Shown here in pieces: positions 1-64,000 of a stretch of DNA of 64,000 nt (position 1 is its first letter; every line of letters starts with the position of its first letter). The DNA comes from Reyranella soli (GTDB lineage: Bacteria; Pseudomonadota; Alphaproteobacteria; Reyranellales; Reyranellaceae): NCBI RefSeq assembly GCF_007992495.1, contig NZ_BKAJ01000037.1, positions 62,001-126,000 of the forward strand, read 5' to 3'. The notes below the pieces were generated by a model. The model was not told the origin of the DNA. It made no database searches and saw nothing but the letters and a program-made list of their open reading frames with translations. Both the position numbers and the translations under genes were made by a program.

Positions 1-149
1 TCGTCCACTTCCGCTTTCGGGCCGACTCCCGACTTTGCTCACGCGAAACACTTCGTCAGAGTTTGACCCTTAGCAGAAATCGACCATCAACAGTGCAGCG
101 AGGCGTCAAGTTCGGCCTGGTCCTCGACAGGCAAGCCCAACGCTAGTCA

Positions 150-1178
150 CTAAGTGGGATGGGTCTCGAAAATGCTGAGCACCGAGTTTGTCGAAACAAT
201 CCTGGCCAGCTTGAAGGCGGCGTCTGACAGGAGTTTCGCGAATTCTTCGCGAGTACGTTCCCGCCCGCCGTCGGACATCACCAACATCTCAAGGTCGATC
301 AGGAAGATTTCCGGCGTTCCTGGCTGTCCAAGTTCCGGCAACTGCCGATCAAGAATTATCAGCCTATCCCCCGACGTCATGGCCTTCCGACAGTTGCGGA
401 GGATCGACATTGACCGCGCATCATCCCAGTCATGGATCACCGACTTCATCAGGTAAGTATTCCCGCCGGTTGGAACAGTCTCGAAAAAGCTGCCACCAAT
501 GACCTTGACTCGGTCGACAACCCCGTGGTCCGTCAAGACGGGTGTCGCCTGCGCGACAACATGAGGCAAATCGAACAAGACTCCTCGAAGGGATGGATTG
601 GCCGCCAGGATCGCGGCCAATAGCTCTCCCGTGCCTCCACCAACATCGACGACGGTGCCTGCCTGGGCAAAGTCAAACGCCTCAAGCACCGCTCGTATCT
701 GGGCCGCCGATACAGCCCTCATCGCCTGATCGTGAATCTCTGATTCTTCCGGGTGCGCGGCGTAGAATTCAAATAGTTCCATTCCAAGCGCGCCCTCCGC
801 TCCTCCGACTCCTTTGCGGACGGCTCCGATCAGATCTGCCCAACAGCGCCAACGCACGCCTCCCACTAGGAACAAGACAGCAGCGCGAAAGGAGCCTGGG
901 ACATCGGATCGTAACATCTCGGCCGCAGGGTTTAGCGAGAATTCACCGCCGCTCGATTCTGCAAAAACCCCAAGCGCGCACAGCGCTCTCATCAAGCGAT
1001 GCAGGGCCGCTGGATCTGTTCCGGTGGCAGTCGCCAGTTCAGCGGCCCTCATAGGCTTTCGCGAGAGGTGATCTGCAACGCTCAGCTTTGCCGCTACGTG
1101 AAGTGCCTGCGATGTCTTCATTCCAGCGATAATCTGCCGAAGTGTGGCAATGGCTTGAGCCCGCGATTGTTCTTCCAT
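150..1178 (-). CDS. SAM-dependent O-methyltransferase (plant-type COMT/CrtF family)
   Basis: Predicted class I methyltransferase of 342 residues, the usual family length. An N-terminal winged-helix dimerisation domain (about residues 15-95, containing ATGTDPAALHRLMRAL) precedes a Rossmann domain with the glycine-rich SAM loop VDVGGGTG near 177-184, LFDLP after the next strand, and SVIHDWDD near 246-253, where His249 is the expected catalytic base. Family members methylate hydroxyl groups on small aromatic or polyketide-like molecules. No neighbouring biosynthetic gene points to the substrate. The ATG has a strong ribosome site (GGGGGAGG) seven bases upstream. It is monocistronic in accessory DNA. 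Family call is firm, substrate unknown. Confidence 0.85.
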   Translation of the reverse strand: MEEQSRAQAIATLRQIIAGMKTSQALHVAAKLSVADHLSRKPMRAAELATATGTDPAALHRLMRALCALGVFAESSGGEFSLNPAAEMLRSDVPGSFRAAVLFLVGGVRWRCWADLIGAVRKGVGGAEGALGMELFEFYAAHPEESEIHDQAMRAVSAAQIRAVLEAFDFAQAGTVVDVGGGTGELLAAILAANPSLRGVLFDLPHVVAQATPVLTDHGVVDRVKVIGGSFFETVPTGGNTYLMKSVIHDWDDARSMSILRNCRKAMTSGDRLIILDRQLPELGQPGTPEIFLIDLEMLVMSDGGRERTREEFAKLLSDAAFKLARIVSTNSVLSIFETHPT

Positions 1179-1289
1179 GCCCGCCTCCCCCTATTGTTCT
1201 AAGGTGACTATGCTCCGCTGCTGATCTCCCGCAAGGGGCGCCACGCCTCGAATGGATACCGGACTGAGCCACGGCCATGATGACGCGGC

Positions 1290-1454
1290 GTGATTTGCTA
1301 TGAGGAAGCAGCCCACACCATCTGGCCCGATGTCCGAGAGTGGCCGTCGGCTGGCCGAACATATCTCGCTCAAAGCGGACCGGACGCGCTGCTCGCCAAG
1401 GCGACGGAACTTGAAGCCCAGGCCGACCAGATAGAGCGCCAGCACAAGACCTAG
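1290..1454 (+). CDS. Possible small protein or gene remnant (54 codons)
   Basis: Open frame starting at GTG. The C-terminal half (DALLAKATELEAQADQIERQ) has the charged, helical look of the short rhizobial hypothetical proteins that sit in accessory DNA. There is no clear ribosome site and two stops lie just upstream, so this may be the surviving 3' end of a longer decayed gene. I do not recognise a function. Confidence 0.25.
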   Translation: MICYEEAAHTIWPDVREWPSAGRTYLAQSGPDALLAKATELEAQADQIERQHKT

Positions 1455-1738
1455 CGGACGCGGCCGCCATCAGGGCCGCTGGTCGACTTTCCGGCCGGGC
1501 AGGTTGCCGCCGCGCCGCAAGCCTTCCTAGTGCCTTCCGGAAGGTTCTTGAGACTTCGGATCAGGGCCGTCGGGCAATGCCGGTAGGTGGTGGGTGTGGG
1601 ACTACAGACACACGAGAAAGCGCGTTGCTTTTCGATACCCCGACGACTGCCGATGATATGGGGGCCGAGCAGCAGAATTGAAGACTCCGCCCGGTGACTA
1701 AAATTGCCGTCGCCGTGTCGCCACGCCGTGCTTCAACC

Positions 1739-1775
1739 AAAAAAAGCCCGGCACGGGGTAAACCCTGCCGGGCGC
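1739..1775 (-). terminator. Rho-independent terminator, minus strand
   Basis: Read on the minus strand, an 8-bp GC-rich stem (GCCCGGCA with TGCCGGGC, 1746-1753 and 1766-1773) is followed directly by seven T residues. This is a classic intrinsic terminator for transcription running leftwards. It lies some 340 bases past the stop of the 2113-2415 gene and about 25 bases past the stop of a doubtful 61-codon frame at 1798-1983. Confidence 0.7.
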
Positions 1776-2112
1776 GTAGTTGAGGGAGGAGATACGCTCA
1801 GCGCGTCGCAAGATTTGCGCCAAGCGGCTGTGGACCAGACGGTGGGCTCTCGTGGATGGTCCCCGGCGGGGCGGATGCGGCCGGCCTACCTGGCTTGTCC
1901 TCCGTTGCCCTTGGTTCAAACGCCGGTTCAAACGTAGCGACGGCGCTATCCCAGCAACCGCGCAACCTGCGTGTGCTGGCCACGTCGACGGCCGGCTGGT
2001 GTGCGCATTCCTCTCGCCTGCAGTGCCTTGGCGAGCGATCGGAGACCTTGCACGCCCCCGCTGCTGTACCGCACGAACGCCCAGCTGGAGCCTGACGCTT
2101 GTGTTCGGTCGG

Positions 2113-2415
2113 CTACTGGCAGCTATCGACTTCCAGGCACGCGGCGCCCCCGGGACTGATTTTGCAGATCTGAAAATTACGCGCACCGACTTTGCTAATC
2201 TCGTCTCTTAGCTGACGAGCAAGAATAGGGCGGTGACCATGGAAGCCGAGCCCTCGGCTTTCTAGGTAGTCGTACAGCTGGTCGCGTCGACCCGCGTCTT
2301 TCTCCACCGCCGCACCGTAGCAGTAGGCTGCGCGCCGCTCCTCAGGCGAAAGGTCCACTTGAGCCCCAACCGGGAAAACCCACAGGGAGATTAAAAAAGC
2401 GATCCACCACCGCAT
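2113..2415 (-). CDS. Small secreted protein of unknown function
   Basis: Predicted 100-residue exported protein. The start at the codon for MRWWIAFLISLWVFPVGAQ is preferred because it gives a textbook Sec signal peptide (short basic start, hydrophobic core, AQ cleavage near residue 18-19). The open frame extends 47 codons further upstream without such a feature. The mature part has four cysteines (AAYCYG, FQICK, AACLEVDSC), suggesting periplasmic disulfides. No family recognised. It stands alone, with a divergent pair of small genes to its right. Confidence 0.55.
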   Translation of the reverse strand: MRWWIAFLISLWVFPVGAQVDLSPEERRAAYCYGAAVEKDAGRRDQLYDYLESRGLGFHGHRPILARQLRDEISKVGARNFQICKISPGGAACLEVDSCQ

Positions 2416-2670
2416 GCACAAAATCGATTCCACTGGCAGAAAAACCGCCTGGGTTCGCCCAGCCAGTGCTGACCAAGGAGTGGGCGGGCGGCCTGATGTG
2501 ACACTGACCAGGAGCACAAGCGCGCGAAGCCTGCTCCCTGAAGCAAAACCTGCCAATCAGGGAAATGGTTACAGGGCGGAGTCGATTGTTTCCCGTCAGT
2601 CCCGCCACGCCTGCGGCCGCCTGGCCAGCCCCCCCCGCAACCACTTGAGACCGGGCTGCGTAAATGGCTG

Positions 2671-2886
2671 ATGGTCGACCAGAACGACCGGTCCGCCCGT
2701 CTCCTGGTGCGGGCATTGTACTATGCGACAGACGGCGACAGGCGCTGGTGGCTACTGCCGACCGAATTGAATGACCTAACGAAACACGCCATCGCAGTAG
2801 CCGTCGATCGCGGCTGGATGCTCGATCGCGGCGACAGTGTTCGCCTAACAGAAGCCGGTCGGGATCTGGTCACGCACGGTGATTAA
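2671..2886 (+). CDS. Small winged-helix-like protein
   Basis: 71 residues. The C-terminal part (AVAVDRGWMLDRGDSVRLTEAGRDLV) has the pattern of a winged helix: a recognition-helix-like segment, a wing with alternating charges, and the LTEAGR turn common in such domains. It could be a minimal DNA-binding protein, but this is inferred from pattern only. It overlaps the next gene by 8 bases, so the two are probably translated together. No strong ribosome site is visible before the ATG. Confidence 0.5.
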   Translation: MVDQNDRSARLLVRALYYATDGDRRWWLLPTELNDLTKHAIAVAVDRGWMLDRGDSVRLTEAGRDLVTHGD

Positions 2887-3226
2887 AATGCCAATAATGG
2901 ATTGGGAAGATTTTCTGCGCGACCATCACCGTCCGCATCTTTTAGAGGTGAAGCTGAAAGTTGCGACATCAGCCAAGATTCTTGCAGCGAGGGCAGTCTT
3001 GGAACGTCTTGCGTTGAGTTTGGGCACGGCTGGCAACTACGCGTTCCATTGGGAAGGTGCAGCTATCTATGCCGCGTTTGAAGAAAATGCTGATGCCGAG
3101 CGATTCGCTAAAGTGTTCAAACCCGAGCAAATCACACGTGATTCAGAATGGGCCTCGAAGACCTACGCGCGGATGGACGACGTTACTTACCAAAGGATCA
3201 CAAGACTACTCAAACGTGGCCACTGA
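2879..3226 (+). CDS. Conserved-looking hypothetical protein
   Basis: 115 residues from a GTG that overlaps the end of the preceding gene; an in-frame ATG at 2888 is an equally good start. The sequence is an alpha/beta mix with no signal peptide or membrane segment. The pattern of charged helices around an aromatic strand (NYAFHWEGAAIYAAF) suggests a compact cytoplasmic domain. I do not recognise the family. Base composition is lower in GC than the housekeeping region, in line with acquired DNA. Confidence 0.5.
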   Translation: MIKMPIMDWEDFLRDHHRPHLLEVKLKVATSAKILAARAVLERLALSLGTAGNYAFHWEGAAIYAAFEENADAERFAKVFKPEQITRDSEWASKTYARMDDVTYQRITRLLKRGH

Positions 3227-3303
3227 CCTCACTGTGGGCCCAGCGCCAAAGCCAGAGGTCGCGACAATTGTTGCGCCTGTTTGGATTGAACGAGCATATC
3301 GGC

Positions 3304-3537
3304 TCAAGGGCGCACGGGTGTCCACCCGGACCCGTGACAGGTTTCGCAAAACGCAGTCCCCACTTTCCCGGTGCCATCACAGGCGGCGCACCGCATCCAT
3401 TCGTCCGCCGCACCGGCACCTTTGTAGGTGCCATTACAGTCGCCGTTACGGCAGCTGGTGCCCACCACTTCGATCGACGCGGGCATGTTGCATCCCGCGC
3501 AATAGGCCACAGGCTTGGGCTTTTCGGCGAAGGTCAT
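3304..3537 (-). CDS. Cysteine-rich zinc-ribbon-like small protein
   Basis: 77 residues with at least seven cysteines in paired arrangement: CAGC near the N-terminus, CRNGDC, then CAACDGTGKV and CETCHGSG. The last two match the CxxCxGxG zinc-binding repeats of the DnaJ cysteine-rich domain, so a zinc-binding fold, perhaps protein- or RNA-interacting, is likely. No J domain is present, so it is not a DnaJ. It is divergently oriented to the MaoC-like gene with a strongly structured spacer between them. Function unknown. Confidence 0.55.
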   Translation of the reverse strand: MTFAEKPKPVAYCAGCNMPASIEVVGTSCRNGDCNGTYKGAGAADEWMRCAACDGTGKVGTAFCETCHGSGWTPVRP

Positions 3538-3563
3538 TCGTCAGCCTAGTGCCGCCCATGATA

Positions 3564-3645
3564 GCCCGCCAGAGTCAAAATCTGACTCACGGGAGCGTTT
3601 TGGCGGGCTGGTAAGTCCTCTGGAGTCCAGCCAGAGGCCAAAACA
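3564..3645. other. Nested inverted repeats between divergent genes
   Basis: An 8-bp outer stem (GCCCGCCA at 3564-3571 with TGGCGGGC at 3601-3608) encloses an immediately adjacent 6-bp inner stem (GAGTCA at 3572-3577 with TGACTC at 3583-3588). A further stem CCTCTGG/CCAGAGG follows at about 3619-3640. The cluster lies between the divergent starts at 3537 and 3734 and could be a structured leader or an operator region. No known riboswitch class is recognised. Confidence 0.4.
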
Positions 3646-3733
3646 GCTGTACGAGTAAAAAACCGGGCCTAGCGGCGCTTCCCGCATTGCTGATCATCAA
3701 GCGGCCGGGGAAACTGTCGTGGGAGGCGCCATC

Positions 3734-4258
3734 ATGAAAGTGATCTACCTGGAAGATCTATCGATCGGCGATAGCTGGGAGTCGAGCGAACACGTTGTCG
3801 ATGGGGATGAGATGCTGGCCTACAATCAACAAAACGACCCTTGGCCGATGCACGTAGACCCGGAAGCCGCTGCCAAGACATCCTACGGTGGCGTGATAGC
3901 AAGCGGCGGGTACACAATATCGATCATGTATCGGCTGGGTCATGAAATCTACAATCGGCCGGACCGGCGATGGGCTTTTCTCGGTGGTTTAGACTGGCAC
4001 TTGAAGTTTGTTGAACCGGTACGCGCCGGAGACAGGCTGCGTGAACGGATAACCATCTTGGAGGCCCGTCCATCAAGTAAACCGGGGCGGGGTATCACCA
4101 AGATCCGGATGGAGCTTGTTAAGAACCGCGGCGATGTTGCGTTGTCGGTCGAAAGCGTGGGAATGATCGCCGCCCGTCCTCCGAATACCAGCTTCGGAAT
4201 GGACCGACATACGCCGACTGCTTTGCCGCCTTCAAGGTACTTTTTGATGCAGTTCTGA
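3734..4258 (+). CDS. MaoC-like (R)-specific enoyl-CoA hydratase family protein
   Basis: 174 residues with a single hot-dog fold. The region around residues 33-65 carries the hydratase-2 signature: D-P-WPMHVDPEAAA followed by YGGVIASGG, giving the catalytic Asp/His pair and the glycine-rich stretch seen in MaoC/PhaJ proteins. These enzymes hydrate trans-2-enoyl-CoA to (R)-3-hydroxyacyl-CoA or act on related acyl-CoA substrates. The ATG at 3734 is chosen over an upstream GTG at 3719 because GGGAGG lies just before it. No fatty-acid or PHA gene is adjacent, so the substrate is open. Confidence 0.8.
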   Translation: MKVIYLEDLSIGDSWESSEHVVDGDEMLAYNQQNDPWPMHVDPEAAAKTSYGGVIASGGYTISIMYRLGHEIYNRPDRRWAFLGGLDWHLKFVEPVRAGDRLRERITILEARPSSKPGRGITKIRMELVKNRGDVALSVESVGMIAARPPNTSFGMDRHTPTALPPSRYFLMQF

Positions 4259-4375
4259 AATGGGACTGGCGCTCACCACCCCGATGAAACGTCCTCGCGC
4301 ATAATGCTCGCCATAGCCTCCAAGTGCGCGATCTGCTGAGGGATGGTGCCTTCGTTGTCGTTCATGACGCCCGGA

Positions 4376-4693
4376 CTACCCGATCTTGCGGAAGTCGGTG
4401 CTGGCGACCTCGTCGAGCTTCTGTTGCAGCTCATCTAGTGCATCAAAGAATTTGCTATGCCGCGCCCACTCCTCTGCTTCTTCCGGAGACAGCGTCAGGG
4501 CGAGGCGGTCCACCCTAGACACGTCGTCGTCGGAAGAGCGCAGCTGTTTGCCCACTAGCCACGCCCGTATCCAGTCGTGCCGCTCCACCTTGCTCGGCTT
4601 CCGTAGTTTGCGAAGCTCGAACCACCTGCCGTGCGCTGCGGCGCGTAAGACGGCGTCGACTTCCTGCTCCTCATCGGCGACGGGGTACGTCAT
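4376..4693 (-). CDS. Hypothetical acidic helical protein
   Basis: 105 residues, all-helical in appearance and rich in Glu/Arg, ending in a heptad-like stretch (FDALDELQQKLDEVAS). The ATG at 4693 follows GGAGC at good spacing; the longer open frame upstream lacks this. No signal peptide or membrane segment. The last 35 codons and their downstream flank occur again in decayed form at 5461-5610, so this gene has been partly duplicated. Function not recognised. Confidence 0.5.
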   Translation of the reverse strand: MTYPVADEEQEVDAVLRAAAHGRWFELRKLRKPSKVERHDWIRAWLVGKQLRSSDDDVSRVDRLALTLSPEEAEEWARHSKFFDALDELQQKLDEVASTDFRKIG

Positions 4694-4948
4694 GGCTATG
4701 CTCCTGAACCCGATTAATCTTGATCCTTTTCGCGGTGTTGCGTCCAGCACAGCGGAGAAACACCTCGAAACAGAGCCCGCGCAGGCGAGGCGGAGGATGA
4801 ATCCGCCATGCTTGATTGAATTCGCGTGAATTTTGCGCGTTCTGGAATCATCCCCTACAAAGTCCCCGCTCGGCCCGTGCGATTGGCCGCCGTCCCTAGG
4901 GAGCGGCCGGCGGTCGTCGAAGGACAATTCAGGAAAGGATTTCGGACC

Positions 4949-5326
4949 ATGAGCGGCGATGATGACGATCATGACGACAGCGATATGTTAGGCGTCGTTG
5001 AGCTTGTGGCGAAAGTCTTCGAACACACACTGCGTATGGCCGGGCGGCATGGCGTTGTTGTCGATGATGCGCAGATAGAACGGACGGTGAAAGCCATTCT
5101 GGAGAAGGAAGATTGCTGGACCTACGAGAGCGATCTTTCGCAAGCCATCATAACGATGCTTGAACTCCCTTTGGCGCTCGGAGCTTACAACGAGCCGCTG
5201 GATTTAGTTCTCTCTAACGAAGTGGTGAGCCAAATTGATCTAAAGAGGTCTAACGCCCAGGCCGCTGACAGGCGCGCTAATGTCCATGTCCTACGTAGGC
5301 CAACGCCGGACAAGCCGAAGCGCTAG
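4949..5326 (+). CDS. Hypothetical protein with acidic N-terminus
   Basis: 125 residues. The start at the codon for MSGDDDDHDD is supported by AGGAAAGGA about eight bases upstream; a longer frame from 4826 exists but has no such signal. After the Asp/His-rich leader comes a helical domain (GVVELVAKVFEHTLRMAGRH) and a basic tail. No membrane segment. No family recognised. It lies between a gene and that gene's degenerate duplicate. Confidence 0.5.
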   Translation: MSGDDDDHDDSDMLGVVELVAKVFEHTLRMAGRHGVVVDDAQIERTVKAILEKEDCWTYESDLSQAIITMLELPLALGAYNEPLDLVLSNEVVSQIDLKRSNAQAADRRANVHVLRRPTPDKPKR

Positions 5327-5492
5327 GGCCGCGCTGGGTCTGGCGGAAACGCTAGCCGCATGTCTGGTTGATTTAATGGCGCTTTTCTCACTCTCGAGGA
5401 TTCAGCCCCCGGTGCCGCCACCGCGCCACCTGTGCTTCCACCATGCTCCCCAAGGGTGAGCGATTTGTTGGGGATGGTGCCTCCGCTGTCGT

Positions 5493-5610
5493 TCATGATG
5501 GGTCGGGCTGGCCAATGCGGAAGTTGGTGCTGGCGATCTCATCTAGCTTCTGCTGCAGTCTGTCGCGTGCGCCAAAGAATTTGTTGAACCTCGCCCACTC
5601 CTCTTCCAGG
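5493..5610 (-). pseudogene. Decayed partial copy of the 4376-4693 gene
   Basis: Minus-strand translation gives LEEEWARFNKFF then RLQQKLDEIASTNFR, closely matching EEAEEWARHSKFF and ELQQKLDEVASTDFR at the end of the 4376-4693 protein. The downstream flank (GGGATGGTGCCT...GTCGTTCATGA on the plus strand) is shared too, so the similarity is at DNA level over about 150 bases (5461-5610 against 4330-4480). The 5' part of the copy is missing or unrecognisable. Confidence 0.65.
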
Positions 5611-5863
5611 CTGCCGTGGTAGCGGCGTGATAGGCGGAAATCAGCAGCGCCTGGAAGGCCTGGCGGCGGGGCTGCTTAGAGGCCGGAGGCGACAGCATCG
5701 GCCTTGACCTGTGCGTTAGACAGGGCGCTCCATTCCTCGGCATCCTCCACAGGTTGCTTCGGCTTGCCCATTTCGCTGTCTTCGGTAACCCGCGTCGACG
5801 CCGCGATTCTCCAGCGCATCCACGCGATCGAGCATGCCGCTATCCGATGCCACGAGCTTCTCC

Positions 5864-6115
5864 GTCGTGTCTGTCAGCCGCCATGTTGTCGGCTGGGCGA
5901 TGGCCGATCATCTGCAGGCCAGCCTGGCGGTGGCGGCACTCGGCATGGCTCTCGAGGAGCGGCGGCCGATCTGGGGCAGCCTGATCCATCACTCCGATCG
6001 CTGGGTGCAATGCGGTGCCGCGTACACCGGGATGCTGATCGGATACGGAATTGCCGCCACCTGCCGGGTCGGCAACCCCTACGATAACGCCAAGGCCGAG
6101 AGCTTCATGACGCCA
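5864..6115 (+). pseudogene. IS3-family transposase remnant (OrfB C-terminal part)
   Basis: An open stretch encodes SRHVVGWAMADHLQASLAVAAL, then GSLIHHSDRWVQC and GIAATCRVGNPYDNAKAESF. These are hallmark blocks of the DDE (rve) integrase core of IS3-family OrfB: the strand after the first Asp, the HHSDRG block with the second Asp, and GNPYDNAxAESF with the catalytic Glu. The N-terminal half and the end are absent, and no terminal inverted repeats were found, so this is a dead fragment. Confidence 0.75.
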
Positions 6116-6426
6116 CCGGCCCGGTCCAGCGTTCGGGGCAAGTCCAGGGCAAGTCCATCCTAACCTCTGACCGGGGACAATTCCGGGGAGCATGTCAGTC
6201 CCCATGGCGTTCTTCATTGAAGGTCGAGCATCTCCAGGCGACCAATGAATGACAGCACAGGCTCACGGCTTTCCAGGTGCCAAACTGCAACGGCGGCTAG
6301 GCGTTTGTGTTAGATGAACATTCCGCGACGCGGCCCTCTAAGAAGCACAGATTCAGGATATGTTGGTCATGGCGCACCGTCCGTAGCCTTCGCGCTTCCA
6401 CTTCTTAATGCAGAGGGCCACCACGG

Positions 6427-6999
6427 CTAGGCAGCGGTCCGCTTTTGAAAGTTCGCGAAGCAAGCGAGAACGGCGGACAGTGACATAAAGGTAGTCAACC
6501 AGGTGAGCACCAACATAAGCCGAACAACGGTGATGGACCACGACCGCCAAAGATTTTCGGGCGTCCATTCAGCCCCACTAAGCTCCCTCTCACCCAACCA
6601 AGGGCAGCTCTTTTCGTGAACCGTCAACGCTACGTCGTTGCACACAAACCCCTTAATCCTGACCACTGATGAACCATTTGGCAGTGGCACGTCGAATGTA
6701 AATTCCGAGTAGATGGCGAGATACAGGAAAAAAGCCGCCACGAGTAAGACTGAGAATCGGATCAGGACCTTGTTTACCGTTTTCCGCGAAGATCTCTTGT
6801 AGATTTGATAGACGAGCACGATCGCGACGAGCATGAACGCCGCTGTTATGAATGGCAAAGCCGCGGGCCAAGGCGGAGCCACACCCAGAAATTTGGCGAT
6901 GAATGGACCTGACCCAGCTACGACAATCCACTTCCAAAGCTTTTGGACATCGCCTAGAAGCCCATGAAACGAATCAAGTCCCGTCCGGTTTTCAGCCAT
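6427..6999 (-). CDS. Four-helix membrane protein, second gene of a two-gene unit
   Basis: 190 residues with four likely membrane segments (about 25-45, 47-67, 80-100 and 157-180). Between the third and fourth lies a probable extracytoplasmic loop of about 55 residues with two cysteines (FVCND and KSCPW). The gene starts 14 bases after the stop of the secreted-protein gene at 7014-7934 and surely shares its transcript. No family recognised. Lower GC than the backbone suggests lateral origin. A role in the envelope together with its partner is inference. Confidence 0.55.
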   Translation of the reverse strand: MAENRTGLDSFHGLLGDVQKLWKWIVVAGSGPFIAKFLGVAPPWPAALPFITAAFMLVAIVLVYQIYKRSSRKTVNKVLIRFSVLLVAAFFLYLAIYSEFTFDVPLPNGSSVVRIKGFVCNDVALTVHEKSCPWLGERELSGAEWTPENLWRSWSITVVRLMLVLTWLTTFMSLSAVLACFANFQKRTAA

Positions 7000-7013
7000 G
7001 TACTTGACGTCTC

Positions 7014-7934
7014 TTAGCGTCGTTCAAAAAAAGTGATTTCCTCGCCGCTTAGCCTACTTACGTCGAAGTCACTCACTCGGGTAGTTCTGTCCGCCCAGCG
7101 AAGTCGAACTTTGTACAGCCCACCGAGAAAAACTCGCTGGCCGTCTCTGATTGCAGGAAACCAATAATTGCAACTAATAGTATCTTCGGGATTAATGCCA
7201 ATCCGTTCGCAGTAGGTAAAATACAGCTTCGGAATGAGTTCTATTTGAGCGGCACTTGGATCTGTGCGAACGAGATAGACGCCCGGTGGACCGCCGCAAA
7301 GCGCAGGATCTAGCTCCGGAATCTGCCAGTTGCGCATTCGCGCATTGGCATTAATTCTCTCAATCAACTCCATTCGATCAAGGTCGACCCACCTGTCGTC
7401 CCGGTTCACAATTTTTCGGAGGGCGTCCAATTCGAGGTCAGCAAGCGCCTTGCGCCACAACACGTCCGGTAACCGGTACCTTGAAAGCACGTATTCCACT
7501 TGGAGGGACGAAGTCGCCAGGCCGTCCAGGAGTTCCTCGATTGAGGGACGGTAGACGCCGGGTGGCGGCCCTGGGTCAGTTCTGGGATCGAAGTACTCTA
7601 CGGGCTTTGAGCCAACGAAATGGGTATCAGAGCAGTTTGCGAGAGAAAGCCGGCTGGGGTCCTGCTTAGCAATGTATGTCTCATCAAACCGGGCTTGTTT
7701 CGAAATGATGTCCTTAATTACCCAATACGCTTGCTGGGGGCTCCCGGTGATTGCGGCGGAGGCGTTCGTCTCAATGGGCGGCGGCCCCGTCATCCGGGGT
7801 GGTGGTGGGATCGTGTCAGTGCTCAGCCGGGGTGGTGGGGGGATAGCGGTAGACGATTGAGACAATACCGGCGACGCGAGGATCACCAGGCTCACTACTG
7901 CTGCAGCCAAAGTCTTTCGGTGAAGCGTACTCAT
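7014..7934 (-). CDS. Exported protein with proline-rich leader, unknown function
   Basis: 306 residues. A Sec signal peptide (residues 1 to about 25, ending ASPVLSQ) is followed by a proline-rich segment with two IPPPPR repeats near 31-47. The folded part holds four cysteines (ANCSD, ALCGG, TYCER, SCNYW), which suggests disulfide bonds in the periplasm. The C-terminal part (VFLGGLYKVRLRW) looks like a beta-sandwich edge. First gene of a two-gene unit with the 6427-6999 membrane protein. I do not recognise the family. Confidence 0.55.
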   Translation of the reverse strand: MSTLHRKTLAAAVVSLVILASPVLSQSSTAIPPPPRLSTDTIPPPPRMTGPPPIETNASAAITGSPQQAYWVIKDIISKQARFDETYIAKQDPSRLSLANCSDTHFVGSKPVEYFDPRTDPGPPPGVYRPSIEELLDGLATSSLQVEYVLSRYRLPDVLWRKALADLELDALRKIVNRDDRWVDLDRMELIERINANARMRNWQIPELDPALCGGPPGVYLVRTDPSAAQIELIPKLYFTYCERIGINPEDTISCNYWFPAIRDGQRVFLGGLYKVRLRWADRTTRVSDFDVSRLSGEEITFFERR

Positions 7935-9058
7935 TGGCGCGCTCCGATATTCGGTGCAATTGTAGGTGGAGTTACAAATCCTCGCAATGCGGATGGTGGG
8001 TGATTAGTAAGCAGTAAACCATCGCCAGGGCCGCCTCTTGATTTGCTCGATCAAGAAAACTGGATCTTACCAAAGGGCCGGTAGTTCACTTCATGGAATG
8101 GCCGCAGCGGGCGTCAGGTCATGAGGCTAGCCCCCTGGCAGGCGTTTGGCTTCTCACGGCTTAACCGGGGGTGAAATGACGGTGAGGACAGATACGGGCT
8201 TCGACAGGTTGGCCCCGCGTTGGTGCGCCCCCGGGCGTCAGAACCGTTCAACCTCGGTAGCCACGGCTGGCGGCTGAGAACTCTCCAGAAAACCCGTTCT
8301 CCGGTCTCCAAACTACGTGTGCCTTAGCACCCGGCCTCGATCCAGCAGACACATGACCGCGAGCGGCATGTCGATTGGGTTATAGCAACCCGATCCTCGC
8401 ATCGCACCTGAGATTGCACCGCTCCACCGATCCGACATTATGGCTTGAACTTGTGGACTTGGCGGTCAGCCCTTTGCTGCCTCCCATGGCTATCGCTTGA
8501 TGCCCGAGACCACAGACGCAGCACCCGCTTGCGGTTGACCTCGATACTTCCTCGCGCCGCGGCAGATTGGTGATGTAGCGATAGCCGCAGGGTGGCCATG
8601 AGCCAAGCCCACGCGGTGGATGGCGTCGCGCACCACCGCGTCGTGCTCGCGCGGGGCACACTTCTGCCAGGACCGCACACGCCGGCCAAAGGGCACAGCC
8701 GCTAATCGCCCGACTGTCTTGCGATACAAAATTACCGGATCACTTCCCAGACCGCGAGCGCGCGGGGCTGCCCGCCCGCATGCTGTCCCATCATTGAGCA
8801 ACCCGCTACGCAACGGCGGGCCGTCCAAGCGACTGCCCCTGGGATGGCCAGGTTCGCATCTCTCCAGCACGCCATCGGCAATCGGACTCTTGCCGCCCAC
8901 GATCCTTGATCCACGCTGCATCGCTCATCGCCCCGACAGCCGCCGCCCTGGCTGACGGTCACGTTTAATCTCAGCCGGATATCAGTTTCTCTTCGATAAA
9001 CTGTCCACAGCTTCCTGTTTTACCGGCGGGGTGCACTCCAAATCAGTCGGATTCGACT
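7935..9058. other. Gene-poor spacer with IS3 remnant
   Basis: Apart from the transposase remnant at 8438-8690 I see no supportable gene in these 1.1 kb. Open frames here have no ribosome site and no recognisable product. The first 100 bases should hold the promoter of the leftward two-gene unit. The stretch separates the accessory genes on the left from the satellite-like element on the right. Confidence 0.4.
8438..8690 (-). pseudogene. IS3-family transposase remnant (OrfB N-terminal part), frameshifted
   Basis: Three successive minus-strand frames together rebuild the HTH_21-like block of IS3 OrfB: REHDAVVRDAIHRVGLAHG, then CGYRYITNLPRREE, then EVNRKRVLRLWS. Intact relatives read roughly AIHRVALAHGHYGYRRITxxLRREGWxVNxKRVxRLMRE. 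Two frameshifts separate the blocks, so the gene is dead. It is on the opposite strand to the C-terminal remnant at 5864-6115, so they probably come from different copies. Confidence 0.7.
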
Positions 9059-9117
9059 ACCGGAAACCCCGGAAACTCCCAAGACATCCGCCTTAGGTGG
9101 TTTCCGGAGTTCCCGGT
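9059..9117. repeat. Imperfect 19-bp inverted repeat
   Basis: Arms ACCGGAAACCCCGGAAACT.. (9059-9077) and GGTTTCCGGAGTTCCCGGT (9099-9117) pair with two mismatches. The arm itself contains a tandem CCGGAAAC. It sits just past the stop of the DUF3987 gene at the left edge of the integrated element. There is no T tract, so it is not a standard intrinsic terminator. A role in termination, replication or end recognition is possible. Confidence 0.45.
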
Positions 9118-9132
9118 AAACGATCTCGAAGC

Positions 9133-10653
9133 TTATCCAGGTGTCCCGGTCGGACGTTGGCTACCTGCCAACGCCGGGTTGACGGCCCATCTATGGACGG
9201 GGCGCCCACCCTTGGGTCCGGCCGGCAAGGAGGGCACCTGCCTAAGCACGTTCGCCTTGACCAGCCGAGCGATGACTTGATCAGCGCCATCGGCATCAAC
9301 AGCGCGGGCGAGGGCGGTGCACCGCACGTCTTCTCGGGACACTTCGTCAATGCCGGCGGACATCAGCCAGCGTACAACCCGGCGCAGGTTTCTGTCCTTC
9401 CCGGTCCGCCCCGCCTTGTTGAACACCGCCTGAGCATGGGCACGCATGTAGTCGTTCCATAAGCTTATGGCGGCGGCCAGCGCTGCCCTCTCAATTTTCG
9501 CAGGCGGAGCTATGGCTTGGCCCTCCGACCAACCCAGCAGCGTTAGAAGACTTGCCACCCGGACGACGGAGCCTGGGCCCTTACCCAACCAGCCGGCTTC
9601 CGGACCCTCAAGGTCTCTCTGCTCGGCGAGCAGCTTCTTGCGGAACTCGTCGAACATCACCAAGGCGTCATGGGACAGAATGAGCGTCAGCGGGCTATCC
9701 GCTATCCCCACCACCGCCGCGATGCGGCCCAAACGCTGTATGGCATCGCCTTCATGGACCGCGATATGGTCCAAGAGCGAACGATAAGGCGCGGGAGCGG
9801 GCCAGGTGTACAGGAAGCGGGCCGCCATACCGTCGTCTGTACCCCCAAGTGCTTCGGCAAGGCGGTCCGGCTGGATCGAGCCGACGATGCTCACGGGGAA
9901 TTTCTTAAGGCTCAGCGGACCCGACCGCGAGCGCCGGTTGATGGTCACGGCCGCTGCGCCCCAAGCCTCAAGCCAATAAGCACGATCCGAGCCGCCATTG
10001 GCATAGCGGCCCAAGTTTCCGAGCCATGCTGCCAGTTCGTCCCGCCACAGGGTCACTCCGCGGGGGTTGCCCGACACAACGTCGGCCAGCGCCTCAATAG
10101 TTGTGTCGGCGACCAGGAGTTGGGCCCGCACAAATTGAGCGTCGAAGGCGGCCTCCACGGGTTTGAGCGGCGGTGGGGCCCCCTGTTTTAAGGCCGCCTC
10201 GCACTCGTCTTCCCACCGCTCGCACAATAACTTGGCCTGCTTCACCTTCGTAGCGTGGTCTCGCTGGCGGTCGTCGTCGGACGCGCGAAGTTCATCCTCG
10301 ATGGGGCCCAGCAACCGACGGGCGGCGGCCAGAGCCGGAGACTTGCCCGATGAGGGATTGCCGACTAGCGCCAGCCAAAGCACCAGCGGCTCCAACCACC
10401 CTTGATGGACCTGAGCCACCACGCCTGCTCCGCTAACCGCGGCAACGGCACCAAAGAGGCCTAGGGCGACGTAATCGGGCGGTGCGCTCGCGGCATGCGC
10501 TGTTTCACGAATCCATCCCGCCCATTTGGGCGTGAGGAGGTGCAGCGGGAACCCTGGCGCGTTGGTCGTGGGATCTTCGAGCAGGCTCGGGTCGATTTCG
10601 CCCCAAGCTTCCCCAGCCATCGGTAGGCCCTTCGGCGCGTCCGTTGCAGCCAT
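9133..10653 (-). CDS. DUF3987 domain protein (phage/plasmid replication-associated ATPase)
   Basis: 506 residues from the ATG at 10653. Residues 98-105 (GNPSSGKS) form a Walker A motif, preceded by PPDYVALGLFGAVAAVSGAG and followed by the family pattern LWRDELAAWLGNLGRY with a Walker-B-like acidic pair, then SIVGSIQPDRL and a helical C-terminal part. DUF3987 proteins are helicase/primase-like replication proteins of phages, satellites and integrated plasmids. The same reading frame continues 61 codons upstream of this ATG into sequence that looks like the end of the neighbouring gene. It is the last gene of the element's leftward series. Confidence 0.8.
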   Translation of the reverse strand: MAATDAPKGLPMAGEAWGEIDPSLLEDPTTNAPGFPLHLLTPKWAGWIRETAHAASAPPDYVALGLFGAVAAVSGAGVVAQVHQGWLEPLVLWLALVGNPSSGKSPALAAARRLLGPIEDELRASDDDRQRDHATKVKQAKLLCERWEDECEAALKQGAPPPLKPVEAAFDAQFVRAQLLVADTTIEALADVVSGNPRGVTLWRDELAAWLGNLGRYANGGSDRAYWLEAWGAAAVTINRRSRSGPLSLKKFPVSIVGSIQPDRLAEALGGTDDGMAARFLYTWPAPAPYRSLLDHIAVHEGDAIQRLGRIAAVVGIADSPLTLILSHDALVMFDEFRKKLLAEQRDLEGPEAGWLGKGPGSVVRVASLLTLLGWSEGQAIAPPAKIERAALAAAISLWNDYMRAHAQAVFNKAGRTGKDRNLRRVVRWLMSAGIDEVSREDVRCTALARAVDADGADQVIARLVKANVLRQVPSLPAGPKGGRPVHRWAVNPALAGSQRPTGTPG

Positions 10654-10669
10654 ATCAACGTCGTCCAGC

Positions 10670-11257
10670 TCAAGCGATACCGATAACGGGCGAGCGCAAG
10701 CCCAAACGCGCTTTTCCATCTCCCGGGACCGGCAACGCACCGCAATGCCATCGAGCAGGTAACCGGCCGAACGCCAGTCGATGATGAACACCGTGTCTCC
10801 TGGGCGCCCGCAGCCAAGCGAGCACCGTGTCCGCAAGGAGAATGGGTGCCCCCTTCAGGCGGGCATCGGCAACGTTGTCGGCACCAAGCGCCGTGCCGTA
10901 GCCGTCCCGGATGGCAACGTGACGAGTCGCAATATCGACCGCCACCAGGTCCCTGATCTTGCGGACCTCAGCCATGCCACCCAGCTCGGGGGCGCTGACC
11001 ATATCGGCTACGGCAACGATCAGGGCCAAGCGCCCGTTTTCGGCCGGCCGATAGTAGGCGCGCCCGGAACCAAAGAACTCAACGCGTTCGACCCCCACCG
11101 CAGGCAGCTGGTCCGGCGTAATGCCGAGCCGCTCAAGCGGAGCAACCATCCGAACATCGTAGGTGCGCTGGCGAATCGCTCGCCGCCATTCGGCCTCAAG
11201 ATGGATATCGGCCAATTGCTCGCCACGGAACTTGCCGTGGTCGTCCGGTGAATTCAT
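10670..11257 (-). CDS. Element-borne hypothetical protein, probable frameshift near the 3' end
   Basis: 195 residues as read. GGAGC lies six bases before the ATG at 11257. Up to about residue 150 the protein is orderly and ends in PILLADTVLAWLRA; after this the frame becomes Arg/His-rich and unlike folded protein. In the other frame, directly at this point, reads GDTVFIIDWRSAGYLLDG followed by a sensible continuation. This suggests a one-base insertion (or two-base deletion) near 10800-10815. Proteins in this position next to DUF3987 genes are common in such elements but I know no function for them. Confidence 0.55.
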   Translation of the reverse strand: MNSPDDHGKFRGEQLADIHLEAEWRRAIRQRTYDVRMVAPLERLGITPDQLPAVGVERVEFFGSGRAYYRPAENGRLALIVAVADMVSAPELGGMAEVRKIRDLVAVDIATRHVAIRDGYGTALGADNVADARLKGAPILLADTVLAWLRAPRRHGVHHRLAFGRLPARWHCGALPVPGDGKARLGLRSPVIGIA

Positions 11258-11346
11258 CTGCTTGCTCCGGTAAGTATGCGGCTTCGGGCGAGCCCGCGCT
11301 CTGCCGGCGGAGTCGCCAGTGGTTCGAGATCCTGGGTGGGCGGCGG

Positions 11347-11565
11347 CTATTGCTTCTCCTTGGGCTCGGCCCCTGCCGACCGACGAGTTGGCAGTGCCGT
11401 CGGACGAGCTTCCATCCAATGGTCGACCTCACTCTCGATCCACCCTACCGCCCTAACGCCAATTTTCCGCGGAGGCGGGAAAAGGCCCTGGATGCATAGG
11501 GAATAGATGGTGCTCCGGCTAAGTTTGCTTTTAACCATGACCTCTTGGATACGAATCACGCCCAT
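11347..11565 (-). CDS. AlpA-family phage transcriptional regulator / excisionase-like
   Basis: 72 residues with the AlpA/MerR-like helix-turn-helix: MGVIRIQEVMVKSKLSRSTIY, then GLFPPPRKIGVRAVGWIESEVDHWM. The family pattern is LxxxEVxxxxGLSRSTIYxxxxxGxFPxPxxxGxRxxGWxxxxVxxW and all key positions are present. AlpA controls integrase expression or acts as excision factor in P4-like satellites. AGGAGA lies just before the ATG. It stands 5' to the replication genes of the element and on the same strand as the integrase. Confidence 0.85.
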   Translation of the reverse strand: MGVIRIQEVMVKSKLSRSTIYSLCIQGLFPPPRKIGVRAVGWIESEVDHWMEARPTALPTRRSAGAEPKEKQ

Positions 11566-11671
11566 GTTGTCTCCTGGTGTGCAGCGTCGAACTACAAAGT
11601 ATTGCTTCGCCCCACCATCGGGAGGGACCGGAAATCGAAGTCGATGTCCGCCCTGCGCCAGAACGTTTGTT

Positions 11672-12307
11672 TTATTGGCGGCGCGGTGTAGCGAGGCGGC
11701 CCTGCTTGAGGTAGCGCTGCCCCGCCGCCCGCATACGGTCGGCGATGAACTGGGCCTGGTCGGCCGCTGGCACGGCGGCGGGCACCATGTCGGTCCAGCT
11801 AACCCCGGCCGCCGCGAGCCTCACCTTCCACCGCCTTACTGTACGAGGCTCGACCCCAAACTCCTCGGCCACCGTCGCCGTCGGCTTGCCGTCCACGATG
11901 ACCCCTTCAACGGCGGCAAGCGCGTAGGCGACGGCCCAGCCCTCGTCTCGCAGTTCCTCCGGCCCGGTCTTCGGAGCGCCGCGGCGCAGCGCGTCGGAAA
12001 TCGGACCCGGCAAGGTGCCGGCGGCTATGTAACTGGCGAAGGCCGCACAGATCCTTGCCGGCATCGGCGGCAAGGGCTGAGCCGGTGCCGCCAACGGGCC
12101 TTCAGGCCAATTGGAGGGGTGGCAGTAGCAGGCGAACACCAGCGCGCCACACTGGAAGAGGTGTCGGATAACCTCGGCCGGGACCACCCTCGGCGGCTCA
12201 GCGTCGCGGCACGCGGCAAGCGCGATCACGTACGCGGATCGCGCGCGCTCGAACACGTCGAAGGCTCTGGCGACACTCGGGGCTTCGTCCATCAACCGCT
12301 CCCGCAT
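11672..12307 (-). CDS. Element-borne protein with C-terminal helix-turn-helix
   Basis: 211 residues from the ATG at 12307 (a TTG two codons upstream is less likely). The N-terminal two thirds are helical with no known motif. Residues about 148-172 (ATVAEEFGVEPRTVRRWKVRL) form a clear helix-turn-helix of the transposase/terminase-small-subunit type. The position in a satellite-like element suggests DNA packaging or replication control. No family name can be given with certainty. Confidence 0.6.
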   Translation of the reverse strand: MRERLMDEAPSVARAFDVFERARSAYVIALAACRDAEPPRVVPAEVIRHLFQCGALVFACYCHPSNWPEGPLAAPAQPLPPMPARICAAFASYIAAGTLPGPISDALRRGAPKTGPEELRDEGWAVAYALAAVEGVIVDGKPTATVAEEFGVEPRTVRRWKVRLAAAGVSWTDMVPAAVPAADQAQFIADRMRAAGQRYLKQGRLATPRRQ

Positions 12308-12373
12308 TGGCAACTGAAGAAAACCGCCGGCAAACCACGACGCGCAGGATTCAGGCTGCCGGCGGCGCGGGAT

Positions 12374-12658
12374 CTAATGGGCCGACATTTTCTCTGGGCT
12401 ATCGACGATCATCGGTAGTGGCGGGCCCCCTCCTCCCTCAACAATAGTGAGTGCGTGGTTCGGCATCCAAAGGCCGCCGGGACCAATCCAGTAACACGGC
12501 CCCACTACCCCAAACCGCGAGGCCAGACGCAACTCTCCCATATCGATGAGCGCTGCCTCCATGTTAGTGCCCAACCCCAATTGCTGCGCCACTTGTCTGA
12601 TGGGGGAGAGCATCTTCATCACCAGCTTGTGGTTCGCCTGCCCCGAAGATTTCGGCAT
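12374..12658 (-). CDS. Small element-borne hypothetical protein
   Basis: 94 residues. The ATG at 12658 has a strong ribosome site (AAGGAGACGGTA before it) and is preferred to the longer frame from 12712. The protein starts with a basic helical segment, and the second half is Gly/Pro-rich (GVVGPCYWIGPGGLWMPNHA). No signal peptide. Same strand as the rest of the element. Not recognised. Confidence 0.5.
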   Translation of the reverse strand: MPKSSGQANHKLVMKMLSPIRQVAQQLGLGTNMEAALIDMGELRLASRFGVVGPCYWIGPGGLWMPNHALTIVEGGGGPPLPMIVDSPEKMSAH

Positions 12659-13127
12659 TACCGTCTCCTTAGCGTTGCCATTACACTGCGCCGCGAGCTT
12701 CGAGGATCTCACTGGATCTCCTCAGCGGCCTGCGCGCCTCCCCAAATCTGCAAGGACGAGCGGTTGGAGTCCAACTGCGCGAGTCGTTAAAGTTGCTAAT
12801 GCTCGCCGGGCGCGGCGCGTTGAACTGAACGAGTGCCGCGGGATCCAGAAGAGTCATTTGATGCGCCAGTGATTTAGTGGCGCTCCTTGCCTAAACCGCT
12901 GCGCACGATCACCTGTACCCGCGGCCCTCACAGTCGGCACGGCGCATTTGCGCGGTCCAGGAGATCCGCGATGACGCCGCTGTGATTCATGGAAAATGCG
13001 GCCATGCATTCGTCGAGCGCACCGCCGTTCGCGGCCCCGTTGTATTGGGCACCCGTTCCGATTCGATGGGGGCGGGGGGGGGGTCGCGTTTTGCAGCCGG
13101 CTCCCAAATGCGGAGCCAATGGCGTGG
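12659..13127. other. Spacer inside the element, no clear gene
   Basis: About 470 bases without a supportable gene. It contains a run of ten G residues at 13074-13083 inside a longer G-rich tract. Open frames on the minus strand cross this run but have neither ribosome site nor recognisable product; a gene broken by slippage at the run cannot be excluded. Confidence 0.35.
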
Positions 13128-13583
13128 CTAACTCCGCGTAAAACGCTCGCTTTCGCCCTCGCCGTCCCCGACATCATCCCCGAAATCGGTTCGTTGGGCC
13201 TCCACCATGGTGTGACAAGGCGCAACGCTGCCCACGGCGGCGTGATTGACACCGGCCGAACGCGCCCACGCATCCGGCTGCAGCGGTGCCGGCATATGCA
13301 CTACGAAACTTACACGCGCCTGGCCCTCGCCCGCGTTGCCGCTGACTCGGCCGTCCAGCCTGTCCCCCAGTTCCTTCAGCGCGGCGTCATCCCCTTCGAC
13401 GGCTCGCCTGACGAGCGCGGCCGCCGCCATCTCCAGGTATCGCAGCCCCGTCGCGGGATCACGCCGATGGGCGGCGCGACTCACCGCGTCACGCCACGGC
13501 TTACTTCCCCAGGGCCCGGGCTTTCGGCCGCGTTTATCAACTCGCGGCATGTCTTTGGCGCGTTGCTCGAAGTTGCTGCTCAT
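13128..13583 (-). CDS. Phage-type hypothetical protein
   Basis: 151 residues from the ATG at 13583 (GGCGGGA upstream); an inner ATG at 13550 is possible. The segment GRKPGPWGSKPWRDAVSRAA followed by a helical part ending ALKELGDRLDG resembles small proteins found beside terminase genes, which often carry GRPKG-like starts and the phrase EIGDRLDGK. This is pattern similarity only. The C-terminal 50 residues look less ordered. First gene downstream of the integrase gene, separated from it by a 15-bp inverted repeat. Confidence 0.5.
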   Translation of the reverse strand: MSSNFEQRAKDMPRVDKRGRKPGPWGSKPWRDAVSRAAHRRDPATGLRYLEMAAAALVRRAVEGDDAALKELGDRLDGRVSGNAGEGQARVSFVVHMPAPLQPDAWARSAGVNHAAVGSVAPCHTMVEAQRTDFGDDVGDGEGESERFTRS

Positions 13584-13661
13584 CGGGTGTCCCGCCGAAA
13601 GAGGCCCCCTACCCCATCCAGGAAGCGCCACGTCGTGATGGTTTCATGCGATATGGAATTG

Positions 13662-13711
13662 GCGAGGTCTTGGCGCCGGCGCAATCAGCCTCGCTAGCGC
13701 CAAGACCTCGC
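13662..13711. repeat. Perfect 15-bp inverted repeat downstream of the integrase gene
   Basis: GCGAGGTCTTGGCGC (13662-13676) and GCGCCAAGACCTCGC (13697-13711) pair perfectly around a 20-base loop. It lies 36 bases past the integrase stop and 79 bases before the next leftward start. No T tract follows on either strand, so a plain intrinsic terminator is unlikely. An operator or a recombinase/AlpA binding site are alternatives. Confidence 0.6.
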
Positions 13712-13746
13712 GCATCATCATGATCCGGACTTACGAATCGTACCAG

Positions 13747-15024
13747 TCATTCATTCACGCTCGCCAAATCGGACGTGGCGGAGGTCACCGCGCCTCCGAC
13801 GCTGGCTATAACGTGGGACTGCCCTAGTAGCGGTTGCCCGTGATCGCCGACGGCGGCGCTGGCCCAGTCGCTCATCAAGGCGCGCCGCTTAACCTCGAGG
13901 TCGCTGCGCTGATAGGCGGCTTCGATCTTGTCCGGATTGCCGTGCGCCAGGGCCAGCTCGCAAATGGCCCGGGGATAGTTGGTCTCCTCCGCGGCCCACG
14001 TGCGGAACGTCGCGCGGAAGCCGTGCACGGTGGCGGTATGGCCATTGCGCCGTAACAGCGACAGCAAGGCCATATCGGAATAGGGCTTGTCGATGTTCAA
14101 GTTCGGGAAGATGTACGGCGAATCGCCGGACAGCACCTGGGCCTGCCGCAGGATCGCCATCGCTTGCGGCGTCAACGGCTCGCGATGCGCACGGCCGGCC
14201 TTCATGCGGCTGGCCGGGATGATCCACATCGCATCCTCTTCGCGGATCTCCGCTCTCTCGGCTATGCGCACTTCGCCTGATCGCTTGGCCGTGAGAATGA
14301 CGAACGCCATGGCCAGCTTCAGGAGCGGATCGGCTTGAATGTCGTGAAGCTCCCGTAGGAAGCCGGGCACGGCTTCCATGGGCATGGCTTCGTGACCCTC
14401 GCTCTTAGGCTGGCGCGGCAGTGCCCTCGCTGCGATGGCAACGGCGTTGGAGGCCTCGGCACCGCACCAGCGATTGGCAACCGCCAGGGAAACCACGGCT
14501 CCGATGTCGGCACGCAGCTTTTTCGCGATACCGGGCAGCGTCGTCCAGATCGGCTTGAGCACGGCGAGCACATCGGCCGATGAAAACTCGCGCATATCCA
14601 CGCCGCCGATCTTGGGAAAGGCGTGCATGGTCATGCGGCTCATCCAGTTGGTCGCGCCGGCACGGGCCTTCCACGAGGCCTTGTGCATCTCGAAGAATTC
14701 GCGGGCCGCCTCTTCGAACGTGGCGCCGCTTCCGGTGACGCCAGGTGGGATGGGGGAGCCCGACGACTTCGGGGTCACCGGCAAGGCCGACCCGGCACGC
14801 AGCGCGGCCGCCCTAGCCCTCGCCACGTCGAGTGAGACGGCAGGATACCCGCCGAGCCCGAATTCCCTGTCCTTGCCTTCGACCATGCGGCGGAGAAGCC
14901 AGCGCTTGCTGCCGGCTGGCTCTACGATCAGCCGCAGCCCGTTGCCGTCCGTGAACACCTGCTTCTTGCCGGTGGCCTTGATGGCTGCCACCTTGCGAGC
15001 GTTGAGTTGGAATCCGACTGTCAT
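13747..15024 (-). CDS. Tyrosine-type site-specific integrase (P4-like)
   Basis: 425 residues, typical of P4-type integrases with an N-terminal arm-binding domain (DUF4102, about residues 5-90, FTDGNGLRLIVEP and LGGYPAVSL). The catalytic domain shows Arg248 (TAKRSGEVR), Lys275 and His280 (MKAGRAHREPL), His334 and Arg337 (HGFRATFRTW), His361 and the nucleophile Tyr371 (EAAYQRSD). All catalytic residues are present, so it should be active. AAGGAA lies before the ATG. It is the rightmost gene of a minus-strand element. The attachment site was not found. Confidence 0.92.
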   Translation of the reverse strand: MTVGFQLNARKVAAIKATGKKQVFTDGNGLRLIVEPAGSKRWLLRRMVEGKDREFGLGGYPAVSLDVARARAAALRAGSALPVTPKSSGSPIPPGVTGSGATFEEAAREFFEMHKASWKARAGATNWMSRMTMHAFPKIGGVDMREFSSADVLAVLKPIWTTLPGIAKKLRADIGAVVSLAVANRWCGAEASNAVAIAARALPRQPKSEGHEAMPMEAVPGFLRELHDIQADPLLKLAMAFVILTAKRSGEVRIAERAEIREEDAMWIIPASRMKAGRAHREPLTPQAMAILRQAQVLSGDSPYIFPNLNIDKPYSDMALLSLLRRNGHTATVHGFRATFRTWAAEETNYPRAICELALAHGNPDKIEAAYQRSDLEVKRRALMSDWASAAVGDHGQPLLGQSHVIASVGGAVTSATSDLASVNE

Positions 15025-15427
15025 TGCAAGTTCCTTTCGGGTGGTCGGGGACGTCGTCCCCGAAAATGGCCCCGAATTGGCTCAATGAAAGCCTGCCGTT
15101 GATGAGACATTGCTGGACACCCTCGAACCAACCGGGATGATCCGTTGCAAGCGGGCATGAGTTTTATCCACACAGGCTGACGCTCTCGCACCGCTTTGCA
15201 CCGTGCCGGACGTCGTCTGTGTTCCCGTAGGGAGCGCCAACAAACTCAACAATTTGGCGATGCGTACATAACGCATTTCGCCGTGGTGCCCTTGGGCAGC
15301 ATCCCGCGTCGCAGTGAAAGCGCGATGGCTGGATGAACAGGCTCGGGTTGCAGGACGGCTTGTCGAGGCTTGTGGCCTCCCGTCGCATTCGAGCATTAAC
15401 TCGCGTACGTTCCCTCACGGAGGCATC
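15025..15427. other. Probable right boundary of the integrated element
   Basis: Some 400 bases between the integrase start and a small rightward gene. I looked for a tRNA gene or 3' tRNA fragment, the usual target of P4-like integrases, and see none on either strand. No long direct repeat with the left side was noticed. The integrase promoter should lie here. Confidence 0.4.
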
Positions 15428-15670
15428 ATGACCGACACCGCCCCGCCAGACTGGCGGCCGATTGATAGTGCGCCGAAGGACGGAACGGAGATTATCGCCT
15501 GGGGCGTGATGGCCGGTGAGCCGGGATACACCTCCGACGAGAAGTCGTGGACGGGCATTCGATGGTCCAAGGACGGCTGGGTGACCACGAAGCCGCAAGG
15601 GCGATACTTCGTCGGCTTCCACCCCACTCACTGGGTGCCCCTTCCTCCCCCGCCCAAGGATTCCCCATGA
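15428..15670 (+). CDS. DUF551-like small protein
   Basis: 80 residues. The protein starts WRPIDSAPKDGTEIIAWGV and ends FHPTHWVPLPPPP, the two ends of the DUF551 pattern (W-P-I-D-S-A-P-K-D-G ... H-W-x-P-L-P-x-P-P), common in phages and accessory DNA. GGAGG lies seven bases before the ATG. The 3' end overlaps the convergent gene at 15628-16539 by 43 bases. It may still belong to the mobile element. Function unknown. Confidence 0.65.
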   Translation: MTDTAPPDWRPIDSAPKDGTEIIAWGVMAGEPGYTSDEKSWTGIRWSKDGWVTTKPQGRYFVGFHPTHWVPLPPPPKDSP

Positions 15671-16539
15671 GCGCCCTGCTCGCGTAGGGCGCGCACGATT
15701 TCGCGCCCGACGACCGGCAGGTAGTCCGTGGCGTAGTGGTGGAAGTCGGTCCCTCGCTCGGCGAGCGCACGCTGCTGGCCGTCCCGCTCGACGAAGCGGC
15801 GCGGATCCAGGACGGCAAGTCCGACCTGCCGGGCCGCCTCGATCGTCTTGTCGATATGCTCGATCCGCTCGCCGAGCAGGCTGCCGTCGGCCAGGCGGAC
15901 CGCGACGTGAGGCACGACCAGGATCGGGCATGCGACCAGGCTGCGCAGCCTCGTCAGGCCCTCGGCGATTGCCGCCGAGGAGAGCGTCACCAGGGTGATC
16001 TCCCGCAAGATCCGCCGATGCGTTTCCGTCAGCTGGCGCGACCGGCTGAGAGCTGCTTCGACCCTCTCGATGATCTCCAGCGGCGCCGGCTGCCCGCGGT
16101 GAGCGTCGTACCACCATGCCTCGCCCGCTTCGCCCGCGGGCGCGACGAGTTGGCGGTGGATCTCGTTGATGTTCAGCGCATGACCCATGGCCGCATAATA
16201 CTTGTCCGTACACACCTCGATGACGAGCCGCTCGGCATTGCCGATCAGGCGCGGCATCGGCTTTCCCGCGCGCCAAACATTGAAGGCAAACGGCGCGATC
16301 GCGGCCGGCATCGAGACCGTTCCCGCAAGCAGGCCGAGGAGCTGAATCATCTCGTGCACGTCGTGCACATAGATCGGCGCGCGCGACTTGATGCGCCGAT
16401 TGAGATAGTCGATCTCGCCCAGGCTCTGCATGGCGACCAGGGGATCGTGCACCCGGCACGACCCCAATGCGAGGACACGCAAGCGGCCGCCACTGTCTTT
16501 CGATCTCCGCATAAATCGGCCGAGAAAGCTCATCGCCAT
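15628..16539 (-). CDS. GSCR-motif SGNH-like protein
   Basis: 303 residues. The motif VLALGSCRVHDPL at about 22-34 resembles block I of SGNH-type hydrolases, with Ser27 as candidate nucleophile, and GTDFHHYATDYL near residue 270-280 could supply the Asp/His pair. Proteins with this GSCR start are often linked to cell-surface polysaccharide modification. The gene overlaps the end of the preceding methyltransferase gene by 10 bases, so they form an operon. No signal peptide, so it is cytoplasmic. Enzymatic role is inference. Confidence 0.55.
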   Translation of the reverse strand: MAMSFLGRFMRRSKDSGGRLRVLALGSCRVHDPLVAMQSLGEIDYLNRRIKSRAPIYVHDVHEMIQLLGLLAGTVSMPAAIAPFAFNVWRAGKPMPRLIGNAERLVIEVCTDKYYAAMGHALNINEIHRQLVAPAGEAGEAWWYDAHRGQPAPLEIIERVEAALSRSRQLTETHRRILREITLVTLSSAAIAEGLTRLRSLVACPILVVPHVAVRLADGSLLGERIEHIDKTIEAARQVGLAVLDPRRFVERDGQQRALAERGTDFHHYATDYLPVVGREIVRALREQGAHGESLGGGGRGTQ

Positions 16540-17240
16540 AGTGCCGACAGCAGGCCAAAGCCGCGCCGTGCGGGATTGGCAAACAGGTAGTAGCGCCCAC
16601 CCGCTCCCAGATCGAGGAAGAGCTCAGGATCGCGCAAGCCTGCTTCCGCAAACAAGGCCAACACGTCGGGTTCCTGATGGCGCTCGGGCCGGTAGTCGAA
16701 GAAGCGCTGGACGTCCGATAGCACGAACGGATAGCGGCGCATCGCCCGCAGCACGGCGAGCTGCTTCGCACGGCTGCATGTAGCGACGAGGTTGGTGGTG
16801 AGAACCATCGAACCGGGCTGCGGCCGCGGGCCGAAGCGAACCGGAAACTCCGCCTGGATCAGCCGGACATTGCTGGTGAGCGCCGGCTCGGCACGCTGCA
16901 GCATGCCGTGCAGAGTCGCGGCGGTGTCGCCACGCAAAGGATTGACTTCGAAACCGATCATCTTGAACCCATTCCAGCCGAGCAGGAACATAAATTGGCC
17001 GAAGCCGCTGCCGACTTCGTCCACCCGATGGATTCCAAGACCGCACGACAGCAGCTTGCGGGCGAGCGCGATCTCATACTCGAGGAAGACCAGGCCCTGC
17101 CGCACCCTCGTGTCGTAGTAGTTGTAGGCGCCGCTTCCTTCGACGCCGGATCGCTCGAGGAGCTCGCGCATGGCCGGCAGCAGAAGCTCGCGCAGTCGGT
17201 TCGCCTGCGGCGGGTCTTCGTTGTCTTCGCCGTCCCCCAT
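16530..17240 (-). CDS. Putative SAM-dependent methyltransferase-like protein
   Basis: 236 residues. The central segment HRVDEVGSGFGQFMFLLGWN resembles a class I methyltransferase motif I (E/D-x-G-x-G-x-G), followed by MIGFEVNPLRG with the acidic residue that would hold the SAM ribose. The N-terminal helical part (ELLERSGVEGSGAYNYYDTR) is of unknown role. First gene of a two-gene operon with the GSCR/SGNH-like protein. Together with the divergent membrane protein at 17552 it may act on a surface glycan; this is inference. Confidence 0.55.
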   Translation of the reverse strand: MGDGEDNEDPPQANRLRELLLPAMRELLERSGVEGSGAYNYYDTRVRQGLVFLEYEIALARKLLSCGLGIHRVDEVGSGFGQFMFLLGWNGFKMIGFEVNPLRGDTAATLHGMLQRAEPALTSNVRLIQAEFPVRFGPRPQPGSMVLTTNLVATCSRAKQLAVLRAMRRYPFVLSDVQRFFDYRPERHQEPDVLALFAEAGLRDPELFLDLGAGGRYYLFANPARRGFGLLSALWR

Positions 17241-17551
17241 CGGCGATTGCTAGGCTACGCCCGCAGCCGACGCAAGCCTTGGCTCAAGCTAACTCATTGA
17301 TATCCCTGCCACTCCTTGCCTTCTCAACGAAGACCGCGACCAGTTGCGGGTAGCGCGGGTATACAGTGCCGACTGAACGCCACCTCGTCTTTCCGCTTGA
17401 ACGCAGGCAGCTGCCGATGGCGTTCTCGACTCGAGCTGGCTCGATTTCACGAACACTGCGGGCCACCAATCGCTTGTGCATGGATGACTTGTATATTGCG
17501 CGCCGGCAGGCGACTGTCGCGCCGAGTTGAATTGAACAAGTCATCCCGTCC
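17241..17551. other. Divergent intergenic region
   Basis: About 310 bases between the leftward methyltransferase gene and the rightward membrane-protein gene, presumably holding both promoters. No palindrome or gene that I can support. The true start of the rightward gene is uncertain (TTG at 17552; the frame is closed by a TGA at 17528). Confidence 0.4.
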
Positions 17552-19249
17552 TTGGTCTTCGCCGTCCCCACCTCCACCCGACGCTCCACAGTCCCCGGCC
17601 TCCTGTTCGACCTCGCCCTCGTGGTGCTGGGCGGCGGCGCTCTCCTGATCGCCATCGTCCTGTGGTTCGACAATGCGCAGGGCGGATTGACCGGCAACGG
17701 CCTGTTTAAGAGCCTGGAGCTCAGGCCCTGGGTGGTCGACCCGGCCAACGCGCCGCTCTACCCCTCGAACTACCTGTTCTATCCCCTGTACGGCACGCTC
17801 TGTCGCCTGCTCGACTCGCTGGGCGTCTTCGTGGGCGATCCGCGCAAGCAGATGACCATCCTCAACGCCGCGAGCTGTGCGCTCAGCCTGGGCGTGGTCT
17901 ACCTGCTGATCCGCATCCTGACCGGCGATCGGCTGGTGGCGCTGCTGGCGTCACTGTTCCATCTCGCCTCGAGCTTCGTGATGTTCCTCGCCATCATCAA
18001 CGAGGACATCATGCCGAGCTACACGGTGCTGCTCGCCGCCATGGCGCTGGGCGCCATCTGGCTGGCCAAGCCGACGGCACCGCGCGTGCTGGCGGTGTCG
18101 GTGCTGTTCTCGCTGGCCTGGCTGATGGAATGGCGCCTGATGTTCCCCACCCTGCCCGCCATGCTGGTGGCGCTGTGGGTGTGCGAAAGGCGCCTGGCTT
18201 GGCGGCTTGGCTGGATGGCGCTGTTTCTGATCGGCATGGTGGCGACAGCTGCGATTGTCGCCTGGGCCTGGCAGGGCCACACGGGCGCGGTCGGGGCCTT
18301 CGACCTGATCTGGACCGGCAAGGCGGTGCGCTCCGTATGGGCCGGCTTCACCTGGGCCAAGGTCGGCTACATGTGGGACGGCATGGTGGGCTACCTGCTC
18401 GGCGCCGGCGTTGCATCGATCCCCGGGATCCCGGGTTGGGACATCTGGCGCTGGATCGCCACGGTCTGGATGCTGGCCGTGGCGTTCTTCGCCCTGCCCT
18501 TCCTGTGGCGCCACTGGGACGACCCGCGCTCGCGCGCCCTGTCGGCGATCTTCGGCGTCACCTTCGTGGCTGGTCAGGTCTTCAACCTCTACTCGCAGCC
18601 GCAGGACCCGCAGATGCAGCTCAATGTCATGGCTTGGCTGACGGTCGGCTGGGCGGTGGTGCTTGTTGCGGTGCGCGAGCGGCGCCGATTTGGCCGCCAG
18701 GGCCTGGCGGCGCTCGCAAGCCTGACGGTCGCCCTGTTCGCCTACAACGTCTGGAGCATCGCGCCCCTGCGCGGCCTGGACAGCGCCTGGGAGGGCGCCA
18801 TCCAGCGCATGGAACGGGAATCCAATCCCGACCGGACCGTCTGGCTGATGCACGACTTCGACTGGGCCATGATCTATGGCTCGCTGTACTGGGGCTACAA
18901 CGATCCGGGAGTCGCAGGACTGGGCCCCGCGCCGCAGACGGAGCCCAAGTTCAAATGGATCGGCTTCACCGGGCAGGTGCTGCGCCATCCTGATTGGAGC
19001 GACGAGCAGCTTGTCGACGACCTGCGCGGCCAGATCGATCGCGCGCTCGACCTCGGCTACGACGTGCTGGTCATCCGGCTGTGGGACATGGATCCCTACC
19101 AACTCGAGGTCGCGACCGGCATGGTGGCGAGCAGCGCCCGCATCCAGGCGCTGCGCCGCATGATGCGAGAAGACTACGTCGCCACCCAGGCCTTCATCGA
19201 TACGGTCGCCGGCGCCGTCGACCGCATCAAGAAGAAGCCTGGGCGCTGA
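17552..19249 (+). CDS. Multi-spanning membrane protein, glycosyltransferase-C-like layout
   Basis: 565 residues with around ten hydrophobic segments in the first 400 residues and a soluble C-terminal part of about 150 residues. The first extracytoplasmic loop (after FDNAQGG) and the spacing of helices resemble GT-C/ArnT-like membrane glycosyltransferases, but no diagnostic DD/DE loop motif is certain. The start is a TTG without clear ribosome site; a later start is possible. It ends 15 bases before the isochorismatase-fold gene. Role in glycan or lipid modification is a guess from topology. Confidence 0.55.
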   Translation: MVFAVPTSTRRSTVPGLLFDLALVVLGGGALLIAIVLWFDNAQGGLTGNGLFKSLELRPWVVDPANAPLYPSNYLFYPLYGTLCRLLDSLGVFVGDPRKQMTILNAASCALSLGVVYLLIRILTGDRLVALLASLFHLASSFVMFLAIINEDIMPSYTVLLAAMALGAIWLAKPTAPRVLAVSVLFSLAWLMEWRLMFPTLPAMLVALWVCERRLAWRLGWMALFLIGMVATAAIVAWAWQGHTGAVGAFDLIWTGKAVRSVWAGFTWAKVGYMWDGMVGYLLGAGVASIPGIPGWDIWRWIATVWMLAVAFFALPFLWRHWDDPRSRALSAIFGVTFVAGQVFNLYSQPQDPQMQLNVMAWLTVGWAVVLVAVRERRRFGRQGLAALASLTVALFAYNVWSIAPLRGLDSAWEGAIQRMERESNPDRTVWLMHDFDWAMIYGSLYWGYNDPGVAGLGPAPQTEPKFKWIGFTGQVLRHPDWSDEQLVDDLRGQIDRALDLGYDVLVIRLWDMDPYQLEVATGMVASSARIQALRRMMREDYVATQAFIDTVAGAVDRIKKKPGR

Positions 19250-19264
19250 AGCCTGGGCGCTAGC

Positions 19265-19807
19265 ATGCCTCGCGATGCGCTGGTCGTCGTCGATATGCAG
19301 GTCGGCCTGCTCGACGGCCTGCCGAAGCACGACCTGGCGGACGTCGTCCGGCGCATCAATGCCGTGGCGGCGTTCGTGCGCGGACAAGGCGGCACGGTCG
19401 TCTGGATCAGGCATTGCGGCAAGGCCGGCGACGGCTTCGCGCGGCATGAGCCGGGTTGGGCATTCCTGCCCGAGCTCGATCGCCAGCCTGCGGACCTCGA
19501 GATCGAGAAGACGCTGAACGACGCCTTCGCCGGCACGGCTTTGCACGAAACGCTGCAACGCCTGGCGACAGAGTGTGTCGTCATCGCGGGCTGGGCCACT
19601 GACTCCTGCGTCGACAGCACCCTGCGATCCGCCGTGTCGCGCGACTACCACGTGGTGGCCGTCAGCGACGCCCATACGCTGAGCGACCGGCCGCATCTCG
19701 AAGCACCCGCCGTCATCCGCCACCACAACTGGGTCTGGAGCGATCTTTTGACCAACCGCTCGATCCGCGTCGTGACGACGGACGAGCTGTTGGCCGACCA
19801 GCGTTAG
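19265..19807 (+). CDS. Isochorismatase-family cysteine hydrolase
   Basis: 180 residues, usual family size. The triad is visible: Asp10 in ALVVVDMQ, a lysine in IEKTLNDAF (about 80-88) and the nucleophile cysteine in GWATDSCVDSTLRSA (about 118). Members hydrolyse amides or vinyl ethers (nicotinamidase, isochorismatase, ureidoacrylate hydrolase and others); the sequence does not tell which. It follows the membrane-protein gene by 15 bases and is followed by a large palindromic repeat. Confidence 0.85.
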   Translation: MPRDALVVVDMQVGLLDGLPKHDLADVVRRINAVAAFVRGQGGTVVWIRHCGKAGDGFARHEPGWAFLPELDRQPADLEIEKTLNDAFAGTALHETLQRLATECVVIAGWATDSCVDSTLRSAVSRDYHVVAVSDAHTLSDRPHLEAPAVIRHHNWVWSDLLTNRSIRVVTTDELLADQR

Positions 19808-19944
19808 CGCGGACCGCGGGCCTCTGGCCCGCTCATGCTCTTCCGGACCGCGCGCTTCCAGCGCGCCTCATGATCATGAGCGCGCAGGATGCGCGCGGTC
19901 CGGAAGACGAAGATCATGAGCGGGCCAGAGGCCCGCGGTCCGCG
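19808..19944. repeat. Family A interspersed palindrome, locus 1
   Basis: A nested palindrome of about 137 bases filling the gap between two convergent genes. Outer arms of at least 29 bp (19809-19837 with 19915-19943) pair perfectly and begin GCGGACCGCGGG. Inside lies a second unit starting CTTCCGGACCGCGCGC. Each arm also contains its own hairpin (GCGGGCC-TCT-GGCCCGC outside; GCGCGC-TTCCA-GCGCGC inside). Related units occur at 21066, 25845, 46501 and 63485. Confidence 0.85.
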
Positions 19945-19949
19945 TATGA

Positions 19950-21041
19950 CTACATCGTCGCCTGCTGGATACGCCGTTCATCCAACCCCACCGAGCGCGC
20001 CGTCTCGACGATGGCGGCCCAGGTATTGTCGGGCAGTGGCACGCCCTCGGCCAACCGCTGGGCACGCATGCGTACCTCGGGCTCGCCCGGGAGCAGGATC
20101 TCGCCGCCGTCCGCCGCAGGCTTGGAGCTCTTCACGAAGTCGACGTACTTGGCGATGTCCGTGGGGAAGAAGCCCGCCGGATCGAGCACCTTGGGATCGA
20201 CGTAGAACGACAGCATGCCGTTGGCGAAGCGGCCGCGCTTGGGATCGGTGGCGCCATTGCCCGACAGCGAGCCGCCCAGAAGCTCGCACATGAAGGCAAG
20301 CCCAGAGCCCTTGTGGTCGCCGAAGGCCTGGATGGCGCCGGTGCCCTTGCTGTGGTCGCGCGGGCCGGTCGGCGTGTAGTCGCCATAGAGCAGGTGCGGA
20401 TCGCTGCTCGGCTTTCCGTCGGGACCGACCAGGGCGCCCTCCGGCACCTTCTTGCCGCCCTGGCTCGCCACCAGCACCTTGCCCTCGGCCACGATCGAGG
20501 TGGCGAAGTCGAGCACCAGCGGATCCTGGCCCGGCCGTGGCACACCCACGCAATAGGGCGCCGTCGAAAAGCGGCGCTCGACGCCGCCATGGGGCGCCAC
20601 CAGCACGCTGCCCGAGGCGTTGACGAAGTGGATCGAGACCAGGCCAGCTTCAGCCGCCATCTCGGCCCAGTCGCCGACGCGGCCGACGTGGCCGGCGTTG
20701 CGCAGGGTGACGGCCGCGAGACCGTTCTTGCGGCACTTGTCGATGCCGATGCGGACGGCCTGCGGCGTCACCGTCTGGCCGAACCCGTACTTGCCGTCGA
20801 CCACGGCGATCACCGGCGTATCGACGACGATGTCCACAATGACGTCGGGCAGCACCGTGCCGTTCTTCTTCTGGGTGGCATAGCGCGGCACGCGGACGAC
20901 GCCATGGCTATCGTGGCCCGACAGGTTGGCGCTCACCATGTAGCGGCCGATGCGTCCGCCTTCCTCCGTCGAGCATCCCGCCGAGGTGAAGATATCCGCG
21001 ACGAAGGCTTCCAAGGCCTTCGCCTTGATGGTGACTGTCAT
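19950..21041 (-). CDS. Malate/L-lactate dehydrogenase family (Ldh2/YiaK type) oxidoreductase
   Basis: 363 residues, the family length. Typical blocks: SGHDSHGVVRVPRY near 41-54 with the catalytic histidine, TLRNAGHVGRVGDW for the nucleotide site, VAPHGGVERRFSTAPYC, and GSGLAFMCELLGGSLSG. The fold is unrelated to classical LDH and uses NAD(P)H to reduce 2-keto acids such as malate/oxaloacetate, sulfolactate or ureidoglycolate. The ATG at 21041 follows GAGGAAG. Downstream is the SDR gene on the same strand, separated by a palindromic repeat. Substrate undetermined. Confidence 0.85.
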   Translation of the reverse strand: MTVTIKAKALEAFVADIFTSAGCSTEEGGRIGRYMVSANLSGHDSHGVVRVPRYATQKKNGTVLPDVIVDIVVDTPVIAVVDGKYGFGQTVTPQAVRIGIDKCRKNGLAAVTLRNAGHVGRVGDWAEMAAEAGLVSIHFVNASGSVLVAPHGGVERRFSTAPYCVGVPRPGQDPLVLDFATSIVAEGKVLVASQGGKKVPEGALVGPDGKPSSDPHLLYGDYTPTGPRDHSKGTGAIQAFGDHKGSGLAFMCELLGGSLSGNGATDPKRGRFANGMLSFYVDPKVLDPAGFFPTDIAKYVDFVKSSKPAADGGEILLPGEPEVRMRAQRLAEGVPLPDNTWAAIVETARSVGLDERRIQQATM

Positions 21042-21065
21042 TTGGTACGCTTCCTCATGCTCTTC

Positions 21066-21127
21066 CGGACCGCGGGCCTCCAGGCCCGCCTCATGATTTA
21101 TGAGCGGGCCTGGAGGCCCGCGGTCCG
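21066..21127. repeat. Family A interspersed palindrome, locus 2
   Basis: A single unit of 62 bases: CGGACCGCGGGCCTCCAGG.. pairs with the mirror arm ending CCCGCGGTCCG. Each half has its own GCGGGCC-TCCA-GGCCCGC hairpin, and the centre is CATGATTTATG. It lies between the SDR stop (21134) and the start of the Ldh2-type gene (21041), two genes on the same strand. Confidence 0.85.
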
Positions 21128-21133
21128 ATGATC

Positions 21134-21925
21134 CTACTTCTTGCCGGCCTTGGCCTTCTTCTCGTCCGCCGCGCGCTGCAGGGCGCCGACATAGCCGCGA
21201 TTCCAGGTCGGGTTGATCATGACCTCGTTGATCACGATGTGCGGCGGCAGGCAGGCGACGTAGCGGATCAGGTCGCCGACATCCTCCGACTGCGCCATGC
21301 GCGCACGCTCTTCCTTGGTGATGGGAATCGGCCGCTTGTCGAGGATGGGCGTCGCCACCTCGCCGGGGCATACGACGCAGGAGCGGATGCCGTTGACGCA
21401 CTCCTCCATGTTGATGGTGTGGCTCATCGCCACCACGCCGTGCTTGGCCGCCGAATAGGCCGCGCCGCTCAAGGTGCTGGGATTACGGCCCGCCATCGAC
21501 GAGGTGTGGATCAAGACGCCGTCCTTGCGCTTGCGCATCATCGGCAGCACGGCTGACGAGCAGTAGAAGGCGCTCGACAGGTTGCCGTCGATCACCATCT
21601 CCGCGCCGGCCGAGGTGAGCTCGCTCCACTTGCGATCCGGGATGTTGAGCCCGGCGTTGTTCACCAGGATGTCGCAGCGGCCGAATTTCTTGTCGATGTC
21701 CTTGGCGATGCGACCGACCGCGGCGGCCTTCATCAGGTCGGCCGCTTTCACCACCGCCTTGCCGCCCGCCTTCTTGATGGCGGCCGCGGTTTCCTCCAGC
21801 GGTTCCTTGCGCCGGCCTGTCAGCACGACCGTGGCGCCCTCCTTGGCGAGGGCGATCGCCGCCGCCTGACCAATACCGGAGCCAGCACCGGTCACCCAGG
21901 CGACCTTGCCTGCCAACGAAGCCAT
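21134..21925 (-). CDS. Short-chain dehydrogenase/reductase
   Basis: 263 residues of classical SDR type. The cofactor site TGAGSGIG lies at 12-19, ADL near 62-64, NNAG at about 90-93, and the active-site Ser and YSAAK near 142-160. A Rossmann NAD(P)-dependent oxidoreductase acting on a hydroxyl/keto group; the substrate cannot be read. The C-terminus is lysine-rich. AAGGAG lies before the ATG. It lies upstream of the Ldh2-type gene on the same strand, with a palindromic repeat between. Confidence 0.88.
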   Translation of the reverse strand: MASLAGKVAWVTGAGSGIGQAAAIALAKEGATVVLTGRRKEPLEETAAAIKKAGGKAVVKAADLMKAAAVGRIAKDIDKKFGRCDILVNNAGLNIPDRKWSELTSAGAEMVIDGNLSSAFYCSSAVLPMMRKRKDGVLIHTSSMAGRNPSTLSGAAYSAAKHGVVAMSHTINMEECVNGIRSCVVCPGEVATPILDKRPIPITKEERARMAQSEDVGDLIRYVACLPPHIVINEVMINPTWNRGYVGALQRAADEKKAKAGKK

Positions 21926-22055
21926 CGATTTCTCCTTGCAAAAGTCGCCGGGCCGGACGGCCCGCCGCCATTAAAGCACCTTGCCCGTCCTGTCGTCGAT
22001 CAGATGCATGCCGGTTTGACAGCATCCAACGGGACCACGATGCTCCGGCCCGCCA

Positions 22056-23234
22056 ATGCAACAGATCCCCACGGCCAATCCCTGGCTCGCCGCCGTCGAG
22101 CCCTCACCCATCGGCGAGACCAAGCGCTGGGTGCTGAACCGTACCTTCCCTGCCGACCGGCCATTGATCGATCTCAGCCAGGCGGTGCCCGGCTATCCGC
22201 CGGCGCTCGAGCTGCGCAAGCACCTCGGCGAGCTGCTGCTCGATCCTGCGGTGCACGGCTACACGCCGATCCTCGGCCTGCCGGCGCTGCGCGAGAGCTA
22301 CGCCGCCCACCTCTCGGGCTTCTATGACGCACCGATCACCGCCGGCGAAGTCGGCATCACCTCGGGCTGCAACCAGGCTTTCTGTCTCGCGCTGATGAGC
22401 ATCGCCAAGGCGGGCGACCAGGTGATCCTGCCCCGCCCGCACTACTTCAACCACGACATGTGGATGCGCATGCAGGGTGTCGAGCCGGTGTCGCTCGACT
22501 TCCGGCCGGGCTCTGGCGCCGTGCCCAACGCCGAGGATGCCGCCAAGCTGATCGGCCCCAGGACGCGCGCCATCGTTTTGATCTCGCCCAACAATCCCAC
22601 CGGCGCGGTCTATCCGCCCGAGACCATCCATGCCTTCTACGAGCTGGCGCAGCGCCATGACATCGCCCTGCTGCTGGACGAGACTTATAAGGACTTCCTG
22701 CCCGAGGGCGCTCGGCCGCACGAGCTGTTCAGCGATCCCGCCTGGCGCAAGACGCTGGTCCATCTTTACAGCTTCTCAAAAGTCTTCGCGCTGACCGGCT
22801 ATCGCGTCGGCGGCATCACGGCCGGCGCCGCGCTGATCGCCGAAATCGAGAAGGCGATGGACTGCGTGTCGATCTGCCCGCCCCGGCTCGGCCAGGAGGC
22901 GGCACTCTACGGTCTCAAGAACCTGCTGCCCTGGGCACGGCGCAACACCGAAGGCCTGAAGGCGCGCGCCGACCTCTTGGGCAATGGCCTGCAGCGTTCG
23001 AACCGTTGGCGGCTTGTCAGCATCGGTGCCTACTTTGCCTACGTCGAGCACCCCTTCGCCGGCCAGCGTTCGACGGCGGTGTCCAAGCGGCTCGCCGACG
23101 ACGAGAACCTGCTCACGATCCCGGGCGACATGTTCGGCGCCGGCCAGGAGCGCTTCGTGCGCCTCGCCTTCGCCAATGTTGCCGACGACAAGATCCCGGC
23201 GGTGCTGGAACGGCTGGAACGCTTCGGCGCCTGA
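22056..23234 (+). CDS. PLP-dependent aminotransferase, class I/II
   Basis: 392 residues with fold-type I features: TSGCNQAF in the phosphate-binding region (about 102-109), SPNNPTGAVYPPETI near 176-190, LLDETYKDF with the PLP-contacting Asp and Tyr, and the Schiff-base lysine in YSFSKVFALTGYRVGG near 243. Family members transfer amino groups between an amino acid and a keto acid. No pathway context is evident. It is convergent with the cNMP/reductase gene, with only four bases between the stops. Confidence 0.85.
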   Translation: MQQIPTANPWLAAVEPSPIGETKRWVLNRTFPADRPLIDLSQAVPGYPPALELRKHLGELLLDPAVHGYTPILGLPALRESYAAHLSGFYDAPITAGEVGITSGCNQAFCLALMSIAKAGDQVILPRPHYFNHDMWMRMQGVEPVSLDFRPGSGAVPNAEDAAKLIGPRTRAIVLISPNNPTGAVYPPETIHAFYELAQRHDIALLLDETYKDFLPEGARPHELFSDPAWRKTLVHLYSFSKVFALTGYRVGGITAGAALIAEIEKAMDCVSICPPRLGQEAALYGLKNLLPWARRNTEGLKARADLLGNGLQRSNRWRLVSIGAYFAYVEHPFAGQRSTAVSKRLADDENLLTIPGDMFGAGQERFVRLAFANVADDKIPAVLERLERFGA

Positions 23235-23238
23235 GCGC

Positions 23239-24876
23239 TCAGCCGGCCAGGTAGGTGTGCAGCGCCGACACGACCTGCGCGCCCTCGCCGACCGCGGCAG
23301 CGACGCGCTTCACCGAGCCCGCCCGTACGTCGCCCACGGCGAAGACGCCCCGCTGGCTGGTCTCCATCGGCAGGCGCCCGCCGTCATAGTCCTCGTCGGT
23401 GCACACGAAGCCCTTGTCGTCGAGCCTGACCCCGCTCTGCGCCAGCCATCCGGTATTGGGCTCGGCGCCGATGAACAGGAAGACGTGGCGCATCTGGCGC
23501 GTCGTCTCGCGCCCCGTCGCCCGGTGCCGCCAGCGCACGGTCTCGAGATCGCCGGCCCCGCCCGCCAACGCCACGATTTCGGTCTCGGTCAGCACCTCGA
23601 TGTTGGGCTGGGCGGCGATGCGCTCGACGAGATAGCTCGACATCGTATCCTCGAGGCCCCTGCCGCGGACCAGCAACCAAACCTTGGCCACCCTGCTCGC
23701 CAGGTAGATCACCGCCTGGCCGGCGGAATTGCCGGCGCCGACGAGTGCCACCTCCTGGCCGCTGCAGAGCTTTGCTTCGAGCGGCGAGGCCCAGTAGTGG
23801 ACGGCGCTTCCTTCGAAGTCGGCGATATTGGCCACGCCGAGCCGGCGGTACTTCGCCCCGCTGGCGACCACGACGGCGCGCGCATGGACGCGCTCGTCGT
23901 TGGCGAGGACGATGCGGAACCTGTCGCCCAGACACTGCAAGCCGGCGACCTCGTCCGGAATGGCCATGTCGACGCCGAACTTCAGCGCCTGGTTGAAGGC
24001 GCGCGCCGTGAGCGCCAGGCCCGATATGCCGGTGGGAAAGCCAAAGTAGTTCTCGATCCTGGCCGAAGCGCCCGCCTGCCCGCCGAAGGCGCGACTGTCG
24101 AGGACGATGGTCGAAAGGCCCTCCGATCCGGCATAGACCGCGGTAGCGAGGCCGGCCGGTCCGGCACCGACGATGGCGACGTCGTAGAGCTTGTCGGGGT
24201 CGACGGCACTGACCATGCCTATGCAACGCGCCAGGGTCACGTCGCTGGGGTTGCGCAGGATCTGGCCGTTGGGACAGAGCACGATCGGCAGATCCTGCGG
24301 GCCGACCTTGAACCGCTCGATCAAGGCCAGCGCGCCGGCGTCGGTCTCGGGATCCAGGGTCTGGTACGGATGGCCGTTGCGCGACAGGAAGTTCTGCAGG
24401 CGCAACACCGCACCCTGGTCGACACGGCCGACGATCACCGGGCCGCCGGCGCCGGTCTCGAGCAGGCCAACGCGGCGCAGGATGAACAGGCGCATGATGC
24501 GCTCGCCGAGATCGGCTTCCTCGATCATGAGATCGTGCAGGCGATCCGGCGAAACCACCGCCGCCTCGACGGGGCGGATCGCGATGGCGTCGACCAGGCT
24601 CGGCTGGCCCGACAGCGCGGTCAATTCGCCACCGACGGCGCCCGGCCCGTGAGTGACGACCAGCGTGCTGCCGCCGTCGGGATTGCGGCGCGTGACCTCG
24701 ACCTCGCCCGACAGGATCACGAACATCCCCGGGCTTGCCGTACCGGCCTGCACCAGGGGTTCGCCGGCCCCATAGGACCGACGCTGGCCGAAGCGCCGCA
24801 GCTTCGCGACGTCCGATCCATCGAAGACCGGGAACATCTGTTCGTGACGTGTGGTGAAAACGGTGTTCGTGCTCAT
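23239..24876 (-). CDS. cNMP-binding domain fused to thioredoxin-reductase-like flavoprotein
   Basis: 545 residues from the ATG at 24876 (a GTG at 24924 is possible). Three parts: an N-terminal cyclic-nucleotide-binding domain (about 1-125, GEVEVTRRNPDGG, GGELTALSG), a thioredoxin-like spacer (about 140-220), and an FAD/NAD(P)H reductase (AIVGAGPAGLATAVYAGSEG, then GGQAG, GAGNSAGQA for NADPH, and VFAVGDV). The CxxC redox centre of true thioredoxin reductase is absent, so electrons must leave by another route. This architecture is known in soil bacteria; the function is unclear. The cNMP domain suggests allosteric control. Confidence 0.85.
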   Translation of the reverse strand: MSTNTVFTTRHEQMFPVFDGSDVAKLRRFGQRRSYGAGEPLVQAGTASPGMFVILSGEVEVTRRNPDGGSTLVVTHGPGAVGGELTALSGQPSLVDAIAIRPVEAAVVSPDRLHDLMIEEADLGERIMRLFILRRVGLLETGAGGPVIVGRVDQGAVLRLQNFLSRNGHPYQTLDPETDAGALALIERFKVGPQDLPIVLCPNGQILRNPSDVTLARCIGMVSAVDPDKLYDVAIVGAGPAGLATAVYAGSEGLSTIVLDSRAFGGQAGASARIENYFGFPTGISGLALTARAFNQALKFGVDMAIPDEVAGLQCLGDRFRIVLANDERVHARAVVVASGAKYRRLGVANIADFEGSAVHYWASPLEAKLCSGQEVALVGAGNSAGQAVIYLASRVAKVWLLVRGRGLEDTMSSYLVERIAAQPNIEVLTETEIVALAGGAGDLETVRWRHRATGRETTRQMRHVFLFIGAEPNTGWLAQSGVRLDDKGFVCTDEDYDGGRLPMETSQRGVFAVGDVRAGSVKRVAAAVGEGAQVVSALHTYLAG

Positions 24877-24970
24877 GGGGCCGATGCTAGCAAGGTCTGA
24901 GCCGATCTTTTTCTGTTTCTGCACGATCGGAAGCCCTTATCGTGCACTCCTCCCATGACGGAGACGAGAC

Positions 24971-25843
24971 ATGCCGCATGCTACGACGCCGGACGCCGTG
25001 AAGCTCTACTATGAGGAGACCGGCAGCGGCACGCCGATCTTGTTCGTGCACGAGTACAGCGGCGACTGGCGGAGCTGGGAGCCGCAGATGCGCTTCTTCG
25101 CCCGCCGGCATCGCTGCATCACCTATTCCTTCCGCGGCTATCCGGGCTCGGACGTGCCGGAGGAAGCGGCGATGTACGGGCAGAAGCATGCGGTCGACGA
25201 CGCCCGCCACATGCTCGACCATCTCAAGATCGACAAGGCGCACATCGTCGGCCTGTCGCAGGGCGCCTTCGCCACCGCCCATTTCGGCCGCCAGTATCGC
25301 GACCGAGCGCTGTCGCTGACGTTGGCCGGCGTCGGCTCGGGCGCCGGGCGCGAAGGTCATGAGCGGTTCAAGAAGGATGCCCAGGCAACGGCCGAGCGCA
25401 TCCGCAAGAGTGGTATGGCCAAATATGCGGATGCCCTGGTCGGCAACCCGACGCGTTCGCGCTTTAAGCAGAAGGATCCGCGCGGCTTCGCCGAGTTCGT
25501 GAAGCACCTGTCGGAGCATCCCGACGTCGGCTCGGCCAACACCATGCAGGAGTACCAGGGCAAGCGGCCCTCGCTCTACGACTTCGAGGCCGAATGGAAG
25601 GCACTCGACCTTCCCGTGCTGATCATCTGCGGCGACGAGGACGAGCCCTGCCTGCAACCGAGCCTCTGGCTCAAGCACGTGCTGCCCAACGCCGGCCTCG
25701 CCCTGTTCGCCAAGACCGGCCATACCGTGAACATCGAGGAGCCCGACGCCTTCAACCGCGAGCTCTGGAACTTCCTGGTGCTGGCCGAGGCCGGCAAATG
25801 GCTGCCGGCCATCGCCGTCCCGAAGGACGCGCCGCTGATCTGA
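24971..25843 (+). CDS. Alpha/beta hydrolase
   Basis: 290 residues. Oxyanion-hole region VHEYSGDWRSWEPQM, nucleophile elbow GLSQGA (Ser near 95), acid in ICGDEDEPC and catalytic His in KTGHTVNIEEP. The triad is complete. Such enzymes hydrolyse esters, lactones or epoxides; the odd HEYSG in place of HGxxG is worth noting. GGAGACGAG precedes the ATG. Divergent from the cNMP/reductase gene and followed by a palindromic repeat. Confidence 0.85.
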   Translation: MPHATTPDAVKLYYEETGSGTPILFVHEYSGDWRSWEPQMRFFARRHRCITYSFRGYPGSDVPEEAAMYGQKHAVDDARHMLDHLKIDKAHIVGLSQGAFATAHFGRQYRDRALSLTLAGVGSGAGREGHERFKKDAQATAERIRKSGMAKYADALVGNPTRSRFKQKDPRGFAEFVKHLSEHPDVGSANTMQEYQGKRPSLYDFEAEWKALDLPVLIICGDEDEPCLQPSLWLKHVLPNAGLALFAKTGHTVNIEEPDAFNRELWNFLVLAEAGKWLPAIAVPKDAPLI

Positions 25844-25844
25844 T

Positions 25845-25985
25845 GCTGGGAGCGCGCCACTCCAGTGGCGCGTCTTCTCATGTACTTCCGGACCGCGCGC
25901 ATCTTGCGCGCTTATGAATCATGAGCGAGCTGGAAGCTCGCGGTCCGGAAGACCATGACGCGCCACTGGAGTGGCGCGCCCCCAG
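25845..25985. repeat. Family A interspersed palindrome, locus 3
   Basis: Two nested units between convergent genes. The outer arms carry AGCGCGCCACTCCAGTGGCG and its mirror. The inner unit begins CTTCCGGACCGCG and ends CGCGGTCCGGAAG, but its two halves hold different hairpins: GCGCGC-ATCTT-GCGCGC on the left and GCGAGC-TGGAA-GCTCGC on the right. Pairing within each hairpin is kept although the sequences differ. Confidence 0.85.
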
Positions 25986-26780
25986 CTAAGACTTCACCGT
26001 CACGGCGTGATTGAGGGGGCCGTGGCCGCGGCCGAAGCCGGGCGCGGTCTCGATGGCTTGGCGCACGTAGCTGCGCGCCCGCGCCACCGCGTCTAAAAGG
26101 CTCATCTTCTGCGCCAGGCCCGCGGCGATGGCCGAGGCGAGCGTGCAGCCCGTACCATGGGTGTGCTTGGACTTGATGCGCGGGTCGGCAAAACGTTCGA
26201 AGCGGCCGTCGTGCAGCAGGAGGTCGACGACCGTGTCGCCCTCGAGATGCCCGCCCTTCAGCAGCACGCCTTTAGCGCCGAGCTCGCCCAGCCGCTCGGC
26301 GGCCCGGCGCATGTCGGCCTCGTTGCGCACCGGGAAGCCCGCCAGCACCTCGGCTTCGGGCAGGTTGGGCGTGATCAGCGCCGCCATCGGCAACAGCGTG
26401 TCGCGCAACGCCGCCTCGGCCTCGCTCAACAGCAGGCGATGGCCGCCCTTCGCCACCATCACCGGATCGACCACCAGCGGCACGCCGGGCGCGTGCTTCT
26501 TCAGGGAAGCCGCCACGACTGCGATCACCTCGGCGCTGTGCAGCATGCCGGTCTTGAGCGCATCGGCGCCGATGTCGGTCAGCACGACCTCGATCTGCTG
26601 GGCGATGAAAGCGGGTTCGATCGGCACGACGCCGTGCACGCCCTCGGTGTTCTGGGCAGTGAGCGCGGTGATGGCGGTGGCGGCAAAGGCGTTCATCGCG
26701 GTGACCGCCTTGATGTCCGCCTGGATGCCCGCCCCGCCGCCGGAGTCCGAGCCGGCGACGATCAGGACGCGACCTTTCAT
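25986..26780 (-). CDS. thiD: Hydroxymethylpyrimidine / phosphomethylpyrimidine kinase
   Basis: 264 residues, the family length. [21 protein letters not shown] at the N-terminus binds the pyrimidine, and [14 protein letters not shown] near the C-terminus holds the catalytic Cys/Asp-type anion hole of ribokinase-like kinases. ThiD phosphorylates HMP and HMP-P to HMP-PP for thiamine synthesis. Its ATG overlaps the glmM stop by four bases, so it is the last gene of the long leftward operon. thiE, which uses the product, lies at 58796. No TPP riboswitch was seen. Confidence 0.95.
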
Positions 26781-28132
26781 GCCGAGGCCTTCACCCGGGG
26801 GATCGCCTCGATGATCTGGTCGACGACGGTGCGCACGAGATCCGAATCGTCGCCTTCGGCCATGACGCGGATCAAGGGCTCGGTACCGGACTTGCGCACC
26901 AGGATGCGGCCGCTTTTGCCGAGCCGGGCCTCGGCGTCGGCAATTGCGTGCGTCACCGCGGCAGCGGAAAGGGCTGCGTTGGCATCGCCCACGCGCACGT
27001 TCTTCAGGAGCTGCGGCACCGGCTCGAAGGCGCGGAAGGTCTCGCTCGCCGGCTTGCCCGTCTTGAGCATCGCCGACAGCGCCTGGAGAGCCGCCATCAG
27101 GCCATCGCCGGTCGTGGCGTGGTCGATCATGATGATATGGCCGGACTGCTCGCCGCCGAGATTGTAGCCATCGGACCGCATGCGCTCGAGCACGTAGCGG
27201 TCGCCGACGGCGGCGCGCACCAGCGTGAGCTTGCGCTGGCCGAGATAGCGCTCCAGCCCGAGGTTCGACATCACCGTGGCGACCAGGCCGCCGCCGGCCA
27301 GCCGGCCATCCTTCGCCCAATGGTCGGCAATGGTCGCCATGAGCTGGTCGCCGTCGATCAGGCGACCGTGCTCGCAAGCCAGCACGACACGATCGGCATC
27401 GCCGTCGAGGGCGATACCGATGTCGGCGCCATGCATCACCACATGCTCCTGCAGCACCTGAGGATAGGTTGAGCCGCAATTGCCGTTGATGTTGAAGCCA
27501 TCGGGCGACACCGCCATCGGGATCACCTCGGCGCCCAGCTCCCACAATACGGTCGGCGCGACCTTGTAGGCCGCGCCATTGGCGCAATCGACGACGATCT
27601 TCAGGCCCGTGAGGTCGAGATTGCCGCGCACCGACGCCTTCACCGCCTCGATGTAGCGGCCGTCGGCGTCGTCCAGTCGCTTGGCACGGCCGATCATCTT
27701 GGAGGCGGCCAGCCGGATGTCGCGCGGCGACATAACCAACCCTTCGATCTGGCTTTCGACGGCATCCGACAGCTTGAAGCCGTCGGGTCCGAACAGCTTT
27801 ATGCCGTTGTCCTCGTAGGGATTGTGCGAGGCGGAGATCATTACCCCGACATCGGCTCGCATCGAGCGCGTCAGGAAGCCGACGGCCGGGGTCGGCACCG
27901 GCCCCAGCAGGAGCACGTCCATGCCGACCGACAGGAAGCCCGCGGTCATGGCCTGCTCGATCATGTAGCCCGACAGCCGCGTGTCCTTGCCGATGACGAC
28001 GCGATGGCGATGGTCCCCGCGGTTGAAGACCTGGCCGGCCGCCATGCCGATGCGCATGGCGATCTCGGCTGTCATTGGTTCCGAGTTGGCGCGGCCGCGA
28101 ACGCCGTCGGTGCCGAAGAGATGTCGTGACAT
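26777..28132 (-). CDS. glmM: Phosphoglucosamine mutase
   Basis: 451 residues. [11 protein letters not shown] at the start, the phosphoserine loop [12 protein letters not shown] with Ser102, the metal loop DGDADR near 242-247, and the sugar-binding GGEQSGH. GlmM converts glucosamine-6-phosphate to glucosamine-1-phosphate for UDP-GlcNAc, peptidoglycan and LPS synthesis. The ATG at 28132 is preferred to a TTG three codons upstream. It follows folP by 11 bases and overlaps thiD by four. Confidence 0.96.
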
Positions 28133-28143
28133 GGACTGCAATT

Positions 28144-28958
28144 TTATCGCATCGCGCGCGAAACCGCGAGGGCTTGTCGTGTGCCGGCGACGTCATGGAC
28201 GCGCACAAAGGCTGCACCGCGCCGGGCCGCCTCGACGGCCAGCCAGATCGACGCCGGATCGCGGCGACGCGGCTCCTCGACGCCGGTCAGCCGGCCGATG
28301 AAGCTTTTGCGCGAGGCGCCGATCAGCACCGGATAGCCGGCCTCGGCCAAGCGGCCGGCGCCGGCGACGAGGTCGACGTTCTCCTGCACGCTCTTGCCGA
28401 AGCCAAGGCCCGGATCGAGGGCGATGCGCTCGCGCGCGATGCCTGCGGCCTCGCAAGCCCTTGCCCTTTCGACGAGGAAGCCGCGGACGTCCTCGACCAC
28501 GTTGGCGTAGGCCGGGACGACATACTTCTCCTCCGAACGGCCGGCCCGGTGCATCAGCACGACCGGCACGGCGCGCTCGGCCACCAGCGGCATCAGCTCG
28601 GGATCGTCCTGCAAGGCCGACACATCGTTGACGATGCGCGCGCCGGCATCGAGGCAGGCACGCGCCACCGCCGTGCGACGCGTATCGATCGAGACGACGA
28701 TGTTGCGCTTCGCCAGGCCCTCGACCACCGGCAGGACGCGCTGCAGTTCCTCGTCGGCATCGATCGGCCGAGAGCCGGGGCGGGTTGATTCGCCGCCGAT
28801 ATCGACGATGTCAGCGCCCTCAGAAACGAAACGCAGGCCATCGTCGATGGCCTGCGCTGGGTCGAGGCGTTCGCCGCCGTCGGAAAAGGAGTCCGGCGTC
28901 ACATTGACGATCGCCATGATCCTCGGGCGATCGAGCGTGACGCCGGCAAAGCTCGCTG

Positions 28959-28962
<4 letters not shown>
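28144..28962 (-). CDS. folP: Dihydropteroate synthase
   Basis: 272 residues. [46 protein letters not shown] and RKSFIG are the full set of DHPS signatures for pterin and p-aminobenzoate binding. The enzyme forms dihydropteroate in folate synthesis and is the sulfonamide target. It starts with GTG overlapping the ftsH stop by four bases, so the two are translationally coupled, as in many proteobacteria. Confidence 0.96.
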
Positions 28963-30908
<1,946 letters not shown>

Positions 30909-30933
30909 GGGAGCTTTCCAATGGGATGCGAGT

Positions 30934-32013
30934 TCATTCTAGATGGGAAGCACGGGACGCGCCGCAAGCAAAAAAAGCAGCCGGAATCAGGGACTGCGCC
31001 CCGTTTCTGCCATCTCTCCTGCCATGCTCGGGCCGAACAATCCACTGCAGGCGACAACCCCGGGGGACTTGTCGCAGGACCAGCCTACATGCGGAAAGGG
31101 TGAAATCCTGAGCAATTCCGGACTTTCCCCGCATCACAGAGCCACAAAGACGGCCGGCCGCCCGCTCCAACCGGTCCCGTCGCGGCGGGTGATCGCCGCC
31201 GCCGACCGCTTGGACAACCCGGCTCAAAAGCCTCTCCTGCTGGTCGCGCCCCAAGTGAACAAAGGCTGATCGATCAATTGCGACCTCGCCCGCCGACGTG
31301 ACCCCGAGGGCCTCGACTGCCACCGCGGCCAGCCTTAACTCCCGGGCAGGGCGGCCCCTATCAGCGGCCTGCCCGGTCGTCGGGTGGCCGACGCGAAGTC
31401 TCGCGCGCTCGAAGCGCGGATCGGCGTTGGAAGGATCGTCGATCCACGGCACGCCACGAGCGACCAGCGTTGCCGTGAGCCGCGACCGGGGAACCCCAAG
31501 CAGCGGCCGCAGCAGCCGCACTTCCGGCAGCTCGAGCGCAGCCGACATGCCGGCAAGACCGTCGGGGCCGCTTTGCCGCGCAGCGCGCATGGCGACCGTT
31601 TCGGCCTGGTCGTCGGCATGGTGGGCGACCAGCAGATGGAGAACGCCGCGCCGGCGACAGGCTTCGCGCAGCAGCCGATAGCGCGCCACGCGCGCGGCTT
31701 CCTGCAGGCCGGCGCGCGGCTTGGCCTCGGACCAGCGCAGGATCTCGGCCTCGCAACCGTGGCGTCCGAGCAGGGCCGCGGTAGCCGCCGCTTCCGACGC
31801 TGATTCGGGCCGCAGCGCATGGTCGACGATCAGGCCGGCGATGCGGCCGCCGCGTGCGCTGGCCCACTCCTCAGCCAGCAACGCCAAAGCGAGCGAATCG
31901 CGTCCACCGGAGACGGCAACGGCGACGATGGGTGCACGCTCGAACGGCTCGAACGGCGCCATCAGGCGCTCGAACTCCGCAGCCTCAAGAGGTCGATCGC
32001 CGGCCGTGCTCAC
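30934..32013 (-). CDS. tilS: tRNA(Ile)-lysidine synthetase
   Basis: 359 residues. The N-terminal PP-loop ATPase motif [11 protein letters not shown] lies near 32-42, followed by [11 protein letters not shown] and [13 protein letters not shown], all diagnostic. TilS modifies C34 of the AUA-reading tRNA-Ile to lysidine and is essential. The C-terminal part past residue 210 is more divergent. The GTG start overlaps the cpoB stop by four bases. The order cpoB-tilS-ftsH is a usual continuation of tol-pal in Alphaproteobacteria. Confidence 0.93.
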
Positions 32014-32732
32014 CCGCAGCCGTTCTTCTGGCGCTCCTGGTCGACGCGGCGCTTCTGCAGGTCGGGGGCGCGCGGATAGTCCTGGCTGAACTTGGAGAAG
32101 ATCTGACAGGCGTCGGCCTTGCGGCCCATCACCGCCAGCGTGATGCCAAGCTTCAGGAGATTGTCGGGGCCCTTGGGGCTGGTCTTGTAGTTCTTGTAGC
32201 CTTCGGCAAAGGCGGTCATCGCGTTCTGGTAGTCCTTGCGCGCGTAGTAGCTTTCGCCCAGCCAGTACTGTGCGTTGCCCGCCAGCGTATGCTTGGGATT
32301 GCTCTGCAGGAACGCCTTGAAGCCGCGCTCGGCGCCGGCATTGTCGCCATCCTGCAGCTTCTTCATGGCGTCGTGGTACATCTGGTCGGCACTGCCGCCC
32401 GCCGCCGGCGGCGCAGGGGGTGGTGGCGGTGGGGCGGCCGCCTGCGCGCCGCCCCCCGCTGCGCCGCCAGCGGGACGCGGTCCGCCGGCGCCGCCGCGGC
32501 CCTTCTCCATCTGGTCGAGTCGGTACTCGTAATCCGCCTGCATCTTCTCGAGCTGCTGCTGGAGCTGCTGGTTGCGGTACTGGAGCTGCTCGATCTGGCC
32601 GGTCAGCATGGTGATCGACTGCTGCAGCTGGTTGAACCGATCCTCAAGATAGACCGGGTCAGCGCGCTGGGCGCCGGCCGCTGTCGGCAGGACGAGCGCA
32701 ATCGCGAGCAGGGAGGAACGGAAGATCTTCAT
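32010..32732 (-). CDS. cpoB: Cell division coordinator CpoB (YbgF)
   Basis: 240 residues. Sec signal peptide ending TAAGAQ (about residue 22), a short coiled coil (LEDRFNQLQQSITMLTGQ, with Gln-rich heptads up to about 70), a Gly/Ala/Pro linker (AAAPPPPPPAPPAA) and C-terminal TPR repeats (from ADQMYHDAMKKL). CpoB works in the periplasm with TolA and PBP1B to link outer-membrane constriction to septal wall synthesis. It follows pal across a hairpin terminator and precedes tilS with a four-base overlap. Confidence 0.93.
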   Translation of the reverse strand: MKIFRSSLLAIALVLPTAAGAQRADPVYLEDRFNQLQQSITMLTGQIEQLQYRNQQLQQQLEKMQADYEYRLDQMEKGRGGAGGPRPAGGAAGGGAQAAAPPPPPPAPPAAGGSADQMYHDAMKKLQDGDNAGAERGFKAFLQSNPKHTLAGNAQYWLGESYYARKDYQNAMTAFAEGYKNYKTSPKGPDNLLKLGITLAVMGRKADACQIFSKFSQDYPRAPDLQKRRVDQERQKNGCG

Positions 32733-32790
32733 GGCAGCCGACAGTTTCTGTGCAAAGGCGGCCATTTTCAGGCACGGCCGCTTCGCCTCC

Positions 32791-32821
32791 AAACGAAAAC
32801 GCCGGCCCTGAGGGACCGGCG
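32791..32821 (-). terminator. Hairpin with short T tract between pal and cpoB
   Basis: On the minus strand CGCCGGTCCC-TC-AGGGCCGGCG (one mismatch) is followed by TTTTCGTTT. It would end part of the transcripts after pal and so lower cpoB and downstream expression; full termination is unlikely, because no separate promoter for the essential genes below was recognised. Confidence 0.55.
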
Positions 32822-32845
32822 CTCCCGAGATTCCAGCTCGGTGTC

Positions 32846-33307
32846 TTACTGCAGCGCCGTGACGGCGCGGCGATTGCGCGCCCAGGCCGCCTCGTCGGAA
32901 CCCGGCGGATCGGGGTTCTCCTTGCCGAAGCTGACGGTATTGATGCGCGCGGCCGGGATGCCCTGGGCGATGAGGTACTGCCTGGCCGCGTTGGCGCGGC
33001 GCTCGCCCAGCGCGAAGTTGTACTCGCGCGTGCCGCGCTCGTCGCAATGGCCCTCTACGGTGATCTTGTACTGGCCGTACTTCTTCAGCCACTCGGCTTG
33101 GCGGGCCAAGGTCTGACGACCATCCTCGCGGATCGTCGACTGGTCGGTGTCGAAGAACACGCGATCGCCGACATTCTGGCGGAAGTCCGCAATCGAGCCT
33201 GGGGTGACGGTTGTCGTCGCAGGGCCCGCAGCCTCCTGTTGGCTGCTACACGCGGCCATGACGATCATCGCCGCGATGGCTGCTAAAGCCTTGAAAGTCT
33301 TCATCAT
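32846..33307 (-). CDS. pal: Peptidoglycan-associated lipoprotein Pal
   Basis: 153 residues. Lipoprotein signal with the lipobox VMAAC, Cys20 being the lipidation site. The OmpA-like domain shows VFFDTDQSTIRED, GHCDERGTREYNFALGERRA and the peptidoglycan-contacting residues Asp and Arg. Pal anchors the outer membrane to the wall and is held by TolB. Start may be the first or second Met. It lies 73 bases after tolB, across a 13-bp hairpin. Confidence 0.96.
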   Translation of the reverse strand: MMKTFKALAAIAAMIVMAACSSQQEAAGPATTTVTPGSIADFRQNVGDRVFFDTDQSTIREDGRQTLARQAEWLKKYGQYKITVEGHCDERGTREYNFALGERRANAARQYLIAQGIPAARINTVSFGKENPDPPGSDEAAWARNRRAVTALQ

Positions 33308-33326
33308 TCAGCGCTCCCTGACAACA

Positions 33327-33359
33327 TCGACCCGAGCGCTAGGAAGGCGCTCGGGTCGA
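33327..33359 (-). promoter_or_regulatory. Strong 13-bp hairpin between tolB and pal
   Basis: TCGACCCGAGCGC (33327-33339) and GCGCTCGGGTCGA (33347-33359) pair perfectly around a 7-base loop. No T tract follows, so it is more likely an mRNA-stabilising or processing hairpin than a terminator. That would help pal, a very abundant protein, to be made in excess over tolB. Confidence 0.6.
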
Positions 33360-33380
33360 CAAGAAAGATCATATCCTTCG

Positions 33381-34706
33381 CTACTGCGGAATCAAGGGTG
33401 ACCAGGCCGGATCCGAAGCATCGGTCGGTGTTGGTATCTGACGTTCGAAGCGTCCGGTGATGTCAACTTGGTGCAAAGTCACCGCCCCTGTGCGACCGGC
33501 CGAGCTCGGCTGCTGACGGAAATATGCCAGCACGCGGCCGTTCGGCGCCCAGGTCGGTCCCTCGACCAGGAAGCCCGACGCCAGCATGCGCTCGCCGCCG
33601 CCATCGGGCCGCATGACGCCGATGCCGAAGCTGCTGCCGCTGATCTTGGTGAAGGCGATCCAGTCGCCGCGCGGCGACCACACCGGCGTGGCGTAGCGGC
33701 CCTCGCCGAAGCTGATGCGCCGTTCGCCGCCGCCGCCTGCGCTCATGACATAGAGCTGCTGGGTGCCGCCGCGGTCGGAGTTGAAGACGATCTGCGCACC
33801 GTCGTTGGAGAAGCACGGCGAGGTATCGATGGCCGACGAGTTGGTCAGGCGGCGCAGCGCGCGGCCGCGCACGTCCATTTCGTAGATGTTGGTGCGGCCT
33901 TCGGCGGCAATGCTCATCACCACCTTGGTGCCGTCCGGCGAGAAGCGCGGCGCGAAGCTCATGCCGGGAAAGTTGCCCATGAGCTCGCGACGACCCGAAT
34001 CGACGTTCTGCAGATAGACGCGCGGCGGGCTGCTGCGGTCTTCTCCGAAGGCCATGTAGACGATCTCCTGCAGCGTCGGCGAGAAGCGCGGCGTGACGGC
34101 GATCGTGCGGCCGTCGGTGATGTAGCGGTTGTTGGCGCCGTCCTGGTCCATGATGGCGATGCGCTTGACGCGCGCATTGCCCGGGCCGCTCTCGCCGACG
34201 TAGGCGATGCGCGTGTCGAAGTAGCCCTCTTCGCCCGTCACGCGCTTGTAGATCGCGTCGGCGATGATGTGGGCGAGCCGCCGCCAGTTGGCGGGCTGGC
34301 TGGTGAAGGAGAGCCCGGCGGCTTGCTGGCCGACCACGACATCCCACAGCCGGAAGTCGACCTTGATGTTGCCGCCGGCCTGGCCGACCTCGCCGACGAC
34401 GACGCCGGCCGCGCCGATCTGGCGCCAGTCGGGGAAGCGTGGCGGTGTGCTGGCATTGACGTCGCGCTGGATGAAGGAACTGGGCGGGATCGACCGGAAG
34501 AGGCCGGAGTTCTGCAGGTCGTTGCGCACGACGTTGGCGATGTCGGCGCCCACGCGGTCACCGGCGAAGTCGACGATGGCGATCGGCACCGGCTCGAAGC
34601 TCGGCCGGGTCATGTCGATCGTGAGCTGGGCGCGCGCGGGAACGGCGGCCGCGCCGGCGGCAAGTGCTGCGCCGCCCAGGATCGTCGAGCGTCGGGGAAG
34701 CATCAT
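33381..34706 (-). CDS. tolB: Tol-Pal system beta-propeller protein TolB
   Basis: 441 residues. A leader with a twin arginine (LPRRSTILGGAALAAG) and cleavage after ARA near residue 25-27, an N-terminal alpha/beta domain (IAIVDFAG), then WD-like beta-propeller repeats marked by FSPDGTKV, FSNDGAQIVFNSDRGG and WSPRGDWIAF. TolB binds Pal and TolA in the periplasm. The ATG at 34706 has GAGGT upstream and is preferred to the one at 34724. The twin-arginine leader is unusual for TolB, which normally goes through Sec. Confidence 0.95.
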   Translation of the reverse strand: MMLPRRSTILGGAALAAGAAAVPARAQLTIDMTRPSFEPVPIAIVDFAGDRVGADIANVVRNDLQNSGLFRSIPPSSFIQRDVNASTPPRFPDWRQIGAAGVVVGEVGQAGGNIKVDFRLWDVVVGQQAAGLSFTSQPANWRRLAHIIADAIYKRVTGEEGYFDTRIAYVGESGPGNARVKRIAIMDQDGANNRYITDGRTIAVTPRFSPTLQEIVYMAFGEDRSSPPRVYLQNVDSGRRELMGNFPGMSFAPRFSPDGTKVVMSIAAEGRTNIYEMDVRGRALRRLTNSSAIDTSPCFSNDGAQIVFNSDRGGTQQLYVMSAGGGGERRISFGEGRYATPVWSPRGDWIAFTKISGSSFGIGVMRPDGGGERMLASGFLVEGPTWAPNGRVLAYFRQQPSSAGRTGAVTLHQVDITGRFERQIPTPTDASDPAWSPLIPQ

Positions 34707-34755
34707 GTCGGACCTCTTGTTCATTGAGGGGGTGTCTCTATAGCGCGACAGGCTG

Positions 34756-35718
34756 TCAGTAGTCGCGGGGGTCGAAATTGAAAGTGATGTTGCGCCAGGA
34801 GTTGTATTTTTCCGGTGACAACGGCCATGGCTGGCAACGTGGGTTCATGATCGCACGGTGGGCGGCGTCGGCCGCGGCGCGATAGTTGGGATCGTTGTTG
34901 TAGCGGCCGGTATCCTTGAGCTCGGCCTTCACCGGCGTGCCGTCCTGGTTCATCTGCACGATCAGCGTGATGATCATGTTCTGGTCGCGCCCGCCGCCGA
35001 TCGTGTTCCAGCACGGCCGGATCTTGTTGCGCACGCCCTCGATCTCGCTCGCCGTCACGACCGCGGCGAGGTTGGGCGCGGCGGGCGCCTGGCGCGTCAC
35101 CTGCTGCACGGGCTTGGGCTGCTGCTCGGGCGTCTGGTGCTTCTGCGGCGACTGCTTGTTCTTCAGGATGTCGTCGATCATCGAATCGACGGACTTCTTC
35201 TCCGGCTGCGGCTTGGGCGGCGGCGGCTTGGGCGGCTCCGGCTTCTTTACTTCCGGCGGCGCGGGCTTGGGCGGCTCAGGCGGCTTCTCGACCTTGGGCG
35301 GTTCGGGCTCCTTGGGCTTGAGCGCGATCAGGTCCTCCGCGGGCTTCGGCGCCTCGGGCCTGGGCTTCTCGACCGGCGGTGGCGGCAGCGGCTTGGCCTC
35401 GGCCGTCTCAACCTTGGGCTTCTCGGGCGCGGGCGGCGGCTCGGCCGACTTGGGCGGCGGCGCCTTGGTCGCTTCCTCGGCGATCGGCACGTCCTTGGGC
35501 TGCGGCGGCGGATTGGCGACCTTGGGCGCCGCAGCCTTCTTGTCGATCATCTCGAAGTCGACCATCACCGGCTCGGGATCCATCAAGGGCGGCCGATTGA
35601 AGAAGTCGAGATTCATCACCGCCGCGCCCAGCACGACGACATGCAGCATCGCCGACACGATGGCCGGCGTGCGCATTTCGACGCTTCTCGGGATACGGCC
35701 GATGATGCGGTCATCCAT
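34756..35718 (-). CDS. tolA: Tol-Pal protein TolA
   Basis: 320 residues. One N-terminal membrane helix (about 17-36), then a long Pro/Lys/Glu-rich spacer (about 55-210, made of PPKPxxP-like repeats) instead of the Ala/Lys helix of enterobacterial TolA, and a C-terminal domain (about 230-320, with RNKIRPCWN and ITLIVQMNQDGTP). TolA carries proton-motive energy from TolQR to TolB-Pal. The spacer is of low complexity and strongly biased in codons. AGGAGAGG precedes the ATG. Confidence 0.93.
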   Translation of the reverse strand: MDDRIIGRIPRSVEMRTPAIVSAMLHVVVLGAAVMNLDFFNRPPLMDPEPVMVDFEMIDKKAAAPKVANPPPQPKDVPIAEEATKAPPPKSAEPPPAPEKPKVETAEAKPLPPPPVEKPRPEAPKPAEDLIALKPKEPEPPKVEKPPEPPKPAPPEVKKPEPPKPPPPKPQPEKKSVDSMIDDILKNKQSPQKHQTPEQQPKPVQQVTRQAPAAPNLAAVVTASEIEGVRNKIRPCWNTIGGGRDQNMIITLIVQMNQDGTPVKAELKDTGRYNNDPNYRAAADAAHRAIMNPRCQPWPLSPEKYNSWRNITFNFDPRDY

Positions 35719-35747
35719 CGATCGCTTCGCCTCTCCTTCCTGTCGCC

Positions 35748-36307
<560 letters not shown>

Positions 36308-36308
<1 letters not shown>

Positions 36309-37042
36309 CAGACCTGCTCCTCGAGCTGACGCGACAGGATGGTGATGAACTCACCGGCGAAGGATTCGAGCTGCTGGGCGTAGCGCGCGACCTGGCCCGA
36401 CAGGATGTTGTAGGCGCCGGCCGCCGGGATCGCCGCGACCAGGCCGATCGCGGTGGCGAACAGCGCCTCGGAGATGCCGGGCGCCACGACCGCGAGCGAG
36501 GTGTTCTTCGACTGCGCGATGTGGCCGAAGCTGTTCATGATGCCCCACACCGTGCCGAACAGGCCGACGAAGGTGGCGTTGGCGCCGACCGTGGCGAGGA
36601 AGCCCAGCCGCTTCTCGATCGCCTCCATCTCGCGCTGGATGGTGACGCTCATCACCTGCTCGATACGCTGGCGAAGTGCTGCTCGCGCCGTGGCGCTGGT
36701 CGCCAGGCCCTTGGAGACGGAGCGGCGCCATTCGCGCATGGCGGCGGAGAAGATGCTCGACATCGGGTCATCCGGCTTCGCTCCGACGCGGTCGTAGAGG
36801 TCTTCCAGCGAGACGCCCGACCAGAAGGTGTCCTCGAAGGCCTGGGCGCTCTTCTTCAGCGAACGCAGGCGCAACATCTTTTCGAAGATGATCGCCCACG
36901 ACCAGAACGAGGCCAGCAGCAGCGCGATCATCACTGCCTTGACGACCCAGTCGGCCTGCATGAACAGGCCGTAGACCGACATGTCGATCGGCCCGGTGCT
37001 GCCGCCAAGAGGGGTACTGGCGACCTGCGCAAACGCGTCCAT
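36308..37042 (-). CDS. tolQ: Tol-Pal proton channel protein TolQ
   Basis: 244 residues with three membrane helices (about 28-50, 138-160 and 172-195) as in TolQ/ExbB/Mot[21 protein letters not shown] in helix 2 and [17 protein letters not shown] in helix 3 are family signatures, including the polar channel residues. Works as a pentamer with TolR to harvest the proton gradient. GGAGATATC lies before the ATG. First tol gene proper, 26 bases after ybgC. Confidence 0.95.
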
Positions 37043-37068
37043 TTTGATATCTCCGTTAGTTCAAAGGG

Positions 37069-37545
37069 TTATACCTGAATGTGGCGTGAGCGGGGCGACT
37101 CCCCCGCACTAACCTGGGCCAAGGCAGTCCGCACGTGCGGCGGCAATCGGACCGGCCGTCCCGTCGCCCCCATGCACGCGACGACGAGCTCGGCACGGAC
37201 CAGGATCTCTTCGCCGCGGCGCGCGATCTGGATCATGTCCAGCGAGGCGCCGCGCATTTCACCGCAACTGGTGACGACTTCGATCGTCTCGTCCAGTCGC
37301 GCTGGCTTCAGATAGTCGATGGCGCAGCGGCGCACGATCCAATTCACACCGCGCTCGTCGCGCAGGGCGCTGTGGTCCTGGCCGAGCAATCGCAACAGCT
37401 CGGTGCGGCCACGCTCCAGGAAGCGCAGCCAGTTGGCGTAGTAGACGATGCCTGCAGCGTCGGTGTCCTCGTAATAAATCCGCAACGGCAGCACATGCAC
37501 GCCACCCGCGATATGGCCGCTGGTGGGGCCAGCGGGAGCGCTCAC
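37069..37545 (-). CDS. ybgC: Acyl-CoA thioesterase YbgC
   Basis: 158 residues, hot-dog fold. The motif [21 protein letters not shown] holds the catalytic Asp of the 4-hydroxybenzoyl-CoA thioesterase family. YbgC hydrolyses acyl-CoA or acyl-ACP and is the conserved first gene of tol-pal operons, probably linked to phospholipid supply. Starts at GTG overlapping ruvB by four bases. Confidence 0.93.
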
Positions 37546-38597
37546 GCCTCGTCCTCCGCATCGCCTGCCGTCAGCAGGTCGAGTTGCCGCTTCTGGTCGC
37601 GCGGCATGGCGACGCCAAGATGACGGTAGCCGCCCTCCGACAGGAGCCGGCCGCGCGGCGTGCGCATCAGGAGGCCGAGCTGCATGAGGTAGGGCTCGAT
37701 CACGTCCTCGATGACGTCGCGCTGCTCGGAGAGCGCCGCCGCCAGCGTCTCGACGCCGACCGGGCCGCCGCCATAGTGCTCGACGATGCAGGAGAGGTAC
37801 TTACGGTCCATGGCGTCGAGGCCGCGGCCGTCGACCTCGAGCCGACTCAGCGCCTCGTCGGCCACCTTGGCGTCGACCACAGCATGGCCACCAACGGTGG
37901 CGAAATCGCGCACGCGGCGCAGCAGGCGGTTTGCGACGCGCGGCGTGCCGCGCGAGCGCTTGGCGATCTCGGCACCGCCGTCCTTGGCCATCTCCATCTT
38001 GAGCACGCGTGCCGCGCGATGGACGATCGTCTCGAGTTCGGCCGGTTCGTAAAAGACCATGCGCAGCGGGATGCCGAAGCGCTCGCGCAGCGGCCGCGTC
38101 ATCAGGCCCGAGCGCGTGGTGGCGCCCACCAGGGTGAAGGGAGGCAGTTCGATGCGCACCGAGCGCGCCGCCGGGCCTTCGCCGATCATCAGGTCGAGCT
38201 GGAAGTCCTCCATGGCGGGATAGAGGATCTCCTCGATCGCCGGATTGAGGCGATGAATCTCGTCGATGAAGAGGACGTCGTGCGGCTGCAGGTTGGTGAG
38301 CTGGGCGGCGAGGTCGCCCGCCTTCTGGATCACCGGGCCCGACGTGGCGCGAAAGCCTACGCCCATCTCGCGCGCCACGATCTGCGCCAGCGTCGTCTTG
38401 CCAAGCCCCGGCGGGCCATGGAACAGCACGTGATCAAGCGCCTCTTTGCGCGCCTTCGCGGCGGCGACGTAGATCTTGAGGTTCTCGCGCAGCTGCTTCT
38501 GGCCGATGAAGTCGTCGAGCGTCTGCGGCCTGAGCGCCAGTTCGGCAGCGTCCTCCTCGGCGCGCTTGGAGGTGACCAACCTCTCCTCGCCGCTCAT
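37542..38597 (-). CDS. ruvB: Holliday junction branch migration helicase RuvB
   Basis: 351 residues. AAA ATPase with Walker [10 protein letters not shown], Walker [10 protein letters not shown], the sensor block LVGATTRSG and the arginine-finger region PLRERFG, then the winged-helix C-terminal domain. RuvB forms hexameric rings that pump DNA at Holliday junctions, loaded by RuvA. Overlaps ruvA by four bases and ybgC by four. Confidence 0.97.
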
Positions 38598-39205
38598 CGA
38601 GCCAGCTCCTGCAACCCGGCACGGACCACGGCGTCGAAGGTGGCGCCGTCACCCAGGCGCTGCGTCACCCGCGCCACGGCGCCGAATGCCTCGACGCGCT
38701 TGTAGCCGAGATTGACCAGGGCGGAGACGGCGTCCTCGTTGATCGATCCCGTCGGCGCCACCGCAGCGGAAGCCGCCGCGCCCTTGGCAACAGGGGCGAT
38801 GCCGAAGGCAGCCGCCTTGTCCTTGAGCTCGGTGGCAAGCCGCGCTGCCAGCTTCGGACCAACGCCGGCCGGGCGGCTGAGCGTCGCGCGGTCCTGGGCG
38901 GCGATGGCGCGGGCGATCTCGTCGGGCGACAGGGTCGAGAGGATCGACAGCGCCACCCTGGCGCCGACACCCTGCACGGTCGTCAGGATGCGGAACCAGT
39001 CGCGCTCGGCGGTCTCGAGGAAGCCATAGAGCGCGATCGCATCCTCGCGCACGATCGTCTCGACCAGCATTGTCGCGTCGCCGCCGGCTACCAGGTCGCG
39101 CAAGGTGCGGGACGAGGCCGAGACCAGGTAGCCCACGCCGCCGACGTCGATGACGGCGCTGTCGGTATCGACCGAATCGACGATGCCTTTCAGCTTGGCG
39201 ATCAC
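38594..39205 (-). CDS. ruvA: Holliday junction DNA-binding protein RuvA
   Basis: 203 residues. OB-fold N-terminus ([21 protein letters not shown]), two helix-hairpin-helix motifs ([13 protein letters not shown] and [17 protein letters not shown]) and a C-terminal domain that binds RuvB ([12 protein letters not shown]). It tetramerises on four-way junctions. The start is GTG, overlapping ruvC by four bases. Confidence 0.96.
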
Positions 39206-39693
39206 TGTGCCGCCTCCACGCGCTTGGCAGTGGCGCGATGATGTGCGTGGCAGATGGCGACGGCCAGCGCGTCGGCGGCATCGGCCGTCGCATCGACGCC
39301 GGGCAGCAGGCGGCCGACCATCATGGCGATCTGGCGCTTGTCGGCATGGCCCGCGCCCGTGACCGACTTCTTCACCAGGTTGGTGGCGTACTCGAACACC
39401 GGCAGGCCGGCCCGCGCCGGCGCCAGCATGACGACGCCACGCGCCTGGCCGAGCTTCAGCGTCGATGCCGGGTTGACGTTCACGAAGGTCTCCTCGATGG
39501 CCGCCTCGACCGGCCGCTGGGCCTCGACCACGGCGGCAACGCCGTCGAACAGCGCGCACAATCGATCGGCCAGCGTGCCCTCGGCCGCCACTTTGACGAC
39601 GCCGTGCGCCACATGGCGCAGCTTGTTGCCGTCGACGTCGATCACGCCCCAGCCGGTCAATCGTAGACCGGGATCGAGGCCGATCAGTCTCAT
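39202..39693 (-). CDS. ruvC: Holliday junction resolvase RuvC
   Basis: 163 residues. RNase-H-like fold with Asp7 in [13 protein letters not shown], Glu in [11 protein letters not shown], and the acidic pair near the C-terminus ([19 protein letters not shown]). RuvC cuts Holliday junctions in step with RuvAB. First of the contiguous ruvCAB set, 11 bases downstream of yebC. Confidence 0.96.
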
Positions 39694-39704
39694 CGTCCCG
39701 GGCT

Positions 39705-40463
39705 TCAGGCCGCGAACTTCGCCAGAGCGTCGTCCGACACCTCGAAATTGGCGTAGACGTTCTGGACGTCGTCGTTGTCTTCCAGGGCCGCGATCATGTC
39801 GAGCAGGGTCTGCATCGTCTCGCCCTCGACCGGCGACGTGGTCTTGGGCCGCCACGACAGCTTGGCGACCGAGGGCTGGCCCAGCGACTTCTCGAGCGCC
39901 TCGCGCACGGAGTTGAAGTTCTCCTGAGCGCCGTAGATCTCGTGCACGCCCTCGGGGCCCTCGCCGCTCACCACGTCGTCTGCGCCGGCGTCGATCGCCT
40001 TCTCCAGCACCTCGTCGGCGCTGCCGACCGACAGCGGGAAACGGAACTCGCCGACGCGATCGAACATGAAGCTGACGCTGTTCGACTCGCCGAGATTGCC
40101 GCCGTGCTTGGCGAAGATCGAGCGGACCTCGCCGGCGGTGCGATTGCGGTTGTTGGTCAGCGCCTCGACGATCAGCGCCACGCCGCCCGGGCCGTAACCC
40201 TCGTAGCGGATTTCGTCGTAGTTGGCGTCGGCGTCGCTGCCCGAGCCGCGCTTGATGGCGCGATCGATGGTGTCGCGCGTCATGTTGGCTTCGCGCGCCG
40301 CGATCATCGCCGCACGCAGGCGCGGATTGGCATTGGGATCGGCCGCGCCGAGCCGCGCCGCGGTGGTGATCTCGCGGATGAGCTTGGTGAAGATCTTGGC
40401 CCGCTGGGCGTCCTGGCGCCCTTTGCGATGCATGATGTTCTTGAATTGCGAATGGCCCGCCAT
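39705..40463 (-). CDS. yebC: YebC/PmpR-family regulator (TACO1-like)
   Basis: 252 residues. Starts [20 protein letters not shown] (the usual text is MAGHSKWANIKHRK) and contains [16 protein letters not shown] and the acidic loop [14 protein letters not shown] at the end. The family acts on translation of proline-rich or stalling sequences and has been described as a transcription factor. yebC-ruvCAB order is widely conserved. It opens the long leftward series down to thiD; GGGGCG precedes the ATG. Confidence 0.95.
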
Positions 40464-40556
40464 CGCCCCAAAACCAGATTCAGTGAGTTGATGGGCCGCC
40501 TATACCACTTCTCGTGGGCTTTGGGAGTGCTAGACCGTGTCTGCAGGGCCCGGGAC

Positions 40557-40613
40557 AAAAAAAGGCGGGGGCCGAAGCCCCCGCTAAAAAACGTCGGAAC
40601 CTAGATTCCGACG
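40557..40613 (-). terminator. Two tandem intrinsic terminators, minus strand
   Basis: On the minus strand the first hairpin is CGTCGGAA-TCTAGG-TTCCGACG (40592-40613) followed by TTTTTTA. The second is GCGGGGGC-TTCG-GCCCCCGC (40565-40584) followed by C and seven T. Both fit the textbook form. They close transcription from the ymdB-like/fau side, or from an RNA gene in between, before the yebC operon. Confidence 0.85.
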
Positions 40614-40624
40614 CCCCCTCTAAC

Positions 40625-40729
40625 CTGAAGACAGTCGCCGAAGCCGGCGAAAAATCGTTTAACATCAAGACGATGCCGCTTTTTCCCCAAGCCGTCAACG
40701 AGCGTCTTCAGACTACCTCTAATAGGTAG
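40625..40729 (-). ncRNA. Candidate structured small RNA
   Basis: Upstream (minus strand) of the double terminator lies a compact set of pairings: an 8-bp closing stem CTGAAGAC/GTCTTCAG (40704-40711 with 40625-40632), an internal 6-bp hairpin TCGCCG-GCTT-CGGCGA (40635-40650), a 5-bp stem ATCGT/ACGAT (40654-40658 with 40670-40674) and a 6-bp hairpin CTACCT/AGGTAG at 40713-40729. No known RNA class is recognised. It could instead be a structured 3' UTR of the ymdB-like gene, whose stop lies 34 bases upstream. Confidence 0.45.
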
Positions 40730-40762
40730 GACGCCCAGTTCTGCAACACAAGATGCAGCAAT

Positions 40763-41569
40763 TCACAGGGCCTGAGGCAGTCGGCCGCCCAGCCGGATCG
40801 GCCGGACCGCGGTGGCGAGGCCTGTACGGTCGTCGCTTTCCACAACCGCCGCGCACAAAGTGCCCTCGCCTTCGGCCGGCGCCAGGCGTTCGCCCGGCAC
40901 CTTGCGTACGAAGCGCTGCACGGCCGACTCCTTCTTCATGCCGATCACCGAATCGTAGTCACCGCACATGCCGACGTCGGTCTGATAGGCCGTGCCGCCC
41001 GGCAGGATCCAGCTGTCGGCTGTAGGGACATGGCTGTGCGAGCCGAGCACGGCCGAGACGCGGCCGTCGCAATAGTGGCCGACCGACTGCTTCTCGCTGG
41101 TCGCCTCGCCATGCACGTCGACCAAAATGAAGTTGGCGGTGCTGCCCAGGGTGTACTTCGCGAGTTCGGCATCGACGCCGCGGAACGGATCGTCGAGCGC
41201 GTCCATGAACAGCCGGCACATGACGTTGATCACCACGATCTTCTGGCCACGCGCGGTCTGGAAGAGGTTGGCGCCCCAGCCGGGCGTGCCCGGCGGAAAG
41301 TTGATGGGCCTGAGCAGACGTTTGTCCTGGGCGATGTAGGGGATGATCTCGCGCTGGTCCCAGGCGTGGTTGCCGGTGGTGATGCAGTCGACGCCGGCCG
41401 CGTGCAGCTCGCCGCAGATTTTGGCGGTGATGCCAAAGCCCGCCGCCGCGTTCTCGCCGTTGACCGCCACGAAATCGAGACCGAGCTCACGCCGTAAACG
41501 TGGGACTTCCTTGATCACCACATCTCGGCCGGCCCGGCCGACGATGTCACCGCAGAACAGGACCTTCAT
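40763..41569 (-). CDS. YmdB-like metallophosphoesterase (TIGR00282 family)
   Basis: 268 residues. Metal ligands in VLFCGDIVGRAGRD, VNGENAAAGFGIT, TTGNHAWDQREI, DVHGEATSEK and GSHSHVPTAD follow the family order. The Bacillus YmdB acts as a cyclic-nucleotide phosphodiesterase in biofilm switching; the role in Alphaproteobacteria is unknown. The ATG at 41569 is two bases past the fau stop, so the genes are coupled. Followed by the structured RNA candidate and double terminator. Confidence 0.9.
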   Translation of the reverse strand: MKVLFCGDIVGRAGRDVVIKEVPRLRRELGLDFVAVNGENAAAGFGITAKICGELHAAGVDCITTGNHAWDQREIIPYIAQDKRLLRPINFPPGTPGWGANLFQTARGQKIVVINVMCRLFMDALDDPFRGVDAELAKYTLGSTANFILVDVHGEATSEKQSVGHYCDGRVSAVLGSHSHVPTADSWILPGGTAYQTDVGMCGDYDSVIGMKKESAVQRFVRKVPGERLAPAEGEGTLCAAVVESDDRTGLATAVRPIRLGGRLPQAL

Positions 41570-41571
41570 AG

Positions 41572-42147
41572 CTAGACAAAGGCGCAAGCGCGCTTGTCGG
41601 TCAACAACCAATCGAGGCGCTGGTCGTCGGGCCCGTGCGGAACGTCGTCAACGAGTTGGGCGTTGAAGCCCACCCCTACCGCCGTCACCGCCTTGCGGCC
41701 ACGCAGGCCAAGCAGCGTGCGATCGTAGAAGCCGCCGCCATAGCCCAATCGCCAGCCCTCCTCGTCGCAGGCGAGCATCGGCACGATCAGCGCGTCGGGC
41801 TCCAGCGTCTCGCGCTTGGGCGAGGGCTGCAGCGTGCCGAACACGCCCTGCTCCAGCGGATCGCCCGGTCGCCAAGCGCGGAACAGCAGCGGCTTGCCGC
41901 GGCCCTGCACGACGGGCAGCACCAGCTGGCACCCACCGTTGTGCAGCTCGATCATCAGCGGCCGGATGTCGATCTCGTCCTTGATTGGCCAGAAACCCGA
42001 CACGACCGTCGGCGTCTCGAACGGCTGCTCGCGCTCGAAGCTCGCCACCAGCCCGTCGGCGGCGACGCGGCGTTCGTCCTCGGAGAGGCCGCCGCGCCAG
42101 GCCAGCATGGCGGAGCGCAGCGTGCGCTTGTCGTGGATCAGGGACAT
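41572..42147 (-). CDS. 5-formyltetrahydrofolate cyclo-ligase
   Basis: 191 residues from the ATG at 42147. The ATP-binding basic start (IHDKRTLRSAML), the substrate loop SGFWPIKDEIDIRPL and the C-terminal VPMLACDEEGWRLGYGGGFYDRTL are the family signatures. The enzyme (Fau/YgfA) recycles 5-formyl-THF to methenyl-THF using ATP. zapA - 6S RNA - fau is the classic order in proteobacteria and is seen here. Confidence 0.93.
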   Translation of the reverse strand: MSLIHDKRTLRSAMLAWRGGLSEDERRVAADGLVASFEREQPFETPTVVSGFWPIKDEIDIRPLMIELHNGGCQLVLPVVQGRGKPLLFRAWRPGDPLEQGVFGTLQPSPKRETLEPDALIVPMLACDEEGWRLGYGGGFYDRTLLGLRGRKAVTAVGVGFNAQLVDDVPHGPDDQRLDWLLTDKRACAFV

Positions 42148-42181
42148 GTCTGGAAGGGCATAAGGTGGGGCGGCTCCACGA

Positions 42182-42325
42182 TGGGCCGTGGCTCGTAGAA
42201 CCTCCAAGGCCTGCGTAAGCAGGTGGGCACCGTGTAGCCAAGACCAGGGTCAAGGCCAGGAACAGTTCCCAGGAGTTCTTATTGGCCCCGGGGTTTTAAG
42301 CGAACCACGCACCGCGCAGAAATCC
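42182..42325 (-). ncRNA. ssrS: 6S RNA (regulator of RNA polymerase)
   Basis: Placed between zapA and fau, the canonical site. On the minus strand the closing stem CGTGGTTCG (42301-42309) pairs with CGAGCCACG (42187-42195, one G-U). Inside are the alphaproteobacterial 6S elements as I remember them: AACCCCGGGGCCAATAAG on the 5' side, CTGTTCCTGGCCTTGACCC at the apex, GCCAA/TTGGC pairing, and the small bubble hairpin CCTGC-TTAC-GCAGG on the 3' side. It mimics an open promoter and binds sigma70 holoenzyme. Exact ends uncertain. Confidence 0.8.
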
Positions 42326-42387
42326 GCCCCCCTTCAATGTAGGCACTTGAGGGGGTCACCGCAATGCAGCGGTGGTTCGACGATTTA

Positions 42388-42499
42388 CCTCACCCTGAGG
42401 AGGCCGCGCAGCGGCCGTCTCGAAGGGTGGGCAACAAGCACCTTTTGTGCTGCCCATGCTTCGAGACACAGCCCTGCGGGCTGCTCCTCAGCATGAGGT
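42388..42499. repeat. Interspersed palindrome, family C
   Basis: Arms CCTCACCCTGAGGAG (42388-42402) and CTCCTCAGCATGAGG (42484-42498) plus inner parts GTCTCGAAGGGTGGGCA and TGCCCATGCTTCGAGAC form an imperfect hairpin of about 110 bases with GC-rich side stems (GGCCGC-GCA-GCGGCC, AGCCC-TGC-GGGCT). This resembles a palindromic repeat common in Bradyrhizobium-like genomes. It sits between zapA and the 6S RNA gene. Confidence 0.7.
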
Positions 42500-42523
42500 T
42501 GTTTCTTGGCGGGCGTCGAATCT

Positions 42524-42856
42524 CTAAGCCGCCCCGCTCACCTTCTTGCTCATCTTGTCGACGCGCGAGGTGATCAGGTCCTCGAGCGCCGTCGCCAGCG
42601 TCTCGGCGCTGTCGGTGGCGCTGGCTCTCGCGCTTTCGGCCGCCTTGGCGATGCCCCGCGCCTCGCGGCTTTCGTCGGCCAGGATCAGGGCCGCGAATAC
42701 CAGCAGTTTGACTTCAGGGGTGCCGGGCAGCTGCCGGCGCAGTTCGGTGACCTTCTCGTCGACATAGGAAGCGAGTTCCTGGACCCGCTCTTCCTCGCCG
42801 TCGCCGCAGGCAAGCTCATAGTTGCGATTGGCGATCTGAACCGAGACCTCCGGCAT
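42524..42856 (-). CDS. zapA: Cell division protein ZapA
   Basis: 110 residues. The N-terminal VSVQIANRNYELACGDGEEERV and the helix with ELASYVDEKV are ZapA hallmarks, followed by a coiled coil. ZapA binds and bundles FtsZ filaments at the division site. AAGGAG lies before the ATG. It is followed on the same strand by 6S RNA and fau, and preceded by a coiled-coil protein gene, the typical alphaproteobacterial neighbourhood. Confidence 0.92.
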   Translation of the reverse strand: MPEVSVQIANRNYELACGDGEEERVQELASYVDEKVTELRRQLPGTPEVKLLVFAALILADESREARGIAKAAESARASATDSAETLATALEDLITSRVDKMSKKVSGAA

Positions 42857-42963
42857 CGTACGTTACTCCTTTTTGTTGCGCCCTTTATCGGGCGTCGAGG
42901 GGGTGCACACTCTGACACGTCAGCCTGTGCGAAGCATCCTTGAGCGTGGATGTCTTGCTTTGA

Positions 42964-43290
42964 TCACTTCTGGTCGGCGGCCAGCAGCGAGCGGATGTAC
43001 TCCATCGCGCGCTCGAGGCGACCCTCGACCTCCATTGCCACCTTCTTCAATTCGTCGTGCTGGCGCTCAAGCCTGTCGAGCCGCTTGGCCAGATCGTTGG
43101 CACGGTCGGCTTCCGCCTGCAGGCGTTCTTCCACCATCGATTCCAGCCGGCTGAGCGCACTGTCCACGCGGTCCTTTACGCTGGCCGCCGCCTTGGACAC
43201 CGCTCCCCCGCCGGAGGGCGGTAGCTGCTCTCCCGTCCGCACCTGCTCCATCGTCGGAGGATAAGTGTTGGGCCGGTGAATGGTCAACAT
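42964..43290 (-). CDS. DUF4164-like coiled-coil protein
   Basis: 108 residues, mostly one long coiled coil from about residue 33 (SVKDRVDSALSRLESMVEER, then ANDLAKRLDRLERQHDELKK). Short coiled-coil proteins of this kind precede zapA in many Alphaproteobacteria (DUF4164 group) and may act in division, but the role is unproven. The first Met has AGGGCCAAG upstream; Met14 is an alternative start. Divergent from tkt. Confidence 0.7.
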   Translation of the reverse strand: MLTIHRPNTYPPTMEQVRTGEQLPPSGGGAVSKAAASVKDRVDSALSRLESMVEERLQAEADRANDLAKRLDRLERQHDELKKVAMEVEGRLERAMEYIRSLLAADQK

Positions 43291-43417
43291 CTTGGCCCTG
43301 TGGAGCGTCTAGAGGCGCTAGATGTTGGCTTTGCCGACGGTTTTTGCGCATTGACGCCCGGGAGAGCGGTCGGCATGTTGCGCGCCGTTTCAAAAAACAT
43401 ACCGGCGCCCCCGCAAA

Positions 43418-45406
43418 ATGACCGATCCAATCGCTGCCCGCCGCGACATGGCGAACGCCATCAGGGCTCTTGCCATGGACGCCGTGCAGCAAGCGGATTC
43501 GGGTCACCCCGGCATGCCCATGGGCATGGCCGACGTCGCCACGGTGCTGTTCACCAAGTTCATGAAGTTCGACGCCTCGGAGCCCCACTGGGCCGACCGC
43601 GACCGCTTCATCCTGTCGGCCGGTCACGGCTCGATGCTGCTCTATTCGCTGCTCTACCTGACCGGCTACGCCGACATGACGCTCGACGAGCTGAAGCACT
43701 TCCGCCAGCTCGGCTCCAAGACCGCGGGCCATCCCGAATACGGCCACGCCAGCGGCATCGAGACCACGACCGGCCCGCTCGGCCAGGGTCTCGGCAACTC
43801 GGTCGGCTTTGCGCTCGCCGAACGGCTGATGGCCGAGCGCTTCGGCCGCGACATCGTCGATCATTACACCTACGTCATCACCGGCGACGGCTGCCTGATG
43901 GAAGGTATCGGCCAGGAGGCGATCACGCTGGCGGGCCATCTCGGCCTCGGCCGCCTGATCGTGCTGTTCGACGACAACGGCATCTCGATCGATGGTCCGA
44001 CCTCGCTCTCGACCTCCGAGGACCACAAGAAGCGCTTCGCCGCCGCCGGTTGGCACGTGCAGGCCGTCGACGGCCACGACCCCGACGCCGTCACCCGGGC
44101 GATCCGCAAGGCGCGCAACGTCACCGACAAGCCCTCGATGATCGCCTGCAAGACGGTGATCGGCTTCGGCGCGCCGACCAAGGCCGGTACTGCCGCCACG
44201 CACGGCTCGCCGCTCGGCAAGGACGAGGTCGCCGGTGCGCGCGAGAAGCTCGGCTGGCCCTACCCGCCGTTCGAGATCCCCGAGCCGATCTTCACCGCCT
44301 GGCGCAAGATCGGATCGCGCGGCAAGTCGGCCCGCCGCAAGTGGGTGAAGCGCCATGCCGCCATGGCCGAGTCCGATCGCGTCGAGTTCGACCGCCGCAT
44401 CAAGGGCGACATCCCGGCCGCCGTCGGCGAAACCATCGATGCCTTCAAGGCCAAGGTCGCCACCGAGGAGCCGTCGTGGGCGACGCGCAAATCGAGCCAG
44501 GAAGTGCTGGAAGTCATCAACCCCGTGCTGCCCGATACGGTCGGCGGCTCGGCCGACCTCACCGGCTCCAACAACACCAAGACCGCCTCGCTGAAGGGCA
44601 ACACGCCGAGCGACGCCGGCGGCCGCTACGTCTATTACGGCATCCGCGAGCACGCGATGGCCGCGGCCATGAACGGCATGGCGCTGCATGGCGGCGTCAT
44701 CCCCTACGGCGGCACTTTCCTGGTCTTCACCGACTACTGCCGCCCGTCGATCCGTCTCGCGGCGCTGATGGGCCTGCGCGTCATCTACGTCATGACCCAT
44801 GATTCGATCGGCCTCGGCGAGGACGGTCCGACGCATCAGCCGGTCGAGCATCTGGCGGCGCTGCGCGCCATCACCGGCCTGCGCGTGATGCGGCCGGCCG
44901 ATACGATCGAGACGGCCGAGTGCTGGCAGCTGGCACTCGAGGCGAAGAAGGCGCCGACTGTCATTGCGCTCACGCGCCAGAACCTGCCGACCATCCGCGA
45001 CGCCGGCGACGGCAACCTCTGCGCCCGCGGGGCGTACATCCTGGCGGGCGACGCGTCTGCCCCGGTCCGGCTGATCGCCTCGGGTTCGGAAGTCCAGCTT
45101 GCGCTCGGTGCGCGCGATCTTCTGGCCAAGGACGGCATCCAGGCGGCCGTCGTGTCCATGCCGTCCTGGGAGCTGTTCGCTGCGCAAGACGAAACATATC
45201 ATCAGCAGGTCCTTGGGGCCGACGGCACGGTGCGGGTAGCCTGCGAGGCGGCATCGGGATTCGGCTGGGAGCGCTGGCTCGGCTCGCGCGGCGCTTTCGT
45301 CGGCATGAAGAGCTTCGGCGCGTCGGGCAAGGCGTCCGACCTCTACAAGCATTTCGGCATCACCGCCGAGGCGATCGCGGAAGCGGCCCGTCAACTCAGC
45401 AAGTAG
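43418..45406 (+). CDS. tkt: Transketolase
   Basis: 662 residues, full length. Thiamine-diphosphate motif [18 protein letters not shown]...DDNG near 155-190, the catalytic histidines in [10 protein letters not shown] and GPLGQGLGN, the pyrimidine-domain [17 protein letters not shown], and the C-terminal domain. Moves two-carbon units between sugar phosphates in the pentose phosphate or Calvin pathways. Followed by gap after 28 bases, so co-transcribed. Confidence 0.97.
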
Positions 45407-45434
45407 GCGGGCTCAGCAGATAACGGAGGAAGAC

Positions 45435-46442
45435 ATGGCAGTTCGGGTTGCAATCAACGGCTTCGGTCGCATCGGCCGCAACATCATGCGCGCCATCATC
45501 GAATCGGGCCGCAAGGACATCGAGGTCGTGGCGATCAATGATCTCGGCCCGGTCGAGACCAACGCCCATCTCTTCCGCTTCGACAGCGTACACGGCCGCT
45601 TCAACGGTGAGGTCAAGGTCGACGGCGACACGATCGATGTCGGCCGCGGCAAGATGAAGGTCACCGCCGAGCGCGACCCCTCCAAGCTGCCGCACAAGGC
45701 GATGGGCGTCGAGCTTGCCCTGGAATGCACCGGCTTCTTCACCTCCAAGAAGGCGGCCTCGGCCCATGTCGATGCCGGCGCCAAGCGCGTGCTGGTCTCC
45801 GCGCCGGCCGACAATGCCGACCTCACGGTCGTCTACGGCGTCAACCACGACAAGCTCACCAAGGATCACGTCGTGGTCTCCAACGCCTCGTGCACCACCA
45901 ACTGCCTGGCGCCGGTTGCCAAGGTGCTGAACGACGCGGTCGGCATCGAGCATGGCTTCATGACGACCATCCATGCCTATACTGGCGACCAGCCGACGCT
46001 CGACACCATGCACAAGGACCTCTACCGCGCCCGCGCCGCCGCACTGTCGATGATCCCGACTTCGACCGGTGCGGCCAAGGCCGTTGGCCTCGTGCTGCCC
46101 GAGCTGAACGGCAAGCTCGACGGCGTGGCCATCCGCGTGCCGACGCCCAACGTCTCGATGATCGACTTCAAGTTCGTCGCCAAGCGCAAGACCGACAAGG
46201 ACGAGATCAACAAGGCGGTGAAGCTCGCCGCCGCCAACCAGCTCAAGGGCATCCTGGGCTGGACCGACCAGCCCAACGTATCGATGGACTTCAACCACGA
46301 CAGCCACTCGTCGACCTTCCACATGGACCAGACCAAGGTCATGGACGGCACGCTGGTGCGCGTCATGAGCTGGTACGACAACGAGTGGGGCTTCTCCAAC
46401 CGCATGGCCGACACGGCCGTCGCGATGGGCAAGCTGGGCTAA
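45435..46442 (+). CDS. gap: Glyceraldehyde-3-phosphate dehydrogenase, type I
   Basis: 335 residues. NAD site [10 protein letters not shown] at 7-16, active-site Cys153 in [12 protein letters not shown], and [17 protein letters not shown] with the phosphate-binding residues. Interconverts glyceraldehyde-3-phosphate and 1,3-bisphosphoglycerate. GGAGGAAGAC precedes the ATG. A strong terminator lies 24 bases past the stop. In related genomes pgk and a class I aldolase often follow tkt-gap; here they are separated by an inserted block. Confidence 0.97.
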
Positions 46443-46463
46443 GCTCGCCTTTCTATTCTCTTC

Positions 46464-47303
46464 TCAAAGGCGCGCTGCCTTGGCAGCGCGCCTTTTTCTT
46501 GCCGGACCGCGGGCCTCCAAGGTCGCGGTAAACCGCGACCCACCCGCATCAAGATTCATGAGCGGACCTGGAGGTCCGCGCTCCGGCAAGAAGACCTCTT
46601 CCAACGTCAGATTCTCCGGCGCCTCCTCGCGCGCGGACAACAGCTCGACCAGGCCCGCCAGGTGCTGGCGCATCAGGGCCCGCGCCTTGTCTGTGTCGCC
46701 CGCCAGCACCGCCTTGACGATATCGCCGTGATCGTGCGGGCCAGCGCAATTGTGCAGCGCCGGCGGCGCGAACAGCGAGAAGTGCAGCGAGGAGCGCGGC
46801 AGCAGGGTCCGTAGCGTGCGCGACAATTGCTCGTTGCCGCTGAGCTCGGCCAGCAACGCGTGGAACTCCGTCGACAGGCCGAACAGCCGGCTGCGGTCGC
46901 CGCTCTTCACCGCCGAGCGCTCCTCGGCGACATGCGCCCGAAGCTTCTGGGCCGAGCCGTTGGCCGTGACGCGCGCCAGCCTGGCAACGACGGCGTCCTC
47001 CAGGATGCCGCGCACTTCGTAGAGCTCGCGCAGCTCCTCGACCGACGGCGCCGGCACGAAGGTGCCGCGGTTGGGCACGGCCTCCAGCCAGCGTTCGTGC
47101 ACCAGCCGGTGAAGGGCCTTGCGTACCCGCTCGCGGCTGACCTTGAGCAGGCGGGCGAGCACGGGCTCCTGCAGCTTGGTGCCGGGCCGCAGACGACCGC
47201 TCAGCATCGCCTGGCGGATCGCGCCGTAGACGGCGTCGTCGATCGCCACGTTGCCCTTGGGGCTGCGCCGCCGCGCCGTCGTCTTTGCCCGCCGTCGTGC
47301 CAT
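46464..47303 (-). CDS. GntR-family (FCD) transcriptional regulator with repeat-derived tail
   Basis: 279 residues from the ATG at 47303. N-terminal winged helix (about 20-85: AIRQAMLSGRLRPGTKLQEP, LLKVSRERVRKALHRL) and an all-helical FCD ligand domain (about 95-225) with metal-binding-type His residues (STEFHALLAEL, HDHGDIVKAV). The domain ends near residue 235. The last 40 residues are encoded by a family A palindrome and by the gap terminator, so the original stop seems lost. It is divergent from the ureide transport genes and should bind the paired palindromes at 47333-47366. Confidence 0.88.
   Translation of the reverse strand: MARRRAKTTARRRSPKGNVAIDDAVYGAIRQAMLSGRLRPGTKLQEPVLARLLKVSRERVRKALHRLVHERWLEAVPNRGTFVPAPSVEELRELYEVRGILEDAVVARLARVTANGSAQKLRAHVAEERSAVKSGDRSRLFGLSTEFHALLAELSGNEQLSRTLRTLLPRSSLHFSLFAPPALHNCAGPHDHGDIVKAVLAGDTDKARALMRQHLAGLVELLSAREEAPENLTLEEVFLPERGPPGPLMNLDAGGSRFTATLEARGPARKRRAAKAARL
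46466..46497 (+). terminator. Intrinsic terminator of tkt-gap
   Basis: AAGGCGCGCTGCC-TT-GGCAGCGCGCC followed by TTTTT, a near-ideal plus-strand terminator. The complementary strand also offers an A-rich/T-rich symmetry, so it may work both ways; the last dozen codons of the convergent GntR gene lie inside it. Confidence 0.88.
46501..46587. repeat. Family A interspersed palindrome, locus 4 (interrupted)
   Basis: Outer frame GCCGGACCGCGGGCCTCC at the left and GGAGGTCCGCGCTCCGGC at the right, with a clean GCGGACC-TGGA-GGTCCGC hairpin in the right half. The left half is broken by an extra hairpin GGTCGCGG-TAAA-CCGCGACC. It overlaps the 3' coding end of the GntR gene. Confidence 0.75.
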
Positions 47304-47332
47304 CTGCCCGCTCACTGCGCCCCATTCACAAA

Positions 47333-47366
47333 TAATGTGCACATTCTCTAGACAGATGTGCACATC
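47333..47366. promoter_or_regulatory. Twin 12-bp palindromic operators
   Basis: Two perfect palindromes, AATGTGCACATT (47333-47344) and GATGTGCACATC (47355-47366), share the core ATGTGCACAT. Their centres are 22 bases apart, two helical turns, so two regulator dimers would bind on the same face. They sit in the 153-base divergent promoter between the GntR gene (start 47303) and the ABC operon (start 47457), as expected for autoregulation and operon control. Confidence 0.8.
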
Positions 47367-47456
47367 CAAGCAAACCTGCCGTCGATCTAGCGTGTTCCGT
47401 GCCAGCCGGGCCTTGGCACGCAGCTTGCGTTGCGTACCGCGGGGGAGGAAGCAGGT

Positions 47457-48581
<1,125 letters not shown>

Positions 48582-48585
48582 CTCC

Positions 48586-49608
48586 ATGATCTTCAATCGT
48601 CGAAGCCTGCTCGCCGGCGTCACCGCGCTCGGCGGCGCGTCGTTCCTGCCTGGAATCGCCCACGCCAAGGGCAGCGTCATCGCCACCACCTACCCCGGCA
48701 CCTGGGAAGACGCCTATCGCACGGTCGTTGCCCCGATGCTGAAGAAGAAGGACGACATCGACCTCGAGCTGGCGCCGCTGTTCGCCATGGACCAGATTGG
48801 CAAGGCCAAGGCGGCCCGCGGCGCGCCGCCGTTCGACGTCTTCGTGCTCGATCCCGGCCCGCGCATCGTCGGCCTGGAAGGCGGCCTGTTCGAGAAGTTC
48901 GACGCCACGAAGCTCGGCAACCTTTCCAAGCTGCCGGCGGGCTTCACCGACGACGTCGGCGTCCATGTCAGCGCCCAGGTCGTGGGCATCGCCTACAATC
49001 CCAAGAAGCTGCCGGCGCCCAAGGGCTGGGGCGACCTGCTCAAGGATCCGTGGGTGTCGCGGCTCGGCATCACCGGCTTCCAGACGACCTTCGGCACCTC
49101 GTCGCTGATTGAGCTGTCGAAGCTGTTCGGCGGCTCGCTGACCAACGTCGATCCCGCCCTGGTCGAGCTCAAGAAGGTACTGCCCAAGATCGCCGCGGTC
49201 GGCCTGCCGGCGGCGATGCCGGGCCTGTTCCAGCAAGGCCAGTGCGACGTGATGTACACCAACACCCAGACCGTCGCGACGCTCAAGGGCAAGGGCGTCG
49301 ATGTCGAGTTCGTGAAGCCCGAGAGCGGCGCCATCACCTTCTTCACGACCATGCACATCGCCAAGGGCAGCGGCGATATCGGCAATGCCTACAAGTATCT
49401 CGACCTGGTCATCAGCAAGGAAGCGCAGGAGGCGCTGACCAAGCCGCCCTACAACTTCCTGCCCGTCAACAAGGACGTGCCCCTGGCGGCCGACATGCCG
49501 ATGAAGAACCTCGACGAGATGGCCAACTACGTCCAGCACGACTGGGCGAAGATCAACCCCCTGCGCGCCGCCTGGATCGAGAAGTTCAACAAGGAAATGG
49601 CGAAGTGA
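48586..49608 (+). CDS. Extracellular solute-binding protein (PotD-like)
   Basis: 340 residues. Twin-arginine leader NRRSLLAGVTALGGAS with cleavage after AHA near residue 27, so export by Tat is likely. The mature protein has family 1 binding-protein features (TTYPGTWEDAYR, FDVFVLDPGPR, VGIAYNPKKLP). Captures the substrate of the ABC importer encoded on both sides. GGAGTAGC precedes the ATG, five bases after the ATPase stop. Followed by a palindromic repeat inside the operon. Confidence 0.9.
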   Translation: MIFNRRSLLAGVTALGGASFLPGIAHAKGSVIATTYPGTWEDAYRTVVAPMLKKKDDIDLELAPLFAMDQIGKAKAARGAPPFDVFVLDPGPRIVGLEGGLFEKFDATKLGNLSKLPAGFTDDVGVHVSAQVVGIAYNPKKLPAPKGWGDLLKDPWVSRLGITGFQTTFGTSSLIELSKLFGGSLTNVDPALVELKKVLPKIAAVGLPAAMPGLFQQGQCDVMYTNTQTVATLKGKGVDVEFVKPESGAITFFTTMHIAKGSGDIGNAYKYLDLVISKEAQEALTKPPYNFLPVNKDVPLAADMPMKNLDEMANYVQHDWAKINPLRAAWIEKFNKEMAK

Positions 49609-49630
49609 TCGTAGGCCCGTCACATCCTCT

Positions 49631-49740
49631 CATGTTCCTCTCCCCCTTGGGGGAGAGGTTAGGTGAGGGGGTTCAACGTGAAGATTTCCTCCTGCATCAC
49701 CCCCTCACCCAGCCTCTCCCCCAAGGGGGAGAGGAGCATG
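49631..49740. repeat. Interspersed palindrome, family B (complete)
   Basis: Left part CCTCTCCCCC-TT-GGGGGAGAGG plus GGTGAGGGGG; right part CCCCCTCACC plus CCTCTCCCCC-AA-GGGGGAGAGG. The whole is an imperfect 110-base palindrome starting and ending in CATG. It separates the binding-protein and first permease genes of one operon. The type is common in Alphaproteobacteria. A half copy lies at 52915-52949. Confidence 0.8.
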
Positions 49741-49756
49741 ACGGCGGGTGAGGAGT

Positions 49757-50641
49757 ATGACGTCGGCTGTCGTCACCGCCGAAATTTATGGTGAACGGCG
49801 CTCGCTGCGCCTCGCCGAGTGGCAGCTCGCCCTGCCGCTTGCGCTGGCGTTCGCGGCGCTCTTCCTGGCGCCATTGCTGCTGCTGGTCGCGACCAGTTTC
49901 TTCAACGACGACAAGATCACCGAGCCAGGCTTCGCGAGCTGGGCGAAATTCTTCGGCGATCCCTTCAACTACAAGGTCATCGCCGACACCCTGCTCCTGG
50001 GGCTGAAGACCGTCTGCGCCACGGTGATCGTCGGCTACCCGCTGGCGCTGGTCTACATGGACCTCAGCCCACGCCTGCAGAAGGTGCTGCTGTTCATCAT
50101 CATCATGCCGATGCTGCTGTCGGTCGTGGTGCGCACTTTCGCCTGGATCGTCGTGCTCGGCCGCGAGGGCGTGGTCAATCAGGCGCTGCTGGGGCTCGGC
50201 GTGATCTCCGAGCCGCTGCGCCTGCTGCAGACCGAGCTCGGTCTGGTGATCTCGCTGACCCAGATCGAGATGCCGCTGATGCTGCTGCCGCTGATCAGCG
50301 TGATGTCGCGCCTCGACCCCAACCTGCGCGACGCCTCGGCGGCGCTCGGCGCCTCGCGCTGGCGCACGCTGTTCACGGTGATCGTGCCACTCTCCGCACC
50401 CGGCCTGGTCGCCGGATGCCTGCTGGTCTTCGCCAGCTCCACCACCGCCTTCATCTCGCAGACCGTGATCGGCGGCGTGCGGCTGATCTACCTGCCGCTG
50501 GTGATCTGGCAGCAGTCTCTGGTCGTCTATCACTGGCCGCTCGCCGCCGTTGCCTCGCTGTCGCTGGTGGTCTCGGTCCTGACGGTGATCGCCGCCCTTT
50601 CCTACCTCGGCCGGCGCTCAAGCCGGCATCTGCAGGGGTAG
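49757..50641 (+). CDS. ABC transporter permease (PotB-like)
   Basis: 294 residues with six membrane helices. The EAA loop, which docks the ATPase, is DASAALGASRWRTLFTVIVP near 190-210. The ATG at 49757 follows AGGAG and is preferred to a start three codons upstream. Forms the membrane channel with the next gene's product. Preceded by a family B palindrome, which might damp its expression relative to the binding protein. Confidence 0.92.
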   Translation: MTSAVVTAEIYGERRSLRLAEWQLALPLALAFAALFLAPLLLLVATSFFNDDKITEPGFASWAKFFGDPFNYKVIADTLLLGLKTVCATVIVGYPLALVYMDLSPRLQKVLLFIIIMPMLLSVVVRTFAWIVVLGREGVVNQALLGLGVISEPLRLLQTELGLVISLTQIEMPLMLLPLISVMSRLDPNLRDASAALGASRWRTLFTVIVPLSAPGLVAGCLLVFASSTTAFISQTVIGGVRLIYLPLVIWQQSLVVYHWPLAAVASLSLVVSVLTVIAALSYLGRRSSRHLQG

Positions 50642-50645
50642 AGCG

Positions 50646-51467
50646 ATGGGCCGGCGGCAGAGCTTTTCCGACCTCTCCTACAGCCTGGTGATCGGCGGCA
50701 TCGCGATCCTGGCCGTGCTGATCATCGTCTCGCCGGTCGTGATCGCCCTCATGACGTCCTTCACCGCGGGCCGCTCGCTGAAGTTCCCGCCGACCGGCTT
50801 CTCCTTCGGCTGGTATGAGCAGCTGTTCGATGCCACGCAGTCACGGCAGATCCATCGCGCCGCCGGCAACTCCCTGGAAGTGGCGGCGATGTCGACCCTG
50901 ATCGGCGTCGTGCTGGCGACGCTGGCCGCGCTCGGCATCGCGCGCAACCGCGCCCGCTCGGCGCGCTTTGCCGACAATCTCTTCATGTCGCCGTTGGTGC
51001 TGCCCGGCATCACCTTCGGGCTGGCGGCGCTGGTCTACTTCTCGACCCTGGGATTCCGCCCCTCGCTCAACCTGATGATTGCCGGGCACCTGATCGTCAC
51101 CATGCCCTTCATCCTGCGCACCACGACCGCGAGCCTCTCGCAACTCGATCCTGCCCTGCTCGATTCCTCGCAGAGCCTCGGCGCCTCGTGGTTCTACACC
51201 CTGCGGCGCGTGACCCTGCCGCTGATCTTCCCCGGCATCGCCGCCGGCGCGTTCCTCGCCTTCATGGCCTCGATCGACAACGTGCCGGTGTCGCTGTTCC
51301 TGTCCAATGCCCGCACCGACACGCTGCCGATCCGCATGTGGGGGATGATGGAATCCACGCTCGACGTGCGGGTCGCGGCGGTGTCCGGCGTCTTGATCGC
51401 CGCCGCTTTCGTGCTGATGCTGATCATGGAATGGACGGTGGGCCTCACCCGCCGCATGCGCGACTAG
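50646..51467 (+). CDS. ABC transporter permease (PotC-like)
   Basis: 273 residues with six membrane helices and the EAA loop LDSSQSLGASWFYTLRRVTLP. Starts four bases after the first permease. The two permeases form the heterodimeric channel typical of polyamine-class importers. Followed ten bases later by allA, which ties the importer to ureide catabolism. Confidence 0.92.
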   Translation: MGRRQSFSDLSYSLVIGGIAILAVLIIVSPVVIALMTSFTAGRSLKFPPTGFSFGWYEQLFDATQSRQIHRAAGNSLEVAAMSTLIGVVLATLAALGIARNRARSARFADNLFMSPLVLPGITFGLAALVYFSTLGFRPSLNLMIAGHLIVTMPFILRTTTASLSQLDPALLDSSQSLGASWFYTLRRVTLPLIFPGIAAGAFLAFMASIDNVPVSLFLSNARTDTLPIRMWGMMESTLDVRVAAVSGVLIAAAFVLMLIMEWTVGLTRRMRD

Positions 51468-51477
51468 GGAGTGAACG

Positions 51478-51951
51478 ATGGAGATCGTGCCTCAGCCCCT
51501 CACCCGGGAGGCTTTCGCGCCGTTCGGCGACGTCATCGACGTACCGAGCGAGCCCGGCCGTCAGTACTACGAAGATGCACTCGGCAATCTGCGTCCCAGC
51601 GCGCATCCCAGCCTGTCCATGAGCCTCAAGGCCGAGACTCCCAACCGGCCGCTCAAGGCCGACCTGCTGGAGCGCCACGAATACTCGTCCCAGACCTTCG
51701 TGCCGATCGACGTGGCGCGCTGGCTGATCGTGGTGGCGCCGCACGCCGCGGCGGGCGGTCCCGACCTCGCAGGCGTCCGGGCGTTCATTGCCACCGGCCA
51801 GCAGGGCGTCACCTACAAGCCCAACACCTGGCATCACGGGCTCACCGTCCTCGACAAGCCCGGCCGCTTCGCCGTCTTCATGTGGCGCGACGGCGGCAAG
51901 GGCGACGAGGAGTTCGTGCCCGTAAAACCCTTCATCATCCGCATACCCTGA
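51478..51951 (+). CDS. allA: Ureidoglycolate lyase
   Basis: 157 residues, cupin fold. Typical text: PQPLTREAFAPFGDVID, SSQTFVPIDVARWLIVVAP, GVTYKPNTWHHGLTVL. AllA splits ureidoglycolate into glyoxylate and urea, the last step of allantoin breakdown in many bacteria. GGGAGTGAACG lies before the ATG. Sits between the importer and two PuuE-type genes in one transcript. Confidence 0.92.
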   Translation: MEIVPQPLTREAFAPFGDVIDVPSEPGRQYYEDALGNLRPSAHPSLSMSLKAETPNRPLKADLLERHEYSSQTFVPIDVARWLIVVAPHAAAGGPDLAGVRAFIATGQQGVTYKPNTWHHGLTVLDKPGRFAVFMWRDGGKGDEEFVPVKPFIIRIP

Positions 51952-51968
51952 CTCCGGAGAGACGTGCG

Positions 51969-52889
51969 ATGTACAAGCCGCGCCGCGATTTCGTGGGCTA
52001 TGGCGCCAACATGCCCGATCCGAAATGGCCCAATGGCGCGCGGCTCGCAGTCAACTTCGTCATGAACTACGAAGAGGGCTCCGAGCCTTCGATCCAGGAC
52101 GGCGAGGATCACAGCGACACCGGTCTCAGCGAGGCGCATGGCATGGGCCAGACGGTGAACGGCCGCGACCTCGCCGCGGAGAGCCTGTTCGAGTACGGCA
52201 GCCGTATCGGCTTCTGGCGCCTGATGCGCATCTTCGAGGAGCGCAAGCTGCCGATGACGGTCTACGGCTGCGGACTGGCCTTCGAGCGCAATCCCGAAGC
52301 ATCGGCCGCGATCGCCAAAGCCGGCCACGACATCTGCTCGCACGGCTGGCGCTGGATCAAGCATTACGAGCTCAGCGAGGCCGACGAGCGCGACCATATC
52401 GCCAAGGCCATCGCCTCGACCGAGAAGATGATCGGCCGGCGGCCCGAAGGCTGGTACTGCCGCTATGGGCCGGGCGAGAACACGCGCCGCCTGGTCGTCG
52501 AGGAAGGCGGCTTCGAGTACGACAGCGACTACTACGGCGACGAGCTGCCATTCTGGCTGAATGTCGACGGCAAGGGCCATCTGGTCGTGCCCTACTCGCT
52601 CACCACCAACGACGGCAAGTACATGGTGGGCATCGGCAACGCCGAGCAGTGGTTCACCCTGCTGAAGGATTCCTTCGACATGCTGTACCGCGAGGGCCGG
52701 ACGCAGCCGCGCATGATGTCGGTCGGCATGCACATGCGCGTCATCGGCCATCCCGGCCGCGCCGTCGGCCTGGAACGGCTGCTTGACTATATGCAGAAGC
52801 ACGACGGTGTGTGGATCACCAAGCGCGTCGAGATCGCCCGGCACTGGACCGAGACGCACCCGTATCCGGGCAAGGGGTTGAATGAGTAG
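51969..52889 (+). CDS. puuE: Allantoinase of the PuuE polysaccharide-deacetylase family, copy 1
   Basis: 306 residues. The sequence RLAVNFVMNYEEGSEPSIQDG at the N-terminus, YGCGLAFERNPEA, CSHGWRWIKHY and YCRYGPGENTRRL match the PuuE family, which hydrolyses allantoin without the metal used by classical allantoinases. GGAGAG precedes the ATG. A paralogue with the same layout lies at 53298. A close relation to cytidine-type or other deacetylases cannot be excluded, but allA beside it supports ureide work. Confidence 0.88.
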   Translation: MYKPRRDFVGYGANMPDPKWPNGARLAVNFVMNYEEGSEPSIQDGEDHSDTGLSEAHGMGQTVNGRDLAAESLFEYGSRIGFWRLMRIFEERKLPMTVYGCGLAFERNPEASAAIAKAGHDICSHGWRWIKHYELSEADERDHIAKAIASTEKMIGRRPEGWYCRYGPGENTRRLVVEEGGFEYDSDYYGDELPFWLNVDGKGHLVVPYSLTTNDGKYMVGIGNAEQWFTLLKDSFDMLYREGRTQPRMMSVGMHMRVIGHPGRAVGLERLLDYMQKHDGVWITKRVEIARHWTETHPYPGKGLNE

Positions 52890-52914
52890 TGGTACTTCCC
52901 GACCTCTCCGACCC

Positions 52915-52949
52915 CATGTTCCCCTCCCCCTAGCGGGGGAGAGGAGCGC
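52915..52949. repeat. Family B palindrome, half copy
   Basis: CATGTTCCCCTCCCCC followed by TAGC and GGGGGAGAGGAGC, a single hairpin matching one arm of the complete repeat at 49631-49740. It lies between puuE copy 1 and the next gene and provides part of the upstream open frame of that gene. Confidence 0.7.
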
Positions 52950-52968
52950 TGCGCTAATTGGACGCCTG

Positions 52969-53301
52969 ATGATCAGACCTGTGATCCTGGTGCGCGATTG
53001 GCGTTCGACCGAGGAAGCGCTGCAAGCCGCGCGCGCCGACGGCACCTCGCCTATCCTGATCACGCCCGAGGGCGCCGCCTCGTTCTACGGCGCGGGCTAT
53101 CTCGGGGCACTGCAGCAGCGCGCCGAGAGCGAGTTCCCCGACGTCACCTTCGAGCTGGTCGTCGATTGCGGCGACGCGCCGGGCCACGCGCTCGCCTGCC
53201 TGCGCTCCGGCGTGAAGCGCATCTCGATGCGCGAGCATAACGACAAGATCGCCGACATCGCCCGGCAGATGGGCGCCCAATTGATAAGGAGACCGAAATG
53301 A
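52969..53301 (+). CDS. Hypothetical protein between the two PuuE genes
   Basis: 110 residues from the ATG at 52969; the open frame reaches back to 52882 but that part is repeat DNA. Compact alpha/beta look: IRPVILVRDWRSTEEALQAA, FYGAGYLGALQQ, FELVVDCGDAPGHALACLR. Its stop overlaps the next start by four bases, so it is coupled with puuE copy 2. No known function; its place suggests a part in ureide metabolism, by context only. Confidence 0.6.
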   Translation: MIRPVILVRDWRSTEEALQAARADGTSPILITPEGAASFYGAGYLGALQQRAESEFPDVTFELVVDCGDAPGHALACLRSGVKRISMREHNDKIADIARQMGAQLIRRPK

Positions 53302-54221
53302 GCTGGCAGCCGACACGCGACCTCGTGGGCTATGGAGCCAACCCGCCCGATCCCAAGTGGCCGGACGGAGCCCGCATCGCGGTCAACTTCGTGGTGAACT
53401 ACGAGGAAGGGTCCGAACCGTCGGTGCAGGACGGCGAAGGCTACACCGAGACCGGGCTCACCGAATCCTCGACCTCCTCGCAAGGCCTCAAGGGCCGCGA
53501 CCTCGCCGCCGAAGGCATGTTCGAGTTCGGCGTCCGCGTCGGCTTCTGGCGCATCATGCGCGCCTTCCAGGAGCGCGGCCTGCCGCTCACCGTGTTCGGC
53601 TGCGCGCTGGCGCTGGAGCGCAACAAGCCGGCGGCCGAGGCGATCCGGCAGTCCGATTTCGACGTCTGCTGCCACGGCTGGCGCTGGGTGCGCCATTTCC
53701 AGCTGAGCGAAGCGGAGGAACGCGAGCACATCGCCAAGGCAGTGACGTCGCTGAAGCAGACCGTCGGCGAAGCGCCCGCCGGCTGGTATTGCCGCTATGG
53801 CCCCAGCGTCAACACGCGCCGCCTGCTGCTCGAGCATGGCGGCTTCACCTACGACAGCGACTACTACGGCGACGAGTTGCCGTTCTGGCAGACGGTCGAG
53901 GGCAAGCCCCACTTGGTCGTGCCCTATTCGCTCACCAACAACGATGGCAAATATGCCGCCGGCATGACCACTTCCGAGCAGTGGTTCACGCTCTGTCGCG
54001 ACGCCTTCGACGTCCTCTACAAGGAGGGCGCCACGATGCCCAAGATGATGTCGGTCGGCTTGCACCAGCGCCTGATCGGCCATCCCGGCCGCACAGCGGG
54101 ATTGTGGCGTCTACTCGACTACATCCAGCAGCAGAAGGGCGTCTGGGTGACCCGGCGGATCGACATAGCGAACCACTGGAAAACCACACACCCCTATCCG
54201 GGCAAGGGCTTGAACGAATAG
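53298..54221 (+). CDS. Allantoinase-like PuuE-family protein, copy 2
   Basis: 307 residues, collinear with copy 1 over the full length: RIAVNFVVNYEEGSEPSVQDG, FGCALALERNKPA, CCHGWRWVRHF, YCRYGPSVNTRRLL and the same ending HPYPGKGLNE. Differences cluster around residues 45-60 and in the His/Cys before HGWRW (Ser in copy 1, Cys here). It may prefer another cyclic amide or the other enantiomer. Overlaps the preceding gene by four bases. Confidence 0.85.
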   Translation: MSWQPTRDLVGYGANPPDPKWPDGARIAVNFVVNYEEGSEPSVQDGEGYTETGLTESSTSSQGLKGRDLAAEGMFEFGVRVGFWRIMRAFQERGLPLTVFGCALALERNKPAAEAIRQSDFDVCCHGWRWVRHFQLSEAEEREHIAKAVTSLKQTVGEAPAGWYCRYGPSVNTRRLLLEHGGFTYDSDYYGDELPFWQTVEGKPHLVVPYSLTNNDGKYAAGMTTSEQWFTLCRDAFDVLYKEGATMPKMMSVGLHQRLIGHPGRTAGLWRLLDYIQQQKGVWVTRRIDIANHWKTTHPYPGKGLNE

Positions 54222-54272
54222 CCCACCGCCGCTATCACCGGCCGCTGTCTAATGGACTATGGAGCGCAGGCC

Positions 54273-55193
54273 GTGAAAATCACCCGCACCGTCAAGAAAA
54301 TCCTGGATAACTACGAGAGCGATTGCCCCGGCACGAAGGCCAACCTGGCCCGCATCCTGATGCACGGCCGCCTGGGCGGCTCGGGCAAGATGCTGATCCT
54401 GCCGGTCGACCAGGGCTTCGAGCACGGTCCGGCTCGCTCGTTCGCGCCCAACCCGGACGCCTACGATCCGCACTATCACTATCAGCTCGCGATCGACGCC
54501 GGGCTGAACGCCTACGCCGCCCCGCTCGGCCCGCTCGAAGCGGGGGCCGACACCTTCGCCGGCGCCATCCCGACCATCCTCAAGCTCAACTCGGCCAACT
54601 CGCTGTCGACCAACAAGGACCAGGCGGTCACCGCGTCGGTAAATGACGCGCTGCGGCTGGGCTGCTCGGCGATCGGCTTCACGATCTATCCTGGGTCGGA
54701 AGATCAGTACGAGATGATGGAGGAGATTCGCCAGCTCGCCGAGGAGGCCAAGTCAGTCGGCCTCGCCGTCGTCATGTGGTCCTATCCGCGCGGCGGCAAG
54801 CTCGACAAGGCGGGCGAGACGGCGCTCGACGTCTGCGCCTACGCCGCCCACATGGCAGCCCTGCTCGGCGCCCACATCATCAAGGTCAAGCCGCCGACCG
54901 ACGTGCTGTGGCAGCCCGAGGCCAAGGCCGCCTACGAGAAGGCCAATGTCGACAAGTCGACCCTGGCGGCGCGCATCAAGCACATCATGCAGGCGACCTT
55001 CAACGGCCGGCGCATCGTCGTGTTCTCCGGCGGCGAGGCCAAGGACCTCGAAGGCCTGTTCACCGAGATCCGCGGCCTGCGCGACGGCGGCGCCAACGGC
55101 TCGATCATCGGCCGCAACACCTTCCAGCGCCCGCGCGAGCAGGCGCTCGATATGCTCGACAAGATCATCGGCATCTATCAGGGCAAGATGTAA
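54273..55193 (+). CDS. Class I fructose-bisphosphate aldolase (DhnA/archaeal type)
   Basis: 306 residues from a GTG preceded by GGAG at good distance; an ATG at 54252 is the alternative. MLILPVDQGFEHGPARSF near 40, GFTIYPGSEDQYEM, the Schiff-base lysine region HIIKVKPPTD and the phosphate site VVFSGGEAKD are DhnA signatures. Cleaves fructose-1,6-bisphosphate in glycolysis/gluconeogenesis. Starts about 50 bases after puuE copy 2, so probably transcribed with the ureide block as well. Confidence 0.9.
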   Translation: MKITRTVKKILDNYESDCPGTKANLARILMHGRLGGSGKMLILPVDQGFEHGPARSFAPNPDAYDPHYHYQLAIDAGLNAYAAPLGPLEAGADTFAGAIPTILKLNSANSLSTNKDQAVTASVNDALRLGCSAIGFTIYPGSEDQYEMMEEIRQLAEEAKSVGLAVVMWSYPRGGKLDKAGETALDVCAYAAHMAALLGAHIIKVKPPTDVLWQPEAKAAYEKANVDKSTLAARIKHIMQATFNGRRIVVFSGGEAKDLEGLFTEIRGLRDGGANGSIIGRNTFQRPREQALDMLDKIIGIYQGKM

Positions 55194-55260
55194 ACTCCTC
55201 GCATTTGCAGGGCTTCCGTCCCCGCTTGGGTAACCCTTTGGATACCCAACTGCTTCTTTG

Positions 55261-55293
55261 AAGGCCCGCCTTGGTAACTCGGCGGGCCTTTTT
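55261..55293 (+). terminator. Intrinsic terminator after the aldolase
   Basis: AAGGCCCGCC (55261-55270) pairs with GGCGGGCCTT (55281-55290) around a ten-base loop and is followed by TTT. A weaker stem TTGGGTA/TACCCAA lies just before it. It ends the transcript that covers the ABC importer, allA, puuE and aldolase genes. Confidence 0.85.
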
Positions 55294-55462
55294 CGCTGGA
55301 CTCGGCTTGGAAGTCCGGTGACTCGCTAACCGGCCTCCCTGACCTGGCTGTGCCAAAGCGGTGACAGGAACCTATTCGATCTCCAGACCGTTGATCGTCT
55401 TTAAGAAGACAGAATGATTGCGTAGCGAGGGTGTTCAAACATCTTGGCCTGGAGGAATAGAG

Positions 55463-55816
55463 ATGTTGAGGCTCTTTCCGAGACTGATGCTCGTCGTGGG
55501 CATCGGCATGATCGGGGCGGCATGCCAAGACGACGGCTATGGCGCACCGCGCGGCTACTATCAGCCGGCACCGACGGGCTACAATAGCGGCTACTATCCC
55601 GCACCTGCTCCACGCTATGGCTATTCGCAGCCTGCGCCGAGCTACAACTACGGAAATCAGGCCTGGTACAACCAGACTGACGGCCGTCGCTATACGACGG
55701 TGACCGTGACCAACCGTGGCCAGAACGGGTATCGTGACGACGTCGTTCAGCAGCAGGTTGTCTGCGGAAGCCAGTACTACGACGGCTACCGTACCCGCAC
55801 CGCACCTCGGTGCTGA
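55463..55816 (+). CDS. Small tyrosine/proline-rich lipoprotein
   Basis: 117 residues. Leader MLRLFPRLMLVVGIGMIGAACQ with a plausible lipobox (GAAC, Cys21). The mature part is rich in Tyr, Pro and Gly (RGYYQPAPTGYNSGYYPAPA) and then has a small beta-like segment with two cysteines (VVCGSQYYDGY, ending RC). GGAGGAATAG precedes the ATG. Probably an outer-membrane or periplasmic protein of unknown role. Confidence 0.6.
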   Translation: MLRLFPRLMLVVGIGMIGAACQDDGYGAPRGYYQPAPTGYNSGYYPAPAPRYGYSQPAPSYNYGNQAWYNQTDGRRYTTVTVTNRGQNGYRDDVVQQQVVCGSQYYDGYRTRTAPRC

Positions 55817-55927
55817 TCGCATCCCGGCGCGCGTTCATATGAACCGCGCATCCGGCGAGCTGTCCTGGAGCACGCCGTCTCGCGGAGGCAAAGGGTCTCC
55901 GCGCCAACCCGTCGGCATTGGTCGATA

Positions 55928-56137
55928 TTAGTTTCCGCTCCTGCGTCTTGTGCCGAACCACATTGCAACCAACCCAAGCAACAGTCCGATAATCACCGCC
56001 TGCACGGCGATGTCGAACCAGATTCCTGGGATGGCGGGCGCGCCCCCCGCCCGAATGATTGGCATTGCGTTCCACAGCAGGCTTACGATCGCGCCGACGA
56101 TGAAGCCTATGAGGAAGTACACTGCCTTGCGGGACAT
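55928..56137 (-). CDS. Small membrane protein with two helices
   Basis: 69 residues from the ATG at 56137; a GTG ten codons upstream is possible. Two hydrophobic segments (KAVYFLIGFIVGAIVSLLW and IAVQAVIIGLLLGLVAMWF) with a short Gly/Pro loop, and a basic C-terminus (GTRRRSGN). Glycine spacing (GxxxG-like) suggests helix packing. No family recognised. Confidence 0.5.
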   Translation of the reverse strand: MSRKAVYFLIGFIVGAIVSLLWNAMPIIRAGGAPAIPGIWFDIAVQAVIIGLLLGLVAMWFGTRRRSGN

Positions 56138-56220
56138 ACCGAATCTGTAGAGCCAGGGTTGCGCCACGGCCAGCTAGTCGGACGAACTTCTGTCGGACCG
56201 CCTCAGCCGCTGGCTGCCAG

Positions 56221-56322
56221 CTACCATTTCAGGATCTGGCGAAGTCCGTACCAAGCGAGGTACCCGAGCGACGCTATCGCTACGGCACTCACAATCAGGT
56301 AGGCCAGAAGGCTCCAATACAT
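56221..56322 (-). CDS. Possible 33-residue single-pass membrane peptide
   Basis: A short open frame starting MYWSLLAYLIVSAVAIASLG and ending LRQILKW forms one membrane helix with a basic tail. GGGG lies about nine bases before the ATG. Such peptides often regulate larger membrane proteins, but nothing here proves expression. It lies next to another small membrane gene on the same strand. Confidence 0.35.
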   Translation of the reverse strand: MYWSLLAYLIVSAVAIASLGYLAWYGLRQILKW

Positions 56323-57093
56323 CGATTGCCCCGGTCAGCCACAAGCGCATCGGCCGTGACACGTAGCAACGCCGGCAGAGGGCTAGAGGTTGCCAAGCGA
56401 ACTCGTCTCTCTTCGGCGTTGTGTCGTGTCCGTCGCCAAGAAACGACAACCGATATCCTTGGCCACCGGCCCTGATCTTGCTGCGTTCTCAGTTTGTAAC
56501 CGCCACGAGCAGCGGTGTGACGGCGGATTAAGCCCCGCCGTCATCTCCCCTTGGCGCCCTAGCTGGGCGCCCACCTACGTGTTCCTGCTCCGAGGGCTCG
56601 GCAGCGCTGGCCGTCGGAGCAGGTCCTTTTGGGTGGCTCGCGCTGCCTGCCGCAACGGGGTGGAGGCGCAAACTGAAGGCGCTGGCCGGTGAGCTTCTGC
56701 CCACGCTGAAAAAGGTCATTGGCTCAAATCGAGAAGATCACGTCGGCCGGGAAATGACACTGCGCGCCCTTCGGCCGGCCTTCCAGATGTGCTGCTACGC
56801 GAGACGGAACGCGAACGAGCGCAGGGCGTTTTGTAGGCCGTGGTACCCAATCCGAGCACCTCAAGATCGATACACTTCGCAAGCGGGTGAATGGCGAGAC
56901 GTACCGGTGCCGTCGCAGTTGCGGATTCGTCTAGAGTCGGCAGGCGTCATCCGGGAGGGCGGCAACGGCCTTGCGGTGACGGCTGAAGGCCGGCGCTTTG
57001 CTAGCCAAAAGCCGGCGGTCACGCCGCTCGAAAACAAAGCCGCCGTCGACCGTCGCGGCCAGAGACTGCCTTTCAGCGCAGGTCGGTCTTCTG
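56323..57093. other. Gene-poor region with a winged-helix-like fragment
   Basis: No complete gene can be supported. On the plus strand 56907-57002 encodes PSQLRIRLESAGVIREGG followed by LAVTAEGRRFA, which looks like the recognition helix and wing of a small winged-helix protein similar in style to that at 2671. It lacks a start with a ribosome site and may be a decayed gene. Confidence 0.35.
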
Positions 57094-57312
57094 ATGACCA
57101 AAGAGCGTCGCGAGGACATACCGTTCGGCCGGGCGTTGGAAGAGCCTTGGCAGCTCTCCGTCGATCGCCGCAGCGTGTGCTTGTCGCTCACAGGCGAAGA
57201 CATTCGAGTGAGCGTCGACTACGCCGCCGCCGAGTTCGATCAGATAATCGAGCACCTTACAGTGCTGCGCGCCCAGATGAAGCCGGGCCTGCCGCCGGCG
57301 AAGCGGCACTAG
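57094..57312 (+). CDS. Small hypothetical protein
   Basis: 72 residues from the ATG at 57094, which has AGGTCGG upstream. Two short beta strands (PWQLSVDRRSVCLSLTG and IRVSVDYAAAEFDQ) are followed by a helix (IIEHLTVLRAQM) and a basic tail. The alternation of polar and hydrophobic residues is that of a folded domain. Not recognised. Confidence 0.45.
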   Translation: MTKERREDIPFGRALEEPWQLSVDRRSVCLSLTGEDIRVSVDYAAAEFDQIIEHLTVLRAQMKPGLPPAKRH

Positions 57313-57373
57313 CGCCACGCCGCAGCAAACGCACGGTCAGGCTATCCATCGCAGGGCAGGATGCAGTCGAGAG

Positions 57374-57592
57374 CTAATCTCTCGAAATTCTACGGAAGCC
57401 CGCCGGACGGCGGGCTTTCGACTGCCTGGTCGACTGCCGTGTCGGTGGAAATCGACGAGTCAACGGTGGCGGCAAGCACTCGCCACATCTTCGCGACTGC
57501 GTCCACGCCTCGACGTCGGCTTTGAAACGGCGGCTCGCGGCGTAGCGTTCGCACCGCTGCGCCATCTCTTCGTATTGGCTGGCAGTCCCCAT
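57374..57592 (-). CDS. Doubtful small protein or gene remnant
   Basis: 72 codons. The start MGTASQYEEMAQRCERYAAS resembles short rhizobial proteins that begin with a QYxxMAxxC helix, but after about 30 residues the frame turns Arg/Pro-rich and looks unfolded. A frameshift or decay is likely. No strong ribosome site. Confidence 0.3.
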   Translation of the reverse strand: MGTASQYEEMAQRCERYAASRRFKADVEAWTQSRRCGECLPPPLTRRFPPTRQSTRQSKARRPAGFRRISRD

Positions 57593-57686
57593 GGTCCCCC
57601 CGCAGGCACCATTTGAGACTGCGCTCCTTACATCTCCCTGACTAGGGGGTCACCGGACGGCCAGAGTTGCATTTCTGCAGGGGGCA

Positions 57687-58676
57687 CTACTCGGCGACGG
57701 CGCCTGAGGCTTTCACGGCTGCACCCCATTTCGGCACGTCGTGCTGCAATACCTTGGTGAAGTCATCCGGCGATGAAGCCACCACCTCGAGGCCGATCTT
57801 GGCGAGCCGCGCCTCGGTGTCAGGATCTCGCAGCGCCGCTGTGAAGATCTGGTTCAGCCGGGCGGCGATGTCAGGCGGCAAGCCCGGCGGTCCGATGATG
57901 GCAAGCCAGCTATCCCCCTCGAAGTCGATGCCGTTCTCCGTGAAGGTCGCCACGTCGGGCAGCGCCGGCGAACGCTTCGACGAGGCCACGCCCAGCGCAC
58001 GCACCTTGCCCGACTGGATCTGCGGCAGGGATGTGTTCACGCTGACTGCGGTCAGCTGCACCTCGCCGGCCAGCAGCGCCTGCACCGCCGGCGCGCCACC
58101 CTTGTAGGGCACGTGCACCATGTCGAGCCCGCCCGCCGCCGAGCGGAACAGCTCCATCGTCAGATGCGAGCCGTTGCCCGTGCCCGCCGACGAATAGGTG
58201 AACTTGCCCGGCTGACTCTTGGCCAGCGCCACGAACTCCTTGGGCGTGGCGGCCGGCACCGACGGATGCAGCATGATCACCGTCGGGAACTTGGCCGCCA
58301 GCATGATCGGCGTGAAGTCCTTGAAGACGTCATAGGGCAGCTTCGCGCCGTAGAGCGTGGGCGCGATCGCATGCGTGCCGTTGTCGGCCACAACGACCGT
58401 GTAGCCGTCGGGCGCCGATTTGCTCACCAGCGCGCTGCCCACCGTTCCGCCGGCGCCCGGCCGGTTCTCGACGATGGCCTGCTGGCCGGTCTGGTCGGTG
58501 ATCTTCTGCGCCACGATGCGCCCGAACGTGTCCGAATTGCCGCCCGGCGCGTGCGGCACGACGATCCTGATCGGCCGCGACGGGAATGTCGACGTCTGGG
58601 CAGCCGCCGGCAGCACGGCGGAACCGGCAACCAGGCCAACGAGCTTGAGCGCCTGGCGACGCGACGGGCGGATCAT
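57687..58676 (-). CDS. Bug/TctC-type tripartite tricarboxylate binding protein
   Basis: 329 residues. Tat-like leader [20 protein letters not shown] with cleavage near AAAQ (about 26). The mature protein shows the Bug pattern: [58 protein letters not shown]. These periplasmic proteins bind carboxylates or other small acids for TTT importers or sensing. No tctA/tctB genes are adjacent, so it is an orphan receptor. Confidence 0.88.
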
Positions 58677-58795
58677 GCAGACTCCACGAGCGAATGGGTG
58701 GCGAACGTTGTCACGGAACCCCGTTGCTGTCGACGATGCGCATTGACTGCCGATGGCTGTCGCCCCACACAACCGGCTCGGAACAGGAAAGACGA

Positions 58796-59452
58796 ATGCC
58801 ATCGGAACAGCAGAGCGCGGCGACGCATTGCCGGCTCTATCTCATCTCGCCGGAGCGCATCGAGCACCCGACGATCTTCGCCGACGACTTGCGCGCCGCG
58901 CTCGACGGCGGTGACGTCGCGGCCTTCCAGCTTCGGCTGAAGGACGTCTCAGACGACGCCATCACCCACGCCGCCGACACGCTGCGCCCGGTCTGCCAGC
59001 AGCGCGACGTGGCCTTCATCATGAACGACCGGCCCGACCTCGCCGTGAAGCTCGATTGCGACGGCGTGCATGTCGGCCAGGAGGACATGCCCTACGCCGA
59101 GGCGCGGCGCATCGTCGGGCCGGAGCGGCAGGTCGGCGTGACCTGCAAGGCCTCGCGGCACCTCGCCATGGAGGCGGCCGAAGCCGGTGCCGACTACGTG
59201 GCGTTCGGCGCGTTCTTTCCTTCGGGCACCAAGGCCGTGACCACGCCGGCCGAGCTCGACATCCTCGAATGGTGGAGCGGGCTCATGGAGGTGCCGTGCG
59301 TGGCGATCGGCGGCATCACCGTCGAGAACTGCCGCCCGGTGATCGCCGCCGGCGCCGATTTCCTCGCTGTCGCGGGCGGCGTCTGGAACCACAAGGACGG
59401 GCCAAAAGCGGCTGTGCGCGCCTTCAGCGAGATCTTTTCGGCGCACCGTTAG
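58796..59452 (+). CDS. thiE: Thiamine-phosphate synthase
   Basis: 218 residues, TIM barrel. [11 protein letters not shown] for substrate contact, [26 protein letters not shown] with the metal ligands, [15 protein letters not shown] and [24 protein letters not shown] are ThiE hallmarks. Joins HMP-PP (made by ThiD) and thiazole phosphate. AGGAAAGA precedes the ATG. The 3' end overlaps the convergent SGNH gene by 29 bases. No TPP riboswitch seen upstream. Confidence 0.92.
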
Positions 59453-60536
59453 CGCCGTCTGATCCGAGCAACCCTTCTCGCTGCACGTACTTGGCGATCT
59501 CGGCCGCGATCAGTGCGTGGCCCGCCACGCCGGGATGGCCGTCGCCGACAATGTACGGGTTGGGCCCGCCCTCCCGCCGGTTGCGCTCGAAGGCGGGGGT
59601 GAGGTCGAGATACCGGATGCCCTCCCCGACCTTGTCGATGATGCCGGGCAGCGCCGCCGGTGGGCCGTAATAGTTCGTCGGCAGGAACACCACGAGGAGC
59701 TGCGAGCCGCTTGCCACGGCCATCCGGTTCATGCGCTGCAGGAGGAACTGGACGGCCTCGGCCTTCTTGGCGTCATCCGGCTCCCGGTTTCTACTCCAGG
59801 CGTAGTACAGCCGGCCGAAGATCACGTCAGCGCCGTGCGTCAGCCAGCGCAGAGGCGTGCCATAGCCGCCGTCCTGGTGCACCTGCAGGCGACGAACGCC
59901 GTTGCTGAACGGCAGGGCGATGTATGGCTGACCGGCGTCGCCCCAGGAGACGTGCGACACGTCGAGACAGAACTCGTAGTAGGACGGCGCGCAGGGCCAG
60001 ACGTTGCGCTCGAAGTGGTGGGCGATGATGCCGTAGACCACCAGCCGCGGCCTGAGGTCGAGATTGCGCTCGAGGACCTGCAGCGATTGCGTCGTGCCGT
60101 AGCTCGCCAGAGCGAAATTGGCGACGCTGGCGCCGAGCTCACGCCCGAGCTTGGCGGCATAGGAGTCCTGGTTGGCCAGCGCATAGGCCCAGGTGAAGGA
60201 ATCGCCCACAGTGACGATATCGTAGCGCGCGGCGCTCAGCTGGCCCGGCCCGTCGACCCTGGCGCCGCGATTGTCGGTGTAGATGTCGAACTCGAAGGTC
60301 GCCCGGTCCGCAATGGCGGGGTAGATGTGCCGCGTATGGGCGCTGGGGCGGGACGCCAGGCCGATTTCGGGATCGTAGATCACGATGCCGTCGCCCGCGG
60401 TGCTCATGGCCGGCGGCCAGACCGTCAGGTAGGCCGTTACCCAGATGCCAATCAGCAGCGCCACCGTCGTCGAGGCGAACGCCAGGACGAGGCTCTTCAG
60501 GCGCGATCCCCGCCCCTTCACCGCACCGGCAGCCAC
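59424..60536 (-). CDS. Membrane-anchored SGNH/GDSL hydrolase-like protein
   Basis: 370 residues. One N-terminal membrane helix (about 14-36) acts as anchor; the rest is periplasmic. Nucleophile block [13 protein letters not shown] near 108-120 and the Asp/His block [14 protein letters not shown] near 335-348 identify an SGNH fold like that in glycan O-acetylation/deacetylation proteins. Its start overlaps the end of epmA by 19 bases, so the two are co-transcribed. Substrate unknown. Confidence 0.75.
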
Positions 60537-61513
60537 AGCACGTCCTCAATGTGGTTGGCGCCGGTGACCAGCATCACCAGGCGGTCGAAGCCAAGCGCTA
60601 TGCCCGAGCAGTCGGGCAGGCCATGATCGAGCGCCGCCAGGAAATCTTCGTCGACCGGCCAGCGCACGCCGTACAGCCGCTCCTTCTCGTCCATGTCGGC
60701 CTGCAGGCGGACGCGCTGGATATCGGGATCGGTCAGCTCGCCGAATGCGTTGGCAAGCTCCACGCCGCAGACATAGAGCTCGAAGCGCTCGGCGACGCGC
60801 GGATCGCTGGGCTTGGCGCGGGCGAGCGCGGCCATGGCGATCGGATACTCGCAAAGGATGGTCGGGCGGCCCATGCCGAGCTTGCCCTCGATCCGGTCGA
60901 ACATGACGCGGAAGAAGACGTCGTCCCAGCTGTCGCCGTCGTGCATGGCGATACCCGCCGCGCGGGCCAGCTTGTCGGCGCTGCCCACTGTAGCGAACAG
61001 GTCGACGCCAGCGTAGCGATGGAACGCCTCCGCCACTGTCAGTCGCTCCGGTTCGGCTTGCGGATCGCAGCGGTGCTCGCCCCAACGCAGCTCGCTGGCG
61101 CCCGTCAGCGCCAGCAGCCGCGCGCAATCCTGCATGATTGTCTCGTAGCCCACCCCCGCGCGATACCACTCCAGCATCGTGAATTCCGGATGATGCAGCG
61201 CCGAGCCCTCGGCATTGCGGAAGACCCGGGCGAACTGGAACAGTTTTGGAACGCCGCCGGCTAAAAGCTTCTTCATGGCGAACTCGGGCGAGGTGTGCAG
61301 CCAGCGCTCGCGCTCCTCGCCATCGGGCAGCTCCCAGTCGGTGGCGAACCCCGAGAGGTGCACTTCGGCGCCGGGCGCCACCTGCAGGATCGGCGTCTCG
61401 ACCTCGGCGAAGCCCTCGTCCGCGAACCATCGGCGGATGGCGGCTTGCAGGCGCGCCCGTGCTTGCAGTGCAGGCAAACGCCGCTCGAGCTTGTCGGGAC
61501 GCCAATCGGTCAT
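60518..61513 (-). CDS. epmA: EF-P lysine beta-lysyltransferase EpmA (PoxA/GenX)
   Basis: 331 residues from the ATG at 61513. Class II LysRS-like catalytic core without the anticodon domain: FAEVETPILQVAPGAEVHL, LHTSPEFAMKKLLAGG (motif 2 follows with FRNAEGSALHHPEFTMLEWYRA), and motif 3 GIALGFDRLVMLVTG. EpmA attaches beta-lysine to the conserved lysine of EF-P. efp lies nearby at 62015 on the other strand. Start at 61528 also possible. Confidence 0.93.
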   Translation of the reverse strand: MTDWRPDKLERRLPALQARARLQAAIRRWFADEGFAEVETPILQVAPGAEVHLSGFATDWELPDGEERERWLHTSPEFAMKKLLAGGVPKLFQFARVFRNAEGSALHHPEFTMLEWYRAGVGYETIMQDCARLLALTGASELRWGEHRCDPQAEPERLTVAEAFHRYAGVDLFATVGSADKLARAAGIAMHDGDSWDDVFFRVMFDRIEGKLGMGRPTILCEYPIAMAALARAKPSDPRVAERFELYVCGVELANAFGELTDPDIQRVRLQADMDEKERLYGVRWPVDEDFLAALDHGLPDCSGIALGFDRLVMLVTGANHIEDVLWLPVR

Positions 61514-61557
61514 GGCCGACCATCGCATGCCCCGATTGTCGCGTGTAGGGTGGCCAT

Positions 61558-61908
61558 ATGACGCCCAAGCAGATCGACGCTTTCTGCGGCAAGCTTCCCG
61601 CCGCGACCCGCACCGTGCAGTGGGAAGGCGTCATCGTCTTCAAGGTCGGCGGCAAGATGTTCTGCCTGATCGCGCCCGAGGAGCATTCGGTCGGCCGCAT
61701 CTCTTTCAAGTCGGCCCCCGAGCACTACGACGCGCTCAGCCGCTCGCCGGGCTTCCGGCCCGCCCCCTACCTCGCGCGCGCCAAGTGGGTGTCGGTCGAC
61801 GATCCCAAGGCGCTGTCCGACCGCGAGATGAAGGCATACATCAAGCGGGCGCATGCGGTCATCGCCGCTGCCCTGCCCAAGAAGAAGCAGGCTGAATTGG
61901 GCCTGTGA
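61558..61908 (+). CDS. MmcQ/YjbR-family protein
   Basis: 116 residues. Family features: a start with IDAFCGKLPAATRTVQWEG, VFKVGGKMFCLIAPE, and the C-terminal pair PYLARAKWVSVDD and AYIKRAHAVIAAALPKKK. YjbR proteins have a double-wing DNA-binding-like fold (CyaY-like topology) with unclear function. Divergent from epmA with 44 bases between starts. Small conserved protein, well supported. Confidence 0.85.
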   Translation: MTPKQIDAFCGKLPAATRTVQWEGVIVFKVGGKMFCLIAPEEHSVGRISFKSAPEHYDALSRSPGFRPAPYLARAKWVSVDDPKALSDREMKAYIKRAHAVIAAALPKKKQAELGL

Positions 61909-62014
61909 GGCCCCGGTTGCGGCTTCCTCCCGCCTTTGATACAAGCCCGCGCCGGCCTCGCACCGCCTTCCGCGGACGAGGCCGAATTCCATTCATTCGA
62001 CCTGCGGTAAGCCC

Positions 62015-62584
62015 ATGAAAGTGCCCGTCAATTCCATCCGTGCCGGCAACGTCATCGAATACAACGGCAAGCTCTGGGTGGCCGCCAAGGTGCAGCACAT
62101 CAGCCCCGGCAAGGGCGGCGCCTTCGTCGCTATCGAGGCCAAGGCGCTGCGCGAGGGCAACAAGCTGCAGGAGCGCTTCCGCTCGGGCGAGACAATCGAG
62201 CACGTCCATATCGACGAGCGCGAGTGCACCTACCTGTTCAAGGACGACAACGGCTTCACCTTCATGGACAAGGAGAACTACGAGCAGCTCACCGTGGGTG
62301 CCGACGTTCTCGATCCCGACCAGTCGCGCTGGCTGCAGGACGGCATGGAAGTGACCGTATCGCTGTACGAGGGGTCTCCGGTCGGCGTCGAGCTGCCCAA
62401 GAGCGTGGTCCTCGCCGTCACCGAGGCCGACGCCGTGGTGAAGGGCCAGACCGCCTCCTCGTCCTACAAGCCCGCGGTCGTCGAAGGCGGCATCAAGGTG
62501 ATGGTGCCGCCGCACATCGCCGTTGGCACCAGGCTGGTGATCAACACCGAAGACGGCAGCTACATGGAACGCGCAAAGGATTGA
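62015..62584 (+). CDS. efp: Translation elongation factor P
   Basis: 189 residues, three beta-barrel domains. The loop HISPGKGGAF holds Lys33, equivalent to the lysine modified by EpmA in E. coli (Lys34), and the family end IAVGTRLVINTEDGSYMERAKD is intact. EF-P relieves ribosomes stalled at polyproline, which fits a genome with many Pro-rich envelope proteins (TolA, TolR, CpoB in this window). Followed by the IMPase gene after four bases. Confidence 0.97.
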   Translation: MKVPVNSIRAGNVIEYNGKLWVAAKVQHISPGKGGAFVAIEAKALREGNKLQERFRSGETIEHVHIDERECTYLFKDDNGFTFMDKENYEQLTVGADVLDPDQSRWLQDGMEVTVSLYEGSPVGVELPKSVVLAVTEADAVVKGQTASSSYKPAVVEGGIKVMVPPHIAVGTRLVINTEDGSYMERAKD

Positions 62585-62588
62585 CCTG

Positions 62589-63482
62589 ATGAGCCGCGCG
62601 CCCGATCAACCCGTTGCCCGCATCGGCCGCGCCCCGCTCAGTACCGGTCGCGAACGTTCCGGTCCGCCCGAGCGCCGCTCGCTGGCGCCGCGCTCGGCCA
62701 CCATCACGGTGATGATCCGTGCAGCCTTCGCCGCGGCCAAAAACCTGAAGCGCGACTTCGGCGAGGTCGAGCACCTGCAGATCTCGGAGAAGGGCCCCGG
62801 CGACTTCGTCAGCCATGCCGACATCAAGGCCGAGCGCACGCTGCGCGCCGAGCTCGCCCGCACGCGGCCGGAGTACGGCTTCCTCGGTGAGGAAGGCGGC
62901 GAGACCAAGGGCGATGGCCGCAACCGCTGGATCGTCGATCCGCTCGACGGCACGACCAACTTCCTGCACGGCGTGCCGCACTTCGCCATCTCGATCGGGC
63001 TGGAACGCGAGGGCGAAATCATCGCCGGCGTCATCTATCAGCCGATCTCTGACGAGTTGTTCTGGGCCGAGAAAGGCAACGGCGCCTATGTCGACACGCC
63101 CAACGCCCGCTCGCGCCGGCTGCGCGTGTCGGGCCGCAAGGATCCGGCGCGCGCCCTGGTGGCGACCGGCATCCCCAATATCGGCAAGGGCGACCATGCC
63201 GATTATCACCGCCGGCTCGAGGCCGTGACGCGGCAGACCGCCGGCGTGCGGCGCTGGGGCGCGGCTTCGCTCGACTTCGCCTTCCTGGCGGCCGGACGGT
63301 ACGACGCTTTCTTCGAGTACGGTCTGGCGCCGTGGGATGTCGCTGCGGGGCTGCTTCTGGTGCGCGAAGCCGGCGGCACCGTGAGTGACGTCGCAGGCAA
63401 GCCCTACGAGCTCGGCGGCCCTTCGGTGCTCGCCAGCAACTTCGGCCTGCACGAGCCGATGATCGGGATCTTGGGCTCTTAG
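62589..63482 (+). CDS. Inositol monophosphatase family protein (SuhB-like)
   Basis: 297 residues. Metal-binding motifs GEEGGETKG, WIVDPLDGTTNFLHG and the C-terminal APWDVAAGLLLVREAGG define the family. The first 40 residues are a Pro/Arg/Ser-rich extension; Met42 (MIRAAFAAAKNL) is where relatives usually begin. AAGGA before the first ATG supports the longer form. Phosphatase acting on inositol phosphate or related sugars; some SuhB also bind RNA polymerase. Linked to efp. Confidence 0.9.
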   Translation: MSRAPDQPVARIGRAPLSTGRERSGPPERRSLAPRSATITVMIRAAFAAAKNLKRDFGEVEHLQISEKGPGDFVSHADIKAERTLRAELARTRPEYGFLGEEGGETKGDGRNRWIVDPLDGTTNFLHGVPHFAISIGLEREGEIIAGVIYQPISDELFWAEKGNGAYVDTPNARSRRLRVSGRKDPARALVATGIPNIGKGDHADYHRRLEAVTRQTAGVRRWGAASLDFAFLAAGRYDAFFEYGLAPWDVAAGLLLVREAGGTVSDVAGKPYELGGPSVLASNFGLHEPMIGILGS

Positions 63483-63484
63483 GT

Positions 63485-63633
63485 GGAGCGCGGACCTCCA
63501 GGTCCGCTCATGATCATGTCATCGTCTTCCGGACCGCGAGCCTCCGGCTCGCTCATGATTCATGAGCGAGCCGGAGGCTCGCGGTCCCGAAGAGCATGAG
63601 TATGAGCGGACCTGGAGGTCCGCGCTCCGGCAT
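63485..63633. repeat. Family A interspersed palindrome, locus 5
   Basis: Two nested units directly after the IMPase stop. Outer arms GAGCGCGGACCTCCAGGTCC and mirror GGACCTGGAGGTCCGCGCTC; inner unit CTTCCGGACCGCGAGCCTCC.. with hairpins GCGAGCC-TCC-GGCTCGC and its mirror, centre CATGATTCATG. One base is changed in the inner mirror (GGTCCCGAAG instead of GGTCCGGAAG). Confidence 0.85.
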
Positions 63634-63752
63634 GACGCCATACAACGGGCAAAAACTCTCCACAGGATGCGTTTGCGGCGCTGCGCGCTGGTTGAGCGGG
63701 CACCGTCCAGCGGTTATTGTTGGGCCAAATTCTCGTTGAGAGGCAATTGGTT

Positions 63753-64000
63753 ATGCCATCGTCCTCGGTTGCCGCGCGCAGCCTTGCGCTTGCCGTGCTG
63801 GCCCTCGGCGCAGCACCCGCTTTCGCGCAGGACATCGTCGTGCAGCCGGCGCGCGTGCCGGTTGCCGGCGCGCCGGGAACGTACGAGCGCAGCCTGCCGC
63901 CGCCTCCGCCCGGCCCGATCGAAAGCCGCTTGGTGAACGCTCCGGCCGCCCCGCCCGCCCCCGTGGTTACGGTCCCGGCCACGCCGCCGCCCGGCCCGAC
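63753..64000 (+). CDS. Proline-rich secreted protein, 5' part only
   Basis: The first 82 codons of a gene cut by the window end. Sec signal peptide (RSLALAVLALGAAPAFAQ, cleavage near residue 22) followed by a Pro/Ala/Val-rich stretch (RSLPPPPPGPIESRLVNAP, then APPAPVV). AGAGG precedes the ATG. Similar leaders are found on OmpA-like or other envelope proteins, but the folded domain is outside the window. Confidence 0.6.
   Translation, partial: MPSSSVAARSLALAVLALGAAPAFAQDIVVQPARVPVAGAPGTYERSLPPPPPGPIESRLVNAPAAPPAPVVTVPATPPPGP

Follow-up and report, generated by a model that had tools for sequence, protein, structure and literature searches.

A predicted small RNA gene with tandem terminators between ymdB and yebC in the Reyranellaceae

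The ymdB-yebC interval and its features

The analysed window, a stretch of 64,000 nucleotides from the genome of Reyranella soli, carries on its minus strand the gene order zapA (PF05164), 6S RNA, ygfA (5-FTHF cyclo-ligase, PF01812), ymdB (PF13277), the RNA considered here, yebC (PF01709) and ruvC (PF02075), as assigned by Pfam and Rfam. The 6S RNA (42169-42325, minus strand), situated between zapA and the 5-FTHF cyclo-ligase gene, scored 51.1 bits against the Rfam cut-off of 46.4. A preliminary description, made from the letters of the DNA, had pointed to an undescribed structured RNA on the minus strand of the gap between a ymdB-like gene and yebC, and the Pfam matches of both neighbours agree with that placement. 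The features discussed below are as follows, all of them on the minus strand.

40748-40755, minus strand: upstream motif CATCTTGT (identity 0.88 for 40755-40746 in 54 loci, with 0.51 in the spacer and 0.61 in the flank)
40720-40725, minus strand: CTATTA element (identity 0.94 for 40724-40719 in 54 loci)
40557-40713, minus strand: predicted small RNA gene (conserved block; 3' end from the U-runs, 5' end deduced from CTATTA)
40624-40712, minus strand: predicted long hairpin body with the closing stem TCTGAAGACG/TGTCTTCAGG (MFE fold; body z -4.86; compensatory changes in a few pairs)
40693-40698, minus strand: TTGACG motif (72 of 72 distinct copies)
40650-40668, minus strand: motif TTGATGTTAAACGATTTTT (family-wide form TTG[AT][TA][GA]T[TA][AG]...G[AG]TTTTT; alignment of 48 sequences)
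40586-40624, minus strand: near-invariant 3' module, GTTAGAGGGGG followed by the terminator 1 hairpin and T6 (mean column identity 0.984)
40557-40584, minus strand: terminator 2, GCGGGGGC TTCG GCCCCCGC C and T7, an 8-bp GC hairpin (terminator scan; conservation)
40490-40519, minus strand: separate conserved block ahead of yebC, containing CCCACGAGAAGTGGTATAG (mean column identity 0.845 in 54 loci)

The RNA is predicted to be about 157 nt long if it ends at terminator 2 and about 128 nt long if it ends at terminator 1. Both neighbours lie on the strand of the RNA: its presumed start is 49 nt 3' of the ymdB stop codon, and yebC follows about 100 nt beyond the terminators. The source genome contains a single strong match to the RNA, at its own locus. 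The RNA is separated by 37 nt of 0.584 identity (54 loci) from the block at 40490-40519, which is probably the yebC promoter. Within this block, a small inverted repeat CCAC...GTGG, possibly an operator, stands beside the -10-like sequence GTATAG.

The two terminators of the preliminary description can be recognised as two hairpin-plus-U-run units read on the minus strand. The core of terminator 1, CGTCGGAAT-CTAG-GTTCCGACG (40613-40592, 9 bp), runs into T6 (40591-40586); in the MFE structure the stem reaches 15 pairs, since G-U and A-U pairs set AGGGGG opposite the U-run. A simple terminator scan of 39500-41800 returned terminator 2 alone, and this one site is within chance, the shuffle mean being 1.4. 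An intrinsic terminator with a U-run at the RNA 3' end, as expected of trans-encoded small RNAs of the Hfq type, is present at the sequence level.

For the 5' end, a promoter scan gave no standard promoter for the RNA, and the start was placed from the second of two upstream motifs, of which CATCTTGT is possibly a -35-like or activator element and CTATTA possibly a -10-like element. CTATTA was found in 62 of 72 distinct copies; the ten copies devoid of it comprise eight from two other genera, L087 (two Ns and a shortened upstream region) and L132 (contig edge), while L036 is cut before the first upstream motif. Among the 61 copies having both CTATTA and enough upstream sequence, ATCTTGT is exact in 53, the looser AT.T.GT is present in all 61, and the spacing of CATCTTGT and CTATTA is identical in all 61. 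CTATTA stands 21 nt after CTTGTG; this distance is too long for a standard sigma-70 promoter and counts against the supposed promoter, as do the eight copies of the two genera that lack CTATTA.

Conservation and distribution

A blastn search with the RNA gave a match in 73 of the 76 genomes of the order and in all 51 good genomes (completeness of 90% or more, contamination of 5% or less), the three misses being G026 and G033 (84% and 75% complete, of the same genus) and G037 (81% complete, of another family). In genera g27 and g29 the blastn match was short and lay mainly over the 3' part. In the named genome collection, 67 stretches contain the exact 19-mer of the module, and 66 of them have both terminators plus ymdB and/or yebC in the locus; the named carriers include Reyranella massiliensis 521, R. 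aquatilis, Reyranella sp. CPCC 100927, Enhydrobacter aerosaccus ATCC 27094 and Vineibacter terrae, and many carriers are loosely named metagenome bins. Reyranella is placed within the Reyranellaceae by the NCBI taxonomy.

Column identities were computed for 54 Reyranella-type loci out of 67 candidates, 13 having been dropped for a gene missing in the locus or for another spacing. The mean column identity of the body was 0.83, against 0.51-0.61 in the flanking spacers. At the fourfold sites of yebC the identity was 0.638 over 66 sites (48 of the 54 loci) and 0.634 over 58 sites in another set of 54 loci, 48 of them shared. The 3' part is 98-100% identical in the 54 loci, compared with 64% at the fourfold yebC sites, with 0.984 for the 3' module (40625-40588) and 0.996 for terminator 2 (40587-40557).

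All 51 loci obtained through blastn (L001-L051) contain the module pattern, whatever their genus. For the wider comparison the terminator 1 motif served to select 72 distinct copies, those with less than 170 nt around the motif being dropped. GTTAGAGGGGGCG is exact in 71 of these 72 copies, a set picked partly by the same motif, and the terminator 2 pattern was found in 72 of the 72 copies so chosen by terminator 1; in two other genera the loop and the closing pair of terminator 2 differ and its hairpin is kept. Under loose patterns allowed anywhere in the copy, all 72 copies have the TTG part of TTGATGTTAAACGATTTTT and 69 of them its G[AG]TTTTT part. The distance from TTGACG to GTTAGAG is 72, 73, 74, 75, 76 and 77 nt in 2, 2, 11, 44, 10 and 3 of the 72 copies, respectively. 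A small protein gene was ruled out on this basis, since the distance between fixed motifs varies through all three reading frames.

Beyond the family, a covariance model was run against 385 genomes of the class, and strong hits (112.6-147.9 bits) came only from the five family members in this sample; the best hits in 11 other genomes (16.8-24.8 bits) were read as chance or as the terminator only, in a search with strict filters and nine scored candidates per genome that may miss distant homologues. Of 398 Pseudomonadota genomes, two, both of them Reyranella, contain the module pattern when up to three mismatches are allowed. The exact module pattern was absent from viral contigs, and plasmids and phages gave no match to the RNA at E up to 0.01; a mobile or phage origin was rejected on these grounds.

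Fold, covariation and gene neighbourhood

The unusual density of nested helices noted in the preliminary description was confirmed: the minus strand folds with an MFE of -85.2, whereas the shuffles average -56.8 (sd 4.4), which corresponds to a z of -6.5, and none of the 200 shuffles was as good. The plus strand scores equally (z -6.5), so the strand is not decided by energy alone and is given by the U-runs. Part of the signal of the whole stretch comes from the terminators, although the 90-nt body without them still yields a z of -4.86 (100 shuffles). The closing stem TCTGAAGACG/TGTCTTCAGG described earlier is present, with 10 pairs in the MFE structure (40712-40703 with 40633-40624) rather than the 8 first proposed, and the internal stems reported inside it correspond to helices of the minus-strand MFE that reach to 40634.

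Covariation was assessed in 35 copies of the genus (alignment A1) on a consensus structure of the body plus terminators, the counted structure being taken from a body-only consensus of the same sequences, so that it leans towards itself, and the shuffles ignoring relatedness. On this consensus 92.8% of the cells are paired, and changes on both sides were seen in 5 of 54 pairs (23 cells), compared with 1.5 pairs and 5.4 cells in the shuffles; with a second structure, derived from a single sequence, the counts were 6 of 59 pairs and 24 cells. However, two-sided changes also appeared in controls with slid partners (1-4 pairs and 1-12 cells, with 37-48% of cells paired), and body pairs are broken in up to 13 of the 35 copies. 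RNAalifold on the full 35-sequence alignment paired the body differently, and in that structure a single pair shows changes on both sides. The terminator 1 stem shows one compensatory change from G-C to A-U with all cells paired, and terminator 2 is invariant in the 35 copies. The covariation asked for in the preliminary description thus appears above the shuffles and lends modest support to the predicted structure.

The 5' hairpin, CTACCT-ATTAG-AGGTAG (40729-40713, minus strand), does exist in the window, as had been described, but relatives do not preserve it: of the 35 sequences in alignment A1, 12 fail to form pair 7-17 and 14 fail to form pair 8-16. On the aligned copies the hairpin is not supported, and it overlaps the conserved CTATTA element.

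The long hairpin itself varies within and beyond the genus. Body z values within Reyranella extend from -6.7 (L012) to -0.36 (L035), with -0.9 in L025, and the body is unstructured in 8 of 8 copies of two other genera (z -0.41 to +1.62). These genera, devoid of the body fold, still keep TTGACG, AAAAA, a TTGTTATTGAACGGTTTTT-like sequence and the 3' module, and the linear motifs and the 3' end are therefore kept more widely than the long hairpin. Judged from the aligned copies, the body fold is not a family-wide trait, and the conservation is mainly at the level of sequence, above all in the 3' module. The strong folding of a single genome's sequence is misleading in detail here, as the motifs and the terminator persist across genera and the body fold does not.

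The gene neighbourhood bears on whether the RNA belongs to one of the adjoining genes. The RNA may be the 3' UTR of ymdB, with the tandem terminators at its end and possibly with a small RNA cut out of it, as would fit the short distance from the ymdB stop codon to the presumed start on this strand, and the usual arrangement, in which about 141-165 nt separate the end of the ymdB match from GTTAGAG (223-412 nt in two other genera). Yet in L033 two ORFs (171 and 147 aa, with no Pfam match; 1747-2736, minus strand) and in L014 about 100 extra nt are inserted between ymdB and the RNA, and in both loci the CATCTTGT/CTATTA pair is intact and directly ahead of the RNA; the motif pair is, moreover, far more conserved than the surrounding DNA. 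A 3' UTR of ymdB is thus considered quite unlikely.

On the other side, a cis-acting leader or attenuator of yebC, whose terminator would be opened under some condition to let transcription enter yebC, is suggested by the nearness of yebC after the terminators in the window, on the same strand. Against it, in all seven loci tested from two other genera the next Pfam-matched gene after the RNA is convergent, namely a zinc-type dehydrogenase gene in L037, L039, L040, L043 and L044 and a DJ-1/PfpI gene in L042 and L045; this count takes in the Pfam-tested loci without L038, and overlapping co-directional ORFs there were read as antisense. In six of these seven loci both yebC and the RNA can be seen, and there the yebC start is about 0.76-1.9 kb away; yebC also has its own conserved promoter-like block beyond the terminators. 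A riboswitch or attenuator of yebC was rejected because of the convergent genes, and its probability is put very low.

Taken together, the convergent genes and the arrangements of L033 and L014 exclude the yebC leader and make a plain ymdB 3' UTR unlikely, while a stand-alone gene is favoured by the conservation, by the tandem terminators and by the motif pair, which accompanies the RNA through changes of the upstream gene. The preliminary description had left the choice between a small RNA gene and a structured 3' UTR; its undescribed structured RNA survives, and of the two forms the gene is preferred.

Known RNAs, proposed function and a copy in Nomurabacteria

With Rfam 15, searched at the gathering cut-offs and at permissive thresholds, no family reached its cut-off for the RNA, which in this database is indeed undescribed. 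The best sub-threshold match in a 371-base search was the Burkholderia small RNA anti-hemB (RF02837; 26.0 bits, E 0.0004, cut-off 49.5), and ncS025 (RF02869), also a Burkholderia small RNA, gave 24.1 bits (E 0.03, cut-off 46). Both share with the Reyranellaceae RNA successive hairpins followed by a U-run, but the matches contain non-standard pairs and were read as terminator resemblance. Near-perfect conservation of both arms of a terminator, as seen here, exceeds the usual needs of Hfq binding and counts against the Hfq-assisted reading preferred below.

Among the matches listed, the literature on small or noncoding RNAs of Reyranella or Reyranellaceae and on ymdB-yebC small RNAs held no relevant paper. 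For the Rhizobiales, 39 family models of trans-encoded small RNAs, mostly restricted to a genus or family, have been described (Reinkensmeier et al. 2011, PMC3927594). One of them, RFMSmelB053, has three adjacent hairpins, of which the central one is conserved in sequence and the last is a bona fide terminator (PMC3927594), an arrangement that is much like terminators 1 and 2 of the Reyranellaceae RNA; these models, however, come from other bacteria and were compared with the present RNA through Rfam only. Should the RNA be expressed, it would be a family-wide RNA gene absent from Rfam and from the papers among the matches listed.

The conserved copies suggest that the Reyranellaceae RNA is very probably a real regulatory RNA, and the likely reading is a stand-alone, Hfq-assisted, trans-acting small RNA gene of the Reyranellaceae, on the minus strand and with two intrinsic terminators. 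This is favoured by the terminator with a U-run, the AU-rich motifs left unpaired in some genera and the presence in the source genome of an Hfq gene (PF17209, 113.3 bits). Transcription would begin near 40713 from a putative promoter just after ymdB, and the two terminators would give RNAs of about 128 and 157 nt, these ends being predicted. The RNA would act in trans by short base pairing, presumably helped by Hfq, through its linear motifs TTGACG, the AU-rich TTGATGTTAAACGRTTTTT stretch and GUUAGAGGGGG, and the terminator with its U-run would make a stable, Hfq-binding 3' end. AGGGGG, paired with the terminator 1 U-run in the MFE structure, may not be free in this model.

Perfect 11-nt complements of GUUAGAGGGGG were absent outside the RNA gene in seven genomes of the genus, and those of GAUGUUAAACG were absent outside it in the four of the seven whose RNA has the exact motif; over the seven genomes the reversed-pattern controls gave seven and three matches for the GUUAGAGGGGG and GAUGUUAAACG searches, respectively. 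As chance alone would give such an 11-mer no more than about once per genome, this search excludes only long perfect targets, and shorter or imperfect target pairing may be compatible with it. The lack of a long target match would also suit a structural RNA whose function depends on its fold or on a bound protein, like 6S RNA or a sponge, and not on base pairing; the long hairpin, some pairs of which show compensatory changes in the genus, and the conservation of both arms of the 3' module as sequence point the same way. The RNA shares with 6S RNA (RF00013) a long hairpin and the cluster zapA-6S-ygfA-ymdB-RNA-yebC, but 6S RNA occupies a separate locus of the window (42325-42169) and the RNA gave no 6S match at E up to 5. 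Since the body fold is, in addition, weak in L035 and L025 and absent in two genera, a purely structural role is held to be unlikely, if somewhat less so than the 3' UTR, and the trans-acting small RNA is kept as the preferred reading.

One copy of the module lies in another phylum. In a Candidatus Nomurabacteria MAG (genome G456, locus L126), 42 nt are identical to the module of L036 and L134, and 49 nt match the covariance model at 58.6 bits. The copy is at 216 kb of a 425-kb contig, between a 623-aa ORF with no Pfam match, which we take to resemble PriA, and a peptide deformylase gene (PF01327), in surroundings of up to 68% GC with a z of -5.5. The 39 relatives of G456 gave no match to a 345-nt query, and the module pattern with up to three mismatches was found in 1 of 286 genomes of its phylum, namely G456 itself. 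Horizontal transfer of the module is the simplest reading, and the copy may also be an assembly error.

A near-invariant terminator, together with this lone copy, raises the question of what would hold a terminator constant down to single letters. One conceivable answer, to which little probability is given, is that the 3' module (GUUAGAGGGGG plus terminator 1) would be the functional core, a portable cassette recognised as sequence by a partner; the 5' body would then be free to change from a long hairpin in Reyranella to a single strand in the Vineibacter group and one further genus, and the module would have moved between phyla to be grafted on an unrelated Nomurabacteria stretch ahead of the peptide deformylase gene. 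Rfam gave nothing above its cut-offs on the Nomurabacteria stretch. The stretch itself (3905-4312 of L147; 1-310 of L126) is a GC-rich, strongly folded intergenic region, at whose end stand the 42-nt module copy and a second hairpin that differs.
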